This document shows, piece by piece, positions 1 to 64,000 of a stretch of DNA of 64,000 nt. Location of the stretch: the NCBI GenBank assembly GCA_026986575.1, contig JALSOH010000006.1:186001-250000 (forward strand), in the 5' to 3' direction. Within the stretch, counting starts at the first letter, position 1. Every line of letters starts with the position of its first letter. The position numbers were made by a program, and so were the translations under genes. Origin of the DNA: Thermoproteota archaeon (lineage in GTDB: Archaea; Korarchaeota; Korarchaeia; Korarchaeales; Korarchaeaceae). The notes under the pieces were generated by a model. That model made no database searches. It saw nothing but the letters and a program-made list of their open reading frames with translations, and was not told the DNA's origin.

Positions 1-1
1 G

Positions 2-1447
2 AGCCTCAGTGTAGCCCACGCAGACGTAGATGGAGACAGAGAGGGAGAACTCTTGGTATTGACTCCATCCGGTCTAGAGGTCCTCGATAGCACCAGATAT
101 CGATTGGAGGTGGAAACCCACCCTTACGAGATCGTCGTCAGGTTAGAGCAAGACATAATACCCCTGACCGCGCAGGAGAGGAGGATCTTCATAAAATCCA
201 CAGCCGCCACCTTCTACAGAATCAACGATTTCGAACTCGCCCTGAACGCCCTCCCCGGCAAGTACGAGATCGGCTTGATGGTAGGTAATTGGGTCGCGGC
301 CACGCGAAGGGTGGTCGTCCCTTGGACTCCGACCATGGAGTGGCCGAGCCCATCAGGATCTGTTTCTAGGAGCTTCTTGGTGAGATACGCCACTGGCAAG
401 GGGATAAGTATCGAACATGAAGAGACCCCCTTTCCCGACTATACTCTGACTCCCCTCATCGGAGATGTTGATGGGGATGGTAGCCCAGATCTAATCCTCA
501 TGGACGGTAGGGAGATGCAGATATTCGATATGAGCGGGAGAGTCGTTGAAGTTCAGCTGGATAGCGAAGCTAGAGGGGGAATTATAGCCGATCTGAACGG
601 GGATGGCATCTCTGAAGTCCTAGTAGTGGAAAGGAGGGAGGTTCAGGCGTTCTCCCACCTTACCAATCTATGGAACTTCAAGGCTGAGAACGGTGAGGAG
701 TTCACTGGAGCGGCGATAACGCCCGTGGGGAGGGAGAAATGGCTGGTCATCACTGCAAGATCGAGCGTCTACTCCCTCACACCTGAGGGCACCTTGAAGT
801 GGAAGCTGAGCCTAGGTGGAGAGCTGTCGCCACCGGCCATGTCAGATATCGATAATGACGGTGAATTTGAGGCTGTGGTAGCCGTTAATCTAGGTAATAA
901 GTCTGAGATCTTTGCAGTGGATGAAGGGGGAACTCCCAGCCCGATTATCTCGATGAACGCAGGTGTGAGGGAGATCCTCGTATCTGATATTGGAGGCGAC
1001 GGCACCAAGGATCTCGTAATGCTGTGCAATTCCGGCTTATACATCAAATCAGGGGAAAACATCGTTCTAATTCTACCGGATGCCTATCCACCAGCAATAG
1101 CCGACATCGATGGAGATTCGAGGATAGATGTAGTGGCATCCTCCAAAGAGGGTATCCTCACGATAGTCACGGCCGAGGGCGTCAGGAAGTTTAGCTTAGG
1201 GTTTGAAGCCGCCTCTCCACCTGTAGTAGTCGATCTAAAGAATGAAACTTCTAAAATTCTATTAGGTGACTACCAGGGACGCCTACACCTCATCGACCTA
1301 GAGGGGACCGCAACATCTACGATCAAGGTATCTCGCTTTCCCGTGAGGGGAGTCTATCCCGTGGATTTGGATTCGGACGGTCGCTTGGAAGTGGTATTCA
1401 CAGACCTCGAGGGAGTTCACGTGCTCTCCTCGGGTCATCTTCCTTAA
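2..1447 (+). CDS. FG-GAP/VCBS beta-propeller protein, 5' end missing
   Basis: The reading frame is open from base 2, so the start lies left of the window; the TTG at 53 is not the real start, because the residues before it (ADVDGDREGELL) already form a repeat. At least seven repeats carry a calcium-binding-like D-x-D/N-x-D-G core followed by hydrophobic strands (DVDGDG, DLNGDG, DIDNDG, DIGGDG, DIDGDS, DLDSDG). This is the integrin-alpha/FG-GAP propeller fold, usually found in exported or cell-surface proteins that bind ligands or sugars. No C-terminal anchor is visible after the last repeat. Function beyond the fold is unknown; a secretion signal would be in the missing N-terminus. Confidence 0.8.
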   Translation, partial: SLSVAHADVDGDREGELLVLTPSGLEVLDSTRYRLEVETHPYEIVVRLEQDIIPLTAQERRIFIKSTAATFYRINDFELALNALPGKYEIGLMVGNWVAATRRVVVPWTPTMEWPSPSGSVSRSFLVRYATGKGISIEHEETPFPDYTLTPLIGDVDGDGSPDLILMDGREMQIFDMSGRVVEVQLDSEARGGIIADLNGDGISEVLVVERREVQAFSHLTNLWNFKAENGEEFTGAAITPVGREKWLVITARSSVYSLTPEGTLKWKLSLGGELSPPAMSDIDNDGEFEAVVAVNLGNKSEIFAVDEGGTPSPIISMNAGVREILVSDIGGDGTKDLVMLCNSGLYIKSGENIVLILPDAYPPAIADIDGDSRIDVVASSKEGILTIVTAEGVRKFSLGFEAASPPVVVDLKNETSKILLGDYQGRLHLIDLEGTATSTIKVSRFPVRGVYPVDLDSDGRLEVVFTDLEGVHVLSSGHLP

Positions 1448-1872
1448 GACGATTCTAATCATCACCTCGAAATCTCTCTGAATCTGCTCCACTATGAATC
1501 TCATGATAGAGACCATGCCAGGTAACCTTTCCAGCAGCACCTCTCCCTCCAGTACTTTCGCCCTGAACCAAGGTGGGGCGTAATCTATTACCCTCACATC
1601 CACGGGAATCCCTATGATGCGGCTTAGCTCATCCGATAAGGTCTCCTCGTAACAAGGCAGCTCCTCGTAAGAGACCTGCCACCGGTGAGGACTCCGACAT
1701 CGATATCCCTGAACACGGACGATGAGATGAAGCCCCCGTAGACTATGGCAGCTAGGATCTCCTCTCTAGGTAGGAGGGCCTCGAGCAACCTACGCTTAAC
1801 TTCCCCTTTCTCAGGGTCAGAGAGCCTGTAGAAGGTGAACCTCTGCCTGTCCTCACGGATTCTCAAAGACAT
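1298..1872 (-). pseudogene. MNT-type nucleotidyltransferase antitoxin, frameshifted
   Basis: The first frame (from ATG 1872) encodes a minimal nucleotidyltransferase core, YGGFISSSVFRDIDVGV, with the G-[GS]-F...D-I-D metal-binding pattern. It then runs into out-of-frame sequence near 1670-1681. A second frame continues the family sequence (SYEELPCYEETLSDELSR, then VDVRVIDYAPPWFRAKVLEGE), which matches the C-terminal half of such proteins. The second frame has no stop until 1298, overlapping the propeller gene, so the original stop is probably lost too. It overlaps the HEPN remnant by 20 bases, the same architecture as the intact pair at 7.7-8.6 kb. It is either a decayed antitoxin or an assembly error; the neighbouring decay favours real loss. 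Confidence 0.7.
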
Positions 1873-2292
1873 AAGCCCTCACCTTCTCTAGGAATGACTC
1901 TATCGCCTCTATTCCGCCACCTCTTGCCTCCTCATACAATCTGAGTGAGATAGTCCACCTCCCGGTACCTGTGGACGAGCATGTTCCTCAGCGATGCGAG
2001 TCTCTCCATCTTGGTACCCACCGATGGTCTCGCTGCCCCCTTCCTGTATAGCTCGGTAAAGGATTCCTTGTATCCCTTGGGTAGCACCCCGAAATCCCTC
2101 TCCAGTATGGAAACAGCGATCTTAGATAATGACTCGACAATCACTATGAGAAGGTACCCTTAATGTGTACGAGTTTCTCCTATCTGACAGATATTCATCG
2201 ACGGAGAGCCTACAGACCTCCCTTAGACTGGACAGATAGTCCGAATCTTCCTCCATTAACCTCAGGACCATATTTCTATCGACATTTGTCAT
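1853..2292 (-). pseudogene. HepT-type HEPN toxin, doubly frameshifted
   Basis: Three frames joined together give a HEPN-family toxin of about 145 residues. ATG 2292 opens MTNVDRNMVLRLMEEDSDYL. A shift near 2155-2165 leads to YLLIVIVESLSKIAVSIL, and a second shift near 1940 leads to LRLYEEARGGGIEAIESF, ending at TGA 1855-1853. The middle frame keeps the R-x4-H-x-Y active-site motif (RNMLVHRY) of HepT RNases, which are neutralised by MNT partners. Two shifts in one short gene, plus one in the partner, mark a dead module. The intact copy at 7747-8557 has RNWLVHRY at the same place. Confidence 0.72.
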
Positions 2293-2494
2293 CTCGTGTC
2301 GGTGAATGTGGAAGAACTCCTTTAAAAGGCCTAAGACCTCGGCTCCGCCACTTATTGATCGGATTACTGAGTTTGATGTTTATGTAAGGGGCTATCCTTG
2401 GCGAGGGTGGTTAGCTCCTGATGATGTCGATGAAGTTATGTTATATTACATGATTTGATAAAAAAGCCCTTAAATAGCTAGGAAACCTAGAAGG

Positions 2495-2690
2495 AAGGAC
2501 AGAGGACAATAAAAGCTATTAAAGGAACTGCTTAGACCTCTAGAAGAATGATTTCTCCCTAGAATGTATCAGAAGAAACTCAGGGGAGAGTGGGTTAGAA
2601 TATTATAGGCTAAGCCTAGGCTAAGAGTAGGAGATTTTAGAGCGATACTAACTTGAGGGAGCCCCTCCTTCGTTTATGGGATCTAAAAGG
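2495..2690 (+). pseudogene. RelE/ParE-type toxin remnant
   Basis: One continuous frame around 2564-2656 reads MYQKKLRGEWVRIL, stop, AKPRLRVGDFRAILT. The segments KKLRGEW and RLRVGDFRAIL are the hallmark central strands of RelE/ParE mRNA-interferase toxins. There is an internal TAG at 2606-2608 and a TGA at 2654. The upstream stretch (KLLKELLRPLEE) also resembles the family but is interrupted by stops. No partner antitoxin is recognisable. This is a fossil, recognised from one motif block only. Confidence 0.45.
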
Positions 2691-3007
2691 AGAAGATCGA
2701 ACTATTAGGAGAGCTAGGGAAGGAGCTGAGGAGAGTCTTCTTGAAGTTGCTACCTTATATCAGCAACGAGGAATAAGAGGCTAGAGAAGGAGTTCTCTGG
2801 AGGGCAGGAGGAATTTGAGAAGGTAGTGTGATAATCCAAGCCTTAATATTCACTACCTCCTCTTCGAAAACCAGCAGTAGTAGAGTTCAGAAAATTGAGT
2901 GCTTGAGTCTGCGAATTCCTTTACGATGTTCTAGGCTCTCATTACCCTCATTTCAGGGGAAGGTTCGCGATACAGCGATACTAAGTAGAGGGAAGCCGGA
3001 GCTAGGA
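2657..3007. other. Non-coding stretch with no intact gene
   Basis: No open frame with family resemblance was found. A short open segment near 2695-2785 (EKIELLGELGKELRRVFLKL) could be further toxin-antitoxin debris. Together with the decayed HEPN, MNT and RelE remnants, about 1.5 kb here looks like abandoned accessory DNA. Confidence 0.5.
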
Positions 3008-4309
3008 TCATACGATGCTGACAACCTCACCGACCTCACCCGATCTCAGCCTGTCGTATAGGGCTGCCACTACAGGAGAGGCTCTAACCTCGTAGATCAC
3101 CTTCCTGTATATCTGATCTAGGTTTGCAGGGTTCTCCGGATCTCCCGGCGGGTAATCAACCCTCTTCTGCTTCGATACCTCTCCTCTAACCTCAACTATT
3201 GAAGGTTGTCTCTCGGGGAACTGCGTTGACAACTCCGGATTCACCACTACATTCACTTTCCTCTCTAGGGTCCTTACCCTAGAATCTCCGAGCCCTCTCT
3301 CTAGCTCGTCTAAACCTACTCTCCCGTAGATGAGGGCCAACGCCACCAAGTAGGGGAGGCTGAATCTAGCCTGATCCACGCTTTTCGGCCCCCTAATTCC
3401 CGCGACTCTCGCTGCCTCTTCGAATACCTCCACCCTGACTTCCCTCACCTCCTCCGGCCTCACCTCGTCACTCAACATTATCGCGGCCGTTAGCGCGGTG
3501 TGGGTGTGCCTGCATGTCGGGAAGAACTTGTAACCGTTCAGTAGTATGGCATAGTTCCATCCGGGGTCCAAGCCCTCCTCTAACCTGCATCCGGGAGCCA
3601 TGTTCTTGCAGAACCCTCTTTCATCCTCGAGGGCCCTTAGATTCGTTTTCATGCCATTCCTCGCCATTAGTGAGGAGGTAACTCCCAGAAAGGCGGCGTG
3701 ACCTGGGCTGAACGGTTTGATGGACGATCCCCCAGATATGAAGCCCCAGAGCCCTGAGGCATAATAAGAGGAGATCGCTAAAGCCTGGGAAGCCTCCTCC
3801 AAACTTAACCCCAAAACCCTCGACGCGGCAGCTGCAGCACCCAGAGACCCAGCAGTAGCGGTGGTGTGCCACTTGGAGTAATGATTCCTGTCGAAGGCCC
3901 TTCCAAACCTTGCAGCCACCTCATATCCGATAACCACGGACTCAAGCAGCTTCTCCCAGCTGACCCTCCCCTCCCCAAGCGCTATAGCGGCCGGAACAAT
4001 AACGCTGCCTGCATGGACGAAGCCCTGTCTCAACCAGTCGTCATACTCGAGTGAATGGATGGCAAAGCCGTTTACGAGAGCGGCCATCGATGGAGAAGAG
4101 CGCCACCAGCCTCCCAGAACTAGAGAGCCGTTATCGATTGGGTAGGCTAGAGAAGTGAACCTCTTTACCCTCTCCTCCCTCTCAAAGCCGAGTATACCCA
4201 CTCCAATGGAGTCTAGGAGGGCCTTTTTGGCCTCCTCCCTGACCTCCAACGGTAGAGAGGAGTAGTCCCAAGACCACACCTGTGACAGGATATCCACCAC
4301 TACCGGCAT
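3008..4309 (-). CDS. MmgE/PrpD family dehydratase or decarboxylase
   Basis: This 433-residue protein is full length for MmgE/PrpD, a family that includes 2-methylcitrate dehydratase (PrpD) and cis-aconitate decarboxylase. Family signatures are DSIGVGILG near residue 35, NGFAIHSLEYDDW with VHAGSVIVPAAIAL near residues 80-115, KPFSPGHAAFLG in the middle, and KFFPTCRHTHTALTAA, which holds the conserved Lys/His pocket. It is the last gene of a five-gene operon, 46 bases after the CitE-like lyase. Substrate cannot be read from sequence; the setting suggests a branched or unsaturated di- or tricarboxylic acid handled before or after CoA activation. A cis-aconitate decarboxylase (itaconate-forming) role is one option, methylcitrate dehydration another. 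Confidence 0.85.
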   Translation of the reverse strand: MPVVVDILSQVWSWDYSSLPLEVREEAKKALLDSIGVGILGFEREERVKRFTSLAYPIDNGSLVLGGWWRSSPSMAALVNGFAIHSLEYDDWLRQGFVHAGSVIVPAAIALGEGRVSWEKLLESVVIGYEVAARFGRAFDRNHYSKWHTTATAGSLGAAAAASRVLGLSLEEASQALAISSYYASGLWGFISGGSSIKPFSPGHAAFLGVTSSLMARNGMKTNLRALEDERGFCKNMAPGCRLEEGLDPGWNYAILLNGYKFFPTCRHTHTALTAAIMLSDEVRPEEVREVRVEVFEEAARVAGIRGPKSVDQARFSLPYLVALALIYGRVGLDELERGLGDSRVRTLERKVNVVVNPELSTQFPERQPSIVEVRGEVSKQKRVDYPPGDPENPANLDQIYRKVIYEVRASPVVAALYDRLRSGEVGEVVSIV

Positions 4310-4355
4310 CTCGCTACCTAGGAGGTCTACCTTATCAATTATGGGATCAGTCTAG

Positions 4356-5255
4356 TTAGGATTCCCGCCCTGATCTGGACTTGATCTCTCTCACTATTTC
4401 CAGCAGGGTTCTAGCCTGCTCGTAGTTCATTCGGTCTATCATCATTCCCCTATGAGAAGCCGCCCCTAGCCCCCTTCTAACCGCCTCCTCGTAAGCCTTG
4501 ACTATCTCCTCAGCCTCTCTAATCTCTTTTTCGCTTGGCGTGAACACCTCGTTGATTATCGGTATATGGGAGGGATGGATCGCATACTTCCCCTTATAGC
4601 CCAGCCTCCTAGCCAGGAGGGCTTGCCTCCTCACCCCCTCCCTGTCAATGATCAGCCCGAGGAATGGGGTGTCCAAGGCCGGGATTCTGGCAGCAGCGGA
4701 TGCGACGCTCACCTTAGACCTAGCATACAGGAGTTCGATCTCATCATCAGAGAGGTCGCTGACGCTTCTACCGAGGTCCCTCAAAAAGTCCCCCATGCCG
4801 AACGAGAGTGCGCAGATCCTATGCGAAGAGAGGGCTATATCGAGGGATCTCTCAACGCCCATCGCGCTTTCTACCAGCGGGATTATCCTGACCTCCTCCA
4901 GTCCTCTCTCCTCCTCTAGGCGCTGTAGCCGCTCCTCCAAGTGCTTAATGTCCTCCACTCTCTCAGTCTTGGGGAGCACGATCCCGTCCAGCCCCTTCGC
5001 CATTATGAACCCCAGATCTTCCTCAAGCATCCCTGTCGTGGACGAATTCACCCTGACGAACACCTCGCCACCGAATTTCCCCCTTTCTTCTTTCAGGAAC
5101 TCCCTCACAAGCCACCTAGCAGTCTCCTTCTCCCCTATAGGTACGGCATCCTCCATGCCCAGTACCACGACATCCGCTCCGCTCCTCAACGAGCTCAGCA
5201 TCAACCTCCAGCTATTGGCAGGTACGAAGAGCAAGGATCTGGCTAGAAAGGTCAT
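4356..5255 (-). CDS. HpcH/HpaI-CitE family CoA-ester lyase
   Basis: This 299-residue TIM-barrel lyase has the CitE/malyl-CoA lyase layout: SLLFVPANSW at the N-terminus (CoA and phosphate binding), the GMEDAVP motif after strand 2, PLVESAMGV supplying the metal-binding Glu, and SFGMGDFLRDLG supplying the metal-binding Asp. Relatives cleave citryl-, malyl-, methylmalyl- or citramalyl-CoA into acetyl-CoA or propionyl-CoA plus an oxoacid. Its ATG overlaps the stop of the SucD-like gene (ATGA), so the two are translationally coupled. The likely job is to cleave the CoA ester made by the upstream ligase subunits. Which ester is cleaved is not decidable here. Confidence 0.88.
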   Translation of the reverse strand: MTFLARSLLFVPANSWRLMLSSLRSGADVVVLGMEDAVPIGEKETARWLVREFLKEERGKFGGEVFVRVNSSTTGMLEEDLGFIMAKGLDGIVLPKTERVEDIKHLEERLQRLEEERGLEEVRIIPLVESAMGVERSLDIALSSHRICALSFGMGDFLRDLGRSVSDLSDDEIELLYARSKVSVASAAARIPALDTPFLGLIIDREGVRRQALLARRLGYKGKYAIHPSHIPIINEVFTPSEKEIREAEEIVKAYEEAVRRGLGAASHRGMMIDRMNYEQARTLLEIVREIKSRSGRES

Positions 5256-6142
5256 AACACATCCCTCAGCAGCTCGATTATATGCTTGGGCGACTCGGCC
5301 AACTTAACTCCCGCCTCCTTGAAGGCCCTGATCTTGCTCTCAGCCGATCCTCTATCGCCCACGACCATGGCGCTCGCGTGGGAGAACCTCATCCCCTTGG
5401 GAAGCATCCTCCCTGCCACGTAAGCTACCAAGGGCTTCGTGAACCCTCCGTTTGACACGAATTCAGCAGCTTCCTCCTCTTGAACTCCACCTATCTCGGC
5501 GAAAAGCACGACAGCATCCGTCTCTTCATCTTCCTCGAACATGGCCAGCAGCTCCGCCTCGGTCAGTCCCACCAGTGGTTCACTGCCAGTATGCACCGCG
5601 GTGGTAATCCCGAAGCCGGCCCTGCTTATGGCCCAAGAGGTGGTGGTCGTCTGCCCACCGCTCCTCGAGATAACACCCACCTTACCGGGGACGAAGGCCT
5701 CCTTGGCCAGCTCTAGGGACCCGCCCACCCATCCCATGACCGCCTTACTTGGGCTTATTACGCCGAAGGATCCAGGTCCCTGAACCCTCACGCCCCTCCC
5801 CCTAGCTAAAGCGAGTATCCTCATGGCGTCGTGCACGGGCACCCTCTCGGTCGGGATAAGCACATAGCTTATTCCGGCCTCTACGGCCTCAGTCACGGCC
5901 TCCAAGAGGTGAGCCGGTGGGACTAGAGTGATGGTCGCATCCACGCGCCCCACCTCTTCCAAGGCCTCCTTAACGGAATCGAAGACCGGTACCCCCCAGA
6001 CCCTCGATCCTCCCCTCCCGGGAGTCACCCCAGCAACTACTTTAGTTCCGTATTCGAGCATGTATCGGGTGGCGAACTCTCCTGTCCTCCCGGTTATCCT
6101 CTGAACCAGAACTCTTGTATTCTCGTCGATCAATATGACCAT
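5252..6142 (-). CDS. SucD-like acid-CoA ligase alpha subunit
   Basis: This 296-residue homologue of succinyl-CoA synthetase alpha begins with a CoA-binding Rossmann domain (MVILIDENTRVLVQRITGRTG, then the GVTPGRGG segment) and continues with the ligase domain (VGVISRSGGQTT). The phosphorylated catalytic His is retained at about residue 255 (FSHASAM, equivalent to GHAGA in SucD). ATG 6142 overlaps the stop of the preceding Fe-S gene (ATGA) and was chosen over upstream in-frame codons because the family begins here. Paralogues are malate-CoA ligase (MtkB) and citryl-CoA synthetase; pairing with a CitE-like lyase favours one of these over a Krebs-cycle role. Confidence 0.87.
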   Translation of the reverse strand: MVILIDENTRVLVQRITGRTGEFATRYMLEYGTKVVAGVTPGRGGSRVWGVPVFDSVKEALEEVGRVDATITLVPPAHLLEAVTEAVEAGISYVLIPTERVPVHDAMRILALARGRGVRVQGPGSFGVISPSKAVMGWVGGSLELAKEAFVPGKVGVISRSGGQTTTTSWAISRAGFGITTAVHTGSEPLVGLTEAELLAMFEEDEETDAVVLFAEIGGVQEEEAAEFVSNGGFTKPLVAYVAGRMLPKGMRFSHASAMVVGDRGSAESKIRAFKEAGVKLAESPKHIIELLRDVL

Positions 6143-6399
6143 CAGACCACCTCCATCGGCACCCTTACCTCGATCACGCCGCTCCCATACCACTGGCAGT
6201 AGATCTCGCAGGCGAGGCACTCATTATCTATCCTCACGGCTTCCTGAGGGGAAACAGCTAACGCTGGCTTACCGTCCTCTATCTTCAGTATGTTCCGGCC
6301 GTATAGTCTGCAGGCCTTCACGCAGGCGAAACCGCAGTCCGGGGCCACACATCCATCTAAATTTATTATCACTTCGGCCGTTCTAGTCCTGAACCTCAT
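6142..6399 (-). CDS. Small ferredoxin-like Fe-S protein
   Basis: The predicted protein has 85 residues and seven cysteines: C17, C22, C26 and C30 (spacing x4, x3, x3) and C61, C64 and C68 (x2, x3). The arrangement resembles a divergent two-cluster ferredoxin that lacks one ligand in the second motif. ATG 6399 is preceded by GGAGGGAG at good distance, so it is preferred to ATG 6426. The gene sits inside the operon between the beta and alpha ligase subunits, overlapping both neighbours (17 bases and ATGA). A ferredoxin between two CoA-ligase subunits is unusual. It may be a redox partner of an unlinked enzyme, a structural subunit, or a redox sensor for the ligase. Confidence 0.72.
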   Translation of the reverse strand: MRFRTRTAEVIINLDGCVAPDCGFACVKACRLYGRNILKIEDGKPALAVSPQEAVRIDNECLACEIYCQWYGSGVIEVRVPMEVV

Positions 6400-7642
6400 T
6401 TCTCTCCCTCCTATATTCCTCAACAAGCTCCAGGACCCTATCCGCTATGTAATCGGTCTCATAGATGTAGTCCCTGCCGTAGAGCTCGAACCTTATCGGG
6501 AGGTCTCTAACCCCTCTCCTGATTATCTCGTGGCTCTCCTCCTCCTTGTTTCCAGCAAGCAGGATTACTGCCGGGAATCCCGGCCTATCCCTCAGCATCT
6601 CGTTGAATGCCTTCACAATGGCGTGAGCGTGGTGCCACTGCTCCTGACTCGCCAGAACGCTCCCCATCATCACGTACCCCTCTATCCCCGGAATGGAGAG
6701 GATCGTCCTGATCACCCTGTAGACCTTAGATGCCGGTGGGTCACCGCTTGTATCAGAGTAATTGGCTAGTTTAAGCCCCCTCCTTATCAGCGCATCCGCT
6801 GCCAGCATCGCGCCTCCTCCGCCTATCCCGTGGAATCCTATGTAACCCTCGGACGCCTCTGTTGTCAGCTGGATGAAGTACCCCGTCCCCCTCGGATCGG
6901 CATCGTCCCAGTACCACATCCTCCTCTCCAGATCGGTCGGCTCTCTGTTCAGGTCCTTGGGGACCTCCACCTCGACATCGGGGTGCCTGAAGAGCGCGTG
7001 ATCATCGAGGTCTATCCTCGCATCCAGTGCCACCAAGCCCTCGTCCGTAAGGGCGAGGGGATTCACCTCTACACTCCTAGCGTCATATTCCACGAAAATG
7101 TCGTAGAGCTTCAGTGCGACGTCTACCGCCTCGCTTGGCATCCCCACTTGAGAGAACTCCTCCTCTACTATCTCCCTTCCCAATCCGTCCAGGTAGTCCA
7201 CAGGTATTCTGGCCACACCCTCCGACCTCTCCTCGATGCCCGTACCGCCGAAGGGGCTGGCCAGCAGCATGGGAGATCTGAACCTCATTGAATCGTTTAT
7301 AACGACGCTGAGGAACAGCTCAGCCCTCACATCTATCCTTCTCTCGACGAGGACTTTCTTGGGCCTGAATCCCCTGAAGTAGGAGGAAAGCATCTCCTCA
7401 GCAGCCAGGCGAGCCTCTTCCGGCGATGATGCAAACCTGACGCCGCCCACATCGTGCCTTCCAGTGAAGGGAAGCTGTGCTTTCACTACAACACTGCCCT
7501 CCAGCTTTCTAGCTATTGCCTCGGCTTCTTTCGGATCAGAGGCTATTTCTCCATCCGGTACAACTATTCCGTGATCCCTCAATATCCTCTTGGACTGATA
7601 CTCGAGGAGCTTGGCCCTAGTATCACCCAGCGATCCCTTCAC
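6383..7642 (-). CDS. SucC-like acid-CoA ligase beta subunit (ATP-grasp)
   Basis: The 419 residues are a little longer than SucC. The N-terminal ATP-grasp starts LLEYQSKRILRDHGI; the lysine in VVVKAQ and the metal site VEVNPLAL (about residues 200-207) match the family. The C-terminal ligase/CoA domain is recognisable (GYIGFHGIGGGGAMLA, LANYSDTSGDPP) but divergent: the usual NIFGGI loop is replaced by VMMGSVLASQEQ, so the substrate is probably not succinate. The start is GTG 7642, first gene of the operon. The promoter should lie in the 104-base gap shared with the divergent hepT gene. Predicted reaction: acid + ATP + CoA to acyl-CoA, together with the alpha subunit. Confidence 0.83.
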   Translation of the reverse strand: MKGSLGDTRAKLLEYQSKRILRDHGIVVPDGEIASDPKEAEAIARKLEGSVVVKAQLPFTGRHDVGGVRFASSPEEARLAAEEMLSSYFRGFRPKKVLVERRIDVRAELFLSVVINDSMRFRSPMLLASPFGGTGIEERSEGVARIPVDYLDGLGREIVEEEFSQVGMPSEAVDVALKLYDIFVEYDARSVEVNPLALTDEGLVALDARIDLDDHALFRHPDVEVEVPKDLNREPTDLERRMWYWDDADPRGTGYFIQLTTEASEGYIGFHGIGGGGAMLAADALIRRGLKLANYSDTSGDPPASKVYRVIRTILSIPGIEGYVMMGSVLASQEQWHHAHAIVKAFNEMLRDRPGFPAVILLAGNKEEESHEIIRRGVRDLPIRFELYGRDYIYETDYIADRVLELVEEYRRERNEVQD

Positions 7643-7715
7643 CGATACGATAAATTGTTTCCTCTCTTCCTCCGTTGGAGACGCTGGGGATCCTTAGTAT
7701 TACATCGTCAGCTCA

Positions 7716-7725
7716 CTTTAATTTT
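7716..7725 (+). promoter_or_regulatory. TATA box for the HEPN/MNT pair
   Basis: CTTTAATTTT is centred about 27 bases upstream of ATG 7747, which would place the transcription start at the A of the start codon. This supports a leaderless mRNA and the choice of ATG 7747 over an upstream in-frame codon. Confidence 0.5.
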
Positions 7726-7746
7726 GGGTACCCGTCCTTCTATCCG

Positions 7747-8157
7747 ATGGATGAAAGCAGGCTTGCTAGATACAGAGAAAAAATGGAATACGTTATAGAT
7801 GCATTGGAATCTATCAGGGAACCGAGAACTCAACTTGAGCTGTCTGGTGTGTTCTATAACCTCATAACCTCTATAGAGGCTTCTATGGATCTAATAGCGA
7901 TGCTTCTAAGGGATTTGGGGGAAAGGATAGAAGATGACTACACAAATGTGGATAAGCTTGTGAAATTGGGTATCTTAAGTGATGAATTGGGAGAGAGTCT
8001 GAAAAAGTGCAACGGGCTGAGAAACTGGTTGGTTCACAGGTATAACAGAGTAGATCCTGAACTGGTGATGGAGTCTGTGGAGGAGGTGAAAGAGACGCTG
8101 TACTCCCTGCTGAGGAGACTGGAGGAGGTGCTAAATGAGATCGCTGGATCAGATTAG
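7747..8157 (+). CDS. hepT: HepT-type HEPN toxin (RNase)
   Basis: This 136-residue all-helical protein is of the DUF86/HepT family. The R-x4-H-x-Y active site is intact as RNWLVHRY near residue 97. The N-terminal helix (MDESRLARYREKMEYV) and the central LSGVFYNLITSIEASMDL helix match the family. HepT proteins cleave tRNA or mRNA and are inactivated by the neighbouring MNT enzyme, which AMPylates the tyrosine of the motif. The gene overlaps the partner by 23 bases. ATG 7747 is the start, in line with the TATA position. It is divergent from the CoA-ligase operon. A decayed relative lies at 1.3-2.3 kb. Confidence 0.87.
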   Translation: MDESRLARYREKMEYVIDALESIREPRTQLELSGVFYNLITSIEASMDLIAMLLRDLGERIEDDYTNVDKLVKLGILSDELGESLKKCNGLRNWLVHRYNRVDPELVMESVEEVKETLYSLLRRLEEVLNEIAGSD

Positions 8158-8557
8158 GAGAGATCTGAGGTTTCTCTCTTCGTACGAAGTGGTCTTATAC
8201 GGCTCCTATGTTACAGGAGAGTACACAAGGGAGTCCGACATAGATGTGGCAGTCATCACGCGAGAGAAGGACAGGAACAGGAACTTCAAGATCCAGCTCG
8301 ATATCTGGGGAAAGGTGCCCTCGCCCATATATGATGTGAGGGTGTTCGAACTGTTACCGATAAGGGTCAAGGCCTCGGTGATCGGCGGGTACTTGGTCCT
8401 CTTCGGAAGTGAGCCCGATATTTCGGAGTACTTCTACAGCTGGAGGAAGACATGGGAAGAGGTTAGAAGGAGAATAGAGCCCATGTCCATAGAGGAGAAG
8501 ATTAAGGCGGTTAGGAGAAGGAAGAAGATCCTGAAAACTATCACTAGACCCGAGTAG
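8135..8557 (+). CDS. mntA: MNT-type nucleotidyltransferase antitoxin
   Basis: The 140-residue protein has the minimal nucleotidyltransferase signature GSYVTGEYTRESDIDVAV (residues about 23-40), containing the GS motif and the paired Asp metal ligands. The basic C-terminal tail follows a helix-rich region. Family members transfer AMP from ATP to the HepT active-site tyrosine and so neutralise it. It overlaps hepT by 23 bases, implying translational coupling. Both active-site motifs are intact, so this module should be functional. Confidence 0.87.
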   Translation: MRSLDQIRRDLRFLSSYEVVLYGSYVTGEYTRESDIDVAVITREKDRNRNFKIQLDIWGKVPSPIYDVRVFELLPIRVKASVIGGYLVLFGSEPDISEYFYSWRKTWEEVRRRIEPMSIEEKIKAVRRRKKILKTITRPE

Positions 8558-8585
8558 ATGTCCTCACTTCTGGATGATGTTCCAG

Positions 8586-9275
8586 TCATCTGAAGAGGGA
8601 GAGCGCGGGGAACATGCCGTATACTAGGAGGTTGTTCACGAGATGATAGTAAAAGCTGGCATAGGTGCCCCTCCTCAAGAACAGCCATGTGTCCAATATG
8701 GCCCATCCCAGTATGCAAAGCATTATTCTAGGCCCGAAGTATATGTGTAGGAGCGTGAAGAACGCAATAGAGATTGCAGCCGAAAGAATAAGGTTGCCAG
8801 TCAGAGAGTAAAGCCTAGTTATCGAATATCCCCTGTAAAACGTCTCCTCGAAGAAAGCGGCAGAGACACCCCAAGTAAGGAAGGCCACAATCTCGGAGGG
8901 ATGGCTCAGGCCCCTCCTAGTCATCTCTTCAAGATATCCAGTTCCAAGACCTAGCTGGCTCCCGATCCAGTAAAGGAACCCCCAGAGGGCCCATGCCGCA
9001 ATCAAGAAGATCATGGACTCGGCGAATGCCCTTAATCCCTTCTCACCGAACCAGATGCTGCTCCACTCGGATCCCTCCCATCTCATCACGAGTAGCAGGA
9101 TCACGAAGCCCGTCACCTGGGCAAGGGTATAGGACAGGACGGTCCACACGCCCCTCAATCCCGTTGAGATCATCAGCTCCCTATATAGGGGGGTGATCAT
9201 CCAGAAGCCGATCAGGGAGATGGCTAATCCCACGGCTGCGGGACCCTTGGGATATTCCCTCCGCTCCATTCCCAT
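8586..9275 (-). CDS. CPBP family intramembrane metalloprotease
   Basis: The 229-residue protein has about six to seven hydrophobic helices. The three CPBP (Abi/CAAX protease) motifs are present in order: EETFYRGY near residue 142 (E-E-x3-R), FFTLLHIYF near residue 171 (F-x3-H), and YYHLVNN near the C-terminus (H-x3-N). The family proteolyses membrane-embedded or prenylated substrates; in prokaryotes many members have immunity or regulatory roles. It ends 29 bases from the mntA stop (convergent) and is otherwise a single gene. An in-frame ATG two codons downstream is an alternative start. Confidence 0.85.
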   Translation of the reverse strand: MGMERREYPKGPAAVGLAISLIGFWMITPLYRELMISTGLRGVWTVLSYTLAQVTGFVILLLVMRWEGSEWSSIWFGEKGLRAFAESMIFLIAAWALWGFLYWIGSQLGLGTGYLEEMTRRGLSHPSEIVAFLTWGVSAAFFEETFYRGYSITRLYSLTGNLILSAAISIAFFTLLHIYFGPRIMLCILGWAILDTWLFLRRGTYASFYYHLVNNLLVYGMFPALSLFR

Positions 9276-9370
9276 CCCCCATCCAGGAGGTTATGGGAGG
9301 GAGTTAAAAGGTATCCCTCAGTCCGAAAAACAGACATGGACAGGGAAATAACTAGGAATATGGAAGGCAC

Positions 9371-10273
9371 TCACCAAGGAACCTTCCCGTCAAGTATGTC
9401 CTTCAGGGGTCTCTTCCACAGGAGGTGGAATACCCTCCTCTCCTTCCTATCGTACACCGCCTCGAAATCAACATATCCCTTAGTCATGTAGTAGAGCATG
9501 GCCTCAGCCGTGTGCTCCCTCCACTTTCCTACCGTACCTCTCTCCCTAGCCTCTGAGACGCTGTAAGGCACCTCTATAAGCACAAGCTCGCTCTCGACTC
9601 TCTTGAATCCCTTAGGAACCTCTGAATCCAATACCACTACCTCCTCGGCCCCAGCCTCCAAGGCCTCCTTGAGGGAAGGAGAACTCAGCTCACCCTTGGC
9701 CTTTCTTTTCACTCTCTCGCTATCCAAGAACCACCATACCTTCAGCCTATCAGTTCTTAATCCCCTGTTTATCTCATCGTTTATCTCACCGTAGTAGTTC
9801 ACTACGTACTCCCAGCTCACGACACCTAGCTTACCTAGGTTGAACCTCGTGTTCAACCCTTGGAGGGGATCAAAGGTCCACCTCGCTCTAGTGAGCCCCT
9901 GCTCAAGCGCCAGCTCTCTTTGAGCCTGTTTTATCCTGAAGCCCAGTCCTGAATACTTAAGCTCCTCGACAACTGCACTTTGGTGGGAATAATGGTATAA
10001 GCCCTTCTCGTCCCTAGCTAGAAAGCCCCAAGCGAACCCCACGGCTCTACCGGTCTCCAAGTCGAAAGCGGCTACCACTATACCAGAGTTATCGGCGGCG
10101 GCCTTGAGCACATGAGACGGGGTGGCTTCGGTCCGGTCCTTACCCATCCTCCAAGCTGATGCCTGAACCTCCACCAGCTCTCTAAACTCCTCCGGCCTTT
10201 TAACAGGCCTTATCTCGACCCTGAGGGTTCTACCACTCCTATCCTTGAGTTCGACGATCCCTAAGTGGGTCAT
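9371..10273 (-). CDS. COG3375-type GNAT acetyltransferase
   Basis: This 300-residue protein matches the archaeal and bacterial COG3375 group of predicted GNAT acetyltransferases. The N-terminal GNAT-like half contains VEVQASAWRMGKDR and VVAAFDLETGRAVGFAWGF, and the acetyl-CoA-binding region is LKYSGLGFRIKQAQRELAL. The characteristic WTFDPLQGLNTRFNLGKLG and the C-terminal half follow. It starts a few bases after the dedA stop, so the two are probably one transcript. Its substrate is unknown. Confidence 0.78.
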   Translation of the reverse strand: MTHLGIVELKDRSGRTLRVEIRPVKRPEEFRELVEVQASAWRMGKDRTEATPSHVLKAAADNSGIVVAAFDLETGRAVGFAWGFLARDEKGLYHYSHQSAVVEELKYSGLGFRIKQAQRELALEQGLTRARWTFDPLQGLNTRFNLGKLGVVSWEYVVNYYGEINDEINRGLRTDRLKVWWFLDSERVKRKAKGELSSPSLKEALEAGAEEVVVLDSEVPKGFKRVESELVLIEVPYSVSEARERGTVGKWREHTAEAMLYYMTKGYVDFEAVYDRKERRVFHLLWKRPLKDILDGKVPW

Positions 10274-10277
10274 CTCT

Positions 10278-10940
10278 CTAAACTCGGGAGGCTTCTTTAT
10301 CCCCTTTACGGGTCCTTCTCTTCACTAATATGTAGCCTGCTATCCCAAATACCATGATTATCGCAACTGCCGTCTCGGCCGTATCCAATACAGATACCAG
10401 CTCCTTGTAGGCGATCCCTAACAAGTACCCAGCTATACCTAGGACGAAATATCGTGGAAACGCTCCCAATAAGGTAAAGAGGGAGAAGCGGTAAGGGTCC
10501 ATACGGATTATCCCTGCTCCAATCGACACGGGGGAGAGAGGAATTATCGGCAATGCCCTAGAGAAGAAGAGGCCCAACCACTTCCTCTCATTTCTTATCC
10601 TGTCCGAGAAACTCTCTATCTCCTCCCAGCTTATCCCTAGGTACTTACCGAACCTCTCGACTAGCGGCTTACCGCCGTAGTAACCCAGAGCGTAATGAGC
10701 TAGGGAGCCGAGCGTAGCCGCCATGCTCCCAACTAATCCAATGGTGAATGTGGCCACGTAGAGCACGTACATGGGGGAAGAATTAGGAGGGATGAGGGAG
10801 AATCCAGCAGCCATTGGAACGAGGGGAGAAGGGATTAAAGTGATGGCGGTTTCCACCATCACACCACCGAAGACCCCAAGCCAGCCAAGCTCCCTTATCC
10901 AAGCACTGACCGTCTCTATCAGGATTTCCGTCAGGGACAT
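10278..10940 (-). CDS. DedA/VTT family membrane protein
   Basis: The 220-residue integral membrane protein has the DedA (SNARE-associated/VTT) pattern: an N-terminal re-entrant helix region (GWLGVFGGVMVETA, PSPLVP), a central YYGGKPLVERFGKYLG stretch, and the diagnostic FFSRALPIIPLSPVSIGAG motif near residue 130. The family comprises lipid scramblases or flippases and is linked to polyprenyl-phosphate recycling. The C-terminus is strongly basic (KRRTRKGDK). It is first in a two-gene unit with the acetyltransferase; TATA-like CTTAAATT lies upstream on the minus strand near 10966-10975. Confidence 0.83.
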   Translation of the reverse strand: MSLTEILIETVSAWIRELGWLGVFGGVMVETAITLIPSPLVPMAAGFSLIPPNSSPMYVLYVATFTIGLVGSMAATLGSLAHYALGYYGGKPLVERFGKYLGISWEEIESFSDRIRNERKWLGLFFSRALPIIPLSPVSIGAGIIRMDPYRFSLFTLLGAFPRYFVLGIAGYLLGIAYKELVSVLDTAETAVAIIMVFGIAGYILVKRRTRKGDKEASRV

Positions 10941-10986
10941 TTCCTGCGTGACCGCATTTTACCCAATTTAAGTTTGATTTGGGGGG

Positions 10987-11619
10987 TCAGGCCAGCCTCT
11001 TGACCCTGCCGGCCTTGACCTCCACCATCCCCTCCTCGTTCAGCAGCTCCACTGCCTTGGATACCCACCACCTATCGATGTTCAACTCCTTTGTGAGCTC
11101 GACGGTGGTCTTCTCCCCATTTAGGTGCTCCATCACTCTATCCGCTATGGCCTCTATCAGTGGCCTCGGATCTGATGAGAGCCTCTCGGCCACCACAGCG
11201 GCAACTGCTCTGCTCACGCCCAACGTATCCATAACATCCCTAATGGTCACCTTTCTCAATCCGCCCTCCCTCACTTTCTTCCTCACGTATTCGTTGACCA
11301 ACTCCTCCAAACTCTCCTCATCTGGGAGCTCCAGCAATACCTCCAGATCTATCTCCAACGTGATTCTCTTCCTAGTTAACGCATAAAGCTTGGCTGGCCT
11401 CCCTCTTCCCCTCCTCTTCTCTATTATCCTGATGAGTCCAGCCTCCTCCAAGTCCCTCAGATGAGAGGTTATGGCCGGCAAGGTGAGTCCGAACTCGTTG
11501 GCCAGATCGGTGGCCGAGGCCGGACTCCTGAGCAGCCTCTTGAGTATTCTGAGCTTGCTGTCGCTGCTCAGAGCGTCCAAGATCTTCTTAGCTCTATATA
11601 TCCTTGATCTGACGTACAA
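10987..11619 (-). CDS. ArsR-like winged-helix regulator with two HTH domains
   Basis: The 210 residues carry two DNA-binding segments. The first is an ArsR-type winged helix at about residues 10-80 (SKLRILKRLLRSPASATDLA, LPAITSHLRDLEEAGLI, then the basic wing EKRRGRGRPAKLY). The second HTH-like segment is at the C-terminus (TTVELTKELNIDRWWVSKAV, LLNEEGMVEVKAGRVKRL). The start is TTG 11619 with GAGGAGGG seven bases upstream. It is the third gene of an operon behind a Yip1 protein and a DUF4097-like protein, so it may autoregulate that operon through the palindrome at 12997. The inducer is unknown. Confidence 0.8.
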   Translation of the reverse strand: MYVRSRIYRAKKILDALSSDSKLRILKRLLRSPASATDLANEFGLTLPAITSHLRDLEEAGLIRIIEKRRGRGRPAKLYALTRKRITLEIDLEVLLELPDEESLEELVNEYVRKKVREGGLRKVTIRDVMDTLGVSRAVAAVVAERLSSDPRPLIEAIADRVMEHLNGEKTTVELTKELNIDRWWVSKAVELLNEEGMVEVKAGRVKRLA

Positions 11620-11637
11620 GGAAAGTCCCTCCTCTGA

Positions 11638-12309
11638 TCATCTCCTAACGCGCCTCAGATCAAGCTGAACGCTGTAAGAATCGATCTCCACCTCGACTAC
11701 CTTCTCTCCCTGTCCGAAGGTCTTCTCTATGACCCCTCCCTCGGTCCTCTGCCCATCGTAGTAGACCGAACCCTCTAGGGCCCTGACCTTCACGTGAACC
11801 TTAGCATCTTCGGGAACGTAGAGGGTCAGCTTCACACTTCCCTTGTCGATCTCAACGGAGACTTTCTCTTCAGCCTCGAGGGATCCTTCAACGCTTCCCA
11901 TACCCATTTCCACGCTCAGGGTTCTTACTGATGCATCCCTCACGGTCAATGCTCCCATACCCATCTTCACTTTTAGCTCACCATTCCATCCGTCTGGCAG
12001 GTGCAGAGCCAACCTCCCCGCCACCATCCTCCCAGTTCCTTCCTCCACAACTGGAGATACTCCCTCCATGACTATGCTGGGCTCCCGAATCGCTGGATCC
12101 GCAGTTACGTCCACCTGCCCCATGTCCACGATCAGCGATATGGTATCGGAGGAGATCCCGCCCGAGTATGAGCCCCTGCCGGTCACCCAGGGAAGTGGGA
12201 TCGGGCCAGCCTCGTACTTGTACTTTATGGTGGTGGGCACTAGGGAGACGGCCACGGAGAACAGCAGCAGCCCCAGTATGAGAGCACCTACCCTCTCTTC
12301 ATTGCCCAT
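11638..12309 (-). CDS. DUF4097/LiaF-like toast-rack membrane protein
   Basis: The 223-residue protein has one N-terminal membrane segment (ALILGLLLFSVAVSLV). A beta-rich repeat region follows in which similar units recur: LIVDMGQVDVTA, LKVKMGMGALTVRD, LSVEMGMGSVEGSL, VEIDKGSVKLTL, VRALEGSVYYDG. Such right-handed beta-solenoid ('toast rack') domains occur in LiaF/DUF4097 proteins linked to envelope stress sensing. It lies between the Yip1-type gene and the ArsR-like regulator and is tightly spaced with both, so the three may form an envelope-responsive unit. The precise role is not known. Confidence 0.68.
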   Translation of the reverse strand: MGNEERVGALILGLLLFSVAVSLVPTTIKYKYEAGPIPLPWVTGRGSYSGGISSDTISLIVDMGQVDVTADPAIREPSIVMEGVSPVVEEGTGRMVAGRLALHLPDGWNGELKVKMGMGALTVRDASVRTLSVEMGMGSVEGSLEAEEKVSVEIDKGSVKLTLYVPEDAKVHVKVRALEGSVYYDGQRTEGGVIEKTFGQGEKVVEVEIDSYSVQLDLRRVRR

Positions 12310-12313
12310 AAGA

Positions 12314-12970
12314 TCACCTCCTCCCCTCTAGATAAATCAGGGCTATACCAACGACAGTTATCACCAGCCCTACAGCCCCCAATTTCGATGTCAGTGCTAT
12401 GGCCACTATGACAGCCACGAGGGGACCGACGATGGATGCCACTATCGCGTTCCCCAAGCTCATCTCGTAGTTCACCGAGGTGGCTACCACTATCAGGTAG
12501 AGGGACCAGAGGCTGAACGGGATGACCAGCACGATGGACACGATCAGGAGTATGTGGGAGAACAGATAGCCGATAGCAGCGAGAGCCGTGGGGAACACAA
12601 GAGGAGCGCTGGAGAAAGCGACGAGTCCTACGATGTCGTCCCACCTACCCTCTTCATGTCTCATCAACCTAGCGGTTATGTGTATAAGGGATGAGTAGAT
12701 CAGGAGGTCTATTAGCCCGCCAGCCACCCCTATCACGCCAGCTAGATTGGCTGCTAGCTCCAATAGCCAGCCTATGTTGTAAAGCGGTATCCGACCCAGC
12801 AGACCCACGAACCCCTTCACCGTGAGTGCTGTGAGAGCGAAGCTCACCCCGACGTAGAGGGCCAAGGGTAGGGCAGATGAATACCTCTCCACTATATGGG
12901 TGTCGAATGCCTCCCTCGGCGCCAGCAATACCTTCCCCAATCTGTAGAGGACATCCTCCAGCTCTCTCAT
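12314..12970 (-). CDS. Yip1-domain integral membrane protein
   Basis: About 218 residues with five predicted helices. The N-terminal soluble start LEDVLYRLGKVLLAPREAFD is the classic Yip1-domain opening, followed by hydrophobic segments and the helix LVAFSSAPLVFP typical of prokaryotic Yip1 proteins. ATG 12970, with GGTGAT just upstream, is preferred over the in-frame TTG 12982. It is the first gene of the three-gene operon with the DUF4097-like protein and the regulator. The biochemical function of prokaryotic Yip1 proteins is not settled. Confidence 0.75.
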   Translation of the reverse strand: MRELEDVLYRLGKVLLAPREAFDTHIVERYSSALPLALYVGVSFALTALTVKGFVGLLGRIPLYNIGWLLELAANLAGVIGVAGGLIDLLIYSSLIHITARLMRHEEGRWDDIVGLVAFSSAPLVFPTALAAIGYLFSHILLIVSIVLVIPFSLWSLYLIVVATSVNYEMSLGNAIVASIVGPLVAVIVAIALTSKLGAVGLVITVVGIALIYLEGRR

Positions 12971-12996
12971 CTCATCACCCAACTTTCTAAACTTAC

Positions 12997-13017
12997 TTAC
13001 TTAAGTAAATTATAAAT
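12997..13017 (-). promoter_or_regulatory. TATA box and 12-base palindromic operator candidate
   Basis: On the minus strand a TATA box (ATTTATAAT, 13009-13017) is directly followed by the perfect palindrome TTACTTAAGTAA (12997-13008), just before the Yip1 operon. A repressor there would block transcription initiation. The ArsR-like regulator encoded by the third gene of the operon is the obvious candidate, by inference. Confidence 0.5.
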
Positions 13018-13104
13018 GTTTCCGATGTGCCGGGTCGAACCTCCCTCCAAACTGGAAATTATTTTGACCTCTTCGGGCCGAGATACGCCCTCTTGCCAGT
13101 TAAC

Positions 13105-13114
13105 TTTTTAAATA
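13105..13114 (+). promoter_or_regulatory. TATA box for the winged-helix/aspartate kinase operon
   Basis: TTTTTAAATA lies about 80 bases before ATG 13190, giving an expected transcript start near 13135-13140 and a leader of about 50 bases. That leader contains the duplicated element at 13147-13185. Confidence 0.4.
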
Positions 13115-13146
13115 GGAAGGTCTTAGGCCCCCTCAACGGGAGGTTG

Positions 13147-13185
13147 AGGTGATGTCCCGCCAATTTCAGGTGATGTCCCGCCAAT
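13147..13185 (+). repeat. Two 18-base direct repeats in the leader of an operon
   Basis: AGGTGATGTCCCGCCAAT occurs twice (13147-13164 and 13168-13185), exactly 21 bases apart, ending four bases before ATG 13190. Each copy includes AGGTGAT, a perfect ribosome-binding core. The duplication gives two candidate binding sites before one start, or two operator sites one or two helical turns apart. Confidence 0.7.
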
Positions 13186-13189
13186 ATCG

Positions 13190-13489
13190 ATGAGTGATTC
13201 CTCCCTGAGGGAATCTCTGGTTTTGTTCGGACTTTTCAAGTTGACCTCTCGCCAGAAGGCGGTCCTCACCCTGACGCTTCGATTCAACGGAAAGATATCC
13301 GCCAGTTCCATGGCCAAGATAGCGAGGGACGAGTTCAACATACCGGTCTCGTCATTCTGGTTCGCTTTGAGGGATCTTAGGAAGCTGAGACTCGTAGAAT
13401 TCGGCAATGGAGAGCCTATACGTCTCACACCAGCTGGAGAGGTAGTGGCGGAGGCCCTGAAGGGGGTGGCATGGTGGGAAAGAGAGTAG
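13190..13489 (+). CDS. Small winged-helix protein
   Basis: The 99-residue protein is a single winged helix: LTSRQKAVLTLTLRFNGKIS (helix 1), ASSMAKIARDEFNIPVSSFWFALRDLRKLRLV (recognition region), then a short wing ending IRLTPAGEVV. It overlaps the aspartate kinase start by 19 bases and shares its promoter, so it may be a local regulator of the Asp-family pathway. No effector domain is present. Family membership beyond winged helix is not clear. Confidence 0.68.
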   Translation: MSDSSLRESLVLFGLFKLTSRQKAVLTLTLRFNGKISASSMAKIARDEFNIPVSSFWFALRDLRKLRLVEFGNGEPIRLTPAGEVVAEALKGVAWWERE

Positions 13490-14640
13490 TAGTGAAGCTG
13501 GGAGGCTCCGTTCTCAAGGGACCGGAGGACTTCAAGAGTATAGCTGAGATAACTAAGAGGGAGTTCGAGCAGGGGCACGAGCTGCTACTGGTAGTTTCAG
13601 CCATGAAGGGGCACACAGACCAGTTGATAGACATGGCTGAAAGGGTCGGTGCTAGCGACGAGCTTCTAGACTCTATCGCTGGCATGGGGGAAGTGCTGTC
13701 CGCTAGGCTGATGGCAGCAGCGCTGAACTCGGAGGGCGTTCCCTCGGTGGCCATAGATCCGAGCTCACCTAAGTGGCCGGTGATAACTAACGATAGATTC
13801 GGCGACGCTGATCCCGACCTTCCTAGGACCTGCGGAGCTGCAATATCACACATAGAGCCTCTCCTAGGAAGCGTAGTTCCGGTCATATGCGGCTACATAG
13901 GAAAGACCAAGGATGGCAAGCTCACTACACTAGGCAGGGGTGGTAGCGACACAACTGCCGTGACCCTAGCTAGGTGCCTTAACGCAGACGAGGTCGTCCT
14001 AGTCAAGGACTCCAAGGGAATAATGACCGCCGATCCTAAGGTGGTGGAAAATGCCCATCAGATAAGTGAGCTGAAGGCTGAAGAGGCGCTGATGATGTCC
14101 TTGGGAGGGGCTAGGGTACTGCACCACAAAGCGATCCGCTACCTGGCACCGACCGTGAGGATGAGGGTGGTCTCCATAGGCGAGGGGAGATTCACTGGCG
14201 GCGGTACCGTGGTACACGGCCACATCCCCGATTTACATGTGGAGATACACGAAAAGCCCGTCAGTATGGTGACCTTGCTCATGAATGGTCACGGACTCAA
14301 CTTGAGTGGGATGGAGGGCATACTCTCCATAAGCACGCTCGACAAGGCCACTATAATGTATGTCGATGGAGATTCAGAGGGCACGGTGAGGAACCTGCAT
14401 TCCTTGGTAGAGAGGGGAGATGCGAAGGCGGTAACGGTCAGGAGGGATGTGGCGATGATAAGGGTGTGGGGAGCGGCCATAGAGGAGGTCCCTGGGGTGA
14501 TCCACAAGATATCCGAACCCTTGGCTGCGATGGGTATAAACATACTGGGCCTCCAGACGGTTCACAACAGGATCGCTGTTTTTGTTGACTGGAAGGACAG
14601 GGAGAGGGCCGCTGAGGAACTCAGAGTGATCTTGGGGTGA
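13471..14640 (+). CDS. lysC: Aspartate kinase
   Basis: The 389-residue enzyme phosphorylates aspartate in the first step to threonine, methionine and lysine. The amino-acid kinase domain starts VVVKLGGSVL (in place of the common KFGGTSV) and contains GRGGSDTTAVTLARCLNADE and the conserved KGIMTADPKVV loop. Two ACT domains follow from about residue 265; the second begins VPGVIHKISEPLAAMGINIL, indicating allosteric control by an end product. It overlaps the winged-helix gene by 19 bases and is followed by asd after four bases. Confidence 0.92.
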   Translation: MVGKRVVVKLGGSVLKGPEDFKSIAEITKREFEQGHELLLVVSAMKGHTDQLIDMAERVGASDELLDSIAGMGEVLSARLMAAALNSEGVPSVAIDPSSPKWPVITNDRFGDADPDLPRTCGAAISHIEPLLGSVVPVICGYIGKTKDGKLTTLGRGGSDTTAVTLARCLNADEVVLVKDSKGIMTADPKVVENAHQISELKAEEALMMSLGGARVLHHKAIRYLAPTVRMRVVSIGEGRFTGGGTVVHGHIPDLHVEIHEKPVSMVTLLMNGHGLNLSGMEGILSISTLDKATIMYVDGDSEGTVRNLHSLVERGDAKAVTVRRDVAMIRVWGAAIEEVPGVIHKISEPLAAMGINILGLQTVHNRIAVFVDWKDRERAAEELRVILG

Positions 14641-14644
14641 TGTG

Positions 14645-15679
14645 ATGAAGGTAGCCCTGCTGGGTGGCACTGGGGCCGTAGGGCAGCGGTTCGTCAAGAT
14701 GCTATCGGGCCACCCTTGGTTCGAGCTGGCTGTGATAACCGGGAAGACCAGCGTCGGGAAGAGGTACGGGGAGGTGAATTGGGTCTTGGAGGGAGAGGTG
14801 CCGGAGGAGTTCAGGGACATAGTGGTGAGCGAGAACTCGCTAGGTAGCCTGAGGGAAGTGGATCTAGTGTTCTCCGCCCTGCCGTCTAGGGAGGCGAGAG
14901 TGTTTGAGAGGGAGCTGATGGACCATGGGATACCCCTAGTGAGCAACGCGAGTGCCCTGAGGATGGACCCATTGGTCCCCCTAATCATACCGGAGGTGAA
15001 TCCAGACCACCTCTCGCTGATCGAGAGGCAGGAGGAACTTGGAGTCGGGCCTGCTGCCACAGACCCCAACTGCACGACTACAGTGCTCACCCTGCCCCTG
15101 AAACCCCTGCACGACGCCTATACACTCAAAAGACTTGACATAGCTAGCTACCAGGCCCTCTCAGGAGCAGGCTACCCGGGAGTTCCATCCTACGATATAA
15201 TCGATAATCTGATCCCCTTCATCTCGGGAGAGGAGGAAAAGGTTCATAATGAGACTAAGAAGCTGCTAGGTGAGGTGGATGGAGGAGAGGTGAGATTTGC
15301 GTCCTTCGATGTCCAAGCCACGTGCGTTAGGGTCCCCATCTTGGATGGCCACACGGTAGCAGTACATGCCGAGTTCGAAGAGGAAGTGGATCCCGAGGAG
15401 GCAGCCAAACTCCTCCGAAGTTTTAGCTCTGAGCCTCAGCGCCTGAAACTACCCACCGCCCCAGCAAGGCCCATTCATGTGAGGAATGAGGAGGACAGGC
15501 CCCAACCTAGATATGACAGGAATGTGGAAGGCGGTATGAGCGTCGTGGTTGGCAGGATCAGAAAGGGGGCCAATAATAATTCGCTTCTCTTTGTGGTGGT
15601 GGGACATAACACGGTGAGAGGAGCAGCGGGACAGGCCATCCTCTTAGCTGAACTGATGAGAGCTAAGAGCATTATCTAA
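14645..15679 (+). CDS. asd: Aspartate-semialdehyde dehydrogenase
   Basis: The 344-residue enzyme reduces aspartyl phosphate to aspartate semialdehyde with NADPH. The Rossmann motif is LLGGTGAVGQRFV at the N-terminus, the catalytic Cys lies in DPNCTTT near residue 143, and SGAGYPGVPSYD plus the C-terminal HVRNEEDRPQPRYDR belong to the archaeal/fungal-type enzyme. ATG 14645 is chosen; an in-frame GTG lies one codon before. It directly follows the kinase that supplies its substrate. Confidence 0.93.
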   Translation: MKVALLGGTGAVGQRFVKMLSGHPWFELAVITGKTSVGKRYGEVNWVLEGEVPEEFRDIVVSENSLGSLREVDLVFSALPSREARVFERELMDHGIPLVSNASALRMDPLVPLIIPEVNPDHLSLIERQEELGVGPAATDPNCTTTVLTLPLKPLHDAYTLKRLDIASYQALSGAGYPGVPSYDIIDNLIPFISGEEEKVHNETKKLLGEVDGGEVRFASFDVQATCVRVPILDGHTVAVHAEFEEEVDPEEAAKLLRSFSSEPQRLKLPTAPARPIHVRNEEDRPQPRYDRNVEGGMSVVVGRIRKGANNNSLLFVVVGHNTVRGAAGQAILLAELMRAKSII

Positions 15680-15747
15680 CTAATTTTCCACTGTTTTTGA
15701 ACCGGAGAAAGCTTAAGCTTATGTAATTGACTTCACTTGCAACTCCT

Positions 15748-16302
15748 ATGATACTGTCTGACAGCAGCATACGCTCCCTTATAGAATCGGGTGAGCTTTC
15801 CATAGATCCCCTGTACAACGATACGATCAGAGAGAACGGGGTCGACATGAGGATAGGACCCGAGATTGCCTTCCCGATAGTCACAGGAGAGGTAATAGAC
15901 CCGATCAGGGACAATCCCGCCAAGCACTTCTCGGTGAGGGAGATCCCCGATGAGGGGATAATAATACCGGGAAACACCTCTATCCTTCTAGTCACCGAGG
16001 AGTACGTGAGAATGCCCAAAGATGTCGCCGCCCTATGCGGACTCCGCTCCTCTATAGCCAGGTGGGGTTTCGTCGCCCCTCCCACGCTGATAGATGCTGG
16101 CTTCGAGGGTCAACTGACGATAGAGGTCATGTGGACCAGACCGGCGCCCGTGAAGCTGTATAAGGGCATAAGATTCCTTCATGTGGTGTTCTTCAGGGTG
16201 GAAGGTGAAGTGGAGAGGCCGTACAGCGGGAGCTACCAGGGGCAGAGGGGAGTTACACTCCCCAAGAAGCTCGAGAGCATCCGGTCGAGCAAAAAGGTTT
16301 AA
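15748..16302 (+). CDS. dcd: dCTP deaminase
   Basis: The 184-residue protein starts MILSDSSIRSLIESG, the standard opening of archaeal Dcd. The active-site region CGLRSSIARWGF and the substrate loop TLIDAGFEGQLTIEV are both intact. Dcd converts dCTP to dUTP, the route to dTMP in many archaea; whether it is bifunctional (Dcd-Dut) cannot be told. The start is ATG 15748; a TATA-like TTAAGCTTA within the AAGCTTAAGCTT palindrome (15709-15720) is about 30 bases upstream, consistent with a leaderless message. It lies next to the ribonucleotide reductase gene, fitting deoxynucleotide synthesis. Confidence 0.92.
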   Translation: MILSDSSIRSLIESGELSIDPLYNDTIRENGVDMRIGPEIAFPIVTGEVIDPIRDNPAKHFSVREIPDEGIIIPGNTSILLVTEEYVRMPKDVAALCGLRSSIARWGFVAPPTLIDAGFEGQLTIEVMWTRPAPVKLYKGIRFLHVVFFRVEGEVERPYSGSYQGQRGVTLPKKLESIRSSKKV

Positions 16303-16598
16303 CTCATAACTCATATATGAGAATCAAAGTTAGGACTCAGCCGCATTTAGGGTATATTAAATTCGATACATCTGTCTTCGAAAAAAGTTTTCAACCTCTT
16401 AGACTAAAGTTTATTAGTTGAGGGGACCGATCTCTGTGGGATCGTCGGTAAGGGAGCTTCATCCTAAGTTAATTTTTGATGTAATATCTAATTTATCATA
16501 AATCTATATTCGTATAAGACGATAAACCGTAAAAATGGAGTGGAAAGAGTCTAGGTAGAGTTCTTATAGATCGATCCCTTGATGGAATTGATAGGGGT

Positions 16599-19235
16599 AT
16601 GCCAGTCACTAAGGTGGTTAAGAGGGACGGTAGAATCGTCCCATTCGATGCATCTCGCATAAAGAGGGCCATAGAGGGGGCTATGCGAGAGGTAGGGCAT
16701 TATGATGAAGCTAAACTTGATAAGGTAGTTAAATATGTGCTTAGAGTTATAAACAGGACTTTCAGCGACGAGAATCCACCCCATGTGGAGGAGATCCAAG
16801 ACATAGTAGAGCTAGCCCTGATGAAGTACGACCTCTTCGATGTTGCCAAGGCTTACATCCTCTACAGGAAGGAAAGGGAGAAGATAAGAAAGGAGAAGAT
16901 GGCAATTCTCGGTAAAGATTACGTGGATGATGTGGATAAGAGGCTCTCCCTCAACGCCATAAGGCTGCTAGCAGCCAGATACCTGCAGAAGGACCCGGAT
17001 GGGAAGCTGAAGGAGGACCCGAAGGGCATGTTCATAAGGGTCGCCTCCTTGGTGGTGATCCCCGACGTGCTACACGACCCCAAGGTGTTTGATAAGGACG
17101 GTGGTCAGCCAGTTCACCCAAAGGAGGATTTCTCGCCGGAGGAGTGGGAAGGGAAAGTAGGACTTAAGAACGGCCATCCGGAGGATCACCTAGCTCCGAC
17201 GTTCACTTGGAACCGCTACCACTTGGAGAGGATGAAGGCGCTCTACGATGGACTGAATGAGCAGGGGAAGATGAAGGTGAGCTGGTCTCAGTTCTGGGAG
17301 ATGCTCCTTCGCGGAGAGTTCGATCACCACTACCAAGACTTCCTTAACTACTACAGGCTGATGGTCGATCTGAGGTTCCTGCCCAACTCCCCGACGCTGT
17401 TCAACGCTGGCACCAGGTTAGGTCAGCTCTCGGCTTGCTTCGTCTTGGACATAAACGATAGCCTAGAGTCGATAATGAAGGCCGCCACAGATGCGGCAAT
17501 GATATTCAAGTCCGGCGGAGGAGTGGGGATCAATTACTCCAAACTCAGGCCGCAGGGCGACATAGTCAGGTCAACCGGAGGTCAGGCATCTGGTCCAGTC
17601 AGTTTCATGAGGATAATAGATGTGATCACGGATGTGGTGAAGCAGGGCGGGCGCAGAAGAGGAGCCAACATGGGCATACTGGAGGTCTGGCATCCCGATA
17701 TATGGAAGTTCGTGGAGGCCAAAGCTAAGCCCGGTCAGTTCGAGAACTTCAACATCTCGGTGATGATAACGGGGGACTTCTGGCCCAAATTCGAGTCCGG
17801 AGAGGAGTACACCCTCATCAATCCCAGAAATGGCGAAGTTTGGGATACCCTGAACCCTAGAGAGTTCTTCAGGAAGATAGCCGAGATGGCCTGGCGTACC
17901 GGAGATCCGGGTGTGTTGTTCTCTGATAATATAAATAAAAGAAATATAATGAAAGAGGCATTAGGTGAAATAAAATCAACTAATCCTTGCGGTGAGGAGC
18001 CTTTATATCCATATGAGTCATGTAACCTAGGGAGCATTAATTTATACGCTTATATAAGGAGAGAGAACGGACTTATATCTTTCGATTGGGACTCTTACTC
18101 TGAGGACGTAAGACTGGCCCTTCGTTTCCTCGACAACGTCATCGATGTGAACAAGTTCCCCATTCCGGAAATAGAGAGGAACACCAAGGCCACGAGAAAG
18201 GTCGGCCTCGGTTTGATGGGGTTGGCTGACGTCCTCTTCGCGCTGGGAATACCGTACAATAGCGAGGAGGGCTTCGATTTCATGAGGAAGGTGGCCGAGT
18301 ACCTCACATACTTCTCCATGAAGGAGAGCGTTGAAATGGCCAAGGAGAGAGGAACCTTCCCACTTTATGGGAGATCAGGATACGTCAAAGGGGAAATGCC
18401 GTTTGAGGGCTTCTACCATCCGGAGTGGTGGCACCTAGACTGGGACGCCCTTAAGGAAGAGGTCATGAGGTACGGGATCAGGAACGCCGAAGTAACGACG
18501 ATAGCGCCGACTGGTTCCATCTCCATGATAGCCGACGTTTCTTCGGGAATAGAGCCTCAATTCGCGCTGGTGTATGAGAAGAGGGTATCCGTTGGCTCTT
18601 TCTTCTACGTGGATAGGGAGCTGGAGAGGCAGCTCAAGGAGAACGGCCTCTACCACGAGAAGCTTCTTAAGGAGATTGCCGATAATGGGGGTTCGCTTCA
18701 GGGGATAGAGCCTCCCGAGGGAAAGGAGGAGCTCTTCAAGAGGATGCAGCAGGTGTTCCTCGTGGCCTACGACATACCGTGGTGGGATCACGTCAGGGCC
18801 CAAGCGGAGATAGCCAAGTGGATATGCGCGGCGGTGAGCAAGACGATAAACATGCCCAACTGGGTGTCCGTCTCGGATGTTGAGAAGGCCTACCTGTTCG
18901 CCTACAAGCTCGGATTGAAGGGCATCACCGTCTACAGGGACGGCTCGAAGGCGGCCCAAGTTCTCGTGACCCCCTCCCAGAGGAAGGGCGAGTATGTGGT
19001 GAAAACAGAGAACCAGACGCTGAAGATGATGGAGATGCTAGGGATAGAGCTCCCCCAGCTCAAGAAGGCTCCTGTCGAGGAGAAGGCTCTAGCTCAGCCA
19101 GTCTTCAAACCTCCGTCACCACAGCCAGCGAATCATGTGGAGAGGTGTCCCGAGTGCGGCAGCACTCGGCTGGTTTACAAGGAGGACTGCGTCACCTGCC
19201 TGGACTGCGGGTGGTCGGCCTGCGTGGTCTCGTGA
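16599..19235 (+). CDS. nrdJ: Class II (adenosylcobalamin) ribonucleotide reductase
   Basis: The 878-residue enzyme reduces ribonucleotides to deoxyribonucleotides using adenosylcobalamin. An N-terminal ATP-cone (VVKRDGRIVPFDASRIKRAI, residues 5-95) gives allosteric control. The catalytic barrel shows NSPTLFNAGTRLGQLSACFV, the radical motif NPCGE (N462, C464, E466) with ESCNLGSINL, and the phosphate loop APTGSIS. The C-terminus has a zinc ribbon and redox cysteines (CPECGSTRLV, CVTCLDCGWSAC). The lack of an NrdB gene and the adjacent corrinoid adenosyltransferase agree with class II. A short patch at about 17920-18080 is far more AT-rich than the rest of the gene. Confidence 0.93.
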   Translation: MPVTKVVKRDGRIVPFDASRIKRAIEGAMREVGHYDEAKLDKVVKYVLRVINRTFSDENPPHVEEIQDIVELALMKYDLFDVAKAYILYRKEREKIRKEKMAILGKDYVDDVDKRLSLNAIRLLAARYLQKDPDGKLKEDPKGMFIRVASLVVIPDVLHDPKVFDKDGGQPVHPKEDFSPEEWEGKVGLKNGHPEDHLAPTFTWNRYHLERMKALYDGLNEQGKMKVSWSQFWEMLLRGEFDHHYQDFLNYYRLMVDLRFLPNSPTLFNAGTRLGQLSACFVLDINDSLESIMKAATDAAMIFKSGGGVGINYSKLRPQGDIVRSTGGQASGPVSFMRIIDVITDVVKQGGRRRGANMGILEVWHPDIWKFVEAKAKPGQFENFNISVMITGDFWPKFESGEEYTLINPRNGEVWDTLNPREFFRKIAEMAWRTGDPGVLFSDNINKRNIMKEALGEIKSTNPCGEEPLYPYESCNLGSINLYAYIRRENGLISFDWDSYSEDVRLALRFLDNVIDVNKFPIPEIERNTKATRKVGLGLMGLADVLFALGIPYNSEEGFDFMRKVAEYLTYFSMKESVEMAKERGTFPLYGRSGYVKGEMPFEGFYHPEWWHLDWDALKEEVMRYGIRNAEVTTIAPTGSISMIADVSSGIEPQFALVYEKRVSVGSFFYVDRELERQLKENGLYHEKLLKEIADNGGSLQGIEPPEGKEELFKRMQQVFLVAYDIPWWDHVRAQAEIAKWICAAVSKTINMPNWVSVSDVEKAYLFAYKLGLKGITVYRDGSKAAQVLVTPSQRKGEYVVKTENQTLKMMEMLGIELPQLKKAPVEEKALAQPVFKPPSPQPANHVERCPECGSTRLVYKEDCVTCLDCGWSACVVS

Positions 19236-19245
19236 GGGAGCTTAG

Positions 19246-19764
19246 GTGAGCGAGGGGCTGGTACACCTCTATACAGGAAACGGCAAGGGGAAGACCACGG
19301 CGGCTTTTGGCTTGGCGTTGAGGGTAGCGGGAAGAGGAGGTAAATCCCTCATAGTTCAGTTCCTGAAGGGACTACCGACGGGGGAGGTCATGGCGGTCAG
19401 AAAAATACCCGAGATAGAGGTAAGGAGGTTCGGCAGCGAGAGATTCGTAGATCCAAAAAGGCCAACAGAGGAGGATGTAGCCATGGCCAAGAGAGGTCTC
19501 AAAGAGGCCGCAGAAGCCATGTCCTCCGGCAACTACAGGTTGGTGGTCTTGGACGAGGTGAATGTGGCCGTGGCCTTCAATCTAATCGACGAGAGGGAGG
19601 TAATCTCTGCTGTCAAGTCGAGGCACCCACGCACAGAGGTCGTCCTCACTGGAAGGTACGCTCCTCCCTCTTTTTATGAATTGGCTGACTATGTGACCGA
19701 GTTCAAGGAGGTGAAGCATCCCTTCTCCTCCGGGATCCCTGCAAGGGAAGGTATAGAATTTTAA
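19246..19764 (+). CDS. cobA: Corrinoid adenosyltransferase (CobA/BtuR type)
   Basis: The 172-residue P-loop enzyme transfers adenosyl from ATP to cob(I)alamin or cobyrinate diamide. The Walker motif is YTGNGKGKTTAAFGLALR (residues 9-26), the family segment is LIVQFLKG, and VVLDEVNVAV is the Walker B equivalent. The GTG start lies 10 bases after nrdJ. It makes the cofactor that NrdJ uses, a direct functional link. The C-terminal HPFSSGIPAREGIEF matches the family end. Confidence 0.9.
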   Translation: MSEGLVHLYTGNGKGKTTAAFGLALRVAGRGGKSLIVQFLKGLPTGEVMAVRKIPEIEVRRFGSERFVDPKRPTEEDVAMAKRGLKEAAEAMSSGNYRLVVLDEVNVAVAFNLIDEREVISAVKSRHPRTEVVLTGRYAPPSFYELADYVTEFKEVKHPFSSGIPAREGIEF

Positions 19765-19801
19765 CAAAATTATGTTCACTCTTTTTACAAGATTTTGGCA
19801 T

Positions 19802-19870
19802 TATAGGGGTTCGGGACTCCCACTAAGGGATCCCTCCTACTTTAAAGGGAAAGCCTCCCCTATAGTGGGG
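19802..19870 (+). promoter_or_regulatory. Palindrome-rich promoter/leader of the ferritin-like gene
   Basis: Three symmetric elements surround a TATA box (TTTAAAG, 19841-19847): TATAGGGG/CCCCTATA (19802-19809 with 19857-19864), CCCACTA/TAGTGGG (19819-19825 with 19863-19869), and the 10-base palindrome AGGGATCCCT (19826-19835). The last arms abut the GGGGTGAT ribosome binding site. They could be operators for a metal or oxidative-stress regulator, or a terminator of the upstream transcript. Confidence 0.4.
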
Positions 19871-19879
19871 TGATCTAAC

Positions 19880-20173
19880 ATGCTGGCTGAGAACCCGGTA
19901 TCCCTCTCAAAAGGAAGGAAAATGACCCGTGAGGAGCTCTCCCAAGCCCTGAGGTATGCCATTATAGCCGAACTAGATGCTATAAACCTATACGTACAAT
20001 TTGCCAATGCGACAGACGATGAAAAGGCCAGAAAAGTATTCTTAGACGTGGCAAAGGAGGAAAAGACTCATGTAGGAGAGTTTCTAGAACTCCTCCTCTC
20101 TCTGGACCCTGAGCAGGTGAAGGAGCTAGAAGAGGGAAGAAAAGAAGTGAAAGAACTACTAGAAGGTCACTAA
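19880..20173 (+). CDS. Mini ferritin-like (rubrerythrin-type) diiron protein
   Basis: The 97-residue protein has two long helices carrying one half of a ferritin-like diiron site: Glu in YAIIAELDAINLYVQFA and E-x2-H in VAKEEKTHVGEFLELL. Full rubrerythrins have two such halves in four helices, so this one should form a site across a dimer, as in half-ferritins and encapsulated ferritins. No encapsulin gene or C-terminal targeting tag is visible. The likely role is iron handling or peroxide defence. ATG 19880 has GGGGTGAT at good spacing. Confidence 0.72.
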   Translation: MLAENPVSLSKGRKMTREELSQALRYAIIAELDAINLYVQFANATDDEKARKVFLDVAKEEKTHVGEFLELLLSLDPEQVKELEEGRKEVKELLEGH

Positions 20174-20408
20174 CACCTCTAATTTTTAATGACAAGCTCG
20201 AGTCTCTTTGATCACGCCACATTAAGGATGCATCGGACCTGTCCCGCGTTACTCACTCCGAACTACTCACGTACTCCGGCGATAGACGAAAAAATCCCAA
20301 TATATTTTATGCTAGGGCTAAAACATAAAAATAAATTTTTCTTTTAGACATCTTCCAAAATATATTTCGACAATATCTGTGATTAAATTCACAATAATCA
20401 ACTAGGAA

Positions 20409-20417
20409 AGCTTTTAA
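20409..20417 (+). promoter_or_regulatory. TATA box for the nuo operon
   Basis: CTTTTAACT, about 40 bases before ATG 20452, is the best TATA match in the 278-base AT-rich gap between the ferritin-like gene and nuoA. The whole eleven-gene operon has no larger gap, so this is its likely main promoter. Nothing else was recognised in the gap. Confidence 0.35.
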
Positions 20418-20451
20418 CTATTATTTCGAATCTCGAACGGGGCAAGGAATC

Positions 20452-20838
20452 ATGGAAGGTCTCGGTTTGACAAATGAGGTTCTCGTGACATTTTCCTTAG
20501 GCGTTGCGATAGGCATAGGACTTGGGATAATCGGTTTTATCCTCGGTAAGATACTATCTCCGGCCAAGGAGTATCCCAGAAAGAGAGAGAGGTATGAGTG
20601 CGCTAACCCACCGCGAGGAAGGGCGAGAGGCCTCTTCATGATGCAGTACTATCCCTTCCTGATTCTCTTCCTGACCTTGGAGCCGATCATGATCTACTCC
20701 TTCCTATTCCTAATGGAAGCCCATAGATACATCCTCAACACCACTCTCCTTTTCGGTGCCATGGTGGCGATCCTCGCGTCCCCTCTCGTGTTCGGGATAT
20801 ACTACGTTAGGAGGCTGGAACTATGGTCTGCGCATTAG
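20452..20838 (+). CDS. nuoA: Complex I subunit A (NuoA)
   Basis: The 128-residue membrane subunit has three hydrophobic helices. The conserved loop is KRERYECANPPRGRARGLF, the family's Y-E-C-G-x-x-P motif with Ala in place of Gly, followed by YYPFLILFLTLEPIMIY with the conserved helix-2 Glu. It is the first gene of the complex I operon and overlaps nuoB by 16 bases. Confidence 0.88.
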   Translation: MEGLGLTNEVLVTFSLGVAIGIGLGIIGFILGKILSPAKEYPRKRERYECANPPRGRARGLFMMQYYPFLILFLTLEPIMIYSFLFLMEAHRYILNTTLLFGAMVAILASPLVFGIYYVRRLELWSAH

Positions 20839-21347
20839 AGGGAAGCATGTGGGTTGGTAACTTGGAGAAAGCCGCCAGGAAGGCGGCCGCCTGGCTGGTG
20901 AACAAAACTCCCATCAGGAGCCTGAGGGACTGGGGGATAGCATTCTCCCTCTGGCCGGTTCACTTCACCACCGCTTGCTGCGGAGCTGAATTCGGAGCCT
21001 CCGCCGCTCCCAAGTTCGACACCGAGAGGTTTGGGTTTCTTCCATTCATAGCGTCTAGGCAGTGCAATGTCCTCTTCATAGAGGGAACCCTCAGCAAGAA
21101 GATGGCCGAGGCCGCAATATGGGTCTACGAGCAGATGCCTGACCCCAAGTTCGTGGTTGCTATGGGGGCTTGCGGTATAGATGGTGGCATATTCTGGAAC
21201 AGCTACAACATAGTGAGACCGAAGGACATCCTTCCAGTTCATGTCTACATCCCTGGATGCCCGCCCAGACCTGAGGCAGTTGCTCAGGCGATAATCATGC
21301 TGCAGAGGAAGATAAGGAAGGGGGAGCTGGTGACTTATGAAGTTTGA
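20823..21347 (+). CDS. nuoB: Complex I subunit B (NuoB, N2 cluster)
   Basis: The 174-residue peripheral subunit carries the N2 [4Fe-4S] ligands: the CC pair (C52, C53) in TTACCGAEFGA, C117 in GACGIDGG and C146 in PGCPPRPE. The segment RFGFLPFIASRQCNVLFIEG matches the family. ATG 20823 has a GGAGG site; ATG 20847 with AGAGGGA is an alternative nearer the conserved region. It sits at the end of the Fe-S relay that reduces quinone. Confidence 0.9.
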   Translation: MVCALEGSMWVGNLEKAARKAAAWLVNKTPIRSLRDWGIAFSLWPVHFTTACCGAEFGASAAPKFDTERFGFLPFIASRQCNVLFIEGTLSKKMAEAAIWVYEQMPDPKFVVAMGACGIDGGIFWNSYNIVRPKDILPVHVYIPGCPPRPEAVAQAIIMLQRKIRKGELVTYEV

Positions 21348-21813
21348 GGAGCTGAAGAGTCAAATAGAGGAGATGATGAAGGACTTAGGCGCTGAAGTCT
21401 CTGGGAAGGAGCCGAATGTGGTGGATGTGAAGGTCACTCGGGAGAAGATAGTGGAAGCAGCGAAGAGACTTAAGGAGATGGGCTTCGATCATGTAAAGGC
21501 TGTCACGGCCATAGATTACCCGAACGAAAGGTTCGAGGTGGTATATGTCTCCTCTTCGTACTCCAACTTGGATCTGGCCTATTTCATAGTTAACCTGAGG
21601 ACCGACCTGCCCTACGACGATCCCAAGATGCCCTCCTTGCTGGAGGTATGGCCGAGCGTCCTCTACCAGGAGCACGAGGAGCACGACCTTATGGGCATAG
21701 TTTTCGAGGGCCATCCGAGAATGGGTGAGAGGCTCCTCCTTCCTGAGAGCTACGAAGGCATACCACCGCTCAGGAAGGAGTTCAAGGTGAAGACGGAGGG
21801 GATAAACGCATGA
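21337..21813 (+). CDS. nuoC: Complex I subunit C (NuoC, 30 kDa)
   Basis: The 158-residue subunit has the family's central fold (FDHVKAVTAIDYPNERFEVVY) and the diagnostic C-terminal WPSVLYQEHEEHDLMGIVFEGHP, in which the E-R-E-x-x-D-x-x-G motif appears as E-H-E-E-H-D-L-M-G. The end RLLLPESYEGIPPLRKEF is typical. It overlaps nuoB and nuoD by a few bases. Confidence 0.9.
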   Translation: MKFEELKSQIEEMMKDLGAEVSGKEPNVVDVKVTREKIVEAAKRLKEMGFDHVKAVTAIDYPNERFEVVYVSSSYSNLDLAYFIVNLRTDLPYDDPKMPSLLEVWPSVLYQEHEEHDLMGIVFEGHPRMGERLLLPESYEGIPPLRKEFKVKTEGINA

Positions 21814-22979
21814 GTCTAGAGGAGAGGGAGCTAGAGGTACTGATAGGTCCACAACACCCGGCTTCAGGACACATGAGGCTCGTAGCCAAGATAGATGGGG
21901 ATATAGTGGTGGAGCTGAGGCCTAACATAGGGTACGTGCACCGCTCGGTGGAGAAGCTGGCGGAGGTCAAGAAGTACCTGCAGATAATACCACTGGTGGA
22001 GAGGCCTTCCTTGGCTGATACCACGGCCAACAACTTGGCCTACGTCATGGCCGTGGAGAAGCTGCTGGGAATAGAGCCGCCACCTAGGGCCCAGTACCTG
22101 AGGACCCTCTTGGCGGAGATAAACAGGATACACAGTCACTTCTACGGCATGGGCATCCACGGAGTCATGATAGGGTCATCGACCGCCTACATGTGGTGCT
22201 TCGGAGACAGGGAACCTCTGATCGAGCTGGCGCAGGAGCTGACCGGAGCGAGGCTGACCTACTCCTATATAGTGCCTGGAGGTGTGAGGAGAGACCTGCC
22301 TCAGGGCTTCGAGGACAAGGTGGAGAAGGTGATGAGGTACCTAGAGAACAGGATGCCTGACTACTTCGACATCTACTTCAACAACCCCGTGACTAGGGCT
22401 AGACTCGAGGGAGTGGGAGTGCTGACCAAGGAGGATGCGATAAAGCTTGGCGTGACTGGACCGAACCTGAGGGCCAGTGGTGTCCCCTACGACGTCAGGA
22501 AGGCAGAGCCTTACGCGGCCTATCCCGAACTTGATTTCGACGTAATAACCGAGGAGGCTGGCGATGCATTCGCTAGGGTCATGGTAAGGGTGAGGGAGAT
22601 CCAAGAGAGCATCAAGATAATCAGGCAGGTCCTGAAGAAGATACCTGACGGCCCTATCCTCAACGAGAAGTACATGAAGATGATCCCGCCGAACCTGAGG
22701 AAGCAGGTGGAGGAGACTGGTCACATAAAGTTCCCCGGAGTCTTCGCAAACCTAAGGGTCCCGGCCGGAGAGGCTGTAGCTAGGGTAGAGGGAGGAAGGG
22801 GCGAGGTCGTCTTCCACATAATCAGCGACGGGAAGATGAGCCCTTACAGGATGAGGATGGTCACCCCCTCGTTCAGGAATGTCATACTCTTCGAGCACCT
22901 CACAAAGGGAGCCAGAGTTGCTGACATCCCCGCGATTTACGGTAGTCTGGATTACTTCCCGCCGGAGGCTGATAGGTGA
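21810..22979 (+). CDS. nuoD: Complex I subunit D (NuoD, 49 kDa)
   Basis: The 389-residue subunit begins GPQHPASGHMRL, the quinone-site loop with its His. GYVHRSVEKL replaces the CxxC of NiFe hydrogenases, and the C-terminal pair is absent too, so this is true complex I/Fpo type rather than an energy-converting hydrogenase. The C-terminus ADIPAIYGSLDYFPPEADR matches the family. Start and stop overlap both neighbours. Confidence 0.93.
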   Translation: MSLEERELEVLIGPQHPASGHMRLVAKIDGDIVVELRPNIGYVHRSVEKLAEVKKYLQIIPLVERPSLADTTANNLAYVMAVEKLLGIEPPPRAQYLRTLLAEINRIHSHFYGMGIHGVMIGSSTAYMWCFGDREPLIELAQELTGARLTYSYIVPGGVRRDLPQGFEDKVEKVMRYLENRMPDYFDIYFNNPVTRARLEGVGVLTKEDAIKLGVTGPNLRASGVPYDVRKAEPYAAYPELDFDVITEEAGDAFARVMVRVREIQESIKIIRQVLKKIPDGPILNEKYMKMIPPNLRKQVEETGHIKFPGVFANLRVPAGEAVARVEGGRGEVVFHIISDGKMSPYRMRMVTPSFRNVILFEHLTKGARVADIPAIYGSLDYFPPEADR

Positions 22980-23986
22980 TGCAGGACCTGTTGAGTGTAA
23001 TATTCGAGCCTTACGTGTTTGTCCCCCTGATATTTCCGGGGATAACCGTAGCCTTCCTGCTCCTACTTGTGATTATCTGGCTTGAGAGAAAGATAGCAGC
23101 TAAGGTACAGCTGAGGTACGGTCCCCTTTACGTCCTCAAACCATTAGGCGGTGCGATACAGATGGTCGCCGACCTGCTCAGATACTTGTTCCAAGAGCCC
23201 ATCATACCGAAGACCGTCGACAAACTGGCCTTCATAATGACGCCTGCGCTGCTCTTCGGTACCGCCTATCTACCTACCGTGGCCATACCTGTCAGCCCCA
23301 CGTTCTACGCCTTCAGGAGCGATCTAAGCCTCCTCATAGTGCTGGCCCTGTCAACGTTGGCCCCGATATTCACCGTGGTGATGGGATGGGCCAGTAACAA
23401 CAAGTTCTCCCTAATAGGGGGTGTGAGAGAGGGCTACATAGTCGTCTCCTATGAGATACCGATGTTCCTCTCGGCCCTATCCATGGCCATCCTCTACGGT
23501 TCCTTAGACCTCGTGGAGATAGCCGAGGCTCAGAAAGGCATATGGGGAATCTTCTTGAATCCGGTTGCGGCCATAACTATGCTGGTCTTAATGTACATGT
23601 CCACCAGCAAATTCCCGTTCGAGATTCCAGAAGCGGAGAGCGAGATAGTCGCCGGCGCTTACACTGAATACAGCGGCATTCTCTACGGTCTGGTCATGGG
23701 AGCTTCCTATGTAAAGCTCTACGTGCTCAGCTTGGTGTTCGCGATACTCTTCTTGGGAGGATGGAATCCCATACCCGGATTCATGGCCAACGACCCACTC
23801 CTGCCCGGAGTCCTGCTCTTCATCAAGGCCTTCATCATAATAGTGATAGGGGCCTTCCTCAGGGCTGTCTACCCGAGGTTCAGGATAGACCAGGCGATGG
23901 ACTTAGGATGGAAGACGATGCTGCCCCTGTCGATAATCTCCATCTTCATCTCACTGGTTGAGATCATGATAATGGGAGGTGCGTGA
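22979..23986 (+). CDS. nuoH: Complex I subunit H (NuoH)
   Basis: The roughly 335-residue membrane subunit has eight or nine helices and links the peripheral arm to the antiporter-like subunits. Conserved features are WLERKIAAKVQLRYGP after helix 1, PLGGAIQMVADLLRYLFQE, and the acidic loop FEIPEAESEIVAGAYTEYSG near residue 220 that lines the quinone tunnel. ATG 22979 overlaps the nuoD stop; a GTG precedes it by one codon. Confidence 0.92.
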   Translation: MQDLLSVIFEPYVFVPLIFPGITVAFLLLLVIIWLERKIAAKVQLRYGPLYVLKPLGGAIQMVADLLRYLFQEPIIPKTVDKLAFIMTPALLFGTAYLPTVAIPVSPTFYAFRSDLSLLIVLALSTLAPIFTVVMGWASNNKFSLIGGVREGYIVVSYEIPMFLSALSMAILYGSLDLVEIAEAQKGIWGIFLNPVAAITMLVLMYMSTSKFPFEIPEAESEIVAGAYTEYSGILYGLVMGASYVKLYVLSLVFAILFLGGWNPIPGFMANDPLLPGVLLFIKAFIIIVIGAFLRAVYPRFRIDQAMDLGWKTMLPLSIISIFISLVEIMIMGGA

Positions 23987-23987
23987 A

Positions 23988-24479
23988 TTGGCGGTTGAGA
24001 GGACGATCCGTCACATAAAGGCCCTCGCAACGGGGGCCAAATACATGCTGGGTGGTCATAGGCTCACCCTCATGTATCCTGACGACATACAGGAGTTCCC
24101 CGACGGTTACAGGGGGATGATAGAGTACGACTGGGATACCTGCATTAAGTGCGGTCTCTGTGCCATGGTGTGTCCGGCTGACGCGATGAAAATGTATGTC
24201 TCGAAGGAGGAGTCGGAAGAGGGTAAGAGGCCCGTGAGGAGGCCCGGCATAAACTACACCAGATGCATCTTCTGCGGGTTCTGCGTGGACATATGCCCGA
24301 CCAACTCGCTCAAGTTCACCAAAGTACACGATGTTGCATTCTACACGTTTGAGGAGCAGATCTACCCGCCTGAGAGGTTCAGGGAGGGAATACCCAAACC
24401 CCAGTACGACAAGGAGCCAAGGAAGGTAAGGGCCGTTCTAGATGAGAAGAGGGGGATAAGGTATGAACCCGTTGAGTGA
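23988..24479 (+). CDS. nuoI: Complex I subunit I (NuoI, 2x[4Fe-4S])
   Basis: The 163-residue subunit carries two ferredoxin motifs, CIKCGLCAMVCP (near residue 49) and CIFCGFCVDICP (near residue 89), for clusters N6a and N6b. TTG 23988, with GGAGGTG six bases upstream, is the best start; an in-frame GTG at 23979 lies inside nuoH. It passes electrons to NuoB. Who feeds it is open, since no NuoEFG or FpoF is present in the window. Confidence 0.9.
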   Translation: MAVERTIRHIKALATGAKYMLGGHRLTLMYPDDIQEFPDGYRGMIEYDWDTCIKCGLCAMVCPADAMKMYVSKEESEEGKRPVRRPGINYTRCIFCGFCVDICPTNSLKFTKVHDVAFYTFEEQIYPPERFREGIPKPQYDKEPRKVRAVLDEKRGIRYEPVE

Positions 24480-24945
24480 TCCCCTTTCAGTGGTGTTCAT
24501 CCTCTCCTCGCTCATGTCTGTAATAGCGGCAGTGCTCATAGTCCATCACAAGTCCATCGTGTACTCAGCATTCTTCCTCTCCGTCTTGGGAGTGGGCAAC
24601 GCGATCCTCTTCACCCTGCTCGGCTTCCCGATAATAGCACTGTTCCACCTCTCCGTGTACGTTGGAGCAGCCGTAACTTTCATCCTCTTCTCAGTGGTGA
24701 TGCTGAAGGAGGCTCCTGTGGTTGAACCACCGGTGAAGGCCCTTGCGGTGATAGCAGCGGGAGTGCTCGCGCTCATAATGGTAAAGATCTTCTCCGTGTT
24801 CAGCGCGGAGCCCTCCTTCCTCCTGAACTACAGGGATCTGACCGCTCTCCTCGTTACCAAGTACTGGTTCGCCCTGATCGTAGCAGCGATAGCGCTGGTG
24901 ACCACGCTGATAGAAGCCATAACCCTCGCCAGAAGGGAGGTGTGA
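24463..24945 (+). CDS. nuoJ: Complex I subunit J (NuoJ)
   Basis: The 160-residue protein has five helices. The conserved helix-3 stretch is FHLSVYVGAAVTFILFSVVML, equivalent to the V-Y-x-G-A-x-x-x-L/F region that includes the pi-bulge of NuoJ. It overlaps nuoI by 17 bases and precedes nuoK. Confidence 0.86.
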   Translation: MNPLSDPLSVVFILSSLMSVIAAVLIVHHKSIVYSAFFLSVLGVGNAILFTLLGFPIIALFHLSVYVGAAVTFILFSVVMLKEAPVVEPPVKALAVIAAGVLALIMVKIFSVFSAEPSFLLNYRDLTALLVTKYWFALIVAAIALVTTLIEAITLARREV

Positions 24946-24948
24946 GGA

Positions 24949-25254
24949 ATGGAAACCTCATGTTATCTGTTTGTTTCCTCGATACTCTTTGCCATCGGGA
25001 TTTACGGACTCCTAACGAGAAGGAACATGATCAGGATGCTCCTCTCAGCCGAGATTATTTTTAATGCTGCTCTCTTGGCCTTCCTCTCCTTGGCATCGCT
25101 GGACGCCGGCTACGGGCCAGTAGGGGGAGCTATTGTGGTGATAGCCATCTCCCTATCGGCCGCGGAGGTCGGCGTCATAGTCTCCATAGCGATAATGATG
25201 TTCAGGATGAGGAGGGCCCTCGATGTGTATGAACTGAAGAAATTCAGAGGGTGA
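24949..25254 (+). CDS. nuoK: Complex I subunit K (NuoK)
   Basis: The 101-residue subunit has three helices with the family's buried Glu residues: LLSAEIIFNAALLAFL in helix 2 and SLSAAEVGVIVSIAIMMF in helix 3. Length and motif order match NuoK/MrpC proteins; neighbours make NuoK certain. It starts three bases after nuoJ. Confidence 0.9.
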   Translation: METSCYLFVSSILFAIGIYGLLTRRNMIRMLLSAEIIFNAALLAFLSLASLDAGYGPVGGAIVVIAISLSAAEVGVIVSIAIMMFRMRRALDVYELKKFRG

Positions 25255-25258
25255 GAGT

Positions 25259-26785
25259 ATGATACTGGAAACCCCCTACATGTTCCTGTCAGTGGTAGTG
25301 CCAATGGTGATATCCCTGATATTCCCGTTCTTGGACTTGGGAAAGAAGGCATTCGCCACCATATCCACCGTACTGCTACTGATACCCCTAGCCGTGGTCT
25401 CATGGCTCAGCTACGTCAGCGGCCTCAGCGAGCCCGTGCTCGACCCCGTATTCTTCGCGCATCCCACACTAGGTAACTTCACAATGCTCCTGGACTCCAT
25501 TAGCGCTCCTCTAGCCATCTCCATAGGCCTAGTGACCTCCATGATCTCCTGGTACTCCCTGAAGTACATGGACCACAGGTTCGAGGAGATGGAGGAGGAG
25601 GGCCATAAGCCAGCTAGCTGGGGCGTCTACTACATGCTCTACATACTATTCTCCGCTGCCATGATGGGGACCGTGCTCTCCACGAACCTCATCGAGTTCT
25701 ACATATTCTTGGAGATATCGCTGCTCCCGAGCTTCCTCCTGATAGCCTTCTACGGGTATGGGAAGAGGGAGAGGATAGCGCTCCTCTACCTGATCTGGAC
25801 TCACGTAGGTGCGCTAGCGTTCTTGGTAGGTACGCTTATACTGGGCCTCAACGTGGGGACCTTCGACTACTTCAACCCCATCAAGGCCGTCGCCAACTTG
25901 GGATTGGGTAACGCGCTCCCCGAGGCGATCAGGTTCCCCGTGTTCATTGCCATACTGATAGGGCTCTTCGTGAAGATGGCTGTGTTCGGTGTCCACATAT
26001 GGCTGCCCTACGCGCACGCTGAGGCCCCTACGCCGGTGTCGGCCCTCTTATCCCCGAACCTGATAGGCATAGCCGCATACGCCATGATAAGGATAGCCTA
26101 CGTTCTCTTCCCGGCCGACTTTCAGGCACTAGCCCCCTACATGCTCGGGCTGGCCCTCCTGACCATAATATACGGCGGATTGATGGCCTTGGCCCAGGAC
26201 GACTTCAAGAGGTTCCTTGCCTACTCCAGTGTCTCCCAGATGGGATACCTCCTGATGGGAATAGCGAGTGTGACCGCCTTGGGCATGGCCGGCGCGATAC
26301 TCCACTACGCCGCCCACGCCGTGGGCAAGGCCCTGCTATTCGCCACAGCTGGAGTCCTCATAACCCAGCTTCACGGCCTCAGGAGCCTGAGCAAGATGGG
26401 AGGGCTCGCTCCCAAGATGCCCCTCACCGCCTCACTGGCCCTCATAGGGTTCATGCACATAACAGGCGTGCCACCTTCGCTGGGCCTGTGGAGCGAGGTT
26501 CTCATACTCGCCGGAGTGGCCAACTTCGCCGTGAAGATGAACCAGTTCGTCCTCGTCACACTCTTCTTGCTGATAGGTATAGGGCTCTCCACCGCATACT
26601 CCTTCATCACTATGAGGAGGATATTCTTCGGCAAACCCTCTGAAGCTGCCGAGCACGCTCAGGAGGCCGGAGGGAACCTACTCATACCCATGATAGTCAT
26701 AGCCGCCGTTGGTCTCATACTCTTCCTCGTGCCTCAGCTGCTCGTCGATCCCATGGTGAAGGCCCTGGCTGGACTGCTAGGGTGA
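25259..26785 (+). CDS. nuoM: Complex I subunit M (NuoM)
   Basis: The 508-residue antiporter-like subunit has about 14 helices. The proton-path Glu is in FYIFLEISLLPSFLLI, the conserved Lys in FVKMAVFGVHIWLPYAHAEAPTPVSALLSP, and RFLAYSSVSQMGYLLMG follows. It precedes nuoL, so the order is K-M-L-N rather than the more usual K-L-M-N. Confidence 0.9.
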   Translation: MILETPYMFLSVVVPMVISLIFPFLDLGKKAFATISTVLLLIPLAVVSWLSYVSGLSEPVLDPVFFAHPTLGNFTMLLDSISAPLAISIGLVTSMISWYSLKYMDHRFEEMEEEGHKPASWGVYYMLYILFSAAMMGTVLSTNLIEFYIFLEISLLPSFLLIAFYGYGKRERIALLYLIWTHVGALAFLVGTLILGLNVGTFDYFNPIKAVANLGLGNALPEAIRFPVFIAILIGLFVKMAVFGVHIWLPYAHAEAPTPVSALLSPNLIGIAAYAMIRIAYVLFPADFQALAPYMLGLALLTIIYGGLMALAQDDFKRFLAYSSVSQMGYLLMGIASVTALGMAGAILHYAAHAVGKALLFATAGVLITQLHGLRSLSKMGGLAPKMPLTASLALIGFMHITGVPPSLGLWSEVLILAGVANFAVKMNQFVLVTLFLLIGIGLSTAYSFITMRRIFFGKPSEAAEHAQEAGGNLLIPMIVIAAVGLILFLVPQLLVDPMVKALAGLLG

Positions 26786-26791
26786 ACTAGG

Positions 26792-28888
26792 ATGGAGTAC
26801 GCGTTCCTGACTTGGCAGATCCCCTACATCGGGGCGATCTTGGCGCTGCTGCTGAACAGGGCAGGCAAGGTGAGGGACGTAATCGCCGTGCTAGCGATCT
26901 TCGGAGCAGCGGTGGCCTCCACCCTCACCTTGCAGGAGGCTCTAGCCTCAGAGGAGGCCATCCACATCTCCTATCCGTGGATCAAGTCGCTTGGCGTCAC
27001 CTTCGGCGTGTACGTGGACTCTCTAGCCGCGGTGATGGCGTTAATAGTGGCGTGGCTGAGTTTCCTCATAGCCGTTTACAGCCTGAAGTACATGGAGGGG
27101 GATCCAGGCCTCACTAGGTACTGGTTCTTCTTCGACTTCTTCGTGGGGAGCATGCTCCTCCTCGTACTGGCAGATAACCTGATCCTGATGTTCTTGGGAT
27201 GGGAGGGCACTGGACTGGCTTCGTACGCACTCATAGGCCACTGGTATACTGATGAGGATGAGAAGTGCGTCGGTGACATAGGGAGGAAGGCTTTAGGCGT
27301 GCCTATGTGGTTCCCACCCAGTCACAGCGGCCTGAGGGCCATAGTCTTCACTAGGCTGGGCGATGTGGGATTCATCGCCGGCATAGGCGCCATCTACTAC
27401 TTCACTCACACGTTCTCCATACCGGAGATAGCCCACATGGTCGGGGAGTGGGCTGGTCCCCTCGCCCACGCTGGACTGCTCTTTCCGTTCCTCCTGATTT
27501 TCTCACTAGGCGCGTTCGCCAAGTCGGCGCAGTTCCCGTTTCACGAGTGGCTCGTCACTGCAATGACCGGTCCCACGTCGGTCAGTGCCTTGATACATGC
27601 CGCCACCATGGTCAAGGCGGGAGTTTACTTCCTGCTAAGGTTCTCCCCTATATTCGTGCTCGCCGCTCACGAGATACCCGCAGCTGAGCCTCAAGTGCAC
27701 GCATTCTTCACGGCTGTAGCGCTAATAGGTGGGTTCACGGCCTTCTTCATGGCGACCCAGGCCCTCGTCTCCAGGGAGCTCAAGCTAATACTCGCGTTCT
27801 CTACCGCCTCCCAGCTGGGATACATGTTCCTAGCCTTGGGCGCGGCTGGGCTCATCGCTGAGTTCCCGATGGGCTTTCTTGCGGGCTTCTCTCACCTGAT
27901 GAGCCACGCGATATTCAAGGCTTCCCTCTTCCTCGTGGCCGGAGCCGTGATACATGTGGTGCACTCTAGATTCATCGACGACATGGGAGGCCTCTGGAAG
28001 GCCATGAAGTGGTCCTTCCTGGCCATGAGCTTGGCAGCTCTGAGCCTGATGGGAGTGCCACCCTTCATGGGCTTCTGGACAAAGGACACCATAATAGAAG
28101 TGGCGAAAGAATCGGGAGTCTTCTTGGCTTACCTGTTCGGAGTCGTGACCGCTGGCTTAACGGCCTTCTACTCCACTAGGATGGTGATAAGGACCTTCCT
28201 CTACGAGATGTCCGAGAACGTGAGGCACGCTGAAGAACATCACCATCTCCACGAGGCCCACCCGCTGATGCTCATCCCCTACCTAGCTCTAGCCCTAGTA
28301 TCGTTCATAGTGGGTCTGTCCTGGCCTGTCTACGGTCCCGAGATACTCGGAGCCATGGTGAGTAATGTGCTGGGGATACACGAGGAGTTCCACCCACACG
28401 TACACTTGGACATAGGGCTGCTCGCGACCTCGCTCACCATGGTGTTCGGAGGTATGTTAGTAGCTATAGGGTTGTACATGACCTCCAGCGGCAGGGTGAC
28501 CGTGCGCTCCCTCAGGGAGAACCCTGCGGGGAAGGTAATACACGATTTCCTCTACGACAGGTGGTACATCAACTCCATCTACTACATAGTGATCGTTGGT
28601 GGCTTCGCTTGGCTCTCCCGCACGATCTTCAAGTACTTCGACTCCCTGATAGTGGACGGCTTCTATCACCGCTTCATACCTTGGCTGACGGACAGGCTGA
28701 GCGTACTAGGGTTCAAGTACTTCGAGACCGAGGTGGTGGACGAGACCTACCACGACAGGATAGTGAGGATGTTCAAGGCCTTCGGATCCTACGTGAGGAG
28801 GCTCCAGACCGGTCTGGTGAACCAGTACCTCGTGGCCTTCTTCATAGGACTGCTCGTGGTGTTATTCCTCCTGCTATGGGTGGGATGA
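26792..28888 (+). CDS. nuoL: Complex I subunit L (NuoL)
   Basis: The 698-residue subunit is the longest antiporter-like protein of the set. Signatures are NLILMFLGWEGTGLASYALI, TRLGDVGFIAGIGAIYYF, KSAQFPFHEWLVTAMTGPTS and LIHAATMVKAGVYFLLR. A His-rich loop (HAEEHHHLHEAHP, near residue 480) is unusual and could bind metal. The long C-terminus (residues about 560-698) with a last helix fits the lateral helix HL of NuoL. Confidence 0.92.
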   Translation: MEYAFLTWQIPYIGAILALLLNRAGKVRDVIAVLAIFGAAVASTLTLQEALASEEAIHISYPWIKSLGVTFGVYVDSLAAVMALIVAWLSFLIAVYSLKYMEGDPGLTRYWFFFDFFVGSMLLLVLADNLILMFLGWEGTGLASYALIGHWYTDEDEKCVGDIGRKALGVPMWFPPSHSGLRAIVFTRLGDVGFIAGIGAIYYFTHTFSIPEIAHMVGEWAGPLAHAGLLFPFLLIFSLGAFAKSAQFPFHEWLVTAMTGPTSVSALIHAATMVKAGVYFLLRFSPIFVLAAHEIPAAEPQVHAFFTAVALIGGFTAFFMATQALVSRELKLILAFSTASQLGYMFLALGAAGLIAEFPMGFLAGFSHLMSHAIFKASLFLVAGAVIHVVHSRFIDDMGGLWKAMKWSFLAMSLAALSLMGVPPFMGFWTKDTIIEVAKESGVFLAYLFGVVTAGLTAFYSTRMVIRTFLYEMSENVRHAEEHHHLHEAHPLMLIPYLALALVSFIVGLSWPVYGPEILGAMVSNVLGIHEEFHPHVHLDIGLLATSLTMVFGGMLVAIGLYMTSSGRVTVRSLRENPAGKVIHDFLYDRWYINSIYYIVIVGGFAWLSRTIFKYFDSLIVDGFYHRFIPWLTDRLSVLGFKYFETEVVDETYHDRIVRMFKAFGSYVRRLQTGLVNQYLVAFFIGLLVVLFLLLWVG

Positions 28889-28891
28889 GAT

Positions 28892-30292
28892 ATGGAAATG
28901 GTGATCTGGTCACTGATGGTCCTGCTCGGTGGCATAGGCCTAGTGGTACCCACGCTCGACTACCTCAAGGGAACCAAGGTGAGCCCCTATCTAGCCCTCA
29001 TAGCTACAGCCCTAGCTGCGGTGCTCATCGGGCTCCTTATAGGGAAGAGCGGTACTCTCTTCGATGGGACCATAAGAGTGGATCCGCTTGCCACCTACTT
29101 GGCGCTGATAGCAACGGTGGGAGCGTTCCTCGTCACCTTCGCCTCTCTGGTCCAGGTGAAGGAGTGGAACACCTCCCCGAGCCTCTACTCCCTCCTCCTC
29201 TTGGCTCTCTTGGGAGTGTACTTCGTGCTATACGTGAATGACGCGTCAGTACTTGTCGCTGCATGGGCCCTAGTGGCTGTCGCCTCATACGTGCTGGTGG
29301 GTATAAAGAAGGACGAGGACTCCTTGGAGGCGACCGCGAAGTACGCGCTGATGGGCGTCGCCTCTTCATCCCTTCTCATATTCGGCATAGCCTTGGTCTT
29401 GGGAATAGTGAAGACCAGCACATTCCAAGTGTTGAACAGCGTACCCATCGGCCTGAAGACGACCCTCCTCTTGGGCGTACTGATGCTCGTTGCCGCATTC
29501 GGGTTCAAGCTAGGTGTCGTTCCATTCCACGGCTGGCTGCCCGATGTCTACGGCGGGGCTCATCCGATAATAGTGTCCTTCGTGGCGGGCGTGATCAAGC
29601 TGATAAGCATAGGAGCATTCCTGAGAGTCCTCCAGCCCCTCATACCCGCTGTCGCCAATGACTGGTTCCTAATAATGGCCTTTCTCTCGATAATAACCAT
29701 GTTCTATGGTAACTTGGCTGCGTTGGTCCAGAAGAACGTGCAGAGGATGATGGCCTACTCCAGCATAGCGCAGGCAGGATACTTCCTGATAGCCTTCGCC
29801 GCCTTGGCATACTCCGACTCCCAGGCTCTGGCGCTGGAGGGCATAGGGCTGCACGTCACCACCTACGTCTTGGCTAAGGTGGGCATATTCGTCGGCTTGG
29901 CCTACTTCGCTAGGAAGGGATTCGACCTGACGCTGGAGGGTCTGAGCGGCGTAGGAAGGAAGCTGCCCCTCTCAGGGACCTTCATGACCGTGCTGGTACT
30001 CAGTCTAATGGGGATGCCTCCTCTCATAGGATTCTGGAGCAAGTTCATGTACATCTTCTACTCAGTGATGAATGTGGCCCCGTGGCTGGCCTTCCTCGGT
30101 ATAGTGAACAGCGGTATCTCCGTGGGTTACTACGCTCAGGTGATAAGGTACCTGTTCTTCACCGATCCACCGGAGGTGGACGTCAAGGAGGAGGAACCCG
30201 ATCTCGAGGTCTATGTGCTCACCATCACCGCAGTGCTGACCGTCCTCCTAGGACTAGGGCTCGTGGATGTCATAATAGCCCTCCTCTCCTAA
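28892..30292 (+). CDS. nuoN: Complex I subunit N (NuoN)
   Basis: The 466-residue antiporter-like subunit contains FKLGVVPFHGWLPDVYGGAH with the key Lys and His, VQRMMAYSSIAQAGYFLIA, and MGMPPLIGFWSKFMYIF. It ends the operon; about 35 bases later the convergent VapC gene begins. The complex has A, B, C, D, H, I, J, K, L, M and N only. Confidence 0.9.
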   Translation: MEMVIWSLMVLLGGIGLVVPTLDYLKGTKVSPYLALIATALAAVLIGLLIGKSGTLFDGTIRVDPLATYLALIATVGAFLVTFASLVQVKEWNTSPSLYSLLLLALLGVYFVLYVNDASVLVAAWALVAVASYVLVGIKKDEDSLEATAKYALMGVASSSLLIFGIALVLGIVKTSTFQVLNSVPIGLKTTLLLGVLMLVAAFGFKLGVVPFHGWLPDVYGGAHPIIVSFVAGVIKLISIGAFLRVLQPLIPAVANDWFLIMAFLSIITMFYGNLAALVQKNVQRMMAYSSIAQAGYFLIAFAALAYSDSQALALEGIGLHVTTYVLAKVGIFVGLAYFARKGFDLTLEGLSGVGRKLPLSGTFMTVLVLSLMGMPPLIGFWSKFMYIFYSVMNVAPWLAFLGIVNSGISVGYYAQVIRYLFFTDPPEVDVKEEEPDLEVYVLTITAVLTVLLGLGLVDVIIALLS

Positions 30293-30326
30293 CTCTTTTT
30301 CTCTAGATCTTCGGAATTGGAAGTAA

Positions 30327-30782
30327 CTACAGCTGACGGAGGAGCCGAGACCAGCTGAGCACCTCCTTAGGTCTCAATTCCAGCTCCAGTTTTAATAGCA
30401 CATCATCCTCGGTGAGGAGTCGGTACCCTCTCACGGCAGCGGTGGCGTATATCATCCTATCGAAGTAATCCCCCACCCCGGCGTCCAGCAAAAGATCCGC
30501 GACCCTCTCAACCTCCGGATCGGTCAGTTCAACTTGGGAGATCCTGTCCTCGGAGAGCAGCGCCTTCAGTCCAGATATGAAGGCTCCCGCTAACTCCTTC
30601 CTCATCTTAGGATATCTTTTCATGAGTTTGAGGGATATCCACTTAGCCTCGATCAGGGAAATAGGATTGTAGAGGACCCTGTAAGCTTCAAGAACCTGTG
30701 GGAACTTGTCGTAGTACTCGAGCCCAACAGCAATCCCAAAAATGGGAAGCAGGTAGGTGGTGTCCAACAGGAGCTCATCCAT
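30327..30782 (-). CDS. vapC: VapC-type PIN-domain toxin
   Basis: The 151-residue PIN nuclease has acidic residues in LLLDTTYLLPIFG, SLIEAKWISLKL and VGDYFDRMIYATAAVRG, plus the C-terminal LLTEDDVLLKL, together forming the Mg-binding cluster. ATG 30782 overlaps the AbrB-type antitoxin stop by eight bases. VapC proteins are RNases that cut tRNA or rRNA when not held by their antitoxin. The module looks intact. Confidence 0.85.
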   Translation of the reverse strand: MDELLLDTTYLLPIFGIAVGLEYYDKFPQVLEAYRVLYNPISLIEAKWISLKLMKRYPKMRKELAGAFISGLKALLSEDRISQVELTDPEVERVADLLLDAGVGDYFDRMIYATAAVRGYRLLTEDDVLLKLELELRPKEVLSWSRLLRQL

Positions 30783-31017
30783 AGACGCCCTCCTCCCTCT
30801 GAGCCTCCTCGCTCAATCTCTCAGCCTCCTCGGGGGTTATCCTGATCACTGGATTCCTTATCATGTCCTCCAAGGCGGGAACTGGTTCCACTATCAGCTT
30901 TCCATCCTCTATCTTGGCTCTGACCACGCCCCCTTCCCTTATTCCCAATGTCCTCCTGATCTCTTTGGTAGTGTAGATCTCTCCCCTTTTTCCGACCTTT
31001 AGCATAATCTCCGACAT
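30775..31017 (-). CDS. vapB: AbrB/SpoVT-type antitoxin
   Basis: About 80 residues. The swapped-hairpin DNA-binding domain is typical: LKVGKRGEIYTTKEIRRTLGIREGG, then VVRAKIEDGKLIVEPVP. The C-terminal tail (residues about 50-80) should wrap the toxin. ATG 31017, with GGTGAG about ten bases before, is preferred; GTG 31029 is possible. It is first in the module and probably autoregulatory. The 170 bases upstream hold no gene. Confidence 0.83.
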   Translation of the reverse strand: MSEIMLKVGKRGEIYTTKEIRRTLGIREGGVVRAKIEDGKLIVEPVPALEDMIRNPVIRITPEEAERLSEEAQREEGVYG

Positions 31018-31196
31018 AACTACTCTCACCGAGATTATCCATAAATTCGGAGAATAAAAATGTATCAGAAGAGTACTCTCTGTATCTCTTTGAGCGATTT
31101 AAGGAAAAAAGCGAGTTCGATGGAAGATCGAAAGTGATTTGAGGAATCTTGCCGGAAGCCGTCGCTTCCCACCTTGGGTAGTGCTCTCTCGTGAAT

Positions 31197-32361
31197 ATGG
31201 AGTTAATTTTTTATGTGGTTAAGGCGAAGAGGCGAGGGTCCGCATGTACCTTCGGCATTGACGGATGCAAGCCAGCCACCTTAATCCTCGAGAACGGATC
31301 CGTTTATCGCGGTTGCAGCAGGAGCGGTCCCGGTATTCGCGTTCGGTGAGGTCGTCTTCACCACCGGGATGGTCGGGTACCCTGAGTCCCTGAGCGACCC
31401 TAGCTATAGGGGACAGATTCTGGTGATGACCAACCCGCTTATAGGTAATTACGGCGTACATACGGATCTGCTGGAGTCCGACGGAGTCCAGGTGACCTCG
31501 CTCATAATCCACGAACTTACAGACGCTCCTCACAGATCATCGAAATTATCGCTGCAGGAGTGGTTCGATAAATACGATGTGCCCATAATGGAGTGGGTCG
31601 ACACGAGAGCTCTCACCAAGGAACTGAGGGAAAGGGGGGTAATGAAGGGAGCAATAGGGATTTGGGACTCGGAAGAAGATCTTAACTCGCTGTTGAAGGC
31701 GCTGGAAGGGGCTCCCTCGTACGACGAGCTGGACCTAGTTGACGAGGTCTCCCCAAGGGAGGCAATACACCTGAGCGATTCCAGGCCTCTGGTTGCAGTC
31801 ATCGACTGTGGACTGAAGCTTGGGATAGTGAGGGAACTGTTGAGGAGGGGATTAGGCGTTGTTAGGCTGCCCTGTAGCTCCAGCGCTGACGATGTGTGGG
31901 AGACGGAGCCTGACGCCCTCCTGCTCGGTAATGGACCGGGAAACCCTGAACTGCTCAAGTCTCAGGGGGAGATGGCCGTGGAACTGGCCTACGACGGGTT
32001 AGTCACCCTCGGTATATGCTTGGGACATCAGCTCATATCCCTTGGCTTGGGAGCGGAGACCTATAAGATGAAGTACGGGCATAGGGGCCAGAACAAGCCC
32101 GTCAGAGATCTCAGGACCGGGAGGTGTTATGTCACCAGCCAAAATCACGGGTACGCAGTCAGGAGGGAGAGCCTGAGGGAAGCTAACCTCAGAGAGTGGT
32201 TCATCAATCCAGATGACTCCACCCTAGAGGGGACTTACCACGAGGAACTACCGATAGCCACCACCCAGTTCCATCCTGAATCGTCACCGGGACCGATGGA
32301 CACCTCTTGGGTGTTCGACCTGTTCGCCGAGGCGGTGAGGGAGGGAAGATGGAGACTGTGA
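31197..32361 (+). CDS. carA: Carbamoyl-phosphate synthase small subunit, apparently frameshifted
   Basis: From ATG 31369 the frame encodes nearly all of CarA (VGYPESLSDPSYRGQILVM, LTKELRERGVMKGAI), with the glutaminase Cys in LGICLGHQLISLG and the His-Glu pair in TQFHPESS. The first beta strands are missing from that frame, however. They occur one frame over at 31278-31346 (TLILENGSVYRGCSRSGPGI), ending in TGA 31347. Skipping one base near 31341 joins them as GIRFGEVVFTTGM, as expected for CarA. The upstream frame opens at ATG 31197, but its true start is unresolved. It is either an assembly or sequencing error, or a broken gene; carB downstream is intact and overlaps by 13 bases. Confidence 0.85.
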
Positions 32362-35300
32362 GGAAGGTCCTCCTCATCGGTTCGGGCGCGATAAAGGTTG
32401 CAGAAGCTGCAGAGTTCGACTATAGTGGTAGCCAGGCGATAAAGGCGTTGAAGGAGGAGGGTATAGAGGTAGTTCTGGTGAACCCGAACGTGGCGACAAT
32501 ACAGACCGGAGATATGGCCGACAGGGTGTACCTCCTCCCCATAAGGAAGGAGTTCTTGGAGAGGGTCATAGAGGCGGAGAGACCAGACGGGATAATGCTC
32601 GGGTTCGGGGGCCAGACGGCCTTGGATGCTGGGGTCAGTCTGTGGCGCTCCGGCACCTTGGACAAGTACGGGGTGAGGGTACTCGGGACCCAGCCAGAGG
32701 CCATAGACAGGGCATTGAACAGGGAGAAGTTCAAGGAGGCTTTGGAGAGGAACGGAGTTCCCATGCCCCCTAGCAGGCATGTCTCATCGGTAGAGGAGGC
32801 GGTGGAAGCGGCAGACTCGATAGGCTACCCTGTGATGGTTAGGGTCTCCTACAACTTGGGAGGAAGGGGTTCCTTCATAGCTTGGAGCAGGGAGGAAATG
32901 ATGGCTCTTATCCTGAGGGCTTTGAAGGCGAGCTCCATAGGAAGCGCCCTCGTGGAGAAGTACTTGGGAGGATGGAAGGAGATAGAATTTGAGGTGGTGA
33001 GGGATACTTACGGGAATGTGATCGCTCCGGCCTGCTTGGAAAATGCTGACCCAATGGGTGTGCACACCGGCGAATCCGTCGTGGTTGCGCCCTGTCAGAC
33101 CCTCACCAACCAAGAATACCAGATGTTGAGGAGCGCATCCCTGAGGGTAGCCGAGGCCATGGGGTTGGTGGGCGAGGGTAACGTCCAATTCGCATTGGGA
33201 GACGAGTACTACGCCATAGAGATGAACCCAAGGATGTCCAGATCATCAGCCTTGGCTAGCAAGGCCACGGGTTACCCACTAGCCTACGTGGCGGCCAAGC
33301 TGGCCTTGGGCTACAGGCTCGATGAGATACTGAACAGGGTGACCGGGGCGACTTGCTCCTGCTTCGAGCCCAGCCTCGACTACGTTGTCGTGAAGATACC
33401 TAGGTGGGACTTAGAGAAGTTCGAGGGGGTCGAGAGGAGCATAGGGAGCGAGATGAAGAGTATAGGGGAGGTCATGGCCATAGGCAGGAACTTGGCGGAG
33501 GCTATGCAGAAGGGCCTGAGGATGCTGGGGAGGTTCGACGGGCTGCCAATGGAAGGGGATCCCTCGGAGGCCCTGAAGGCCCTGAGGGAGAGGAGGCCCT
33601 ACTGGCCGGCATGGGCCTCAATAGCTCTGGCTGGAGGGGTGAGCGCCGAGGAGGTAGCCGAGGCCAGCGGTGTGGACATATGGTTCATCAAAGAACTGGA
33701 GAAAGCCGTCAGGGTCTACTCTAGGCTGGATACGAGCCCTTCTTCTCTGTATGCGGCGAAGAGATACGGCTTCTCCGACGCCCAGATAGCAAAGAAGCTG
33801 AGGGTGAGCGAGGATCAGGTCAGGAGGCTCAGGAAATCGCAGGGGATATCTCCAGTATTCAAACAGATAGATACGCTTGCAGCCGAGTGGCCATCAATCA
33901 CCAACTACTTGTACGCCACCTACGGGGGTCAGACCCACGACGTGAGGCCCGGAGCTGATGTGCTGGTGATAGGGGCAGGGGTCTTCAGGATAGGCGTCTC
34001 CGTGGAGTTCGACTGGGGTGTGGTGGAGTTCGCTAGAGCCGCGAAGGAGTACGTGGACACCGTAGCGATAGTGAACTACAACCCGGAGACGGTGTCCACG
34101 GACTGGGACCTGGTGGATAGGCTGTACTTCGAGGAACTCACCCTAGAGAGGCTGCTCGACATATACGAGTTCGAGTCCCCCGTCAAGGTCGTCACATTCC
34201 TCGGAGGGCAGGTGGCCAATGATCTGGCCGAGCCCCTAGAATCCAGAGGGGTCGATGTGCTAGGGACGAGCGGGAGTAATGTGGAGGTGGCCGAGAGCAG
34301 GGACAGGTTTTCTCAACTCTTGGATGAGCTCGGATTGAGGCAACCCCCATGGAAGGAGGTGAACTCTGTGGAGGAGGCGCTGGATTTCGCGATGGAGCAC
34401 GGCTACCCTGTGATGGTGAGGCCGTCACACGTCCTGAGCGGCACCTCCATGTCACTAGCTTGGGACGAGGGATCCCTGAGGCAGGCAGTTCGCTCAGCCC
34501 TCTCCACTGGAAGGAGTGTAGTGGTGTCTAAGTTCTTGAGAGGACCAGAGGCCGAGATAGATGGTGTAGCCGACGGAGATAGCGTGATTGGGGTGGTGAT
34601 AAGGCATATCGAGCCTGCTGGTATTCATTCTGGCGATTCCACTATGGTACTCCCAGCCCGCGGTCTACCAGTGGATGAAATGAAGGAGGCTGCCCTGAAG
34701 CTGATAAGGGCCCTCCAGATAAAGGGGCCCTTTAACTTACAATTCGTGATAAACGGTGGCGGTGTTTACGTACTGGAGCTGAACCTGAGGGCATCAAGAT
34801 CGATGCCCTTCTCCAGCAAGGCCTCGGGCGTCAACCTAGCTAGGGCAGCTGCAAAGGTGGTATTTGAGGGATCTTTGGGAGTTGATGAATTCTACGAGCC
34901 CGCGATGTTACACTATGCGGTGAAGTCACCGCAGTTCTCGTGGTCGCAGCTGAGAGGGGCCTATCCCTATCTGGGGGTTGAAATGAGGTCAACGGGGGAA
35001 GTCGCTTCAATGGACAGGGCTTACGAGGCGGCTCTCCTTAAGTCCTGGCTGGCCGTGAGCCCGAACAGGATGCCAGAGAGGGGAGTGGTAGTGGGATACG
35101 AAGGAGTAAGGGAGGAGCGCGGGAAGATGGAGGCGGCTGCGGATACGCTAGCATCCATGCTGGATGTCTGGTGGATGTCGGAAGTTGGCGAGGAGGAGGC
35201 GATGGAACTGCTGAAGGAGGGGAGAGCTGACATGGTAATCGCTACCGGGTACGCGCCTCAGGTGGACTACGCGGTGAGGAGGTTGGCGGCCGACTTGAAT

Positions 35301-35447
35301 ATCCCTCTGGTCTTGAACGCCGATCTAGCCTTGGAGTTGGCCAGAGCCTTCAATGCAGTCAGCTTGGAGGAGGTGGAGATAAAACCGATGTCCTCATACG
35401 CTAGAGGTTACCGCTCCATGGGACTACTGAGGAAGATCCCCCCTTGA
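32349..35447 (+). CDS. carB: Carbamoyl-phosphate synthase large subunit
   Basis: The 1032-residue synthetase has two homologous ATP-grasp halves. The first opens LLIGSGAIKVAEAAEFDYSG (GSGPI-type motif) and contains GGQTALDAG and EMNPRMSRSSALASKATGYP. The second opens VLVIGAGVFRIGVSVEFDWG and contains ELNLRASRSMPFSSKASGVN. The C-terminal MGS-like domain (about 920-1032) is the allosteric region. ATG 32349 with GAGGGAAG upstream is the start, inside the carA end. It makes carbamoyl phosphate for pyrimidines and arginine, both pathways present here. Confidence 0.95.
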   Translation: METVRKVLLIGSGAIKVAEAAEFDYSGSQAIKALKEEGIEVVLVNPNVATIQTGDMADRVYLLPIRKEFLERVIEAERPDGIMLGFGGQTALDAGVSLWRSGTLDKYGVRVLGTQPEAIDRALNREKFKEALERNGVPMPPSRHVSSVEEAVEAADSIGYPVMVRVSYNLGGRGSFIAWSREEMMALILRALKASSIGSALVEKYLGGWKEIEFEVVRDTYGNVIAPACLENADPMGVHTGESVVVAPCQTLTNQEYQMLRSASLRVAEAMGLVGEGNVQFALGDEYYAIEMNPRMSRSSALASKATGYPLAYVAAKLALGYRLDEILNRVTGATCSCFEPSLDYVVVKIPRWDLEKFEGVERSIGSEMKSIGEVMAIGRNLAEAMQKGLRMLGRFDGLPMEGDPSEALKALRERRPYWPAWASIALAGGVSAEEVAEASGVDIWFIKELEKAVRVYSRLDTSPSSLYAAKRYGFSDAQIAKKLRVSEDQVRRLRKSQGISPVFKQIDTLAAEWPSITNYLYATYGGQTHDVRPGADVLVIGAGVFRIGVSVEFDWGVVEFARAAKEYVDTVAIVNYNPETVSTDWDLVDRLYFEELTLERLLDIYEFESPVKVVTFLGGQVANDLAEPLESRGVDVLGTSGSNVEVAESRDRFSQLLDELGLRQPPWKEVNSVEEALDFAMEHGYPVMVRPSHVLSGTSMSLAWDEGSLRQAVRSALSTGRSVVVSKFLRGPEAEIDGVADGDSVIGVVIRHIEPAGIHSGDSTMVLPARGLPVDEMKEAALKLIRALQIKGPFNLQFVINGGGVYVLELNLRASRSMPFSSKASGVNLARAAAKVVFEGSLGVDEFYEPAMLHYAVKSPQFSWSQLRGAYPYLGVEMRSTGEVASMDRAYEAALLKSWLAVSPNRMPERGVVVGYEGVREERGKMEAAADTLASMLDVWWMSEVGEEEAMELLKEGRADMVIATGYAPQVDYAVRRLAADLNIPLVLNADLALELARAFNAVSLEEVEIKPMSSYARGYRSMGLLRKIPP

Positions 35448-35456
35448 TCGAATGTA

Positions 35457-35520
35457 CTGTGGTACCTACCGTAACGCTCTTTTTGTGGTCTAATGGCTTG
35501 CCGGTCTCTCAGGATCAGCT
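35457..35520 (+). repeat. Degenerate direct repeat, copy A
   Basis: Beginning CTGTGGTACCTACCGTAACG and containing TCTAATGG and CCGGTCTCTC, this 64-base stretch resembles copy B at 36417-36489. The two lie in the same orientation on either side of the TumE-type toxin pair. The match is interrupted by small length differences. Confidence 0.55.
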
Positions 35521-35659
35521 CCCCTGTTGCCCAGTTTTAGCCCTCCGGCACAATGGATCCGTCCTACCTAGGTCGTCATTCAAAGTCACATCTAATATTT
35601 CACCCCATTAAGATGAAGATGCTTGAAAAGGATCAGTAACATGGAAGGGACAAGCAAGC

Positions 35660-35968
35660 TCAAGTATTGTACGAATCTCCCCGTCTATCTAGGAGTTCCC
35701 TTGCCCTTTCGAGAAACTTGGTCAACGAAGGATCTGGGAGTGGATATACCCCTCCCTTCACGTGTCTATGGTGAGGGTTCGATCGAACCTCCGGGTGATG
35801 AGGTCTGTTATCCCACCATTCCTCGTAACCGCTAACGCGCAAGTAATAGCCATATGCAACTAATTTTCCACGCCAATATTCGCGGATCACTATCAAAGCC
35901 CCTTTTAAGCTAACGCGAACGCTCAGGTATTCTATCTCGTCTCCTATATTATGTTCAACTATCTCCAC
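35660..35968 (-). CDS. TumE-like (DUF6516) toxin
   Basis: The diagnostic block DNRPHHPEVRSNPHHRHV (residues about 53-70) and the preceding strands (LIVIREYWRGKLVAYGYYLRV) match the DUF6516/TumE toxin family. The annotated GTG 35968 gives 102 residues but appears to cut the N-terminus: the same frame upstream reads LKLIDKTIGKFSPVVE, which fits the family, yet there is no ATG, GTG or TTG before the stop at 36016. Either the start codon was mutated (a GTA sits where one would expect it) or the shorter form is used. The partner gene lies just upstream. Confidence 0.72.
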   Translation of the reverse strand: MEIVEHNIGDEIEYLSVRVSLKGALIVIREYWRGKLVAYGYYLRVSGYEEWWDNRPHHPEVRSNPHHRHVKGGVYPLPDPSLTKFLERARELLDRRGDSYNT

Positions 35969-36034
35969 TACAGGACTGAACTTACCTATTGTTTTATCGA
36001 TTAGCTTTAGTACTTAACGAATTCTGGTCAAGGC

Positions 36035-36292
36035 TCACCCTCTAAAGCCTTTAGGATCTCTCTTTCGCCTCTCGAGCTCTTCTAGGCGCCCACGTAAGTA
36101 AAGGTACTCGGGCCAGAGCATGTCCAGCTCTGGGTTATCCATGCCCTCCGATGTTAAGAGCTTCTCGATGTCCCTCCAGGTGTTCAAGCCAAGCTTTGAA
36201 GCTATTCCCTGAAGTCTAGCCTCTATGGCGGCGGCCTCCCTATTGATCTCATTCAGCAAAGCTTCCAGAGCCTCCTTGATTATGGGCTTCAC
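36035..36292 (-). CDS. Probable antitoxin partner of the TumE-like toxin
   Basis: The 85-residue, highly charged, mostly helical protein (MKPIIKEALEALLNEINREA) has a pattern near GLNTWRDIEKLLTSEGM and WPEYLYLRGRLEELERR. Small helical proteins of this kind sit before DUF6516 genes in archaea and are the presumed antitoxin. GTG 36292 has a TATA-like TTATTAATT about 30 bases upstream (36322-36330), so the message is probably leaderless. The assignment rests mainly on position. Confidence 0.6.
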   Translation of the reverse strand: MKPIIKEALEALLNEINREAAAIEARLQGIASKLGLNTWRDIEKLLTSEGMDNPELDMLWPEYLYLRGRLEELERRKRDPKGFRG

Positions 36293-36416
36293 TAATGTAC
36301 CCCAAGCTAAAGGATGAGACGAATTAATAAGTTGCCGTCACTGGCTCATTACCTCTCAGTAGCAGGCCCGAGGACCGCTCCACGGAACTGCTTTTAAGGA
36401 GGCCCTTGCAAACTTG

Positions 36417-36489
36417 CTGTGATACCTGCCTACTGTAACGCCCAATTCTCCTCATATTCTAATGGTCTATCGGTCTCTTCTGATCGGCT
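36417..36489 (+). repeat. Degenerate direct repeat, copy B
   Basis: It starts CTGTGATACCTGCC, then CTGTAACGCC, TCTAATGG and TCGGTCTCT, paralleling copy A at 35457-35520 with a few bases inserted. It lies beyond the start of the toxin pair, so the pair is bracketed by the two copies. Confidence 0.55.
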
Positions 36490-36522
36490 TTTCCCTTAAT
36501 ACCCATTATTCAACCTCAGCAA

Positions 36523-36933
36523 TCAGTGAGATAACTCCTCAAACTCGCTTAGCAATTCCTCGCCCCTCTCAATCATCTCGATGATCTCCTGATCTGTTGT
36601 GACGGGCTTGGCCCCCCTAACTAGGCACTGGGCGGCTATGAGGGAGTCGAAGTAGTCGAGTCCCTTGGATGAAAGGAACGCCCCCAACGCAATATCTAAG
36701 GGGGAGAGAGGCTCGAGGGATCTGTCTATAACACTATTCAACAGGTGCCACACCTTGATCCTCTGATCCATGGTAAACCCCCTGCTCTTCATGAGCAAAT
36801 CGAGCTCCAAGAGGGAAGCCTGAGAGACTTTCCTGTCCTCACCGAGTTCCTCTATCATCTCAACGGAATGAGGGTGAAGCGGATCGGAGGGTCGAAGGTA
36901 GGCAATGAGGTAAACTGTGTCAATGATCTCCAC
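36523..36933 (-). CDS. vapC: VapC-type PIN-domain toxin
   Basis: The 136-residue PIN protein has metal-site residues in MEIIDTVYLIAYLRPSD, SLLELDLLMKSRG and GLDYFDSLIAAQCLVRG, and a C-terminal TTDQEI. The GTG start overlaps the AbrB-type antitoxin stop by 14 bases. All four acidic positions look present, so the RNase should be active. It is transcribed after its antitoxin from a shared promoter. Confidence 0.84.
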   Translation of the reverse strand: MEIIDTVYLIAYLRPSDPLHPHSVEMIEELGEDRKVSQASLLELDLLMKSRGFTMDQRIKVWHLLNSVIDRSLEPLSPLDIALGAFLSSKGLDYFDSLIAAQCLVRGAKPVTTDQEIIEMIERGEELLSEFEELSH

Positions 36934-37183
36934 TTAGCATCATCTCCAACATCTTGGAGGCCTCGTGATCCTCCTCCTTCCAGCCCTTGAACTTCTCATC
37001 GAAGATCTTAGAGACTTCCTCATACAGCTTGTCTAAAACTATGATTTCAGCTGAGCTATCACTGGTCACTTTCAGAAGGACTCTGCTCCCCTTCTTGATG
37101 TCCAGTTTGCGCCTTACCTCGGCGGGCAGGACCATTCTCCCACGATCATCAATAATTACCACATAACTCAAATTTCCCACCAC
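36920..37183 (-). CDS. vapB: AbrB-type antitoxin
   Basis: The 87-residue protein opens with an AbrB/MazE swapped-hairpin domain (VVIIDDRGRMVLPAEVRRKL, DIKKGSRVLLKV). An acidic, helical toxin-binding tail (LYEEVSKIFDEKF, KGWKEEDHEASKM) follows. GTG 37183 follows a TATA-like TTTATTTTTAAT at about 37198-37210, so the mRNA is likely leaderless. It should repress its own promoter together with VapC. Confidence 0.84.
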   Translation of the reverse strand: MVGNLSYVVIIDDRGRMVLPAEVRRKLDIKKGSRVLLKVTSDSSAEIIVLDKLYEEVSKIFDEKFKGWKEEDHEASKMLEMMLSGDH

Positions 37184-37267
37184 ATACTCAATGTCCCATT
37201 AAAAATAAAGTTTCCCAGATATGTGCTTTGAGAAGGGCATCACTTAAGAACCAGCTCGCTCGGACAT

Positions 37268-37792
37268 ATGGGGAGATCCGAGGAGGTGGGTGAACTGTAC
37301 CTCCCATGGAGCCGGGTCTCCGACTTCACATGTTATGCCTGCGGCCTCTGTTGCTACCGCTTCCGCATCCCCTTGAAGCCCCATGAAGCTATATCCATAG
37401 CTCGCACCTTCGGTCCCCAATATATAGAGTCCATCGCTGGAAAACAGTATATAAGGAAGAGGGAAGGAGAGGCCTGCCCATTTCTCATCGAGGATAATGG
37501 AGTGGGTCTATGCTATCTTCAAAGCTTGGGGATGAAGCCCTCGGCGTGTAAGATATGGCCCTTCAAGATATACAGGAATCCAGAACATGGAAGAGGTGAG
37601 GAGGCCTATTACTCTCATAAACTGGGCGAATTCTACGTTTACGTCGATCAGAGGTGCCCAGGGATCAAGCTAGGCAGACCCACACCTCGCCTCGTGAAAG
37701 CCGTGGAGGAGGCCATAGAGGTCTGGATCGGCGCCAGGAGGGATCAACTATACACTACGGCCCCCCTCTCTTCTTTAATCAAAAAGTTTTAA
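37268..37792 (+). CDS. YkgJ-type cysteine cluster protein
   Basis: The 174-residue protein has the zinc/iron-chelating domain of the YkgJ/UPF0153 family: CYACGLCCYRFRIPLKPHE (C-x2-C-x2-C-C) near residue 22, EGEACPFL near residue 68, GLCYLQSLGMKPSACKIWPF near residue 80, and a last Cys in DQRCPG. Such proteins coordinate an Fe-S cluster or zinc, and some act in protein modification or metal handling. It stands alone between the antitoxin operon and the structured RNA region. Role here unknown. Confidence 0.8.
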   Translation: MGRSEEVGELYLPWSRVSDFTCYACGLCCYRFRIPLKPHEAISIARTFGPQYIESIAGKQYIRKREGEACPFLIEDNGVGLCYLQSLGMKPSACKIWPFKIYRNPEHGRGEEAYYSHKLGEFYVYVDQRCPGIKLGRPTPRLVKAVEEAIEVWIGARRDQLYTTAPLSSLIKKF

Positions 37793-37830
37793 CAGGTTTG
37801 TGAAAATATGATACGGAAGGTTTATTAGTT

Positions 37831-37992
37831 ACTGCCGGTAAGTAACCCTTGCCGGGAAAGGGGAGGAGTAGGCGGTCGGGGTTAGCCTTGACCGCTGAAA
37901 TTCCGGTCGCCTCGAGAGGGGCGATCGGAGGTAACCCGGTCGGGAGGCCGGGGATCCCCCCCGAAAGCAATTTTCTGCAAGGCTCGCCTACT
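37831..37992 (+). ncRNA. Candidate structured non-coding RNA, family unknown
   Basis: This GC-rich stretch in a 300-base gene-free gap folds by eye into a compact structure. Helix 1 is CCGGTAAG/CTTGCCGG (37835-37842 with 37848-37855). An 8-pair closing stem AGTAGGCG/CGCCTACT (37867-37874 with 37985-37992) encloses the rest. Inside are a CGGTC/GACCG hairpin, a 12-pair hairpin at 37902-37929 capped by GAGA, and a 7-pair hairpin at 37935-37952 capped by GGGA; both caps are GNRA tetraloops. A TATA-like AAATATGATA near 37804-37813 precedes it and a T-run follows near 38004. It does not show the conserved blocks of RNase P, SRP or 5S RNA that I know. Strand is inferred from the promoter. Confidence 0.5.
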
Positions 37993-38096
37993 AACCATAG
38001 CCCTTTTCATGTTATCCCCTACAATTGCTGAGTCCGTGGGACCTCGGTGATGTTTCGATCCGTCATACAAAATCGTTTTATAATGTATTTCACTGT

Positions 38097-38324
38097 GTGA
38101 TACTGACGAGTTCGGTAGTCACGGTCCGAGTTCCGAAAGAGCTGAAAGAGAAAATGAAGAAGCTAAAAGTTAACTGGAGCAAAGAAATAAGGAAATGCAT
38201 AGAAGAGAAGGTCAAAGACTACGAACTGCTGGAGACCATAGATAGAGTTAGGAAGGAGGCCCGAAAGAGAAAGGTAAAGACGGATTCGGCTCAACTCATT
38301 GGAGAGGACAGGGAGAGCAGATGA
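38097..38324 (+). CDS. vapB: VapB-family antitoxin
   Basis: About 75 residues. The N-terminal strand and helices (VVTVRVPKELKEKMKKLKVN, WSKEIRKCIEEKVKDYELL) form a ribbon-helix-helix domain as in archaeal VapB antitoxins, and the basic tail (RKEARKRKVKTDSAQLIGED) should contact the toxin. GTG 38097 is used because a TATA box, TTTATAAT (38077-38084), lies just before it and the domain begins here. It overlaps the toxin gene by four bases; that toxin gene is interrupted. Confidence 0.75.
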   Translation: MILTSSVVTVRVPKELKEKMKKLKVNWSKEIRKCIEEKVKDYELLETIDRVRKEARKRKVKTDSAQLIGEDRESR

Positions 38325-38743
38325 AGGTTCTGAATGCATCATTTCTCGTCAAGCTAGTGCTGGATGGGGAAGGATCTGAGGAGGCCGAGAGATCCATCAA
38401 GGACTGGATATCAGGCGGTGAAAGGGTATGTACCGTCGATCTCGTGATACCAGAGTCCACTAACGCCATATGGAGGCAAAACGTTCTGGGGGAACTCGAT
38501 AGAGTGGAGTGCTAGGAGGCCGCTGAGGATTTGCTAAGCTTAGTGAGTAGGATGGAAGTGCACCAAGTGGGTGAACTGATCATGGAGGCCCAGGATATAG
38601 CGATGAGGTACGGGATCGCCGTGTATGATTCTCTTTACTTGGCTCTAGCCATCAGGAGGGGAGCGGATCTTGCTACATTCGATCGAAAGCTGAGGGATGT
38701 GGCCTCGAAAATCGGGGTGAAGACGTTCCCCATAACGGACTAG
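38321..38743 (+). pseudogene. vapC: VapC PIN toxin interrupted by an in-frame TAG
   Basis: A single frame encodes a complete PIN toxin except for one TAG at 38513-38515. Before it are MKVLNASFLVKLVLDGEG and VIPESTNAIWRQNVLGELDR; after it are EAAEDLLSLVSRMEVHQV, AVYDSLYLALAIRRG and ATFDRKLRDVASKIGV. Both halves carry PIN acidic residues. The interrupted codon is one base from AAG (Lys). The simplest reading is a nonsense mutation that disarms the toxin while the antitoxin stays intact; readthrough or a pyrrolysine codon is possible but there is no support for it here. Confidence 0.75.
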
Positions 38744-38829
38744 ATATGAGACACTAGGGTACCTCCTCTTTCCTTGGATCAGCTGAACAAGGTGTCGGCT
38801 TCAATTCTAACCTTGATTTCCTTCCTATG

Positions 38830-39459
38830 CTAGATGTACTTGAATAGGTTGAGGTAGGCCTCGGTGCTGAGCTCTATCACCCTGCCTTCGTCCACGTAGG
38901 TCACAAGGATCCCATTAAGCTTGGCCTTCCTCAGTAGCTCCATGGGTATGGGTGGATTTCGATAATACCTGTCCAGCAACTCCTTCCACTTCCTCAGCTC
39001 TATATCCGACCTTGCATGGGGCGGGGTGAGGAGGAAAGGAGGTATCTCCATTAGGTAGGTGGGGGGTGCCGCTAAATAGAATCTATCCGCGTACTGGCTA
39101 TACCTAGCGATCTTGCTGGCTATCCTCGCCCTGCAGAAACTGTCGGGATCCAAGGCATGGTCCGGAGGCACGAAGCCAGTTTCCACCTCTACTATCACCT
39201 TTCCCCCGTTCGTGCCCATTACATCGCATCTGAGGTCGTCCACTTTAACCTCTACATCCACCTGATATCCCTTTATGATCAGGTGAGCCGCTATCACCAG
39301 CTCCATGGCCGAATGATTTATCTTCACGGCCCCAGCTATGTAAAGCTCCGTCAGCCTGTCGATGAGCGGTCTCAGCCTGCCAGCCGGTGGACCCCCTCTC
39401 CCCTCTATCCTCTTGGCCAGCTCCTCTAGGTCGGACCTGAATCTCCGGGTATCCGGCAC
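38830..39459 (-). CDS. Conserved archaeal protein, possible PD-(D/E)XK nuclease fold
   Basis: The 209-residue protein has a helical N-terminus (RRFRSDLEELAKRIEGRGG). A core with alternating strands follows: KGYQVDVEVKVDDLRCDVMG, then KVIVEVETGFVPP. The spacing D...E-x-E resembles a PD-(D/E)XK catalytic centre with a preceding helix that could hold the first Glu (SAMELVIAAHL). No Lys follows the second acidic residue, so activity is uncertain. It lies in the toxin-rich island, and a role in defence or DNA repair is only a guess. No close family is recognised. Confidence 0.5.
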   Translation of the reverse strand: MPDTRRFRSDLEELAKRIEGRGGPPAGRLRPLIDRLTELYIAGAVKINHSAMELVIAAHLIIKGYQVDVEVKVDDLRCDVMGTNGGKVIVEVETGFVPPDHALDPDSFCRARIASKIARYSQYADRFYLAAPPTYLMEIPPFLLTPPHARSDIELRKWKELLDRYYRNPPIPMELLRKAKLNGILVTYVDEGRVIELSTEAYLNLFKYI

Positions 39460-39645
39460 CTGTGATCGACCTCTAAATAGGTATTAAGGCAGCGCGATGA
39501 CACTTTTTAATAAATCAATGACTATCCACTGGCAGGTGATTTCATTGAATGTGATGCAAACCGTTCTCTAAACAAAGAAATTATTTAGGATGCTTCCCAG
39601 AGTGAGGATGAAAATAGAACAAGAAAGCAGGGAGGTCTAAAGGTA

Positions 39646-41634
39646 ATGGCCCATAATGAAGCTCAAGGTGAGGAGAAATGCCTTAGTCTTGTACTGATCA
39701 AAGATATATTGTCGTTGAAAGAAGGCATTTCAAGGGCATTATTTGGAATAGTTGCCATCTATTACGCAAAAGTTTACTTTGAACTCTTAAAGAAAATTGT
39801 TCAAAATGGAATAAGTTTAGATATTATTTCTAAGATAATTATGGAGGTAAGAAATTTAATTTTAATAGTTGTATCAATTATATTTTTAACAGTTTTAATA
39901 AGATGTTTTATGATAAAGATAATAAGAAAGAACTTCATCTACAGAGCGGTAGTAGCAATTTATTTACATTTTTATTATGATTTTAAAATTAAATTATTGA
40001 GTTACCTTATAAACAAAATAAATACTCTAAGTAATGATGTAAGACAGTCTCAGTGGGAATCATTAAGATATTTGAAGATGTTTGTACTAACTTTGCTTGC
40101 GAGATTGATAGGACTTGGCGAATCCGAATTTATTAGAGAAGCTGCTATCTACATAGAAGAAACTAAAAAATTTAAAGAGAAATATTCATCTAATGTAAAA
40201 AAATATCTTCCTACAGTGCCTATGTCGTCAGAAGCCGTGGGAAAACCACTGCTAGTAAAAACTAATCACTTAAAGTATGGCTTCTACTGGAAGCCTTTTG
40301 ATTATACAATTTCACTTCTTTATGATGGGGCTCAACTTTTAAATATGATAAGTAATAAGGATAAGGAGAGAAGAAGAATAATATTAGAAGTGAATTTGTG
40401 TCAAGAAAAGAACGGACTTTTATCAATTTATAATAACGCAGGTAAGGTATTTATTTACGAACATTATGTTAAAAGATGTCTTGAATCGAGGGACTGTAAG
40501 AAAAAATTGGAGAGGCTAGCCAGTGAAATACATAACAGGATCAGAAAACCAATAACGTGGAAAGGAATTTATAAATTCCCTAAGGAATCACTCCCACTTC
40601 CTCTAAGATGGGCTTCAGGAGGAGTACTTCCCATAGCTTATTATAAAGAAAATTTTTGGTTTGTTCTCTTCTACCGGAACTTCTCCCCAATGTGCTGGAA
40701 TTTACCGTTGGGGGCATCAGAGACATTCAGTGAGCAGGAGAAGGTGGATATCATGTCTACCCGTGAAAGTATGGAGGAGATTTTACTAGTAGACAATGAG
40801 CCAGACAGGGGAAGTACACTTACACTAAAACCTATTTTCCCCCGAACGTCTCTGGAATTTAGATACATAAATGAATATATATGGCCAAAAGTTTATTCAT
40901 ATTTAAAAGAATATGCTAAACTCAGGCACCAACAAGACGGTTTTTCTATAAAGATACCTGAGGATCTCGGAGGGATATCAACTCCTGCTGGGGAGATATC
41001 CACTCCATATGATGTCAAAATTAAGTACAGATCCAAAAAAGAATCAATGATCCAAAATGTTTTATTTATAATAAATCCTGAGGAATTAGGAATAGAAATT
41101 ATACGACCCTTTATTTTCCTTATGAACGATGAGGACTATATACTTTGGGGGGAGATATGGAAGGGCGCATCAGCTATACCTAGAACTCCCGTACTACTTC
41201 TATCAGTTGATTATGTGCAAAATATCATCAAAAAGGGGGGAAAGTTTGGTGATAAATTGAAAGGTAACTATAAGAGATGCTCAGGATGTAGGTCGATTAT
41301 TAAAATTCCTAAGGAAAAATATGTATTATTCTACAAGGACATTCTCTTTGCCAAAGAGAGATTAGAGAACCTGAAGAGGCTGCCTAATCCGTCTTACAAA
41401 GAAAAACTTGAGATAAAAAGCCTTCGATGGCATAGTAGTTACTCAAAACAAATAGATTCGCTAATAAATTCAGCTAGAAAAGGCGGAGACCTAACTCTTA
41501 GAGAACATAGTATATTCATGAATTTCTGCCCGACTACTTGGAGATCTTTTGAAATACTTTACACTATCGAACGTTTAGATAAAAACTTTTTAGATAACAT
41601 GCTGAAAATCTGGTTTCTTGAGCGATTTCATTAA
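39646..41634 (+). CDS. Membrane-anchored Nudix-like protein, AT-rich and likely acquired
   Basis: The 662-residue protein is unlike its neighbours in base use: runs of AAA, ATA and TTT codons make the gene strongly AT-rich. Two or three membrane segments lie at about residues 28-50, 68-92 and 97-112. A Nudix-like domain follows: GGVLPIAYYK (325-334), WNLPLGASE (351-359), then E365-x7-R373-E-S-M-E-E378, which fits the second half of the Nudix box, although the first G-to-E spacing is three residues longer than usual. A C-x2-C pair (RCSGCRS) lies near residue 545. GGAGGT precedes ATG 39646. Membrane-tethered nucleotide hydrolases of this kind could act in nucleotide-signal or phage defence; this is inference. 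Confidence 0.55.
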   Translation: MAHNEAQGEEKCLSLVLIKDILSLKEGISRALFGIVAIYYAKVYFELLKKIVQNGISLDIISKIIMEVRNLILIVVSIIFLTVLIRCFMIKIIRKNFIYRAVVAIYLHFYYDFKIKLLSYLINKINTLSNDVRQSQWESLRYLKMFVLTLLARLIGLGESEFIREAAIYIEETKKFKEKYSSNVKKYLPTVPMSSEAVGKPLLVKTNHLKYGFYWKPFDYTISLLYDGAQLLNMISNKDKERRRIILEVNLCQEKNGLLSIYNNAGKVFIYEHYVKRCLESRDCKKKLERLASEIHNRIRKPITWKGIYKFPKESLPLPLRWASGGVLPIAYYKENFWFVLFYRNFSPMCWNLPLGASETFSEQEKVDIMSTRESMEEILLVDNEPDRGSTLTLKPIFPRTSLEFRYINEYIWPKVYSYLKEYAKLRHQQDGFSIKIPEDLGGISTPAGEISTPYDVKIKYRSKKESMIQNVLFIINPEELGIEIIRPFIFLMNDEDYILWGEIWKGASAIPRTPVLLLSVDYVQNIIKKGGKFGDKLKGNYKRCSGCRSIIKIPKEKYVLFYKDILFAKERLENLKRLPNPSYKEKLEIKSLRWHSSYSKQIDSLINSARKGGDLTLREHSIFMNFCPTTWRSFEILYTIERLDKNFLDNMLKIWFLERFH

Positions 41635-41661
41635 AAATTAGACTAGCTAACCAGCAAAGGG

Positions 41662-43098
41662 TTGAATGCGTTGATCCTGACCAAGATAGTAGCGACAATA
41701 GGCCCAGCTTCCTCTACCATGGAAGTGGTAAAGGGGATGATAGCGGAGGGCATGTCCGTTGCTAGAATGAACTTCTCCCACGGCACCCTAACTGAGAAAG
41801 CCAACCATATAGACTTGGTTCGTAGAGCCGCTCACGACCTTGGACTGAGGATAGGACTTATGTCCGACCTTCAAGGACCGGAGGTCAGAACCCACATGGG
41901 GAGGAAGGAACTGAAGGTAGAGGAGGGGGATGTGGTAACGGTCAGCGGGAAGGAGGGCTTGGGAGAGATCAAGATAAAGCCTTCCAGCGTCCTCAGAAAC
42001 TTGGCAGAGGGAGACGAGTTATTCATCGATGAAGGTAGGATCAGGCTCGTAGTGGAGGAAGTCGGAGATGTCCTGAAGTGCCGGGTGGTGCATGGAGGAG
42101 TGATAAGGGACAAGAGGTCGGTACACGCCTCGAAGCCCTTTGACCTCAAGGGGATTACCGAGGAGGACAGGTTAGCCATGAAGCTCTCCGTGGAGAAAGG
42201 AGTGGACTTCATAGCCCTCTCCTTCGTCAAGACGGTGGAGGACATTATAGAAGCTAAAGAGTTCTTGAAATCGCTGACTGACGATCCTCCCTCCCTAATA
42301 GCGAAGATAGAGACAAGAGAGGCAGTTGAGAACGCTAAGGAAATTCTGGAGGAGTCCTATGGGATAATGGTGGCCAGAGGAGATTTAGGCGTTGAGCTCC
42401 CGCTGGAGGAAGTGCCCCAGATCCAGAAGAAGCTGATAAGACTGGCTAACGAGGCCGCCAAGCCCGTGATAACCGCCACCGAGATGCTGGAATCCATGAC
42501 CTCGAGCCCCGTCCCGACTAGGGCGGAGGTAACTGATGTGTACAACGCCATAATGGATGGGAGCGACGCCGTCATGCTGTCAGCGGAGACTGCTGTTGGT
42601 AAGTATCCCGTACTGAGCGTCAGGTGGATGAGGGTCATAGCAGAGAGCGCTGAGCGTTCTCTAACCCCGAGGATGGACTTTCCCCTCACTTCGAAGGCTG
42701 CTTTCATAGGTAAGGCGGCCGTGGAGGCGGCGGAAATGCTGAAGAGCCCCGTCATACTGTGCTTCACCTACACGGGATTCACCGCTAGGCATGTGGTGAG
42801 GCACAGGCCCAAGGCCAGAATACTAGCTCTCCTAAGCAGGGAAAAGACTAGAGGTTTACTGACCCTGAGCTGGGGAGTCGAGAGCCTCCTCGTCTCCCAA
42901 GACTTGGACGAGGCCGTGAGGCAAGCGGTTAACCATTGCTTGGAAAGGGGGGCGTTGAACATTGAGGATACCATAGTTGTGACGTTCGGACATCCTCACG
43001 GAAGGGCCAAGACGAACTCGCTCAGGATACTCGGCGTCGAGGAGGTGCTTCAAGCGGGGGAGCCGAATCCCTCCCCCACCACCGGCCCGCCATCGTAG
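41662..43098 (+). CDS. pyk: Pyruvate kinase
   Basis: The 478-residue enzyme makes ATP and pyruvate from phosphoenolpyruvate. Signatures are TKIVATIGPASS at the N-terminus, RMNFSHGT, FIALSFVKTVEDI, LIAKIETREAVENAKEI, MVARGDLGVELPLEEVP and the active-site ITATEMLESM. The B domain is present (residues about 70-165), as is the C-terminal domain. Start TTG 41662 is weakly supported; TTG 41671 is an alternative. Its last 49 bases overlap the end of the convergent pyrC gene. Confidence 0.94.
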   Translation: MNALILTKIVATIGPASSTMEVVKGMIAEGMSVARMNFSHGTLTEKANHIDLVRRAAHDLGLRIGLMSDLQGPEVRTHMGRKELKVEEGDVVTVSGKEGLGEIKIKPSSVLRNLAEGDELFIDEGRIRLVVEEVGDVLKCRVVHGGVIRDKRSVHASKPFDLKGITEEDRLAMKLSVEKGVDFIALSFVKTVEDIIEAKEFLKSLTDDPPSLIAKIETREAVENAKEILEESYGIMVARGDLGVELPLEEVPQIQKKLIRLANEAAKPVITATEMLESMTSSPVPTRAEVTDVYNAIMDGSDAVMLSAETAVGKYPVLSVRWMRVIAESAERSLTPRMDFPLTSKAAFIGKAAVEAAEMLKSPVILCFTYTGFTARHVVRHRPKARILALLSREKTRGLLTLSWGVESLLVSQDLDEAVRQAVNHCLERGALNIEDTIVVTFGHPHGRAKTNSLRILGVEEVLQAGEPNPSPTTGPPS

Positions 43099-44270
43099 GC
43101 GAGCTCTCCCCTCAGGTAGACCCTCTCCACCATCCAGCCCATCTCCCTGAACGGAGTGAACCTCGCCTTGGTGTAGAGGTAGTCCTCCCTCACCGTCCAC
43201 AGTTCTTTCCTAAGGACAACTAGATCAGCAGAGCTGCCCGGCGCTATTTTCCCCCTTCTCAGCCCTAGGTGGGCCGCTGGCCTTGAGCTATACATGTCGA
43301 TCACCTCGGCCGGGAGCACCCCCTCCCCCACTAGGGTCATGAGCAGGGGGGCCATCAAGTCGAGCCAGGGGATCCCGGGAGGCATCTCCTCGTAGGGTCT
43401 TGACTTCTCCTCAGGGCTGTGAGGTGCGTGATCCGTGACTAGGAAGTCCGCCATCCCAGCATGGACCATGCGCCTGAGCTCCTCCATCACGGGCTTGGAC
43501 CTGAGCGGTGGATTGACCTTGGCCAAGGACCTTAGAGCAGGTGAGTCCTCGATGCTGTAGAGGATGTGGTGCGGCGTGACCTCGGCGCTCGCATTCACGC
43601 CCCTCACCTTGGCCTCCTGCACCAGCCTCAGGGTTGTAGGAAGGGTGGAATGGGCTATCCTGACCTTGGTGCCGTGCCTCTCGGCCAGCCAGAGGACCCT
43701 CCTCACCGCCACCTCCTCCGCCAGCTCCGGGTGCGCCCTCCAGTGGTCCTCCACCTTCTTAGGTTTTTCCGCCTCCTCGAGGATGAGGGGATCCTCAGCG
43801 TGGACCACCACAACCTTTCCCAGCTTCGAAGCCCTCGAAAACACCTCATTAAGGTCGTTCATCAGATCAGAGGGGAAGAGCTTCATCCCTACCACGTAGC
43901 TCTCATCTGGGAGGAAGGGGTAAGCGGTGTAAAGCATGAAGTCCACGTAGCTCTCCCTGTCAACCTCTTCTAACTTCCTCCTGAGGACTTCCGGATTGTC
44001 CACCCTCGGGACATTGTTCGGCATGTCCACAACGACGGTCACCCCTCCGTGCAATGCGGCGAGAGATTCGGTCCTCCACTCCCCCTTGTGCCTCTGCTCC
44101 AGACCCCTCATATGGACGTGAAGGTCCACGAAACCTGGGAGTATGACTCCAACGCTTGTGCAGGGACTGTCGACCTTTCTGGAGATCCTGAGAATGGTGG
44201 ACTCGAACTCGACACAGACCTCCTCAAATCCCAAGGAGGGCAGATATGCGAGGCCACACAGACATGTCAT
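43050..44270 (-). CDS. pyrC: Dihydroorotase
   Basis: The 406-residue amidohydrolase closes carbamoyl aspartate to dihydroorotate. The metal-binding GFVDLHVHMRG is at about residues 46-56, followed by GGVTVVVDMPNNVP, a His in VVVHAEDP, RIAHSTLPTT, the HHILYSIED segment and the final Asp in FLVTDHAPHSPEEK. The carboxylated-Lys position of type I enzymes appears as Met-Lys in VGMKLFPS. It is the last gene of the UMP operon, 19 bases after pyrK, and overlaps the end of pyk. Confidence 0.92.
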   Translation of the reverse strand: MTCLCGLAYLPSLGFEEVCVEFESTILRISRKVDSPCTSVGVILPGFVDLHVHMRGLEQRHKGEWRTESLAALHGGVTVVVDMPNNVPRVDNPEVLRRKLEEVDRESYVDFMLYTAYPFLPDESYVVGMKLFPSDLMNDLNEVFSRASKLGKVVVVHAEDPLILEEAEKPKKVEDHWRAHPELAEEVAVRRVLWLAERHGTKVRIAHSTLPTTLRLVQEAKVRGVNASAEVTPHHILYSIEDSPALRSLAKVNPPLRSKPVMEELRRMVHAGMADFLVTDHAPHSPEEKSRPYEEMPPGIPWLDLMAPLLMTLVGEGVLPAEVIDMYSSRPAAHLGLRRGKIAPGSSADLVVLRKELWTVREDYLYTKARFTPFREMGWMVERVYLRGELAYDGGPVVGEGFGSPA

Positions 44271-44289
44271 CTCTTAACACCCCACCAAG

Positions 44290-45096
44290 TCATCTGGAGA
44301 GAGCTCCCAGCGGGACCCTCCTGCCGTCGAAATCCCTCCAGTACTTCCCGAAGTCCTCAGAGGCCATCAATATCGAGCCGTCGAAGACGGGACCGTCCCT
44401 GCACACGAGGAGGCCCTGTGGCTCTAGGACACATGCTCCGCAGAGCCCTACAGCGCATCTGATCAGCCTCTCTAGGGACGCCTCCACCCCTATGCCCCTT
44501 TTCACTGCCTCGGACACCATCTTCACCATCATCGCCTCTGGCCCGGCGGTGTAAACGAAATCCAATCCCTCATAGTCGATGTGTTCCGTGATGAACCCGC
44601 TGAGCCCGTAGGATCCATCGTCCGTGCTCACCACGAGCTTGTTCGAGAGCTCCCTCATGAGGTCCTCAAGCATCACCTCCTCCGCGTTCCTGAATCCAGC
44701 GTAGAACTCGATCCTCACTCCCTCCCTGCTCCTGAGCGCGCCAGCCAAGTTTATGAGGGGGGCTATGCCGTAGCCCCCTCCCACGAGAGCGACCTTTCCT
44801 TCAACTTCTGTGGTGAAGCCCCTACCGTAGGGTCCCCTTATCCAGAGCCTGTCCCCAGCTTCGAGGGAGTGGATGGCCGAGCTCACTCTACCCACTCTGG
44901 CCATCAGCAGCCAGGTCTCCCCGCTCCCCTCTCTGGCCACGCTGACTGGTATCTCTCCTACCTTGGGGACCCAGACCATCACGTACTGACCGGGTCTCGC
45001 CCCTACCTCGCCCTCCAGCACGATCTTCCTCACTCTTGGGGTGAGGGGCTCACTCTCAATTATTGTATGGGGCCTATGTCCCGGCGAGCTGCGCAA
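44290..45096 (-). CDS. pyrK: Dihydroorotate dehydrogenase electron-transfer subunit
   Basis: The 268-residue FAD and [2Fe-2S] flavoprotein has a ferredoxin-reductase fold with GQYVMVWVP and the FAD-binding [22 protein letters not shown] belongs to the NAD-binding half, and the iron-sulfur ligands lie in [12 protein letters not shown] and LVCRDG. TTG 45096 has GGAGGAAG upstream and overlaps pyrI by 23 bases. The usual partner PyrD is absent from this operon and from the window. Confidence 0.9.
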
Positions 45097-45547
45097 TGAC
45101 CTCTTCCTCCGTCAGGTACTCGCCGCAGTACTCGCAAACGAGCTTGAGGGGCTTCCTCGATATCACCCTGAACGATGGATGAACCGCCTCTCTCGGAGCG
45201 TTAGTGACGCACTTGGGGTTGACGCATCTCACTATCCCCTCTATCTTATCGGGGAGCTCCACCTTCCTCTTCTCCACCACCTCGTAATCCCTCACTATGT
45301 TGATCGTGGCAGTAGGTGCTACTAGCGCTATCTTGTTCACCTCCTCACTGCTGAGCTCCCTTCCCTCGACCTTCACGATGTCCTTCTTCCCCAGCTTCTT
45401 GCTGTAAACGTTCATCACCATGGAGACCATGTAGCCCTCCTCTCCCGTGATCCCCAAGATGCGTAGGACCTTGAGGGCCCTCCCGGCGGGGATGTGATCT
45501 ATCACGGTCCCGTTGCTTATCCTCCTGACCACCAACTCCTCACTCAT
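45074..45547 (-). CDS. pyrI: Aspartate carbamoyltransferase regulatory subunit
   Basis: The 157-residue protein has an N-terminal allosteric nucleotide-binding domain ([40 protein letters not shown]). Its C-terminal zinc domain has four Cys, in [10 protein letters not shown] and LVCEYCGEY. It gives feedback inhibition by CTP to the PyrB trimer. ATG overlaps the pyrB stop by four bases. Confidence 0.94.
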
Positions 45548-46434
45548 GGTATCACCTCCCTCAACAGGGCCATCCTGATGGGAACCCCGTAAGCGGCCTG
45601 CTTGAAGTAGCGGGCGTGGGGCGTGGAGTCCACGTCCAGAGCAATCTCATCCACCCTCGGGAGGGGATGCAGGATTATCATATCCTCTTTAGCGTTCTTG
45701 AGCAGGGCGGCATCGATCCTGTAGCTCCCCTTGACCCTCTCGTACTCAGCCGGGTCGGGGAACCTCTCCTTCTGTATCCTAGTCACATAGAGGACATCCA
45801 GTTCCGGTAGCACCTCCTCCAAGTCAGCGAACTCCCAAGGCATCTTCAACGTGTCTAGGAGCTCCTCCTTAGGGCGTAAGCTCTCAGGAGCTATCAGATA
45901 CACCTTCTTAGGTGAGTATAGGTTCAGCACTCTAAGGAAGCTGCCTGAGGCTCTCCCGTACCTAAGATCTCCCAAGATCCCGTACACCAAATTATCTATC
46001 ACCTTTTTCTCCCTCCATACCGTATAAAGGTCTATCATGGCCTGAGTGGGGTGCCTCTTTGACCCGTCCCCAGCGTTTATCACCGGGGCCTCGGCCAGCT
46101 CCGCAGCCAGCTTGGCAGCCCCCTCCAGACTGTGCCTCACGACTATCACATCAGCGTACGCGTCGAGCATCCTTATAGTGTCGGAGAAGGTCTCTCCCTT
46201 AGCTATTGAGGTGCCCTGAACGGCATCGAATCCTATATACCCGCCTCCCAGCCTTAGGGTAGCGGTCTCGAAGCTGAGCCTCGTCCTAGTACTGGGTTCG
46301 AAGAAGGCAAGGGCCACCACCTTCCCCTTCAGCTCGTCCCCCTCGAACTTGGAGGAGGCTATCCTGAACAGCCTCTCCAGCTCATTACGGGTGAAATCTA
46401 GTATGGAAAGAACATCCTTCCCACTAAAACTCAA
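45544..46434 (-). CDS. pyrB: Aspartate carbamoyltransferase catalytic subunit
   Basis: The 296-residue transferase condenses carbamoyl phosphate and aspartate. The carbamoyl-phosphate motif [15 protein letters not shown] is intact, [17 protein letters not shown] and [19 protein letters not shown] follow, and [14 protein letters not shown] closes the aspartate site. It overlaps pyrE and pyrI by four bases each. Confidence 0.95.
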
Positions 46435-47012
46435 TATCCCACCTCTTCAAGGTAGATCTCCGCGTATTTCCTCTCCTCGGGGGAGAGATCCGGGAGAACA
46501 GACCTGACTATATCGGGGAGGGTCGCGATACTCCTCAACTCTACATCCAACTCTTTCAAGGACTCCCTCGCACCCTGAAGCCTGTCCACCACGACCCAGG
46601 CCTCTTTGACCGCAGCTCCCGCCTCCCTGACCGCCTCAACGGCCCTCCTAAGTGACCCACCCGTGGTGGCCACATCGTCTATCACCACGTACTCCCGCTC
46701 GCTCACCACCCCTTCCATCCTGCTCATCGTCCCGTGTTCCTTCCTCTCCTTCCTGATGTAGATTAGGGGCCTAGAGGTCAGCATGGCCACTGCTGTAGCT
46801 AGAGGTAGGCCCCCGACCGCGACTCCGCATATCCCACCATCCCCTATCCTCCCTGCCAGCTCCTCTGAGATCGCCTTGAACTCTTTCGGGAATGAGGGAA
46901 GGGGCCTCAGATCTACGTAGATGGTGCTCCTCCGGCCGGAGGTTAGCAGAAAGTCTCCGAACTTGAGCATGCCCCTACTCACTAGGATTAGTCCTAACTC
47001 AGCGCTTTCCAT
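46431..47012 (-). CDS. pyrE: Orotate phosphoribosyltransferase
   Basis: The 193-residue enzyme joins orotate and PRPP. The PRPP loop is [20 protein letters not shown], and [18 protein letters not shown] supplies the catalytic Lys-rich flexible loop. [19 protein letters not shown] is the family's N-terminal segment. It overlaps pyrF by 14 bases and pyrB by four. Confidence 0.94.
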
Positions 47013-47622
47013 TAAGGATCACCCTCTGAGCCTCCACCACACTCCTTGCGGCCTTAACAGGATTTTCGCTCCTCAGAATGGATCTGCCCACTATCTCGAA
47101 GCTCGCACCGGCCTCCAAGGCAGATCCCGGCTTGGCACCCTGAAAGCCTATACCTGGGGAGAAGATCTGGACGTCGGGAAGCCGTCTCCTCGCCTCTCTG
47201 ATCATCTCCGGTCTAGTAGCCCCGACGACGATGCCCATGACGTTGAGTAGCCTCGCTTCCTCCAGCAGCTTGATGAAGTTCTCCCTGATGAGTTTAGCTT
47301 GGGGATGGCTCATGCCCGCCACTCCGATTAATTCCAATTCAGTCTCGTACCTCCTGTGCCCTGTGAACAGGTGTATTATAGCGGCGTCCATGCCCATCTC
47401 CCTGAACCTGTCTAGGATGTGCTCGACCACGTCAGGTATATCTGCTAGTTTGAAATCTGCGATCCAGTAGTAGTGCTCGTGCCTGCTTGCTAGCTCCTCT
47501 ATTCCCTCCCATCCGATGGTCAGTGCTAGGGGAAAACCCACCTTCACGCCCACCACGTAGTCCCTCAGCCCATTAAGGAGCCCATCCAAGTCTCCAGATG
47601 GGAAGTCTAACGCGAGAATCAA
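46999..47622 (-). CDS. pyrF: Orotidine 5'-phosphate decarboxylase
   Basis: The 207-residue barrel makes UMP. It starts ILALDFPSGD, with VGVKVGFPLAL and the catalytic D-x-K-x-x-D in IADFKLADIPD. GMAGVA-type loop GVAGMSHPQ and IFSPGIGFQGAKPG close the phosphate site. TTG 47622 is the first in-frame start; residues upstream in frame (FLDSR) also fit the family, so translation may begin slightly earlier at an unusual codon. First gene of the operon. Confidence 0.92.
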   Translation of the reverse strand: MILALDFPSGDLDGLLNGLRDYVVGVKVGFPLALTIGWEGIEELASRHEHYYWIADFKLADIPDVVEHILDRFREMGMDAAIIHLFTGHRRYETELELIGVAGMSHPQAKLIRENFIKLLEEARLLNVMGIVVGATRPEMIREARRRLPDVQIFSPGIGFQGAKPGSALEAGASFEIVGRSILRSENPVKAARSVVEAQRVILNGKR

Positions 47623-47695
47623 CCGGGAGTCCAGAAAAGAGGATCTCTCGACGAGCTTGTTCCCTATTGGAACCCTTCCTTAGGTCCTCCTCCTA

Positions 47696-47704
47696 ACTAT
47701 ATAA
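47696..47704 (-). promoter_or_regulatory. TATA box of the pyr operon
   Basis: On the minus strand TTATATAG lies in the 107-base gap between purA and pyrF, about 75 bases before the pyrF start. It would start a transcript near 47670 covering pyrF-E-B-I-K-C. Confidence 0.5.
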
Positions 47705-47729
47705 GTTGATGGGGGTTATGCCATCTCCG

Positions 47730-49028
47730 TCACAGGGAGAGGAGATCCTCCAAAGCTGGCGTGGGAACGGTCATCTCCCTCTCCGGCCCAACCCCAATCA
47801 TGACGGCCTTCGCATTCACCTCTTTCTCCACGAATTCCACGTAGGCCTTCACCTCCTCGGGGAAGGAGTCCCAGCCCTCTCTGACGAGCTCGCTCCAGTC
47901 CTCCACTCTCCAGCCGTCGAGCTCCTCGTACACTGGCTTCGCCCTTTCAAGGGCTTCCACGTACGGGGGAGCTACTTGGTACTCCTCACCATCTATCTCA
48001 TAAGCCACGGCCACTTTCACCTTGTTGAGACCCGAGAGGACATCCACTTTCCTTATGGCTAGGTAGCCTATCCCGTTGATCAGGGCCGAGTACCTCAGCA
48101 TGGGCAAATCTAGCCAGCCTACCCTGCGGGGCCTTCCTGTGGTGGTGCCGTATTCTCCTCCCTTGTCCCTGATGTACTTAGCTAGGTCTCCAGCCAGCTC
48201 CGTGGGAAAGGGCCCCTTTCCCACCCTGGTGGTGTAGGCCTTGCTGACCCCGACCACGGCATCTATGGCGAGAGGACTGACCCCCACCCCCGTGCACGCC
48301 CCACCAGCGATCGCATTGGAGGAGGTCACAAAGGGGTAGGTACCGTGATCTACATCCAGCATTGTGCCCTGCGCTCCCTCGAAGAGGACGAACTTTCCCT
48401 CGGCTATGGCCGCGTTGACCTCTAAGTGGTCGTCGCCCACAAATGGCTCCAATACCTCCCTCCAGCCTTCAGCCCTTTCGATCAGCTGCTCATAATATTC
48501 GTCTAAATCGCCCATGAGCACCCCAGCTCTCCTCAACTCCTCCTCCTTGATCTCGAGGACCTCCCTCAGCCTCTTGGGGAAGTTAGAGCTGAAGAGATCA
48601 CTGACCTTCAGTCCGGAGACCCTAGCCATCTTGTCTTGGTAGGCCGGACCTATCCCCCTCTTGGTCGTGCCAAGTTTACCTCCAGCCAGCGCGGCGTCAA
48701 GCTCCTTGTGATAGGGAAGGAGAAGCGTGGCCTTCAAGGATATTAGCACATCAATCCCCTTCCCCCTAGATCTGAGGTCCTCGAGCTCCCGTATGAATAC
48801 CTCCGGATCGAAGGCCACTCCGGCGCCGAGGACCCCTCTCTTACTCCTTACGACGCTGGAGGGCATCAAGTGAAGTTTGTACTTCTGCCCCTCAGCCACA
48901 ACCGTGTGTCCCGCGTTGCTACCCCCGTTGTACCTGACGACGAGATCGGCCCACTCCGCTAAGTAATCCACCACGGCACCCTTGCTTTCGTCACCGAACT
49001 GCATGCCCACGACAATCACAGCAGGCAT
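47730..49028 (-). CDS. purA: Adenylosuccinate synthetase
   Basis: The 432-residue enzyme uses GTP to join IMP and aspartate on the way to AMP. The P-loop-like start is VVGMQFGDESKGAVVDYLAE (Ser replaces the usual Gly of GDEGKG, catalytic Asp kept). NAGHTV supplies the catalytic His, GPAYQDKMAR the IMP site, and TTTGRPRRVGWLDLP the C-terminal part. At 432 residues it is bacterial-sized, longer than the roughly 340-residue form of many archaea. It lies upstream of the pyr operon but with its own gap. Confidence 0.94.
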   Translation of the reverse strand: MPAVIVVGMQFGDESKGAVVDYLAEWADLVVRYNGGSNAGHTVVAEGQKYKLHLMPSSVVRSKRGVLGAGVAFDPEVFIRELEDLRSRGKGIDVLISLKATLLLPYHKELDAALAGGKLGTTKRGIGPAYQDKMARVSGLKVSDLFSSNFPKRLREVLEIKEEELRRAGVLMGDLDEYYEQLIERAEGWREVLEPFVGDDHLEVNAAIAEGKFVLFEGAQGTMLDVDHGTYPFVTSSNAIAGGACTGVGVSPLAIDAVVGVSKAYTTRVGKGPFPTELAGDLAKYIRDKGGEYGTTTGRPRRVGWLDLPMLRYSALINGIGYLAIRKVDVLSGLNKVKVAVAYEIDGEEYQVAPPYVEALERAKPVYEELDGWRVEDWSELVREGWDSFPEEVKAYVEFVEKEVNAKAVMIGVGPEREMTVPTPALEDLLSL

Positions 49029-49209
49029 CTGCCATTACCTATCCGCGGGACCGAGATTAGATATAACTGTAGGGTCGGTTTAACCTCTACATTACCTTAC
49101 GCCTCAGGGAGAATCCTACGGATAGTCCCTCATAATTTCCCTTCAAGCCCACGGAGGGAGGCTATTTGAGATTGAGCGCAAAGAGGGAAGTATTGTGGGG
49201 AAGGGAAAC

Positions 49210-51078
49210 TCACTCCAAGAGCTCGCTGATCTCCAAGACCTCAAAACCCTCTAAGTTCATCCCTTTGGAAGCGTCGTTGAGCATAGCGTAGCAGAACGGG
49301 CACGCCACAACTACAGCCTTTGCCCCGGCTTCTAGAGCTTCCTTCACCCTCTCCTTAGCCATGGTCCCCTCTCCGGTCTGGTACCAATAGTTAGCGCCTC
49401 CCGCACCACAGCAGAAGGTGTTCACGCCGTGTCTGCCCATCTCTCTGAACCCATCGACCCTACTCAGTATTTCCCTAGGCTCCTCTACTACCGAATTGAA
49501 TCTGGAGAGATTGCACGGATCGTGGAATGTCAGTTCTCCGCTGCGACTTACCTTTAACCGTCCCTCTCTCACCAGCTTAGCCAGCAGCTCCACGTGCGAG
49601 ACCACTTCCACATCCCAGTCCTCGACGACTTTGGGATACTCGTGCCTGAACACGGTGAGGCCGTGCGGGCAGAGAACTAGGAGCCTCTTCACTCCTAGTT
49701 CCTTGAAGAGCTCGGCATTGGTGAGGGCGAACTCTTGGAACATGCCCTCCTCTCCTAACCTCCTAGCAGGCTCGCCGCAGCAAGTCTCCATCTCCCCGAA
49801 GATCGCAATCCTGATGCCCGCCTTCCTCAACAAGTCCACGAGCTTAGAAACAACTCTCTTACCCACGGGATCGAAGGAGTACTGGCAGCCCACCCACAAG
49901 TAGTAGTCGGGATCGTCGTCGCTCTCGATCCAGCTCAGCCTCCCTCTCTGCGGAACGGAGAGGGAGTTGTGGTACCTCCTCAGCCCGTTCAGCAGCTCAC
50001 CCATCTTCTTGTCTATCCTGCCCTCCGCCACGAGAGAGCGCCTCCTCTCCATGAGGAAGGTGAACGGGCTTATATAATTCGGGCAGGCCGTCGAGCAGGC
50101 TCCGCAGGAGACACATGACCAGACAGCATCCTCAGCCAGCTCGTAAGTGCCTCCCAGCAGTGAGACCTTTAACCCCTGAACCACATCCTTTGGTGAGAGG
50201 GGCCTGCCCGTCAGGTTAGCGGGGCAAGAGTCAGTACACCTCCCACACTTCACGCAGGCGGCAAGCATATACTTCTCGTACCACGGAAGTTCAGAGGCCT
50301 CCTCGAAACCCAGCTTAATCTCCTCGACATCCTCCAACTCCTGCAGCCTGAACGGTTCCTTTGGAAATCTGACGATCTCCTCCTCCAAGGAGGAGGTGAG
50401 GAGGGCGGTGAGGGAGTGGAGCAGGTTACTGTAGGGCAGATAGGCCACCATCGAGAAAGCTAGGAGGGCGTGACTCCACCACAGGACAGTGTAGAATGGG
50501 AGTATGAGGGGACCGACAGTTCCAGAGAGCAGGTAGCCTACGAGCGAGTAGTGACTGGCAGCGTTGGGTTGAGCATAGATCCTAGTCGATTCTAGGAAGA
50601 AACCCGTCACTCCTATATAGAGGAGCCCCAGCAGGAGGATCTTTCCCTCTCTATCCCTGGTGGGAAAGAATGAAAGGGCTCCAATTAAGAAGAGGACGCC
50701 GAAACTATCCATTATCAGCTCGAAGGCCGAGTAAGTCCCGTCGAAGAGTATTCTGACACCGAGGTGCTCAAGGATGTCCGTCTCGAGAAACACCGTGAGT
50801 GTGCCTAGAAACAGGACGAGGGTCCCAGCGAAGAGAAGCGCGTGAAAAAACCCTCTATCTATCTCCAGCACTCTCTTCTGGGATAAGACCCTTATCAGGC
50901 CCCTTCGAAGCTTTCTGAGGTCAACCTCCTTCAACGCCCTGACCAGCTCGAATTTCCTCGAGATCCTCCAGAGGCCGTACAGGAAGATTAGCGCAAACGG
51001 TATGAGAATCGAATACATGACTATGGGGGTCCAGCTCGGGAGGAGGGGGAAACTCTCCCTCACGACCAAGGGTAACAC
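49210..51078 (-). CDS. Membrane Fe-S oxidoreductase (cytochrome b-like plus CCG domains)
   Basis: The 622-residue fusion starts with about five membrane helices (residues 15-215) resembling the NarI/HdrE-type haem b domain. Two [4Fe-4S] motifs follow, CVKCGRCTDSCP and CVSCGACSTACPN (about 275-325). Two cysteine-rich CCG domains come next, with ETCCGEPARRLG and NTFCCGAGGANYW. This is the architecture of HdrDE-like enzymes and of ETF:menaquinone oxidoreductases. It probably passes electrons between a soluble donor and the quinone pool. The divergent FAD oxidoreductase 61 bases away is a possible donor. Confidence 0.82.
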   Translation of the reverse strand: MLPLVVRESFPLLPSWTPIVMYSILIPFALIFLYGLWRISRKFELVRALKEVDLRKLRRGLIRVLSQKRVLEIDRGFFHALLFAGTLVLFLGTLTVFLETDILEHLGVRILFDGTYSAFELIMDSFGVLFLIGALSFFPTRDREGKILLLGLLYIGVTGFFLESTRIYAQPNAASHYSLVGYLLSGTVGPLILPFYTVLWWSHALLAFSMVAYLPYSNLLHSLTALLTSSLEEEIVRFPKEPFRLQELEDVEEIKLGFEEASELPWYEKYMLAACVKCGRCTDSCPANLTGRPLSPKDVVQGLKVSLLGGTYELAEDAVWSCVSCGACSTACPNYISPFTFLMERRRSLVAEGRIDKKMGELLNGLRRYHNSLSVPQRGRLSWIESDDDPDYYLWVGCQYSFDPVGKRVVSKLVDLLRKAGIRIAIFGEMETCCGEPARRLGEEGMFQEFALTNAELFKELGVKRLLVLCPHGLTVFRHEYPKVVEDWDVEVVSHVELLAKLVREGRLKVSRSGELTFHDPCNLSRFNSVVEEPREILSRVDGFREMGRHGVNTFCCGAGGANYWYQTGEGTMAKERVKEALEAGAKAVVVACPFCYAMLNDASKGMNLEGFEVLEISELLE

Positions 51079-51139
51079 CGTTTTACCAAATCAGGATAAC
51101 TTTTTCATTTTTTCCTTCGTGAGAACAGGGTGAAGCTCC

Positions 51140-52411
51140 TTGGAGGCTGATGTGCTCGTTGTAGGGGCCGGTATCCTAGGACTGGCTACCGCTTATCACG
51201 TTTTGAGTAGAGATCCAGAAGCTAACGTTTTAGTTGTCGATAGGATGGGAGATGTGGGCCAGGGAGCTACAGCAAAGAGTGCCGCTGGCTTTAGGGCCGG
51301 ACTCTTCACTTCATCAACTAACAGGCTCCTGTCAGACACATCCGTTGACTTCTATCTCCACATACAGAGGGAGGAAGGTTATGACTTAGGGATGGAGCTA
51401 GTGGGCTATCTCATACTGAGGACCAAGGAACAGTTCGAGGAAATAGCTGACGTGGCCCACGCGCTGGAGAAGAGGGGGACTCTGAAGATCTACAGGAAGG
51501 CCGAGCTGAAGAAGATGCTCGAGATGAACTACGAGTTCGACGGGGACGAGGAGGCCGAGATATTGGGGGTGAAGAACGTGGATTATGGGCTGTTCGGTGT
51601 TAAGTGCGGTTACATAGATGCTGACAAGCTGGCCTACTATTACAGGGACAGGATCAAAGAGATGGGAGGGAACTTCCAGTTCAACACGAAAGTAGAGAGG
51701 ATAATAGTGGAACCGGAGATCAAGCTCGGGATCCCTAGAGAGCCCAGAGCTTGGCAGAAGGTAAGGTTTGCAGGCGTGGAGACGAACAAAGGTACTTTGA
51801 AGGCGGAGAAACTCGTGATAGCTGCTGGCGGTTGGACCCACCTCCTGCTCGATCCCTTAGGCATAGACTGCATCTCCAAACCGAAGAAGAGGCAGATATT
51901 CACCTTCAGGCCTAGGACCGAGGCTCAGAAGGCTCTCCTGAACACTAAGGGGTTCAACGATGAGGGCATACTTCCGTTCACATTCCTCCCGACCGGCCAT
52001 TACATAAGGGCCGATAGAAGAGATGGAACCTTCTGGTTCGGGTTCTCGGACGAGATAAGACCCTTCTCTCCAGACGAGGAGCCCGAGGAGAACTACTACT
52101 ACGACAATATCTACCCGATAATGGTCAAGTACTTCCCGCAGCTGGAGGGAGCTAGGGTGGACAACATGTGGGCCGGTCTCTACATGCTGAACTCCGTCGA
52201 TCACAACCCCGTGGTTTTCAGGAGGTCCAACATGGTCGTGGCCACCGGAGCCAGCGGGAGCGGGATCCTCAAGGGGGACGCGATCGGCAGGATCGCTGCC
52301 GCTCTACTCTACGGAGAGACCTACGCCGATCTATACGGTGGGGAGAAGATACCCACCAACAAGCTGGAAGTGGTTGGAAGGTCCTTGGAGACGGAGAGCT
52401 TCGTCTTCTGA
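51140..52411 (+). CDS. FAD-dependent oxidoreductase, DAO family
   Basis: The 423-residue flavoprotein has the FAD motif DVLVVGAGILGLATAYHVLS at its start, the second nucleotide contact GQGATAKSAAGFRAGLF, and the C-terminal VVATGASGSGILKGDAIGR. The family includes sarcosine, glycine and 2-hydroxyacid (LhgO-like) dehydrogenases. TTG 51140 has GGTGA upstream. Adjacent divergent transcription from the membrane Fe-S gene suggests the pair oxidises an organic acid or amine and passes electrons to quinone. The substrate is unknown. Confidence 0.82.
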   Translation: MEADVLVVGAGILGLATAYHVLSRDPEANVLVVDRMGDVGQGATAKSAAGFRAGLFTSSTNRLLSDTSVDFYLHIQREEGYDLGMELVGYLILRTKEQFEEIADVAHALEKRGTLKIYRKAELKKMLEMNYEFDGDEEAEILGVKNVDYGLFGVKCGYIDADKLAYYYRDRIKEMGGNFQFNTKVERIIVEPEIKLGIPREPRAWQKVRFAGVETNKGTLKAEKLVIAAGGWTHLLLDPLGIDCISKPKKRQIFTFRPRTEAQKALLNTKGFNDEGILPFTFLPTGHYIRADRRDGTFWFGFSDEIRPFSPDEEPEENYYYDNIYPIMVKYFPQLEGARVDNMWAGLYMLNSVDHNPVVFRRSNMVVATGASGSGILKGDAIGRIAAALLYGETYADLYGGEKIPTNKLEVVGRSLETESFVF

Positions 52412-52536
52412 TCCTTTATCATCCCTTTTTCATTAGAGAGCTCGCCAAAAACCTTCTATTGGTCGATCGTCCGTTCAACCATCTAAGCGTCCAAACTTTT
52501 AAGCTGAGCCGTCGGGCCCCCACGGAGGTGACCCCC

Positions 52537-53808
52537 TTGGTGGATATACTCGAGAGCCCCCCTGAGTTCAAGAAGCTCAGGCTGCCCGAGGAGGGCGAGA
52601 AGGTAACAGTTAAGGACGGCAAGCTGGTCGTCTCTGATGAACCAATTATCGTATATATAGAGGGCGATGGCATCGGTCCCCAGATCGTGAGTCAGGCCCG
52701 AGCCGTGATGGATGCGGCTATAGAGAAGGCTTACGGGGGTAAGAGGAGGATAGTCTGGTGGGAGGCTTACGCCGGAGAGAAGGCCATGGAGCTCTACGGT
52801 GAATTACTGCCCGAAGATACGGTGCTAGCGATAAGGTACACCGTCCTAGCCCTCAAAGGCCCTCTGACCACTCCTGTGGGCACGGGATTCAGGAGCCTTA
52901 ATGTAGCCCTGAGGAAGAAGCTGGACCTCTACGCCAACATAAGGCCCGTCCAGTACTTTGGTCAGCCCGCCCCTCACTGCCATGCGGATAAAGTGGACTT
53001 CGTAATATTCAGGGAGAACACCGAGGATCTCTACGCGGGGATAGAGTGGACATACGATAGTCCGGAGGCTGAAAAGCTCAGAAAGTTCCTGAGGGAGGAA
53101 CTAGGCGTGGAAATAAGGTCTGACGCTGGCATAGGGATAAAGCCCATCTCCATATTCGGCACCAAAAGGCTCATGAGGAAAGCCATGCGGTACGCGATCG
53201 AGAATAAGAGGAGCCCAGTAACCATCATGCACAAGGGTAATATAATGAAGTACACAGAAGGTGCTTTCAGGAACTGGGCCTATGAGGTCGCGACTGAGGA
53301 GTTCAGGGAGTACGTGGTGACTGAGCAGGAGCTCTGGGAGCAGTACAATGGGGAGATGCCCGAAGGCAAGATATTGGTTAACGACAGGATAGCGGATAAC
53401 ATGCTCCAGCAGATAATAACTAGGCCGTGGGACTACGACATCATAGTGGCCCCGAACGTCAACGGCGATTACATAAGCGACGAGGCAAACGCCCTAGTCG
53501 GCGGGATAGGAATGGCCGCTGGCATGAACGCTGGTGACTACATGGCCCTGGCCGAGCCAGTGCATGGGACCGCTCCCAAATACGCTGGTAAAGATGTAGC
53601 CAATCCGACCGCTGAAATACTCAGCGGCTGCCTCCTGCTCGAGTACATGGGATGGAAAGAAGCTAGTGCTCTCATAAAGGACGCGATAAGGAAGGCGATA
53701 GCGGAGAAGAAGGTCACTCAGGACTTGGCTAGGCACATGCCCGGAGTCCAGCCGTTGAAGGCCAGCGAATACACGCAGGTGCTCATAGATCACATAAAGA
53801 GCGCCTAG
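52537..53808 (+). CDS. icd: Isocitrate dehydrogenase
   Basis: The 423-residue enzyme matches the NADP-type dimeric enzymes: YIEGDGIGPQIVSQARAV, GPLTTPVGTGFRSLNVALRK, NIRPVQYF, FRENTEDLYAGIEW, the catalytic Tyr/Lys region VTIMHKGNIMKYTEGAF, NDRIADNMLQQI, and GTAPKYAGKDVANPTAE. TTG 52537 has the strong site GGAGGTGA five bases before, overruling the long upstream extension. It belongs to the tricarboxylic-acid cycle. Confidence 0.93.
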   Translation: MVDILESPPEFKKLRLPEEGEKVTVKDGKLVVSDEPIIVYIEGDGIGPQIVSQARAVMDAAIEKAYGGKRRIVWWEAYAGEKAMELYGELLPEDTVLAIRYTVLALKGPLTTPVGTGFRSLNVALRKKLDLYANIRPVQYFGQPAPHCHADKVDFVIFRENTEDLYAGIEWTYDSPEAEKLRKFLREELGVEIRSDAGIGIKPISIFGTKRLMRKAMRYAIENKRSPVTIMHKGNIMKYTEGAFRNWAYEVATEEFREYVVTEQELWEQYNGEMPEGKILVNDRIADNMLQQIITRPWDYDIIVAPNVNGDYISDEANALVGGIGMAAGMNAGDYMALAEPVHGTAPKYAGKDVANPTAEILSGCLLLEYMGWKEASALIKDAIRKAIAEKKVTQDLARHMPGVQPLKASEYTQVLIDHIKSA

Positions 53809-53870
53809 ACTAACCTCCCCCTACTTTTCAGCTTGAAACGCTTTTTAAGGCCTTCAAGCGATTATTCCAG

Positions 53871-55145
53871 ATGAGGAAATCTCTCGTCACCGTTCTGCTG
53901 GTCACCTCCCTCTTCCTGCCACTCATCCCAGTCGGCGCCTGCATACCCACCGGTGGCGTGGTGGGTGCCATCTACGAGGGCAAACTGAAGCTGGACCGGG
54001 TCTACCACGCCTTCAAAGACATGGGTCTAAAGGTCGTCATCTCCGAGGAGAAGGTCCAAGGTCTCACGCTCAAGAGGGTGGAGGTGAGGCTCGGGGATCT
54101 AACTGGGAGGGGCAGGAAGGTACTCCACGGCTACGTTTATCAGGGATATAAGAAGTCGCTGGTCCTAGCCGAGGCGGATAAGAGTCTCTCCGACTCTCCC
54201 CTAAAATTGATGAAGCTGCTCCTAGCCTCAGCTGGTCTCGTCGACTTGGATAAGTTTTCCAGTCCCATCGAGAGCCACGATAATAAGATACCTCCCACAG
54301 CTCTCGTGAAGTGGTTGAAGGAGGAAAAGGGTCTTGAGGTAAAGCAGGAAATCCTGAGATGCGCGAGTGAAGGCGCGAAGATCTCCGTGGAAGGCAATGA
54401 GGTGGCGGTACTCTCGAACGAGATAGATAGGAACCTCTCCTTCAACTTGATCTCAAAGGCCCTCGAGGAGGTGGGTTTAAGGGCTGTCTGGCTCGATGCT
54501 ACCGACCCCAAGCAGGTTGCTAGGATCCTGAACTATCCAGCGGTCATAGTTCTCGGAGGCCCCCTCAGCCCTGGCTCCGGTTACGTCAGTAAGATCTACA
54601 TGCCGAAGGACGATGTCAGGAAGCTCCTTCTGAGAATGAAGGAGGGAAGAAAGGGAGGTGTGTTAGTAGAGGACGAGCTCCCGCTGGACAGGCCTTTGCT
54701 CGTGATCGCTGGAGTCGATAGGAACGATACGCGTGAGACCGCTAAGGCCTTCGCCTCCTCCGATCTACCCTCTAGGATAAAGGAGACGGTGCTCTCACTT
54801 CAGTCTGAGGGGAAGAAGGGCTTGTTTGAGCTCAGAGTCAGTAGTTCAGCCTCCTGCGGATCGATGGCCGGGAGAGACATCACGGTGGCGGTGGGCTACA
54901 ACGATCTCCTCATCCTTGTCAAGGAGAGTGCGCCCAATCCCTGCTACAGGCATGTAGTGCAGTGGTACGAGCTGGATCTGGACGACAGGGTGCTCAGAAT
55001 CGTGATCGACTTGGAGAGGAGTTCTAAAGCCTGTATACAGTGTCTGGCCGTCGTGGAGACGAGGATAAGTGCTGGCCCACTACCTGAAGGCGAGTGGACC
55101 GTTATAGCTAATGAGTTCACGAGGAGGGTTGTTCTAGGGTCATGA
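53871..55145 (+). CDS. Secreted protein with S-layer-like domain
   Basis: The 424-residue protein has a signal peptide (KSLVTVLLVTSLFLPLIPVG, residues 3-22). The central part contains AVIVLGGPLSPGSGYVSKI and LLVIAGVDRNDTRETAKAFA, a pair of motifs typical of archaeal S-layer or surface proteins. Several cysteines are in the mature part (CASEG, SSASCGS, NPCYRH, SKACIQC). ATG 53871 follows a short AT-rich leader. Its stop overlaps the radical SAM start (ATGA), which is odd for a surface protein. Function unknown. Confidence 0.6.
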   Translation: MRKSLVTVLLVTSLFLPLIPVGACIPTGGVVGAIYEGKLKLDRVYHAFKDMGLKVVISEEKVQGLTLKRVEVRLGDLTGRGRKVLHGYVYQGYKKSLVLAEADKSLSDSPLKLMKLLLASAGLVDLDKFSSPIESHDNKIPPTALVKWLKEEKGLEVKQEILRCASEGAKISVEGNEVAVLSNEIDRNLSFNLISKALEEVGLRAVWLDATDPKQVARILNYPAVIVLGGPLSPGSGYVSKIYMPKDDVRKLLLRMKEGRKGGVLVEDELPLDRPLLVIAGVDRNDTRETAKAFASSDLPSRIKETVLSLQSEGKKGLFELRVSSSASCGSMAGRDITVAVGYNDLLILVKESAPNPCYRHVVQWYELDLDDRVLRIVIDLERSSKACIQCLAVVETRISAGPLPEGEWTVIANEFTRRVVLGS

Positions 55146-56233
55146 CGAAGTGCGAGCTCTGCGGTAGCGCGAGGGTCAGCCAGTCCCTCTCAGTGTGCCT
55201 CGAGTGCCTCAGGAAGAGGCCGGACTCATTGGAGATCGTGAGGAGAAGGAGGGAGAGGTGGCGAACCTCCATGGACCTCCCGCCACATCCTCCGAGGGGA
55301 GGGGCGATCAAATGCCCGCTATGCGTGAACGGCTGCGAGCTGGATGATGGGGAGAGAGGGTATTGCGGGACCGTAATCAACAGGAACGGGCTAAGACCAC
55401 TGACAGAGAGCTGGAACTTGGCGACGGGCCTCTACTACTTGGATCCACTTCCCACCAACTGCGTCGCCACCCCAGTATGTCCTGCAGCTACTTGCCGCGG
55501 TTATCCGGAATTCACAGATACATGCGGCCCGGAAATCGGAAGATACAATCTAGCAGTCTTTTACGGATCGTGCAACCTCGACTGCTTCTTCTGCCAGAAC
55601 GCTGAACACAAGAGGATGGCTGCCATGGGAAGACCCCTCATGTCACTTAACTCCCTGCTCAGAGGAGCTCTGAGGGATGACGTCACCTGCATATGCGCCT
55701 TCGGAGGGGATCCCAGCCCATGGACGCCCCAACTCTTCTCGCTATACAGGAAGGTCAGGGATATGGCGTCTGGGATCAAGAGAATGTGCTGGGAGACTAA
55801 CGGGCTTCAGGATCAGAGGATGTTCCTGAAGATGGCTGAGGCCTCCCTAGAGAGTGGGGGAATAGTTAAAGTGGACTTCAAGGCTTGGACTCCCTCCGTA
55901 TATGAGGCCCTCACCGGGGTGAGGGGAAGGGACAGGGTGCTGGAGAACCTGAAGACGGCGGCGAGGCTCGCCAAAGAGAGGAAAGATCCGCCCCTGCTGG
56001 TCGTGAGCACGTTGATGGTCCCCTATTACGTGGATCTGGAGGAGATCAGGGGGATAGTCGAGTTCTTAGCCTCTTTGGATGCGAATATTCCATACGTGCT
56101 TCTGGCATTTCACCCAGATCACCTCGCCAGCGATCTACCCCTGACTAGGAGGGAGTTTGCTGAGGAGGCCGTCGAGGTCGCTAAGGAGCAGGGATTGGAG
56201 GTTTACTTGGGCAACGAGTGGCTCCTTTCCTAG
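55142..56233 (+). CDS. Radical SAM protein, AmmeMemoRadiSam-like
   Basis: The 363-residue enzyme carries the radical SAM C-x3-C-x2-C motif in GSCNLDCFFCQN (near residue 142). Before it lie two further cysteine groups, CELCGSARVSQSLSVCLEC and CPLCVNGCELDDGERGYC, the latter typical of the PflA-related AmmeMemoRadiSam group. FGGDPSPWTPQLF and MCWETNGLQDQ are the SAM-binding parts. The natural substrate of this group is not established. It is translationally coupled to the secreted protein, a hint of a shared role. Confidence 0.78.
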   Translation: MTKCELCGSARVSQSLSVCLECLRKRPDSLEIVRRRRERWRTSMDLPPHPPRGGAIKCPLCVNGCELDDGERGYCGTVINRNGLRPLTESWNLATGLYYLDPLPTNCVATPVCPAATCRGYPEFTDTCGPEIGRYNLAVFYGSCNLDCFFCQNAEHKRMAAMGRPLMSLNSLLRGALRDDVTCICAFGGDPSPWTPQLFSLYRKVRDMASGIKRMCWETNGLQDQRMFLKMAEASLESGGIVKVDFKAWTPSVYEALTGVRGRDRVLENLKTAARLAKERKDPPLLVVSTLMVPYYVDLEEIRGIVEFLASLDANIPYVLLAFHPDHLASDLPLTRREFAEEAVEVAKEQGLEVYLGNEWLLS

Positions 56234-56278
56234 CCCAATAAGAATATATTGGGATAATCGCCTCCACTACCGATAACA

Positions 56279-56956
56279 ATGAACAAACTTCTAGTATCTG
56301 TAGTGGTGATCTTGGCGGTCCTCTTCGTCGTGGGTCTCTATCTCCTAGCTGAAATGGCGGGAGGGACTTCTTTTGAGGAAAGATACGCCTCCATCAACAA
56401 GCTCACCTTCTCTGTGGGTAAGGGGAGCGTCCTGAAACAGGAACTCAGGATAGTAATGAGCTATGGGAACAAGAGCGTAGAGACCCAGAGGGCAGATAGG
56501 ACCGTCAGGGTGGATGACTTCTCTTGGCCAGCTTATCACCTGTGTCCTATGAACGAGACGGGCCCGACAGCGCAATGCTATGACGTGCCATTCAGCTTGG
56601 TGGCCATGCCCAAGGAGCTAATGGGCGTCGATACAATAGGCCTACCCTTCAACTTGGGGAAGGGGAATCAGATCGTCTTGAAGTACAACGGGATAACCAA
56701 TGTGGACACGCCTTGGGGGTCTCACCCAGTGGTCAACTACACAAACTTCACCGCTAGCTACCCTCAGCCCGATGTTAACATGACCACCAAGTTCTACTTC
56801 GATACGACCGAGGGTTACTTAGTGAGGATCGAGGTGTCCATAACGGACGGGAACCTCACCTCAACCGCGATCTTCCAGCTGACCGAGGTACCTCAGCTCA
56901 ACGGTCCTCTCGAGATCAGCAAGCCCGAGACTTGGGAGTGGGAGGGGAAGGACTGA
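56279..56956 (+). CDS. Membrane-anchored extracellular protein, unknown
   Basis: The 225-residue protein has one N-terminal membrane helix (LLVSVVVILAVLFVVGLYLL). A beta-rich outside domain with several N-glycosylation sequons (NKS, NET, NYT, NFT, NMT, NLT) follows. Two Cys (LCPMNE and QCYDV) might form a disulfide. The pattern FYFDTTEGYLVRIEV resembles archaeal secreted proteins of unknown role. Not recognised further. Confidence 0.6.
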   Translation: MNKLLVSVVVILAVLFVVGLYLLAEMAGGTSFEERYASINKLTFSVGKGSVLKQELRIVMSYGNKSVETQRADRTVRVDDFSWPAYHLCPMNETGPTAQCYDVPFSLVAMPKELMGVDTIGLPFNLGKGNQIVLKYNGITNVDTPWGSHPVVNYTNFTASYPQPDVNMTTKFYFDTTEGYLVRIEVSITDGNLTSTAIFQLTEVPQLNGPLEISKPETWEWEGKD

Positions 56957-57059
56957 AGATCAATTTGACCCGTTTCTTCCTCAATTCATAATCAGAATTA
57001 CCCTTACAATGCGATAAACATTTAATTAAAGGCAGAGAGCCTCCGCGTGAGGAGTGAAC

Positions 57060-57638
57060 ATGATACCAGAGGCCATAGATCTCCTGTGCATCCCCGTGCT
57101 TATGAACGAGGTGCCCCTCAGGCCTCTGAGTGATGAGGAGGCGGTTCGAATAGCCGAGAAGGTACTTAAAGTCCTCCCAACGCTCAAGGATATGAGGGTG
57201 GCGGTGATACCCTCCCTTTACTACGTCAGCGATCTGTTCAGTAGGTCTCTGTTTGACGAGATACCCGTGAACTCGGTCGCCCTAGCGGGACTCTTGGAGA
57301 GGAGGGGAAGGACGAGCAAAATATACGTATTAAATCCCTTCACCTCTAACGGACTTCTCCCGGTTCCCAGCGGGGTTGAAAACGGTAACGGCGGGCTTAC
57401 ATGGGCCACGATTCCTGTCGTTGCCTTCGGTGAGGGTTACGTCGACTTGGATGAGTACTTCCTCGAGAAAGACGATATGGATGGGATGATGAGGGAGCTG
57501 GAAGAGGCACTGGCCGAAGTGTACTCGCTATCCTACGTCAAGGCATTCCCCCCAGTCCTCGTCGAGGAGCTCTTAGAGGAGATAAGCCTGATAGAGGAGG
57601 AGCTGGATCAGGATCTCAAGGGGCTTTCGGCAGGCTAG
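57060..57638 (+). CDS. Conserved hypothetical protein
   Basis: About 192 residues with alternating strands and helices and an acidic C-terminal helix (LVEELLEEISLIEEELDQDL). The block VALAGLLERRGRTSKIYVLN followed by a Gly/Asn-rich loop faintly recalls the creatininase fold, but the metal ligands are not seen. ATG 57060 lies after GAGGAGTGA; a TATA-like TTTAATTAAA (57021-57030) precedes. The end overlaps the convergent argH by four bases. Not recognised. Confidence 0.5.
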   Translation: MIPEAIDLLCIPVLMNEVPLRPLSDEEAVRIAEKVLKVLPTLKDMRVAVIPSLYYVSDLFSRSLFDEIPVNSVALAGLLERRGRTSKIYVLNPFTSNGLLPVPSGVENGNGGLTWATIPVVAFGEGYVDLDEYFLEKDDMDGMMRELEEALAEVYSLSYVKAFPPVLVEELLEEISLIEEELDQDLKGLSAG

Positions 57639-59011
57639 TCCCCCACACCCATGGAAAGGAGGGATCTCTCGGCCTCCACCTTCTCCTCCTCGTAGGATGC
57701 GAGTCTCTCGATATCGTCCCTCAGCAATCTTCTCCTTGACTCTATCTCCTTAGTGAGCAGCTCGGGGTTAGGGGCTCCTCTTCCTCTCTCCCTTAAGACG
57801 TCTTCCACATCTGGGACATCTACCCCCAGCTTATCAGCGGCCTTAAGCAGGTCCCACCCCACCTCCCTAAGGGTCGAGGCCAGCAGCGAGTGGGCCTCCC
57901 TGTAAGTGATCTCTCTTTCCCTAGCGAGCCTTTCGGCGATGTCCTGAGCAAGTGTATCAGGCACGACGATTTCCTTGAACTTTATACCCTTCATCAGGTC
58001 CGCTAATACCCTAGCCGAGGATGTTGCTTCCTCAACCGGTATCAACATATGGAGATTTGCCTCTTGGAGGTCCAGATTGTACCCGCTGGGAATCCCTTTA
58101 GTCACTGTGAGCAGGGAGATTAAGGACCCGATCACTGTTCCGGCCTTCGCCCTTATGAGCTCTAGGGTAACCGCGTTCCTCTTCTGGGGCATGATGCTGC
58201 TGGTCGAGATGTGCTCTTGCGGCAGCTCAACTAGAGAGAACTGGGGTGTCGACCAGATTACCAAGTCCTCCGCGACTCTGCTAAGGACGACCATCAGGCT
58301 CGCCACGGTGCCCACCGAGAGAGACGCAAACGTCCTGCTTCCAGTAGCTAGCAGGGTGTTGCTCTCCACTCCCGAGAATCCCAAAAGTTCCGCAAGCCTA
58401 CCTCTATTAAGTGGGACCGAACTTCCAGCCACTGGGCCGGAGCCCAGCGGACAGAGATCTACCACTTCCCTTAACACGTGCCATATTGTCCTGTAGTGGT
58501 GGAAGACCTCGCCCTCCACGTACAACAGGTAATGTGAGGCTAAGGACGGCTGGGCTGGTTGGAGGTGCGTGAAGAGGGGTATTTTGACGTTGAGGTGTCT
58601 CTCTGCTGAGTCGAGTAGGGATCCCCTCAGCCTGTTGAGCTCCCAGAGCAGACCGATAAGCTTCCACCTGAGAACCAGCCTGAGGGCAGTGGCGACCTGA
58701 TCGTTCCTGCTCTTACCATAGGCCAACCAGCCAGCATTCTTCCCAGCCTTCTCGAGAAGCCAAGCCTCCAAGGCCTCGTGCACATCCTCATACTCCCCCG
58801 AGAGTATCTCCCCCTCCCTCTTAAGGGCCTCCCTCAACCACGTCAGGACGTGATAGGCGTTCTTCGGTACGATCTCCCTTTCCAACAGGTGGAAAAAGTG
58901 AGCGTAGGCAGTGAGCACCACTGCCCTGAATAAGGCCTTATCCGAATCTAGGGATGAAGTGAACTCGGCGAGCCAGTCCGGCTGATCACCCAATCCCGAC
59001 CTTCGATACAC
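57635..59011 (-). CDS. argH: Argininosuccinate lyase
   Basis: The 458-residue enzyme splits argininosuccinate to arginine and fumarate. The signature loop SSIMPQKRNAVTLELIRAKA (GSSxMPxKxN type, about residues 265-285) is intact, as are FTHLQPAQPS with the catalytic His and the N-terminal GKSRNDQVAT. It overlaps argG by 26 bases, so the two are one unit. Confidence 0.94.
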   Translation of the reverse strand: MYRRSGLGDQPDWLAEFTSSLDSDKALFRAVVLTAYAHFFHLLEREIVPKNAYHVLTWLREALKREGEILSGEYEDVHEALEAWLLEKAGKNAGWLAYGKSRNDQVATALRLVLRWKLIGLLWELNRLRGSLLDSAERHLNVKIPLFTHLQPAQPSLASHYLLYVEGEVFHHYRTIWHVLREVVDLCPLGSGPVAGSSVPLNRGRLAELLGFSGVESNTLLATGSRTFASLSVGTVASLMVVLSRVAEDLVIWSTPQFSLVELPQEHISTSSIMPQKRNAVTLELIRAKAGTVIGSLISLLTVTKGIPSGYNLDLQEANLHMLIPVEEATSSARVLADLMKGIKFKEIVVPDTLAQDIAERLAREREITYREAHSLLASTLREVGWDLLKAADKLGVDVPDVEDVLRERGRGAPNPELLTKEIESRRRLLRDDIERLASYEEEKVEAERSLLSMGVGD

Positions 59012-60203
59012 CCCTCCTCGCCGCCCTCGCCATGAGTGTGTGAAGTCCCCAGGCCTGTATGAAGCCCCTAGCCTCCTCGTCGGTGGGATACCATCCCTCG
59101 TCGTATCCCGCGACCTCCAGGCTGTAGGCAGCGTACTGGGACTTCCTACCCACCACGACCGCGCTTCCCTTATAGAGCTTCAACCTGACCTCCCCTGTGA
59201 CGAACTCGTTCATCCTCCAGATCATCTCTTGGAGGCTTTCCCTCAAGGGGTCGCCCCACAGCCCCTCGTAAACCAGGTTGGTCCATTCCCTATCGGCCAG
59301 CTCCTTGAACTGCAGCTCCCTCCTCGTCAGCACCAGCTTCTCCAAGTCCTTGTGGGCCTTCAGGATGACCACAGCAGCCGGGGCCTCATAGACCTCCCTG
59401 CTCTTGAACCCTATGATCCTACTCTCCATGTGATCTATCCTCCCTATCCCATGCTTTCCGGCTAGGGAGTTCATCTCTACTATAAGTTCGCTCAGACTCA
59501 TCTCCTCCCCGTTGAGGGAACTGGGGAGTCCCTCCTCGAACCCCAGTGTCACGTACTCGGGGGAGTCGGGAGCCTTCTCCAGTGAGACCGTCCACTCGAA
59601 AGCGTCTTCGGGGGGCTCGTTCCAGGGATTCTCAACCGGACCGCCCTCTATGCTCCTGCCCCAGAGGTTCTGATCTATCGAGTACTTGCTGTGGCTTTCC
59701 GGTATCCTTAACCCCCTAGACCTGGCATACTCCATCTCCTGCTGTCTCGTCCAGCGCCATATCCTAGTGGGTGCCACGACCTTAAGATCTGGGTTGAGGG
59801 CCCTTACAGTTATGTCGAACCTCACCTGATCGTTGCCCTTGGAAGTGCAGCCGTGCGCGACCGCATCGGCACCTTCCTTCTCGGCTATCTCGACCAGCTT
59901 GGTAGATATCAGTGGCCTGGAGAGAGCACTGGAGAGGGGATACTCGCCCTCGTACTTGGCGTTGGCCCTTATGGCCGGGGCCACGTAGTCACTGACGAAC
60001 TCATCCACCAAGTTCAAGCCATAGTGCTTGACGGCGCCGGCCTCGTACGCTCTCCTCTCCACATCCTTCAGATCGGTTCCCTGCCCGATCTCAGCTGTAA
60101 ACGTGACTACTTTAATCCCTTGCTCGGTGAACCACTTTATGGCGACAGTGGTATCTAATCCGCCTGAGTAGGCCAAAACTACCTTGGAGATGCTCTCATT
60201 CAA
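58986..60203 (-). CDS. argG: Argininosuccinate synthase
   Basis: The 405-residue ATP pyrophosphatase joins citrulline and aspartate. The PP-loop is VVLAYSGGLDTTVAIKW at the N-terminus, GCTSKGNDQVRFD forms the citrulline/aspartate site, and YSIDQNLWGRSIEGG is diagnostic. Start TTG 60203. Citrulline must come from a gene elsewhere, since no ornithine carbamoyltransferase is in the window. Confidence 0.94.
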   Translation of the reverse strand: MNESISKVVLAYSGGLDTTVAIKWFTEQGIKVVTFTAEIGQGTDLKDVERRAYEAGAVKHYGLNLVDEFVSDYVAPAIRANAKYEGEYPLSSALSRPLISTKLVEIAEKEGADAVAHGCTSKGNDQVRFDITVRALNPDLKVVAPTRIWRWTRQQEMEYARSRGLRIPESHSKYSIDQNLWGRSIEGGPVENPWNEPPEDAFEWTVSLEKAPDSPEYVTLGFEEGLPSSLNGEEMSLSELIVEMNSLAGKHGIGRIDHMESRIIGFKSREVYEAPAAVVILKAHKDLEKLVLTRRELQFKELADREWTNLVYEGLWGDPLRESLQEMIWRMNEFVTGEVRLKLYKGSAVVVGRKSQYAAYSLEVAGYDEGWYPTDEEARGFIQAWGLHTLMARAARRGVSKVGIG

Positions 60204-60475
60204 AGGAGGAATCTCCGGTAACGCACACTACTCACCTTGAGGGCTCGGTTCTCAGTCTGATTATAAAGTTACCTGTCTTCAAGCTGTCCACCACTAGTCC
60301 TCGGTAGAACTCCCCAAGGTTTCGCACTTCTCCTTCTTAAATTGGGGAGTTCCTTCTTGATGAACGCTCGTCAGGCCAACTTCACGACGATCCGATCGGT
60401 AACGTTTCGACCGTTTCCAGCCGTCCCAAACATGGCCCTAATTAGTCTGGCCTGCTAGATAGAAGGGGGATCTGC

Positions 60476-61246
60476 TTGAACTTCGGGGTCTTGTTATCAC
60501 TCGCTGTGATCGTGACACTCATTTTCTCGATAACAGCCTTTCTCTACGTCCAAGGACAGCCTAAGGAGGAGATCAGACGTATGGAACCCGTTATGGACGT
60601 CAAGAATCTTAAAGACATGAGAATAGAGCTGGAAAGAGTGAGAAAGGTCATGTGGATAGGTCCTCATGCCGATGATGAGGTTTACGTGGCTGGTCTCTTG
60701 CATTACGCCAGCTTGAAGGGAAAAGACTGCATTATAGTGGCCTACAGGGCGGGTGGCGAGAGGAGGAAACTGAATCTGATGTCAGCAGAACTTCTGGGGT
60801 GTAATTACACTTACTTGTCCAGTTATCCTGGAAGGAGCGTAAAGGAAAAGATAAGATCGCTCCTTACATCCGAATCTCCAGATCTGATACTGACATTTCA
60901 TCCTGAGACGGGCTTTAGGATGAGCGAAGCTCACGCCAAAGTGGGTGAGCTTGTTACGGGGGTGATTTCAAGCGGGAATTACAGCATTAAGCTGTTTTAC
61001 ATCCTCAACAAGGATCCAACCTTGGAGAAGCTGTTGGGTGGAGCTGATCGCTCGAAACAGACCCATTACCTCGACCTAAATCTGATCGTGGGCAATGAGA
61101 GCTTGTTTGAGGTTAAGATAGCGGACATATGCGTCTACTCGAAGGCAATTCCAGCGGCTAAGGCGATCTGCGAGGACGCAGGAGGAATGCAAGACAGGAT
61201 GTTAAGATACGAGTTTTACGAGGAGTACACTCCTAGCGATTCATGA
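60476..61246 (+). CDS. Membrane-anchored PIG-L family deacetylase
   Basis: The 256-residue protein has an N-terminal signal anchor (VLLSLAVIVTLIFSITAFLY). A LmbE/PIG-L domain follows with the zinc motif GPHADDEVYVAG (near residue 62), FHPETGFRMSEAHAKVGEL and the conserved YEFYEEY end. PIG-L enzymes remove N-acetyl groups from amino-sugar lipids or glycosides. The anchor suggests activity outside the membrane on a surface glycan. TTG 60476 follows GGGGGAT. The 272-base gap before it, shared with argG, holds no other feature I can see. Confidence 0.8.
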   Translation: MNFGVLLSLAVIVTLIFSITAFLYVQGQPKEEIRRMEPVMDVKNLKDMRIELERVRKVMWIGPHADDEVYVAGLLHYASLKGKDCIIVAYRAGGERRKLNLMSAELLGCNYTYLSSYPGRSVKEKIRSLLTSESPDLILTFHPETGFRMSEAHAKVGELVTGVISSGNYSIKLFYILNKDPTLEKLLGGADRSKQTHYLDLNLIVGNESLFEVKIADICVYSKAIPAAKAICEDAGGMQDRMLRYEFYEEYTPSDS

Positions 61247-61381
61247 ATGACCTCGGATGAAGAGACTACACTAGGAGGTAATCGTACCGTGTTCTCACCA
61301 AACTCCTCATAGGTGGACGATCTCGATTCTGCAGGAACTCACAAACCGGATGTGACGCGCGAAGCGTGATAGCGCCGTTGA

Positions 61382-61412
61382 CCGATAATCAATATCGGAT
61401 AACGAATATAAG
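61382..61412 (+). promoter_or_regulatory. Imperfect palindrome and TATA box of the tungstate transporter
   Basis: CCGATAATCAATATCGG (61382-61398, six-base arms) directly precedes the TATA box AATATAAG (61405-61412), which is about 23-26 bases from GTG 61431/61434, so the message is probably leaderless. The palindrome is well placed for a repressor or activator sensing the anion. Confidence 0.5.
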
Positions 61413-61430
61413 TAACTGAGTCGGCCCAAT

Positions 61431-62327
61431 GTGGTGCTTCCCGTGAACGCCAAGATCATAGCCGCAATAGCTATCGTGTTGGTCTTTGTCGTCGCTTCTC
61501 TCCTCATGTTGGAGAGTGGGCCTGTCAGGGTCAGGATAACTACTACAACCAGCCTCTACGCCACAGGACTCCTCGACTACCTTGGAGACCAGTTCAAGAA
61601 GGATCATCCCAATGTCGAACTCGACTTCATAGCAGTGGGAAGCGGTGAGGCCCTGAGGAGGGCGAAGCAGGGTGATGCCTGCATGGTCCTCGTGCACGCT
61701 CCCAGCTTGGAGAAACGTTACATGGAGGAAGGGGCCATAACTGAGGGGCACATCTTCGCTTACAATTACTTCATCATAGCTGGCCCTCCCTTGGATCCAG
61801 CCAAGGTGAAGGAGGCCAAGTCGCCGGTGGATGCTTTCAAGAGGATATATGAGGCCGGAGAGAGGGGAGAAGCCAGCTTCGCCAGTAGGGGGGATAACTC
61901 CGGCACCCATGTCAGGGAGCTGAGCGTGTGGAGAACTGCTAGATTGGATCCCAAGGGAAGGCCTTGGTACATGGAGACCGGGAGCGGAATGGGCGCGACC
62001 CTGCTGGTAGCGAACGAGAAAGGAGCATATGTGCTCTCGGACATAGGCACGTTCCTCAAGTACAGCAAGGACGGCAAAGTTCCCGACTTAGCCATCCTTT
62101 TCGAGGGTGGTGATGATCTCCTCAACATATACAGCGTTTACCTCGTTCCCTCCTGCACGGGGAAGGAGGCCAGCTACGCTAAAGCCTTTGCTGATTTCGT
62201 CGTGGGAGGCGCTCAAGATATGATCGCCCACTACGGTGTCTCCGAGTACGGACAGCCCCTCTTCTATCCCGCAAGGGATAAGTTGAATTGGCTTAGGGAG
62301 AGGTGGCAGGCGCTGGCTGGAGGGTGA
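61431..62327 (+). CDS. tupA: Tungstate-type ABC transporter binding protein
   Basis: The 298-residue lipoprotein-like or membrane-anchored binding protein has an N-terminal hydrophobic segment (KIIAAIAIVLVFVVASLLML). The TupA-type fold shows RITTTTSLYATGLLDYLGDQ, FIAVGSGEALRRAKQGDACM, VHAPSLEKRYMEEG and SRGDNSGTHVRELSVW; the TTTS and SGT residues bind the oxyanion. Tungstate is favoured over molybdate by family, not proven. GTG 61431 or 61434 is the start. It supplies tungsten for pterin enzymes such as aldehyde:ferredoxin oxidoreductases. Confidence 0.87.
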   Translation: MVLPVNAKIIAAIAIVLVFVVASLLMLESGPVRVRITTTTSLYATGLLDYLGDQFKKDHPNVELDFIAVGSGEALRRAKQGDACMVLVHAPSLEKRYMEEGAITEGHIFAYNYFIIAGPPLDPAKVKEAKSPVDAFKRIYEAGERGEASFASRGDNSGTHVRELSVWRTARLDPKGRPWYMETGSGMGATLLVANEKGAYVLSDIGTFLKYSKDGKVPDLAILFEGGDDLLNIYSVYLVPSCTGKEASYAKAFADFVVGGAQDMIAHYGVSEYGQPLFYPARDKLNWLRERWQALAGG

Positions 62328-62331
62328 TCCG

Positions 62332-62967
62332 GTGGGGGAGGTCCTAGAGATCGTACTCAGGAGCTTGGTGGTGTCAGGAACGGCGACGCTACTGGCCTCC
62401 ATTTGGAGTATTGCCCTAGCTTACCTGCTCGTGCGATCTCCTAGGGCCTCCCGACCCCTCATTCCCCTATTAGAGGGCATGGTGGGCATACCCACCGTCT
62501 TGATAGGGCTCCTCCTCTACCTGCTTCTCAGCAGGCAGGGTCCTCTTGGTATGCTGAGGTTACTCTATTCCCCCCAAGCCATAGTAATCGGACAGGCCAT
62601 CTTGATAACCCCCCTAATAACTTCTGTTGCCTACAGGGTCCTCTCCCACTCTTGGAACATTTATGGGGAGCTGACTCTCTCCTTGGGCGCTGCCGAGGGT
62701 CAGGCGGCCAAGATAGTGATATCCGAGTCCCTCCCAGGAGTAGCTGCTGCCGTGGTGATGGGCTTCTCTAGGGCTCTTGGGGAGTTAGGCGTCGCTCTGA
62801 TGGTGGGAGGTAACATAAAGGGCTACACGAGGGTCATGACCACTGCCATAGCGCTTGAGGTGTCAAAGGGGGAGTTCGAGCTAGCCATGTCTCTGGGCAT
62901 CATCCTGCTGCTTATGCTGGCCATGATCTCCCTCACCCTCAGGTTCTTGGGGAGGCTCAGGGAATGA
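62332..62967 (+). CDS. tupB: Tungstate-type ABC transporter permease
   Basis: The 211-residue permease has five or six helices. The EAA loop is YGELTLSLGAAEGQAAKIVI, contacting the ATPase, followed by GFSRALGELGVALMVGGNI, a TupB/ModB-like motif. The GTG start, five bases after tupA, has GGAGGGTGAT ahead. It overlaps tupC by four bases. Confidence 0.88.
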   Translation: MGEVLEIVLRSLVVSGTATLLASIWSIALAYLLVRSPRASRPLIPLLEGMVGIPTVLIGLLLYLLLSRQGPLGMLRLLYSPQAIVIGQAILITPLITSVAYRVLSHSWNIYGELTLSLGAAEGQAAKIVISESLPGVAAAVVMGFSRALGELGVALMVGGNIKGYTRVMTTAIALEVSKGEFELAMSLGIILLLMLAMISLTLRFLGRLRE

Positions 62968-63665
62968 ACGGAATAGAATTGAGAGAAGTCTGGTTCAGGT
63001 ATCCAGGATCTAGGGAGTGGACCCTGAGAGGGGTGAGCTTGGAGATCAGGCGGGGTGAGGTGCTCGCCCTAGTGGGCCCAAATGGCTCCGGGAAGACCAC
63101 CATCCTGAAGTTAGCTGGAGGCCTCTACAGACCCTCTAGGGGAAAGGTCAAGTTCTGGAGATCGAACATATGGGAGGTAAATGGATCTAGGAGGCTTGAG
63201 CTCAGGAGAATGGTGGTTTACGTCCACGAGAGGCCTATCCTCCTGAGAGGAACGGCCTTGGATAATATAGCCTTCGCCCCTCTACTGAGAGGCATGCCTA
63301 GGGAGGAGGCGGTTAGGAGGGCGGAAGAACTGCTCAGTGATACGGAATCGGCCTACTTATCGAGGAAGGATAGGAGAGAGATGTCGGCAGGGGAGGCACA
63401 GGTAGTGTCGATTCTCAGGGCAGTGGCTGCTAGCCCTAGGATACTCCTGCTGGATGAACCTACTGCCCATCTGGATAGGGAGAAGAGGGGGGTCATGACG
63501 GGCCTCATAGGGAAGTTGAGGTCAGAGGGGATGGGGATAGCTATTGCCACTCATGATCACTTGCTGGCTCTGAGGACGGCGGACAGGGTTGCAGTCGTTG
63601 AGAATGGGGTGATTGGGTCCATAGGTAGACCCTCAGAGGTCTTAGACTTTTTTAAGATATATTAA
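62964..63665 (+). CDS. tupC: Tungstate-type ABC transporter ATPase
   Basis: The 233-residue ATPase has Walker A (GPNGSGKTT, residues 36-44) and signature MSAGEAQVVSILRAVAA (SAGE in place of the SGGQ core). Walker B RILLLDEPTAHLDREKR and the switch His in IATHDHLL are intact. It completes the transporter with TupA and TupB. A SAGE signature is a known minor variant and does not suggest loss of function. Confidence 0.88.
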   Translation: MNGIELREVWFRYPGSREWTLRGVSLEIRRGEVLALVGPNGSGKTTILKLAGGLYRPSRGKVKFWRSNIWEVNGSRRLELRRMVVYVHERPILLRGTALDNIAFAPLLRGMPREEAVRRAEELLSDTESAYLSRKDRREMSAGEAQVVSILRAVAASPRILLLDEPTAHLDREKRGVMTGLIGKLRSEGMGIAIATHDHLLALRTADRVAVVENGVIGSIGRPSEVLDFFKIY

Positions 63666-63802
63666 GCAAGATGGCTCATAATATTTGAGAAACCATTGGA
63701 CCCCACTTCTCAGTAAACCCTCCTCAGATCAAGGTTTGAACGATTTTCGCGGACAGAAATCAATAAATAGTAAATAATTACACAATATTAAGGTTGCTAG
63801 AT

Positions 63803-64000
63803 ATGGGGACCCTAACCGTCGTGATACCTGATGACCTGCTCCGGAGACTAAGGGAGCATCTCAAGGAGAGGGGAGCTGGAAGAGGAGCGCTATCAAAGTT
63901 CGTCTCATCGGCTATAGAGAGGGCCCTGTTAGAATCTGAGTTTAGACGGGTGTTTATAGCTGAAGTGGGGGGAAGAGAGGTAGCTAGGGCACCTTCCCTC
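63803..64000 (+). CDS. Antitoxin-like DNA-binding protein, 3' end beyond the window
   Basis: ATG 63803 opens a frame of 66 codons that runs off the edge. The start TLTVVIPDDLLRRLREHLKE and following helix (ALSKFVSSAIERALLESEF) look like a ribbon-helix-helix antitoxin (VapB/CopG type). A TATA-rich stretch (63762-63780) lies before it. A toxin gene would be expected just right of the window. Confidence 0.55.
   Translation, partial: MGTLTVVIPDDLLRRLREHLKERGAGRGALSKFVSSAIERALLESEFRRVFIAEVGGREVARAPSL

Follow-up and report, generated by a model that had tools for sequence, protein, structure and literature searches.

A conserved CoA ligase, ferredoxin and CitE-type lyase gene module in archaea and bacteria, and its possible role in the cleavage of C5 diacids

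A four-gene core encoding the two subunits of a SucCD-like CoA ligase, a small ferredoxin-like protein and a CitE-like lyase was found in a korarchaeal genome and in a range of other archaea and bacteria. It is probable that many oxygen-avoiding archaea and bacteria use this module to cleave branched C4/C5 diacids, such as methylsuccinate and citramalate, to acetyl-CoA and pyruvate. In the reaction proposed, a substituted malate is activated at the expense of ATP and then cleaved by a retro-Claisen step; the most likely substrate is (S)-citramalate, cleaved to acetyl-CoA and pyruvate, and to this assignment we would give slightly less than even chances. More tentatively, archaea and bacteria may share an anaerobic oxidation of methylsuccinate-type C5 diacids that depends on an ATP-dependent citramalyl-CoA synthetase with an obligate dicluster ferredoxin subunit and on a CitE-type lyase. 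Judged from its sequences, the ligase is an undescribed clade, whereas the pathway is of a type already familiar. The SCS/ACL superfamily, a small group of ADP-forming CoA ligases known from textbooks, gains a new clade, which is coupled to an Fe-S protein in all of the loci examined. If the C5 reading is true, the module would allow methylsuccinate and citramalate to be used anaerobically. As the genes are few and the proteins look soluble, with several of them coming from thermophiles, the question is directly testable. No description of the module or its pathway was found in the open-access literature, where a single passing mention of citramalate-activating CoA ligases was found.

The genes are located on the minus strand at positions 3008-7642 of the window, the whole 64,000-nucleotide stretch of DNA that was analysed (Table 1). 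A preliminary description of this stretch had listed five genes in one minus-strand run, and all of them were found there, with their families (SucC-like, ferredoxin-like, SucD-like, CitE-like and MmgE/PrpD) confirmed by Pfam and NCBIfam profiles. The first four genes overlap by 17, 1 and 4 nt, and prpD is separated from the citE-like gene by a 46-nt gap. The GTG start of the SucC-like gene is uncertain; for the SucD-like gene, the ATG at 6142 agrees better with the homologues than the longer ORF from 6220.

Table 1. Genes of the cluster and the evidence for their assignment
Feature	Position	Strand	Evidence
SucC-like (beta, ATP-grasp) CoA-ligase subunit, apparently of an undescribed clade	6383..7642	-	ATP-grasp_2 135 bits; C-terminal Citrate_bind 34 bits
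Small dicluster ferredoxin-like protein (predicted), 85 aa	6142..6399	-	ligand pattern; gene flanked by both ligase subunit genes
SucD-like (alpha, CoA-binding, phospho-His) subunit of the same ligase	5252..6142	-	CoA_binding 73 bits, Succ_CoA_lig 43 bits
CitE-like (HpcH/HpaI) CoA-ester lyase	4356..5255	-	HpcH_HpaI 141 bits
MmgE/PrpD protein, predicted 1,4-dicarboxylate isomerase/epimerase or hydratase	3008..4309	-	MmgE_PrpD_N 180 bits, _C 112 bits

The SucC-Fdx-SucD-CitE core was found in Korarchaeia, Archaeoglobi, Nitrososphaeria, Desulfobacterota, Chloroflexota and Syntrophomonadaceae. Of 394 archaeal relatives, 11 encode the ligase, and 43 module loci were located among the GTDB representatives, so the association of the genes is far from chance. 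A lack of joint conservation in related genomes had been named as a refuting result; instead, the genes were found side by side in many lineages, though PrpD varies. The module is not confined to archaea. The earlier proposal of an ATP-dependent CoA ligase and a CitE-type lyase as a conserved unit is supported, but the itaconate-making PrpD that was considered with it is not.

Phylogenetic trees placed the beta subunits of the module (support 100/100) and the alpha subunits (100/99) in separate clades outside SucCD, CcsA and ATP-citrate lyase, with MtkA and MtkB on the SucC/SucD side. The phylogeny of the ligase against SucCD, MtkAB and CcsAB had been set beforehand as a test, and no grouping with the succinyl-CoA synthetases was observed. 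Both the ATP-grasp domain and the phospho-His loop of SucCD-type ligases are present in the module ligase, and the active-site His of SucD is retained as SHASA in 44 sequences; in the SucD-like protein of the window, a Gly that is invariant elsewhere is replaced by Arg (QRITG). The top structural match of the AlphaFold model of the SucC-like protein was SCS beta, with CcsA second. The C-terminal part of this protein matches Citrate_bind (PF16114) and not Ligase_CoA, so the earlier remark that the C-terminal loop differs from that of the succinate enzymes was right. Alignment of the beta subunits revealed a CcsA-like insert (PTxxE...DxDxRG) and a GNPPxxK motif. An Arg that is invariant in all SucC, MtkA, ACL and CcsA sequences covering the position is absent from the module SucC, in which this residue and the citrate-loop Asn/Thr stretch are replaced by (S/N)QEQWHH and LLAGNKE. 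The Arg, Asn and Thr of the citrate loop act in citrate binding.

In each of the 53 loci examined, the two ligase genes flank the ferredoxin gene. The protein has eight ligand positions in two motifs, which in the window are occupied by seven Cys, the number counted previously, and one Asp. Position four of motif I and position one of motif II occur as the pairs C/D, D/C or C/C; Asp is never found at both. Motif II is partly lost in the ferredoxins of two loci (L050 and L059) and four Desulfohalobiaceae sequences have no Cys or Asp at motif II position one; these exceptions aside, the ligands follow the pattern of 2[4Fe-4S] ferredoxins and the protein is predicted to carry two clusters. A Fer4_7 match was found in one homologue (L068). 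The structure model has a pLDDT of 90, and a fold search with it gave weak matches only (E >= 0.14), these being ferredoxin-type domains such as those of archaeal RNA polymerase subunit D and oxalate oxidoreductase. For this small dicluster protein we infer a structural or redox-gating role, probably as a stoichiometric partner of the ligase. To our knowledge, no Fe-S protein counterpart exists for succinyl-CoA synthetase, malate-CoA ligase or citryl-CoA synthetase.

The lyase belongs to the HpcH/HpaI superfamily (HpcH_HpaI domain, 140.7 bits against a cut-off of 25), and its NCBIfam scores were 196 bits for citE, which is far under the cut-off, 155.7 of 375 for RipC and 84.5 of 500 for halo Mcl. 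In the tree, the window lyase falls in a core clade with the other module lyases (100/98), and Mcl and RipC cluster together (98/94) apart from these, on a weak backbone. CLYBL and the lyases of the type found in a Mesorhizobium plasmid cluster (L104) are on the same weakly supported side as the module lyases. The ligase and lyase trees give the same groups, which indicates that the two enzymes travel together.

The neighbours of the core include fumarate-reductase-type flavoproteins, diacid transporters and either an MmgE/PrpD protein or a fumarase paralogue. Frd/flavocytochrome-type flavoproteins occur in 14 loci and FrdB/TfrB in five, and fumarase alpha/beta genes in L040, L060, L064 and L182. 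In L040, L060 and L064 the alpha subunits form one clade (100/100) apart from the housekeeping fumarases, and the second fumarase that the Syntrophomonadaceae genome encodes is one of the latter (399.8 vs 241.8 bits). The existence of this distinct paralogue speaks for a hydrated substrate other than plain fumarate. The genome of the window has a class I fumarase and SdhA/SdhB, which are encoded away from the cluster. Its PrpD has the N and C domains and the carboxylate-binding His/Lys residues of the MmgE/PrpD family, and the site pattern HEHYHKK includes the catalytic His/Tyr pair. Across the module loci PrpD is polyphyletic, in a tree that took in no reference methylsuccinate isomerase sequence, and in some loci it is replaced by the dedicated fumarase paralogue; PrpD is no constant member of the module. 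A Cupriavidus plasmid region (L103) considered as a methylsuccinate-isomerase reference turned out not to be that cluster.

In the proposed pathway the core would act as one module. The ADP-forming ligase, using ATP, a phospho-His on SucD and CoA, would thioesterify a 2-hydroxy-1,4-dicarboxylate, and the CitE-type lyase would split the thioester by a retro-Claisen reaction to acetyl-CoA and a 2-oxoacid. We infer both the substrate and the order of the reactions, and the likeliest C5 route would lead from (R)/(S)-methylsuccinate via mesaconate, (S)-citramalate and (S)-citramalyl-CoA to acetyl-CoA and pyruvate. MmgE/PrpD of the window organism would supply the stereoisomer that can be used, starting from methylsuccinate or a related diacid, and succinate dehydrogenase and class I fumarase, whose genes lie elsewhere in the genome, would carry out the oxidation and the hydration; other lineages would use their own Frd-type flavoprotein and the dedicated fumarase paralogue within the cluster. 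The conservation of the four-gene core across two domains, the exclusive ligase clades, the matching groups of the ligase and lyase trees, the Frd-type flavoproteins, the fumarase paralogue clade, the class I fumarase and SdhA/SdhB of the window genome and the His/Tyr site of PrpD support the C5 route. Against it, no gene in the loci points directly to citramalate, nothing indicates that the core needs the PrpD gene, and in L040 methylmalonyl-CoA mutase and a true SucCD adjoin the module. The Korarchaeum genomes have no methylaspartate ammonia-lyase, and as none was detected above the cut-off in 29 genomes, glutamate/methylaspartate was rejected as the source of the substrate. Within Korarchaeum, citrate synthase and the cluster tend to be found in the same genomes (8/8 vs 1/8), though both follow phylogeny in the SdhA tree. 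Finally, the Desulfohalobiaceae loci contain genes for a malate-racemase-like LarA, a TRAP transporter and oxaloacetate decarboxylase, which suggest a better fit to malate or citrate.

If malate were the substrate, the ligase would make malyl-CoA from L-malate, the lyase would release acetyl-CoA and glyoxylate, and PrpD (LarA in Desulfohalobiaceae) would racemise malate. The top match of this LarA is the malate racemase LarAH6 (258 bits, below the cut-off) and TRAP DctPQM genes adjoin the module; the fumarase and Frd neighbours suit C4 acids too, and in L058 an AOR and a tartronate-semialdehyde-reductase-like gene could process glyoxylate. MtkAB and Mcl of the serine cycle likewise combine two-subunit SucCD-like ligase genes with an adjoining CitE-superfamily lyase gene and rely on the same chemistry, in which ATP drives the activation and a retro-Claisen reaction the cleavage. 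The malate route is nevertheless rather unlikely, as MtkA/MtkB lie inside the SucCD clade and the module ligase outside it, and Mcl is apart from the module lyases. Real MtkAB-Mcl clusters are without the ferredoxin and have other neighbours, serine-glyoxylate aminotransferase and glycerate dehydrogenase, which are missing here. The dedicated fumarase beside a housekeeping one also speaks against plain fumarate/malate, and succinate and fumarate have no stereocentre on which an isomerase could act. The module might instead be a third type of ATP-dependent citrate cleavage (citrate/tricarballylate), with citryl-CoA made by the ligase and split to acetyl-CoA and oxaloacetate by the CitE-type lyase. 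The Citrate_bind match, the insert and GNPPxxK motif shared with CcsAB/Ccl and ATP-citrate lyase, the Desulfohalobiaceae oxaloacetate decarboxylase genes and the citrate synthase of Korarchaeum are in its favour. However, the module ligase forms a family apart from CcsA and ACL and the citrate-loop residues are not retained; this reading is quite improbable. CcsAB/Ccl and ATP-citrate lyase resemble it in splitting a tricarboxylate with ATP, but CcsAB partners a citrate-synthase-type lyase whereas the module lyase is CitE-type.

Larger 2- or 3-substituted succinates (alkyl- or carboxyalkyl-), differing between lineages, are an unlikely class of substrates, which PrpD copies, a hydantoinase-like amidohydrolase and Liv transporters would prepare. 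Up to three different PrpD subfamilies occur with the amidohydrolase, GntR and Liv ABC genes in the Desulfobacterota and Myxococcota-type loci, and the PrpD pockets vary from lineage to lineage, but no alkylsuccinate synthase is found beside the module and the glycyl radical enzyme of L040 is of the PFL2/hydroxyproline-dehydratase type. It is very improbable that PrpD decarboxylates cis-aconitate to itaconate for activation and cleavage, as had been suggested before. PrpD does match IRG1-type structures; the best IRG1 match, however, is a B. subtilis protein that has been argued to be no decarboxylase (PMC12290011). The His/Tyr pair is shared with iminodisuccinate epimerase and methylsuccinate isomerase, two-base isomerases marked by this Tyr, and in the decarboxylase the Tyr is replaced by Ile (PMC12290011), as seen in CAD 7br9, which disfavours an itaconate-forming role. 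In addition, no itaconyl-CoA hydratase is found and PrpD is missing from many module loci. An ordinary succinyl-CoA synthetase among unrelated neighbours, to which the similar fold and domains might point, was ruled out by phylogeny and synteny and has a negligible likelihood: the clades are exclusive, the lyase and ferredoxin partners are conserved, and the genome encodes a separate canonical SucCD, the SucC of which is 35% identical to the SucC-like protein.

Returning to the C5 route, two known bacterial systems can be compared with it. The Mesorhizobium plasmid cluster, of the methylaspartate type, may be regarded as a supporting parallel, since it also brings together class I fumarase, CoA activation and a CoA-ester lyase; it has a CoA-transferase in place of the SucCD-type ligase and no ferredoxin, and its mesaconate is supplied by methylaspartate ammonia-lyase. 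The Ict-Ich-Ccl-Mcd-Msi itaconate/methylsuccinate cluster (PMC12290011) combines a CitE-type citramalyl-CoA lyase with an MmgE/PrpD gene, much as a CitE-type lyase gene and an MmgE/PrpD gene are combined in the window, and its end products are acetyl-CoA and pyruvate, as proposed for the module. That cluster is bacterial and relies on CoA-transferase activation and an acyl-CoA dehydrogenase, whereas the module has an ATP-dependent ligase, an Fe-S protein and Frd-type flavoproteins and occurs in lineages of anaerobes.

The five genes of the operon lie on the minus strand where the preliminary description had placed them, and their coordinates and Pfam domains agree with that account. Successive genes among the first four share 17, 1, and 4 nt, and the start of prpD lies 46 nt beyond them. 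None of the operon proteins reached the NCBIfam equivalog cut-offs for succinate-CoA ligase, malate-CoA ligase, citE, RipC, or PrpD. Small gene pairs that by eye have the look of HEPN/nucleotidyltransferase toxin-antitoxin systems flank the operon on both sides (window 7675-8557 and 1624-2144).

Genes of the operon and their domain assignments
Gene	Coordinates	Strand	Pfam assignment
SucC-like	6383-7642	-	ATP-grasp_2 + Citrate_bind
Ferredoxin-like	6142-6399	-	none for the window protein itself
SucD-like	5252-6142	-	CoA_binding/Succ_CoA_lig
CitE-like	4356-5255	-	HpcH_HpaI
MmgE/PrpD	3008-4309	-	MmgE_PrpD N + C domains

The core genes, in the order SucC*-Fdx-SucD*-CitE*, are conserved together in other genomes of both domains, and the module is a real and widely conserved unit. 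The window genome is archaeal (1.91 Mb) and has a separate canonical SucC elsewhere that is 35% identical to the SucC-like protein of the cluster. The ligase was found in 11 of 394 archaeal relatives (8 of the 16 genomes in the genus, plus three from elsewhere in the class or phylum), all of which retain the core order; G009, a genome of the same genus, is without the cluster. Scanning the GTDB representatives yielded 43 loci, in archaeal (Korarchaeia-type, Archaeoglobi, Nitrososphaeria, Geothermarchaeota, and Methanomassiliicoccales) and bacterial (Desulfobacterota, Myxococcota-type, Chloroflexota, and Syntrophomonadaceae) records, and 8 of 393 were positive when one Chloroflexota class was sampled; the order is again preserved in both sets. 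The ligase and lyase trees contain the same groups. No description of the module was found in the open-access literature searched.

Phylogenies were used to compare the ligase subunits with MtkAB, CcsA, and ACL, the beta-subunit references being SucC (including PDB 3ufx and 1euc), MtkA from annotated plasmids, ACL, and CcsA (PDB 6hxq). The 41 module beta subunits form one clade (support 100/100), as do the 27 alpha subunits (100/99), and both fall outside SucC/SucD; MtkA and MtkB are positioned on the SucC/SucD side of the trees. The beta subunit as modelled by AlphaFold (pLDDT 87) matched SCS beta first, with CcsA and ACL behind. In alignments, the beta subunit shares with CcsA and ACL, but not SucC, an insert, PTxxE...DxDxRG, and a GNPPxxK motif. 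The SucC or citrate loop is replaced by (S/N)QEQWHH, and an Arg is lost that is kept by the SucC, MtkA, ACL, and CcsA sequences spanning that position. From the ACLY and SCS structures, we take the residues of this rebuilt region to be acid-binding. Together with the phospho-His loop, which is retained as SHASA, the rebuilt region argues that the protein is very probably a catalytically active CoA ligase that has an acid specificity of its own. The module would work like MtkAB-Mcl or CcsAB-Ccl, yet by the tests made it is a member of neither.

The window SucD-like protein has Arg for an otherwise invariant Gly (~6090-6105, minus strand), giving the CoA-site motif QRITGRTG versus QGITG in ~50 relatives; the change reflects either a mistake in the assembly or a substitution that could impair the enzyme. 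Another SucC-like clade, with strong Citrate_bind matches (41 to 108 bits) and a SucD neighbour, occurs in ~1-Mb archaea of family f22 and others (loci L078-L088); it lies near CcsA but outside it and may represent a second uncharacterised CoA ligase.

All 53 loci that have both ligase genes also have a Cys-rich ferredoxin-like ORF in between; some genomes are counted twice. This embedding suggests that Fdx is a stoichiometric partner of the ligase, with a structural or redox-active role. The homologue at L068 matches Pfam Fer4_7 (E = 1.7e-5), slightly under that family's curated cut-off, and the AlphaFold model (pLDDT 90) gave weak matches to ferredoxin-type folds. Eight ligand positions, spread over two motifs, are recognisable in Fdx. 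Motif I ligand 4 and motif II ligand 1 are C/D in 31 proteins, D/C in 8, C/C in 8, and D/D in none, with 6 unassigned or degenerate; part of motif II is lost in the L050 and L059 proteins, and four Desulfohalobiaceae proteins have Gly at the expected first motif II ligand. In standard 2[4Fe-4S] ferredoxins both of these ligands belong to a single cluster; in Fdx that cluster would therefore retain three or more Cys and have no more than one Asp.

The preliminary description proposed cleavage of a di- or tricarboxylate and, as a possibility, an itaconate-forming PrpD. The conserved core and the placement of the ligase outside SucC/SucD support the former in part; the latter is disfavoured by the PrpD site residues, which have the pattern HEHYHKK. 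A two-base mechanism with His and Tyr is reported for iminodisuccinate epimerase and methylsuccinate isomerase, whereas cis-aconitate decarboxylase is proposed to use one base (PMC12290011). Because the window protein has the His/Tyr pair where the reference decarboxylase aligns Ile at the Tyr position, an isomerase is favoured over a decarboxylase that forms itaconate, although one residue fewer separates Tyr from the next His than in the references and the alignment at that point is to be read with care. MmgE/PrpD genes of several unrelated PrpD lineages occur at 24 loci.

Other neighbours point to the steps that may precede the ligase. PF00890 flavoproteins (SdhA/FrdA, TfrA, or flavocytochrome type) occur at 14 loci and FrdB/TfrB at 5; at L044, from the same phylum as the window genome, flavoprotein/FrdB-type genes are directly upstream of the core. 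Fumarase alpha/beta genes are found within L040, L060, L064, and L182. The alpha subunits from L040, L060, and L064 group together (100/100), separate from housekeeping fumarases; the L060 genome has a housekeeping fumarase in addition. No locus with a fumarase adjoining the core has a full PrpD within the stretch examined. All 7 module-bearing genomes tested have class I fumarase; the window genome has it too, along with SdhA and SdhB. In the proposed scheme, a substituted succinate would be converted in turn to a substituted fumarate, a substituted malate, and a CoA ester that is cleaved to acetyl-CoA and a 2-oxoacid. The substituent is probably not hydrogen, since a dedicated hydratase accompanies a housekeeping fumarase and an isomerase-type PrpD needs a stereocentre; the simplest case would be methyl (methylsuccinate, mesaconate, and citramalate).

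Confidence is higher for the core chemistry than for which acid is used. Malate, cleaved as malyl-CoA, gains from Desulfohalobiaceae loci L070 and L071, which carry a LarA malate-racemase-like gene and a TRAP transporter; the oxaloacetate decarboxylase subunits that flank the module there and in a third locus of the family, L062, speak for citrate, as does the Citrate_bind match. Citrate synthase also co-occurs with the cluster in Korarchaeum (G000-G015; 8 of 8 genomes with the cluster and 1 of 8 without), but this co-occurrence follows phylogeny and is confounded by it. The substrate may differ among lineages, since the bacterial loci hold as many as three types of PrpD, along with a hydantoinase-like amidohydrolase and transporters of the Liv type.

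At L128 and L130 (G026 and G027), short proteins resembling citrate synthase (236-272 aa) are encoded beside either a CaiB CoA-transferase or an ABC transporter of the Liv type; these may form a parallel system of the citryl-CoA-lyase type. Two proteins recur beside the module in Archaeoglobi (e.g., L038 7055-8578), one with DUF1847 and one of 288 aa that matches nothing in Pfam or NCBIfam; the former is also found at L059 and L060 and the latter family at L040. Aldehyde-ferredoxin-oxidoreductase homologues are near the module at L054, L058, L061, L042, and L047. In Dehalococcoides sp. JdFR-54 (L040/L179), the module is beside a PFL2-type glycyl radical enzyme and its activase, HMG-CoA lyase, true SucCD, methylmalonyl-CoA mutase, and ScpC.

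Follow-up and report, generated by a model that had tools for sequence, protein, structure and literature searches.

An AT-rich tract at the radical-cysteine site of an archaeal nrdJ gene, plausibly a gene-conversion trace at an intein insertion point

Several parts of the picture are known already: inteins in ribonucleotide reductase (RNR) genes, intein transfer that marks gene flow (PMC4071816), homing through gene conversion, and co-conversion tracts. For an archaeal intein, homing by gene conversion was demonstrated experimentally (PMC3024317), and for the group I intron of plant cox1 a co-conversion tract was reported to be retained after loss of the element (PMC3192709). A homing element usually reveals itself by its own presence. 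In the present case, a gene without one bears a measurable trace at the very position where relatives are invaded, and this trace falls in an essential gene, at the radical site. A limited literature search found no paper on this nrdJ site or on such a scar in this archaeal group. The trace is best read as the scar of past DNA exchange at an intein site, a known kind of event in a new group.

The nrdJ gene and its AT-rich tract

The stretch analysed (the window, 64,000 nucleotides) belongs to genome G000, an assembly of 1.91 Mb in 11 contigs. The relatives compared with it are uncultivated 'Thermoproteota/Crenarchaeota archaeon' assemblies. The features of the gene are as follows.

16599..19235, + strand: nrdJ, encoding a B12-dependent (class II) ribonucleotide reductase of 878 aa without intein; intact ORF with PF02867, PF03477 and PF00317, and TIGR02504 (NrdJ_Z) above cut-off
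17919..18056, + strand: AT-rich tract, codons 441-486, GC3 0.22
17988..17990, + strand: codon TGC of C464, which aligns to residue 322 of T. maritima NrdJ (1xjk)
18021..18023, + strand: codon of C475, which aligns to residue 333 of T. maritima NrdJ (1xjk)

The original prediction, which described an AT-rich patch of about 140 bases with approximately 31% G+C in a GC-richer gene, agrees with the measured composition: positions 17920-18059 contain 31.4% G+C, the flanking 140-base windows within nrdJ 52-60%, and the whole gene about 54%. The protein is normal, as had been stated, with an intact frame and a class II assignment by both Pfam and NCBIfam, and the patch covers the predicted motif region NPCGE to ESCNLGSINL. 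Residue 322 of the T. maritima enzyme is the thiyl-radical cysteine. The composition is most extreme in codons 441-464 (GC 0.25, GC3 0.17) and milder in codons 465-489 (GC3 0.36), against a GC3 of 0.71-0.75 outside the patch. The most AT-rich 29-codon window of the gene comprises codons 444-472 (z -6.7).

The composition null was taken from 464 kb of one contig of G000. Among its 319 ORFs (120,133 codons) none has a larger within-gene fall in GC3 than the 49-codon dip of nrdJ (0.27 versus 0.71 for the remaining codons). When amino acids are corrected for (29-codon windows), nrdJ ranks 2 of 300, and the sole deeper dip sits in an in-frame stretch 5' of the probable start of its gene. The AT-rich patch is real and beyond chance. 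A codon-usage effect common to conserved motifs in this genome, named beforehand as a refuting outcome, was not seen.

Directly 3' of nrdJ lies a gene for an ATP:corrinoid adenosyltransferase (PF02572; 19246-19764, +), whose product, adenosylcobalamin, is the cofactor required by class II RNR; a dCTP deaminase-like gene is located upstream at 15727-16302. Elsewhere in the window a 662-aa ORF (39646-41634, +) has no Pfam match and, by eye, is apparently less GC-rich than its neighbours. A search for viral carriers found no relative of nrdJ among the viral contigs examined.

Inteins in relatives and the empty site

The NrdJ of the window was searched against 60 related genomes. In several congeners the protein is split at residue 464 within a single open frame of approximately 1290 aa, the insert being a LAGLIDADG intein of 393-395 aa directly before the radical-cysteine codon. 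The corresponding point in the window is empty:

17987..17988, + strand: intein insertion point, empty in the window, between P463 (CCT, 17985-17987) and C464 (TGC); an intein occupies the homologous point in relatives

The link to inteins made by the original prediction, which advised looking for relatives with one at residues 440-490, is borne out by eight genomes with the insertion at P463/C464: G007, G015, G006, G002, G014, G010, G023 and, on contig C3, G020. The nrdJ site is free of the intein in G000, G008, G003, G005, G001, G011, G012, G009, G016 and G022. In the window the nrdJ frame is uninterrupted, and no sequence matching the nrdJ intein was found across the whole G000 genome.

In the window's family all eight copies begin with Cys at position 1, end with HN and are followed by C464, which is thus the +1 residue for splicing in the carriers. 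PF14890 (Intein_splicing) was matched in each of three copies searched, with the G020 and G010 copies scoring above the curated cut-off; in the whole-genome search it exceeded the cut-off in G007, G015, G006, G002, G014 and G010. PF14528 (LAGLIDADG_3) was found in three copies with E values from 4e-17 to 8e-20. Judged by these sequence features, the site is a homing-intein site in close relatives.

In G020 one contig begins 19 bases before the intein-bearing site and another crosses the site without intein. The two contigs (C3, locus L039, with the intein; C15, locus L040, without it) overlap at the nrdJ site and differ at several bases; they probably represent strain polymorphism, with mixed alleles in the sampled population.

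The inteins of G007 and G015 differ at 4 of 1185 bases and the exteins at 69 of 2631 (p about 1e-7). Because the two inteins resemble each other far more closely than the hosts do, the intein appears to be recent in these two genomes. Between G007 and G020 the synonymous difference is 0.21 in the intein and 0.45 in the C-extein, and on this sequence comparison the intein has evidently crossed between the genera of the G007 and G020 lineages. The inteins themselves are not AT-rich (GC3 0.64 in the G007 copy).

Several inteins per genome were noticed in the genus. Further intein-bearing genes occur at loci L199, L200, L201 and L203 (G000 contigs C4 and C9, G001 C5, G013 C2), by eye RtcB-like, HerA-like ATPase and MCM genes. 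Another lies in the genome of the window itself:

G000 C6:417798-420266 (L109:7798-10269), beyond the window: gene of a KaiC-like ATPase that carries a LAGLIDADG intein of 540 aa

This intein is present in G000 and G008 and absent in the sister G015 and in G003, G005, G002 and G006. Of the 9 bases leading up to its insertion point, 3 differ between G000 and G015, a very short trace. The frame of the homologue in G010 (L210, C18:13714-14553) crosses three stop codons, possibly indicating a decayed copy or sequence errors.

Distribution of the tract and tree conflict at the site

To score the patch in relatives, amino acids and each gene's own codon usage were corrected for. A strong AT patch was found in six intein-free sequences (G000, G008, G003, G005, G016 and contig C15 of G020) and in three intein-bearing ones (G007, G015 and G014). 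In all nine, the strong AT windows centre no more than 7 codons from the insertion site. Only a weak patch, or none, is seen in G006, G002, G010, G023, G001, G011, G009, G012 and G022 and in the outside groups. Tract ends, set by eye from the codon table, lie at approximately codons 441-486 in G000, G007 and G015, 447-472 in G008, 456-493 in G003 and G005, and 447-475 in G016 and G020; the last two represent a second genus, with patches spanning the same site. The codon table, the positions of the AT windows and the tract shared by G003 and G005 (below) indicate that tracts cross the site and vary in length between lineages. The same base pattern in close relatives, with no donor signal, had been named in advance as a refuting outcome; the pattern does occur in them, but intein carriers are included and the tract lengths differ. 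Since the patch is common to the whole clade and the intein is recent in G007 and G015, the patch appears to be older than the sisters' intein.

Phylogenetic analysis of EF-2 and RpoB gave the order ((((G000,(G015,G007)),G008),G003),G005), which the tree of the rest of nrdJ matches in outline. In the only gene scanned for conflict, nrdJ, the best local tree was compared with the gene tree in 80 windows of 30 codons. The strongest disagreement lies beside the insertion site:

17871..17990, + strand: stretch of greatest gene-tree conflict, codons 425-464 (windows 425-454 and 435-464)

The log-likelihood differences of these windows, 42.0 (codons 425-454) and 39.5 (435-464), are ranks 1 and 2 of the 80 (mean 14.7, sd 7.9), and the sequence beside the insertion site thus departs from the phylogeny of the gene. 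The original prediction had suggested comparing the phylogenies of patch and gene; a tree of the 150-nt patch by itself, too short a sequence, was mostly unresolved.

Individual comparisons also point to exchange at the site. G003 and G005 share a 285-nt tract (codons 444-538) with a single mismatch (runs of 135 and 149 nt), compared with a gene-wide difference of 12.3%. The patch of G014 groups with G001 (97/96), the rest of its gene with G002. G000 and G003 differ by 33% in codons 441-455 and by 12.5% gene-wide. After AT correction, codon sharing with G000, G007, G015, G008, G003 and G005 is higher in the G016 patch than in other parts of the gene, a statistic that spans many correlated pairs and serves only as supporting evidence; the excess codon identity of G000 and G016 appears only in AT-corrected form and is not significant when each gene's own codon usage is applied. 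The G000 patch has excess codon sharing with the intein-bearing G006 and also with the intein-free G012, neither being a close donor, and no donor sequence was found among the genomes compared. A dip in mean synonymous divergence at the site was not seen over all pairs.

Origin of the tract

With moderate confidence, the patch is interpreted as a gene-conversion tract at the intein homing site, derived from an AT-richer relative outside the sample. The AT-rich tracts, the tree conflict and the shared tract all centre on the site, as fits conversion tied to a homing intein. A LAGLIDADG intein would circulate through nrdJ in the window's archaeal family, its nuclease cutting intein-free alleles beside the radical-cysteine codon, and repair of the cut from another allele would swap up to approximately 140 bases around it. 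The tract of the window's species would have been imported from an AT-richer relative before this species split from G007 and G015 and probably before it split from G008; subsequent conversions that ended elsewhere would have shortened or replaced the tract in G008 as well as in G003 and G005. A nuclease cut as the starting event is suggested by the position and by experimental work with other archaeal inteins (PMC3024317, PMC10643990). An older intein, since lost, may have resided in the window's lineage. Against the conversion reading stand the intein carriers G010 and G023, which have no AT patch, the composition of the inteins, the failure to find a donor among the genomes compared, the mostly unresolved patch tree, the lack of a dip in mean synonymous divergence and the very short trace at the KaiC-like ATPase site.

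The patch could instead be ancestral AT-rich sequence, or sequence kept AT-rich by selection on synonymous sites, whether for RNA structure, for translation speed or for an internal control element; it would then coincide with the intein site since both favour the conserved active-site motif. This is unlikely, even though several lineages are AT-rich here with and without the intein, codons ATA458 and TAT470 are identical in every sequence compared, and another intein site shows a milder AT dip in filled and empty alleles alike: the patch is absent in the high-GC congeners G001, G010 and G011, sister species differ in its end points, its left part has amino-acid changes along with the strong tree conflict, and an equally deep interior dip occurs in no other gene of about 300. 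The AT-rich DNA at the site in the two genera could be partly ancestral.

Less probable again is a gain of the present intein together with AT-rich flanks from an AT-rich donor, followed by precise loss in the window's lineage. The sisters G007 and G015 do carry the intein within the same flanks, and the cox1 intron offers a precedent for a co-conversion tract kept after loss (PMC3192709). The junction codons, however, differ, being CCC|TGT in G007 and G015 and CCT TGC in G000 and the intein-free G008; the inteins in G007 and G015 are much younger than the split between the two hosts; and several additional losses are required on the species tree. The original proposal of a conversion tract left by loss or repair of a mobile intein is therefore retained for conversion at the intein site, which the AT tracts, the conflict and the shared tract favour, and not for loss of the present intein, which the junction codons and intein age oppose.

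Repeated nuclease cuts mended by error-prone repair, during which cytosines in exposed single strands are deaminated, would make the sequence AT-rich in place and with no import. All 15 composition-changing differences from G003 in codons 441-463 go towards AT in G000, in favour of such a process, but the reading is very improbable: transitions and transversions stand at 13:5 versus 194:100 elsewhere, the sequence left of the cut lacks strand asymmetry (C>T 5, G>A 8), G016 of the second genus shares codons beyond AT content, and the intein-bearing G010 has no such patch. A deamination signature was looked for in the G000 and G003 differences and was not seen. An assembly error or a chance fluctuation, which the 11 contigs of G000 might suggest, can be practically dismissed: the independently assembled sister genomes G007 and G015, which have the same patch, refute this reading, and the dip is the deepest of about 300 genes.

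To return to conversion at the homing site, a wider form of this reading is put forward tentatively: repeated cut-and-repair may re-import AT-richer DNA at the radical-cysteine codon in two genera and leave lasting scars in genes without the intein. If this were true, AT islands could be used to locate past homing sites and to trace gene flow among uncultivated archaea. If the tract at the nrdJ site is confirmed as a trace of homing, scans of intein-free genes for composition and tree conflict could expose past homing and inter-species exchange in uncultivated archaea.

Among known systems, a related RNR intein occurs in G033 and others of its family (382 aa in G033, 46-51% identical) at the same point, NP|C. 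The G033 element is, we assume, probably that of Thermococcales, of the PI-PfuII / RIR1-2 type. This family forms a separate, older lineage, and no marked AT patch surrounds the site in G033. The Haloferax polB and mcm inteins (PMC3024317, PMC10643990) resemble the nrdJ intein in being LAGLIDADG inteins of conserved genes with a patchy presence, spread by double-strand break and gene conversion; in Haloferax homing was demonstrated by experiment, whereas the nrdJ case is read from sequence and the window holds the empty site only. Plant cox1 with its group I intron (PMC3192709), the best-studied case of co-conversion tracts, likewise has foreign-looking exon sequence directly flanking the homing site, variable in length and sometimes present without the element. 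Unlike the cox1 tracts of 3-81 nt, the nrdJ tract is two-sided, extends over approximately 140 nt, is marked by base composition, and belongs to a protein intein in archaea.

Follow-up and report, generated by a model that had tools for sequence, protein, structure and literature searches.

A structured small RNA family predicted in one archaeal genus by comparative sequence analysis

Introduction

Orphan small RNAs of archaea, such as the Hgc RNAs, have been found on the basis of GC content or conservation, and the same holds for the Ssc and sRk RNAs. The Ssc and sRk RNAs of (hyper)thermophilic archaea are free-standing, GC-rich, structured and lineage-restricted; compensatory changes occur in their helices, and their function is obscure (PMC3124441). 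K-turns or K-loops mediate the binding of L7Ae by several small RNAs of Pyrococcus, and L7Ae binding is known for some of the Pyrococcus sRk RNAs (PMC3124441). A rare variant of the kink-turn, A2n, carries an A instead of a G at position 2n; this variant is known to fold, and a crystal structure shows it bound to archaeal L7Ae (PMC3985660).

Like the Ssc and sRk RNAs, the RNA described here is GC-rich, structured, lineage-restricted and probably free-standing, comes from a (hyper)thermophilic archaeon and shows compensatory changes in its helices. In contrast, it has no sequence or covariance-model similarity to the Hgc, Ssc and sRk RNAs, differs from them in architecture and lineage, and is known from its sequence. 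The same genomes also encode archaeal RNase P RNA (RF00373) and SRP RNA (RF01857), which likewise are stable and structured, but these lie at other loci of the genus and neither family matches here. A search of the open-access literature yielded no description of the RNA, and no described non-coding RNA of Korarchaea beyond the universal ones was located there. Korarchaea are deep-branching archaea on which little experimental work has been done.

Results and discussion

Fold and extent of the RNA

The window is the whole stretch of 64,000 nucleotides that was analysed; it belongs to an archaeal genome of 1.91 Mb, whose genus we take to be Korarchaeum. A gap (37793-38090) without a convincing gene separates a ykgJ-like gene from a small gene on the same strand. 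A sequence-only reading had placed a GC-rich structured RNA of about 160 bases (37831-37992) in this gap. The GC-rich, gene-free setting was borne out. A structured RNA indeed lies there, but the real element is narrower and comprises 124 nt (Table 1).

Positions 37800-38020 of the plus strand fold with -96 kcal/mol, compared to -78.4 ± 4.7 kcal/mol for shuffled sequences (z = -3.75; one of 200 shuffles was as good). For the element alone (37849-37979), z is -4.85 and none of 200 shuffles was as good, which agrees with the earlier statement that the helices are beyond chance. The fold of the minus strand is not significant in the shuffle test (z = -0.78). Four divergent homologues also fold better than their shuffles, with z values from -3.9 to -6.2.

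At the gathering threshold, Rfam 15 assigned no family over the whole window. A local Rfam search with E values up to 10 gave Termite-leu as the best hit, with a score of 16.4 bits (threshold 51). Neither RF00373 nor RF01857 matches at the RNA locus; the genome's copies of these RNAs are located at G000:C4:159381-159668 and G000:C6:41755-42069, respectively. The claim that this is a structured RNA lacking the conserved blocks of the large known RNAs was therefore upheld, given these results and the compensatory changes in the homologues described below.

Table 1. Features of the RNA and of its adjacent genes; positions refer to the window.
Feature	Position	Strand	Remarks
ykgJ-like gene, CxxCxxCC domain	37268-37792	+	PF03692, E 7.8e-6; precedes the RNA in 13/13 loci; not part of the RNA
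Promoter-like GGAAGG-TTTATTA-G (BRE-like purine block and TATA box)	37815-37828	+	About 25 bases upstream of the predicted start; TTTATTA at 37821-37827
RNA element	37848-37971	+	124 nt here; alignment of 13 genomes; z = -4.85, covariation, synteny
P1a, 5' strand CUUGC	37848-37852	+	Partner 37967-37971; outermost pair absent here
Core strand CGGGA(A/G/U)A	37853-37859	+	Opposite 37963-37966; unchanged in 13/13 save one position
P1b, 5' strand GGGGAGGA	37860-37867	+	Core G-C pairs invariant
P2 hairpin, 11 pairs, UUAG loop	37871-37896	+	Absent from the sequence-only reading
P3 hairpin, 13 pairs, GAGA loop	37901-37930	+	Outer, middle and inner parts each with compensatory changes
P4 hairpin, 7 pairs, GGGA loop	37935-37952	+	Two-sided changes
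P1b, 3' strand UCCCCCCC	37955-37962	+	From the alignments
Core strand GAAA	37963-37966	+	Unchanged in 13/13
P1a, 3' strand GCAAU	37967-37971	+	From the hand alignment of 13 copies
TTTTC tract, possible terminator	37971-37975	+	Follows the closing stem
209-aa gene, convergent	38830-39459	-	After the RNA in 12/12 assembled loci; not part of the RNA

Homologues and their distribution

In a blastn search of 61 genomes, seven homologues were found, all in the same genus and all between the same two genes, the ykgJ-like gene and the convergent 209-aa gene. A covariance model (R1) built from the window copy and these seven homologues detected no copies beyond the eight sequences it was built from. 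The two genes are also neighbours in further congeners. Inspection by synteny revealed a shorter, diverged RNA copy in the gaps of G009 (which we take to be Candidatus Korarchaeum cryptofilum OPF8), G012, G010 and G011, and after ykgJ in G004. The first reading of the blastn and R1 results, according to which half of the genus is without the RNA, was thus rejected. The RNA contig of G004 is devoid of the 209-aa gene, which lies on another contig; in G007, ykgJ is divided between two contigs. The length of the RNA is 91-95 nt in the K. cryptofilum clade, compared to 124 nt in the window. A second model (R2), built from the five diverged copies, barely detects clade 1.

The motif CGGGANAGG ... 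CCCCGAAA occurs at a single place in each of 13 of the 16 genomes of the genus and has no match in 13 other genomes of the phylum; a reversed control pattern gave three chance matches. The covariance and related-genome searches that the sequence-only reading had proposed as a check thus led to no Rfam family and to homologues in 13 of 16 congeners. No match to the motif was obtained in G005 (98% complete), G001 (99%) and G013 (70%). The distance from ykgJ to the 209-aa gene is only about 80 bases in G005. In a tree of ykgJ, G005 nests among RNA-bearing genomes, which points to a loss of the RNA there; G001 forms a long branch whose placement is unsure. In the reading favoured here, the RNA goes back to the ancestor of the genus and has been lost one or more times. 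It is therefore probably not essential in every lineage.

A search of about 270 other archaeal genomes with R1 and R2 under stricter filters gave no match, and there were none in viral contigs. R2 matched weakly (16.4 bits, E 0.05) at a site flanking ykgJ in another genus (L076), which is not counted among the homologues. Scanning GTDB contigs with a pattern proved insufficiently specific and gave at least 118 matches, mostly due to chance; among the matches listed, L092 alone is informative. With no matching Rfam family and no description in the open-access papers searched, the RNA is best classed as a new family of orphan structured small RNAs from a single archaeal genus.

Secondary structure and covariation

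MAFFT misaligns the arms when applied to all 13 copies, and these were therefore aligned by hand, with every letter compared to the loci. In this alignment, the order of elements is P1a, core, P1b and the hairpins P2, P3 and P4. Paired cells amount to 93.9%, compared to 38-56% with the partners slid, and 28 of 49 pairs include changes in which both bases differ from the most frequent pair, compared to 16.4 ± 2.1 in shuffles; across clades, these counts are biased towards the structure to which the alignment was fitted. For this reason a test within one clade is fairer. For clade 1 (MAFFT alignment, RNAalifold structure), 94% of the cells are paired, compared to 36-59% with slid partners, and 11 pairs show two-sided changes, compared to 5.1 ± 1.6 in shuffles, a value reached in one of 500 cases. 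Two-sided counts are inflated by relatedness among the sequences, and so we prefer the agreement of several independent helices over the shuffle number as support.

Compensatory changes in homologues, which had been named beforehand as the test, are present across the 13 copies; they are many in P2, P3 and P4 and few in P1a. In P2, 8 of 11 pair columns show two-sided changes and a standard pair is found in all aligned cells. In P3, two-sided changes occur in all eight outer and inner pairs and in half of the middle pairs, and in P4 they occur in seven of nine aligned pair columns. P1a and P1b (37848-37867 with 37955-37971) form the conserved closure of the structure. P1a varies over the family as UUGC/GCAA, CUGC/GCAG and GGGGC/GCCCC, with two-sided changes in three of five pairs; its pairing is poor in G006, G014 and G002. 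In P1b, an A-U pair is replaced by U-A in G006, and the central G-C pairs are invariant. Covariation thus shows, within the limits of these alignments, three hairpins on a closing stem that would form a four-way junction; this support extends to P2-P4 and, in part, to P1.

The architecture proposed by the sequence-only reading was correct in the 7-pair GGGA hairpin and in the presence of the GAGA hairpin, which has 13 pairs instead of 12. P2 had been omitted. GNRA caps, which had been noted on two hairpins, are common in the window's clade and not family-wide: In clade 1 they are found in 8 of 8 P3 and 6 of 8 P4 loops, in clade 2 in 2 of 5 and 0 of 5, respectively. The proposed 8-pair closing stem (AGTAGGCG at 37867-37874 with CGCCTACT at 37985-37992) exists in the sequence but not in the predicted fold. 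It was rejected as the closing stem, as it competes with P2 and its 3' half was found on inspection of the flanks only in the window genome and in G008. In G008, this stem (AGUAGGCG/CGCCUACU) is present as AGUAGGUG/CACCUACU, changed on both sides; perhaps it is a coincidence, or an alternative fold of two close relatives. The proposed 8-pair hairpin upstream (37834-37856) is not kept in G006, G014 and G002 and is located past the promoter but ahead of the predicted start. It is probably not a part of the RNA.

The invariant core

The arms vary in length while the core is constant. Read as an open loop between P1a and P1b, the core consists of a 3-nt bulge CGG followed by the pairs G-A, A-A, (A/G/U)-A and A-G. 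In a kink-turn reading, 1b-1n would be G-A in all 13 copies and 2b-2n would be A-A instead of the standard A-G. Compared to a standard kink-turn, the core has an A for G at 2n and an extra A-G pair. The closest described counterpart is Kt-23 of Thelohania solenopsae (PMC3985660), which has an A at 2n and with which the open form of the core would share the C-stem, a 3-nt bulge (CGG here) and the subsequent G-A and A-A pairs; the key adenines 1n and 2b are unchanged in 13 of 13 copies here. In contrast to Kt-23, the RNA has two further non-canonical pairs before the NC stem and a competing CGGG:CCCG pairing.

This alternative pairing is possible in all 13 copies with a predicted energy that is nearly the same or lower, and would abolish the kink-turn-like loop. 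In constrained folding, whose energies leave out most non-canonical pairing, G010 and most clade-1 copies favour the closed form by 3-6 kcal/mol; G007, G009, G012, G011 and G004 disfavour it by 0.5-2.4 kcal/mol. In its open form, the core resembles the rare A2n kink-turn, and a mechanism that acts through it is putative.

Promoter and termini

The TATA-like element that the sequence-only reading had noted was recovered, and so was the trailing T-run (Table 1). Each of the 13 homologues carries a TTATTA box, preceded by a purine-rich block, at a distance of 31-34 bases upstream of the invariant GGGA. The position of the box suggests a start near the first base of P1a. The resulting distance from box to predicted start, about 25 bases in every copy, is the usual one in archaea. 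From the conserved sequence and spacing we infer that the RNA has its own BRE/TATA promoter. A T-rich tract follows the RNA in most clade-1 copies and is less clear in clade 2. Only a few bases separate the end of the RNA from the convergent 209-aa gene in the K. cryptofilum clade; for example, the RNA of G009 extends to 148713 and the match of the gene starts at 148720. A promoter-like site of its own, a conserved structure and an intergenic position, as expected of a free-standing archaeal small RNA, are found at this locus. It is very probable from these comparisons that 37848-37971 (plus strand) represents a real, independently transcribed structured RNA family.

Possible function and alternative explanations

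The reading that we consider probable as a whole is that of a free-standing Korarchaeum small RNA with its own promoter, which would act in trans as a ribonucleoprotein by means of its core. It would be transcribed from the BRE/TATA promoter and fold into the closing stem P1a-core-P1b that bears three hairpins in a four-way junction. The core, CGGGARA opposite GAAA, would serve as a recognition site, plausibly with a kink-turn-like bend and with L7Ae, or a comparable RNA-binding protein of archaea, attached to it; the three arms would be free to vary in length and sequence. For the trans action via the core, we regard the chances as evenly balanced. That L7Ae and a kink-turn specifically are involved is rather unlikely. 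It is a tentative possibility that the RNA represents an undescribed class, ancestral in Korarchaeum, with a dedicated ribonucleoprotein (L7Ae on an A2n kink-turn, or a lineage-specific protein) and a role without known counterpart, perhaps together with the nuclease-like neighbour.

Genomic context could instead make the RNA a cis element of the ykgJ mRNA, such as an elaborate 3' UTR, a terminator or a processing signal, since it follows ykgJ at every locus, in the window about 60 bases past the stop codon. We consider this improbable: The RNA is separated from ykgJ by a conserved promoter-like box whose distance from the core is nearly constant, ykgJ is also present where there is no such RNA (G005, G001 and other genera), and a terminator needs neither a four-way junction nor an unchanged core. 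The gene on the other side adjoins the RNA in 12 of 12 assembled loci, with the thirteenth genome (G004) having it elsewhere, and the congeners without the RNA either are devoid of the gene (G001, G013) or contain a frameshifted one (G005). This would fit a two-part system of the RNA and a nuclease. However, joint loss can be explained by physical linkage alone, and the family of the 209-aa protein (the window gene, L034, L040 and L240-L253) is also present in 19 genomes outside the phylum; searches with R1 and R2 (R2 with filters off) found no RNA beside the gene in 14 loci outside the genus. The occurrence of the family in other archaea without the RNA makes an obligate pair unlikely. Moreover, the protein is a putative PD-(D/E)XK-like nuclease judging from its invariant E, D and ExE residues; searches of Pfam, NCBIfam and PDB gave nothing significant. 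On balance, a two-part system is quite improbable.

A small invariant core within a variable scaffold is typical of riboswitches and self-cleaving ribozymes. Most loci, however, have no same-strand gene downstream; a same-strand antitoxin-toxin pair follows only in the window and in some close relatives. The next conserved gene has the opposite orientation, which excludes the RNA as its leader. With no match to a ribozyme or riboswitch in Rfam, such a role is very improbable. Archaea commonly contain guide RNAs for modification, of either the H/ACA or the C/D type, whose kink-turns are bound by L7Ae (PMC3124441). By inspection, the arms of the RNA are continuous helices with no pseudouridylation pocket and no ACA after a hairpin, and the boxes C (RUGAUGA) and D (CUGA) are absent from its flanks. 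Rfam was empty even at E values up to 10. The missing guide features largely refute this assignment, which can hardly be entertained. Finally, a GC-rich sequence readily folds, and the structure might be due to chance without any biological RNA. The shuffle control, the 13 homologues, the compensatory changes and the promoter spacing all contradict this, and the probability that remains is negligible; as far as sequence allows, chance is refuted.

The favoured free-standing small RNA is single-copy and conserved in position, and combines strong covariation with a nearly unchanged 11-base core, which makes it a target for probing and pull-down experiments. Its core is a possible natural instance of a rare kink-turn variant. 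Furthermore, such RNAs can outrun detection by blastn and covariance models within a single genus, while synteny still locates them.

Other genes at the locus

Between the RNA and the 209-aa gene of the window, an antitoxin-like ORF precedes a gene for a VapC-like PIN toxin (38321-38743, plus strand). An in-frame stop divides the latter into two ORFs, and its C-terminal part has a PIN match with E 9e-8; the homologous ORF is intact and comprises 140 aa in L002 and L003. A second toxin-antitoxin pair, consisting of a PIN domain and a MazE-type antitoxin, lies immediately upstream of ykgJ (36523-37183, minus strand), and the window also contains a TumE-like toxin (35660-35968, minus strand). The frameshift of the 209-aa gene in G005 (L074), the genome that lost the RNA, may be a sequencing error. 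An ORF of 662 aa (39646-41634, plus strand) without a Pfam match separates the 209-aa gene from pyruvate kinase in the window; in L005 (G003), the pyruvate kinase ORF directly follows the 209-aa gene.

Follow-up and report, generated by a model that had tools for sequence, protein, structure and literature searches.

What is the AT-rich gene that lies next to pyruvate kinase in this archaeal genome, how did it arrive there, and what might its protein do? The evidence on the gene, its composition, its horizontal gain, the homology of its module, the Nudix fold and the fusion partners is computational and is shown step by step below. It was gathered around a window of 64,000 nucleotides, which is the whole stretch of DNA analysed. 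Within the window, positions 39646-41634 of the forward strand form a frame of 662 codons without a stop. By arithmetic, stops would make up about 7% of codons drawn at random from bases of the gene's composition, so that 662 consecutive sense codons are not a product of chance. A pseudogene or chance frame was ruled out, the frame being intact and homologous to an intact copy in another archaeon (G470). A sequence-only reading of this DNA had described the frame as intact and its codon use as AT-rich next to GC-richer neighbours, and both descriptions were borne out, the second of them by a GC and codon scan. The GC content of the gene is 33.5%, compared with a median of 55.2% for the 52 other window ORFs of at least 150 residues, none of which is lower. 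Its GC3 is 0.31 against a median of 0.685 for the same ORFs, and no other ORF of the window deviates as far in codon use (rank 1 of 53). The gene and its parts are as follows.

39646..41634, forward strand: 662-residue frame, with an N-terminal membrane hairpin, a helical linker and a predicted Nudix-fold module (from the ORF, hydropathy and model)
39703..39924, forward strand: predicted membrane hairpin, residues 20-93 (from hydropathy and model helices; first helix weak)
39859-39915, forward strand: strong transmembrane helix, residues 72-90 (from hydropathy)
39925..40263, forward strand: helical linker, residues 94-206 (low confidence, model pLDDT mostly 33-62)
40264..41631, forward strand: conserved module, residues 207-662 (from alignments A4 and A6 and models)
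40711..40779, forward strand: Nudix-type box, residues 356-378 (G356 ... R373 E374 E377 E378; from alignments)
41278..41289, forward strand: CSGC pair, residues 545-548 (seen in the sequence; not conserved across the family)
41527..41544, forward strand: C-terminal CPTTWR motif (from alignments)

Two or three N-terminal membrane helices had been proposed. By mean hydropathy, a single transmembrane stretch is strong (2.89 for residues 72-90) and two others are weak (1.28 for residues ~21-39 and 1.46 for residues 145-163). Long helices at residues 10-53 and 58-93 were present in the predicted model at low pLDDT (about 30-66). The protein is very probably anchored in the membrane. The helical linker is not conserved and is missing from most relatives in the alignments. 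The module that follows consists of a short beta-rich N-terminal part, a Nudix core with insertions, and a helical C-terminal part.

To place the gene in its surroundings, we list its direct neighbours, the site that it occupies and the toxin modules upstream.

35660-35968, reverse strand: TumE-like toxin ORF, upstream of the 662-residue gene
36523-37183, reverse strand: PIN and MazE-type pair (VapBC-like), upstream of the 662-residue gene
38830..39459, reverse strand: left neighbour, core gene, 209 residues (no Pfam match; possible nuclease fold by eye)
39460..41679, no strand: variable cargo site, 2.2 kb in the window (from flank comparison with relatives)
41662..43098, forward strand: right neighbour, core gene, pyruvate kinase (PF00224, 1.6e-96)

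Pyruvate kinase was present in 12 of the 16 same-genus genomes, our own counted. The flanking region was compared in 7 of the other 11 pyruvate-kinase genomes (all except G001, G004, G010 and G011), and six of the seven also have the left neighbour there; G005 was uninformative for the site, its contig having no upstream match. Between the matched flanks lie 62 bp in G003 and 85 bp in both G012 and G009, compared with 2.2 kb in the window. Three further genomes hold 1073 bp (G007), 1077 bp (G015) and 1931 bp (G008) that are unlike the window insert. Since relatives carry either 62-85 bp or unrelated DNA, the site takes different cargo. The alternative cargo has a GC content of 0.46-0.49 and PIN-like and AbrB-like frames, recognised by eye; that of G008 also holds a 247-residue frame with an N-terminal hydrophobic stretch, for which there was no Pfam match. 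A search for direct repeats at the borders of the window insert gave nothing longer than a 9-base match.

The gene is unique in composition within the window, relatives have little or other DNA at the site, and a search at E 0.1 across the 28 remaining genomes of its phylum, of which 15 belong to its genus, detected no homologue. For these reasons the gene was almost certainly gained horizontally, as the sequence-only reading had supposed. A search at E 0.001 likewise recovered no homologue among 41 genomes. We looked for the gene at the same place with normal composition in relatives, and this did not occur. A housekeeping gene of the lineage was ruled out by the absence from relatives.

The gene had also been placed in an island of toxin modules. 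Small toxin modules do lie upstream, including a weak CcdA-like ORF besides those listed, but the direct neighbours are core genes. Within the window no PADLOC defence gene adjoins the 662-residue gene; the weak candidate-system matches of PADLOC in the window are the TumE-like ORF and an MNT gene 31 kb away. As a separate observation, the PIN-like and AbrB-like frames of three relatives (L051, L052 and L053, from G007, G008 and G015) mark the intergenic site by pyruvate kinase as a recurrent cargo site.

Searches for the wider family were conducted with single sequences, profiles and short peptides. As a single query, the window protein had no match in Pfam, PADLOC, NCBIfam, PHROGs or PDB sequences, nor in 72,556 plasmids, 50,697 phages, genome contigs or viral contigs. 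Family profiles found no member in viral contigs, and a bacterial module had no match in plasmids and phages. Among 394 genomes, the only convincing matches to the single sequence were in the Lokiarchaeote G100 (35% identity over 259 residues) and in G135; three of the six non-self matches (L004, L005, L006), weak ones from three further genomes, were rejected as spurious, being short, of low complexity or out of frame. The G100 contig is titled Candidatus Lokiarchaeota, and its genome falls in the same domain as that of the window, which makes the host an archaeon. Profile search added G470, and by this means the module was found in 2 of the 115 genomes of the class of G470 and in 1 of the 47 of the class of G100. 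When 84,980 species genomes were searched with two short peptides from conserved stretches, nine loci came back, a lower bound since the search detects only members that contain these peptides. These loci are the G100 contig and eight bacterial loci from bacterium DBS1-2, Deltaproteobacteria, Chlorobiaceae, Planctomycetota, Herbinix, Aminicenantes, Proteobacteria and Desulfosporosinus. A profile built with the eight bacterial members included recovered all of them at E 1e-135 or lower, and their genomes carry a single copy each (8 of 8). With the starting genome counted, 5 of 343 Planctomycetota genomes and 2 of 375 genomes of the phylum of L018 matched, and in our own phylum 1 of 29 genomes carries the gene.

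Ten of the twelve family copies measured have a lower GC content than the median of their locus, L019 only just, while the L018 and L022 copies do not lie below it. The copies of G100 and G135 have frame breaks at different places (near 1490 in L002 and near 2055 in L003, respectively). Decay and assembly error are indistinguishable as causes of these breaks; the G100 sequence is a MAG contig titled 2.5x coverage. Judging by these sequence searches, the module family is apparently rare, mobile, distributed across bacteria and archaea, and undescribed; no description of it was found among the open-licence papers listed, going by titles, beginnings of abstracts and some passages.

Alignment of the module revealed a conserved core. 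Alignment A4 (11 rows) has 24 invariant columns and alignment A6 (10 rows) has 26; the N-terminal fragment of L016 was misaligned and was dropped before structure prediction, and L089 (a partial match, from G1427) and L037 are in no alignment. Numbered along the aligned stretch that begins at residue 207, the invariants of A4 include RW..GG, R138, P142, N146, G150, R167-E168 and E171-E172, as well as GxE (276/278), LxGE, RxP and F..D. The R and the three E residues of RExxEE do not vary among the 11 rows of A4, and the motif recurs in each of the 15 rows of the tree set. The Nudix-like box that had been noticed in the sequence corresponds to RESMEE at residues 373-378, 17 residues after G356. 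According to passages of PMC5688067, the canonical Nudix box is Gx5Ex5[UA]xREx2EExGU. The family departs from this pattern: the G and RExxEE are kept, but the G-to-R spacing is 17 or more in 15 rows compared with the canonical 14, giving a loop 3 residues longer in the window protein, and the glutamate at G+6 is not conserved. Profiles returned no Nudix match for the window protein (Pfam, NCBIfam) or for its relatives (Pfam).

A cysteine pair had been pointed out as well. CSGC is present at residues 545-548 but is not a family feature, the equivalent being CHEC in the intact archaeal relative G470 and a single Cys in G100 and L017, with no such pair in the other bacterial rows. The C-terminal CPTTWR of the window protein reads CPVTWK in close relatives and is FTPATAK-like in the TIR/NACHT clade.

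Structure prediction was carried out on two divergent sequences. The full-length window model has a mean pLDDT of 68, the module being mostly at 75-95 and the N-terminal part low, and the model of the bacterial module L020, made with the same sequence set, has a pLDDT of 86 and a pTM of 0.90. Foldseek against the PDB placed Nudix proteins first for both models with weak E values (best 0.16 and 0.17), and neither had a match at E <=0.001. A second structural aligner matched the window model to NUDT22 (Z 9.1) and Dcp2 (8.6), and the L020 module to an Enterococcus Nudix protein (Z 9.2), NUDT17 (8.8) and NadM (8.5), with Z 9 only somewhat above the values reached by models that have no clear match. 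The best 50 structural rows listed for each model are all Nudix-domain entries by title or general knowledge; the AraR, MUTYH and Dcp2-complex rows are among those that we take to be such entries. In the window model the box helix lies at residues 367-378, after the central strand as in the Nudix fold. A structure search of BFVD gave weak matches, the best at E 0.0057 to an unnamed protein.

Mainly because two divergent sequences gave uniformly Nudix matches, the module can be modelled with high confidence as having a Nudix fold; absence of this fold from structure prediction would have told against the sequence-only reading, and both models match it. Such a match carries no information on substrate. 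Human NUDT22 is the best structural match of the window protein (204 residues, rmsd 4.7) and is itself an atypical Nudix protein, said in passages of PMC5688067 to be without a conventional Nudix box. The two share 10% identity, however, and NUDT22 lies within 1 Z unit of Dcp2 and others, so that no special kinship is indicated. The fold is also that of the Nudix ADP-ribose sensors and hydrolases (NrtR, NadM, NUDT5, ADPR diphosphatases), and the ADP-ribose-bound Nudix domains of NrtR and NadM are among the structural matches. Unlike these proteins, the module has a longer loop in its box, carries a large insertion behind the Nudix helix and additional segments at both termini, and matches no Nudix profile in Pfam.

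The module is joined to a variety of partners. A membrane hairpin precedes it in the window protein, in L017 (by eye) and in G100, where the N-terminal part is in another frame; the G470 and G135 copies have no clear transmembrane hairpin. The module lies C-terminal to TIR in L020 and L022, to NACHT in L019, and to a TIR, AAA/NACHT-like and TPR arrangement in L018, where the NACHT match is weak. A calcineurin-like phosphoesterase is fused N-terminal to it in L023, a TCAD9/APH (kinase) remnant precedes it at the contig edge in L024, and a hydrophobic glycine-rich stretch (by eye) precedes it in L021. Planctomycetota copies are standalone or have a C-terminal TIR after the module (G547).

A tree built from 15 rows grouped the window protein with G470, G100 and L017 in one clade (97/95), so the membrane form recurs within the clade of the window protein, in the Lokiarchaeote and in L017. 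TIR, NACHT, phosphoesterase and APH proteins formed a second clade (100/98) and Planctomycetota proteins a third (100/99). Long branches, including those by which the window protein and G470 join, leave the inner order of the tree unsure. That TIR appears in two of the clades, and on either side of the module, points to fusion having happened more than once and to a functional tie.

Similar domains were found among the neighbours of bacterial copies. At L019:1127-8981, a same-strand run encodes a TIR protein, a MoxR-type AAA protein and a 1812-residue NACHT protein with the Nudix module at its C-terminal end, and an AbiEii-type AAA gene comes next; this run looks like an undescribed conflict operon. 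At L018:8709-13607, a DUF4231 protein and an RyR-domain AAA protein lie beside the TIR-NACHT-module gene, with a DUF4062 gene also near; we take DUF4231 to be SLATT-like and DUF4062 to be TIR-like. A DUF4365 gene follows L020. Nucleotide-signal conflict systems linked to TIR, phosphoesterase, SLATT and MoxR are described in passages of PMC7159879, and the company that the module keeps is typical of nucleotide-signal immunity. We consider it likely that the module family works in conflict or immunity, and the window protein is probably a sensor or effector of nucleotide-signal defence. The effector with an anti-phage role, originally called conceivable, is thus backed by circumstantial evidence, namely the TIR, NACHT, phosphoesterase and transmembrane fusions and the TIR/MoxR, DUF4231 and RyR neighbours, but not by the window itself, where the gene adjoins no PADLOC gene.

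How might such a protein act? The best overall explanation, to which we give somewhat less than an even chance, is that the Nudix module is a ligand reader that drives a membrane effector. The C-terminal module of ~450 residues would bind a nucleotide-diphosphate-linked ligand (NDP-X), most plausibly one derived from NAD+ or ADP-ribose, which would be held at a metal site formed around the helix that carries the invariant RExxEE motif. Binding, or turnover, of the ligand would trigger or oligomerise the N-terminal transmembrane hairpin, and the membrane part would then harm or arrest the infected cell. In relatives, the same module would be wired to TIR, NACHT/STAND, phosphoesterase and other domains, much as SAVED is in CBASS. 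We infer the ligand, sensing over metabolism, the membrane toxicity and the anti-phage role; control of a membrane effector by the Nudix module is plausible with the balance tilted slightly against it, and a ligand of the NAD+/ADP-ribose type is a tentative proposal.

We favour the sensor-effector reading because one module has many interchangeable partners and because NrtR and Cap16 offer precedents. Nudix domains serve as ADP-ribose sensors in NrtR (passages of PMC9503650), and in Cap16 a Nudix domain is part of a transmembrane effector whose toxicity survives Nudix mutation (passages of PMC10419184). The SAVED effectors of CBASS provide an analogy only, that of a shared C-terminal ligand module with interchangeable N-terminal parts, which include TIR, calcineurin-like phosphoesterase and 2TM (passages of PMC10419184). 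Unlike SAVED, the module here has a predicted Nudix fold, and no cyclic-oligonucleotide synthase was identified. Neither the window protein nor the eight bacterial relatives had a SAVED match in Pfam and PADLOC, the only SAVED-named matches being to the TIR part of the SAVED_TIR model in bacterial relatives.

It is possible, though doubtful, that the module is an undescribed, SAVED-like shared immune sensor of Nudix fold that reads a NAD+/ADP-ribose-type messenger and is swapped among membrane hairpins, TIR, NACHT/STAND and phosphoesterase effectors in bacteria as well as archaea; the window archaeon and the Lokiarchaeote would each have a self-contained membrane version. If so, a domain common to TIR, STAND, phosphoesterase and membrane proteins has been missed by Pfam, NCBIfam and PADLOC, one ligand class would be read by many effectors, and archaea including a Lokiarchaeote would have a nucleotide-signal membrane effector with no obvious CD-NTase.

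Alternatively, the Nudix module may itself be active, in a toxic or quenching role, hydrolysing the nucleotide pool or a messenger (for example ADP-ribose released by TIR, NAD+ or NDP-sugars), with the hairpin merely an anchor. The RExxEE motif in 15 of 15 rows is consistent with this, and its conservation throughout suggests catalysis, fitting an active hydrolase at least as well as it does a pure sensor. TIR domains fused at either end of the module are as expected if it acts on TIR products, and many of the structural matches are ADP-ribose or NDP-sugar hydrolases. Nevertheless, the box is abnormal, with its longer loop and no fixed glutamate at the canonical distance from the G, the exchange of N-terminal domains is more reminiscent of a single sensor serving many effectors, and the Cap16 result cited above speaks against it, so that hydrolysis as the main activity is rather unlikely.

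A further alternative is that the protein is a metabolic Nudix enzyme that turns over NAD+, CoA or nucleotide sugars and travels as accessory cargo, without taking part in conflict. In two archaea the module gene lies between nadB and nadA. In G470 an intact gene of 609 residues follows a nadB-like gene at a distance of 10 bp and is separated by 74 bp from a nadA-like gene downstream (both by eye), on the same strand, and the frame-broken copy of G135 occupies the same place. Of the 61 genomes in the genus of G470, 58 had a nadA match. In several of 30 nadA loci nadB lies directly upstream, at ~70 bp in the two nearest relatives, G222 and G506; in others the two genes are 0.8-1.3 kb apart, and in four no nadB occurs within the stretch given. 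The placement may reflect a link to NAD+ or just another insertion site. These nad-operon copies, two of the three in other archaea, and the sugar-nucleotide genes that adjoin L017 (by eye) would also fit metabolism, as would the pyruvate kinase next to the window gene and the standalone copies in Planctomycetota. Such a role is nonetheless improbable, given the sporadic occurrence in every group of genomes counted above, the GC content below that of the locus in most copies measured, and the fusions to TIR, NACHT and phosphoesterase.

Finally, a divergent Cap16-type (2TM and Nudix, Sa_NUDIX) CBASS effector answering a cyclic oligonucleotide would share with the window protein two N-terminal membrane helices (the first weak here) before a Nudix-fold domain, and a bona fide PF18167 protein likewise shows a pair of hydrophobic stretches near its N-terminus, with a REFYEEL helix (REFxEE type) after an inserted box, but this reading is highly improbable and Cap16 identity itself was rejected on the results of profile, hhalign and CD-NTase tests: no family member scanned matched PF18167, hhalign of the family with one PF18167 protein covered 20 columns at a probability of 1.9%, the genome has no SMODS nucleotidyltransferase (PF18144) above cut-off (best match 16.7 against 26.5 bits, outside the window), and the module is ~450 residues compared with 199 profile positions and is also fused to TIR, NACHT and phosphoesterase domains.

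Two minor observations concern other junctions and genes. Upstream of nadA, the junction in L059-L088 ranges from ~70 bp to 1.3 kb and may be another cargo site. Within the window, at 7675-8557 on the forward strand, a HepT-like ribonuclease gene overlaps a nucleotidyltransferase gene in an ordinary HEPN-MNT toxin-antitoxin pair, and this HepT gene has the second most deviant codon use in the window.
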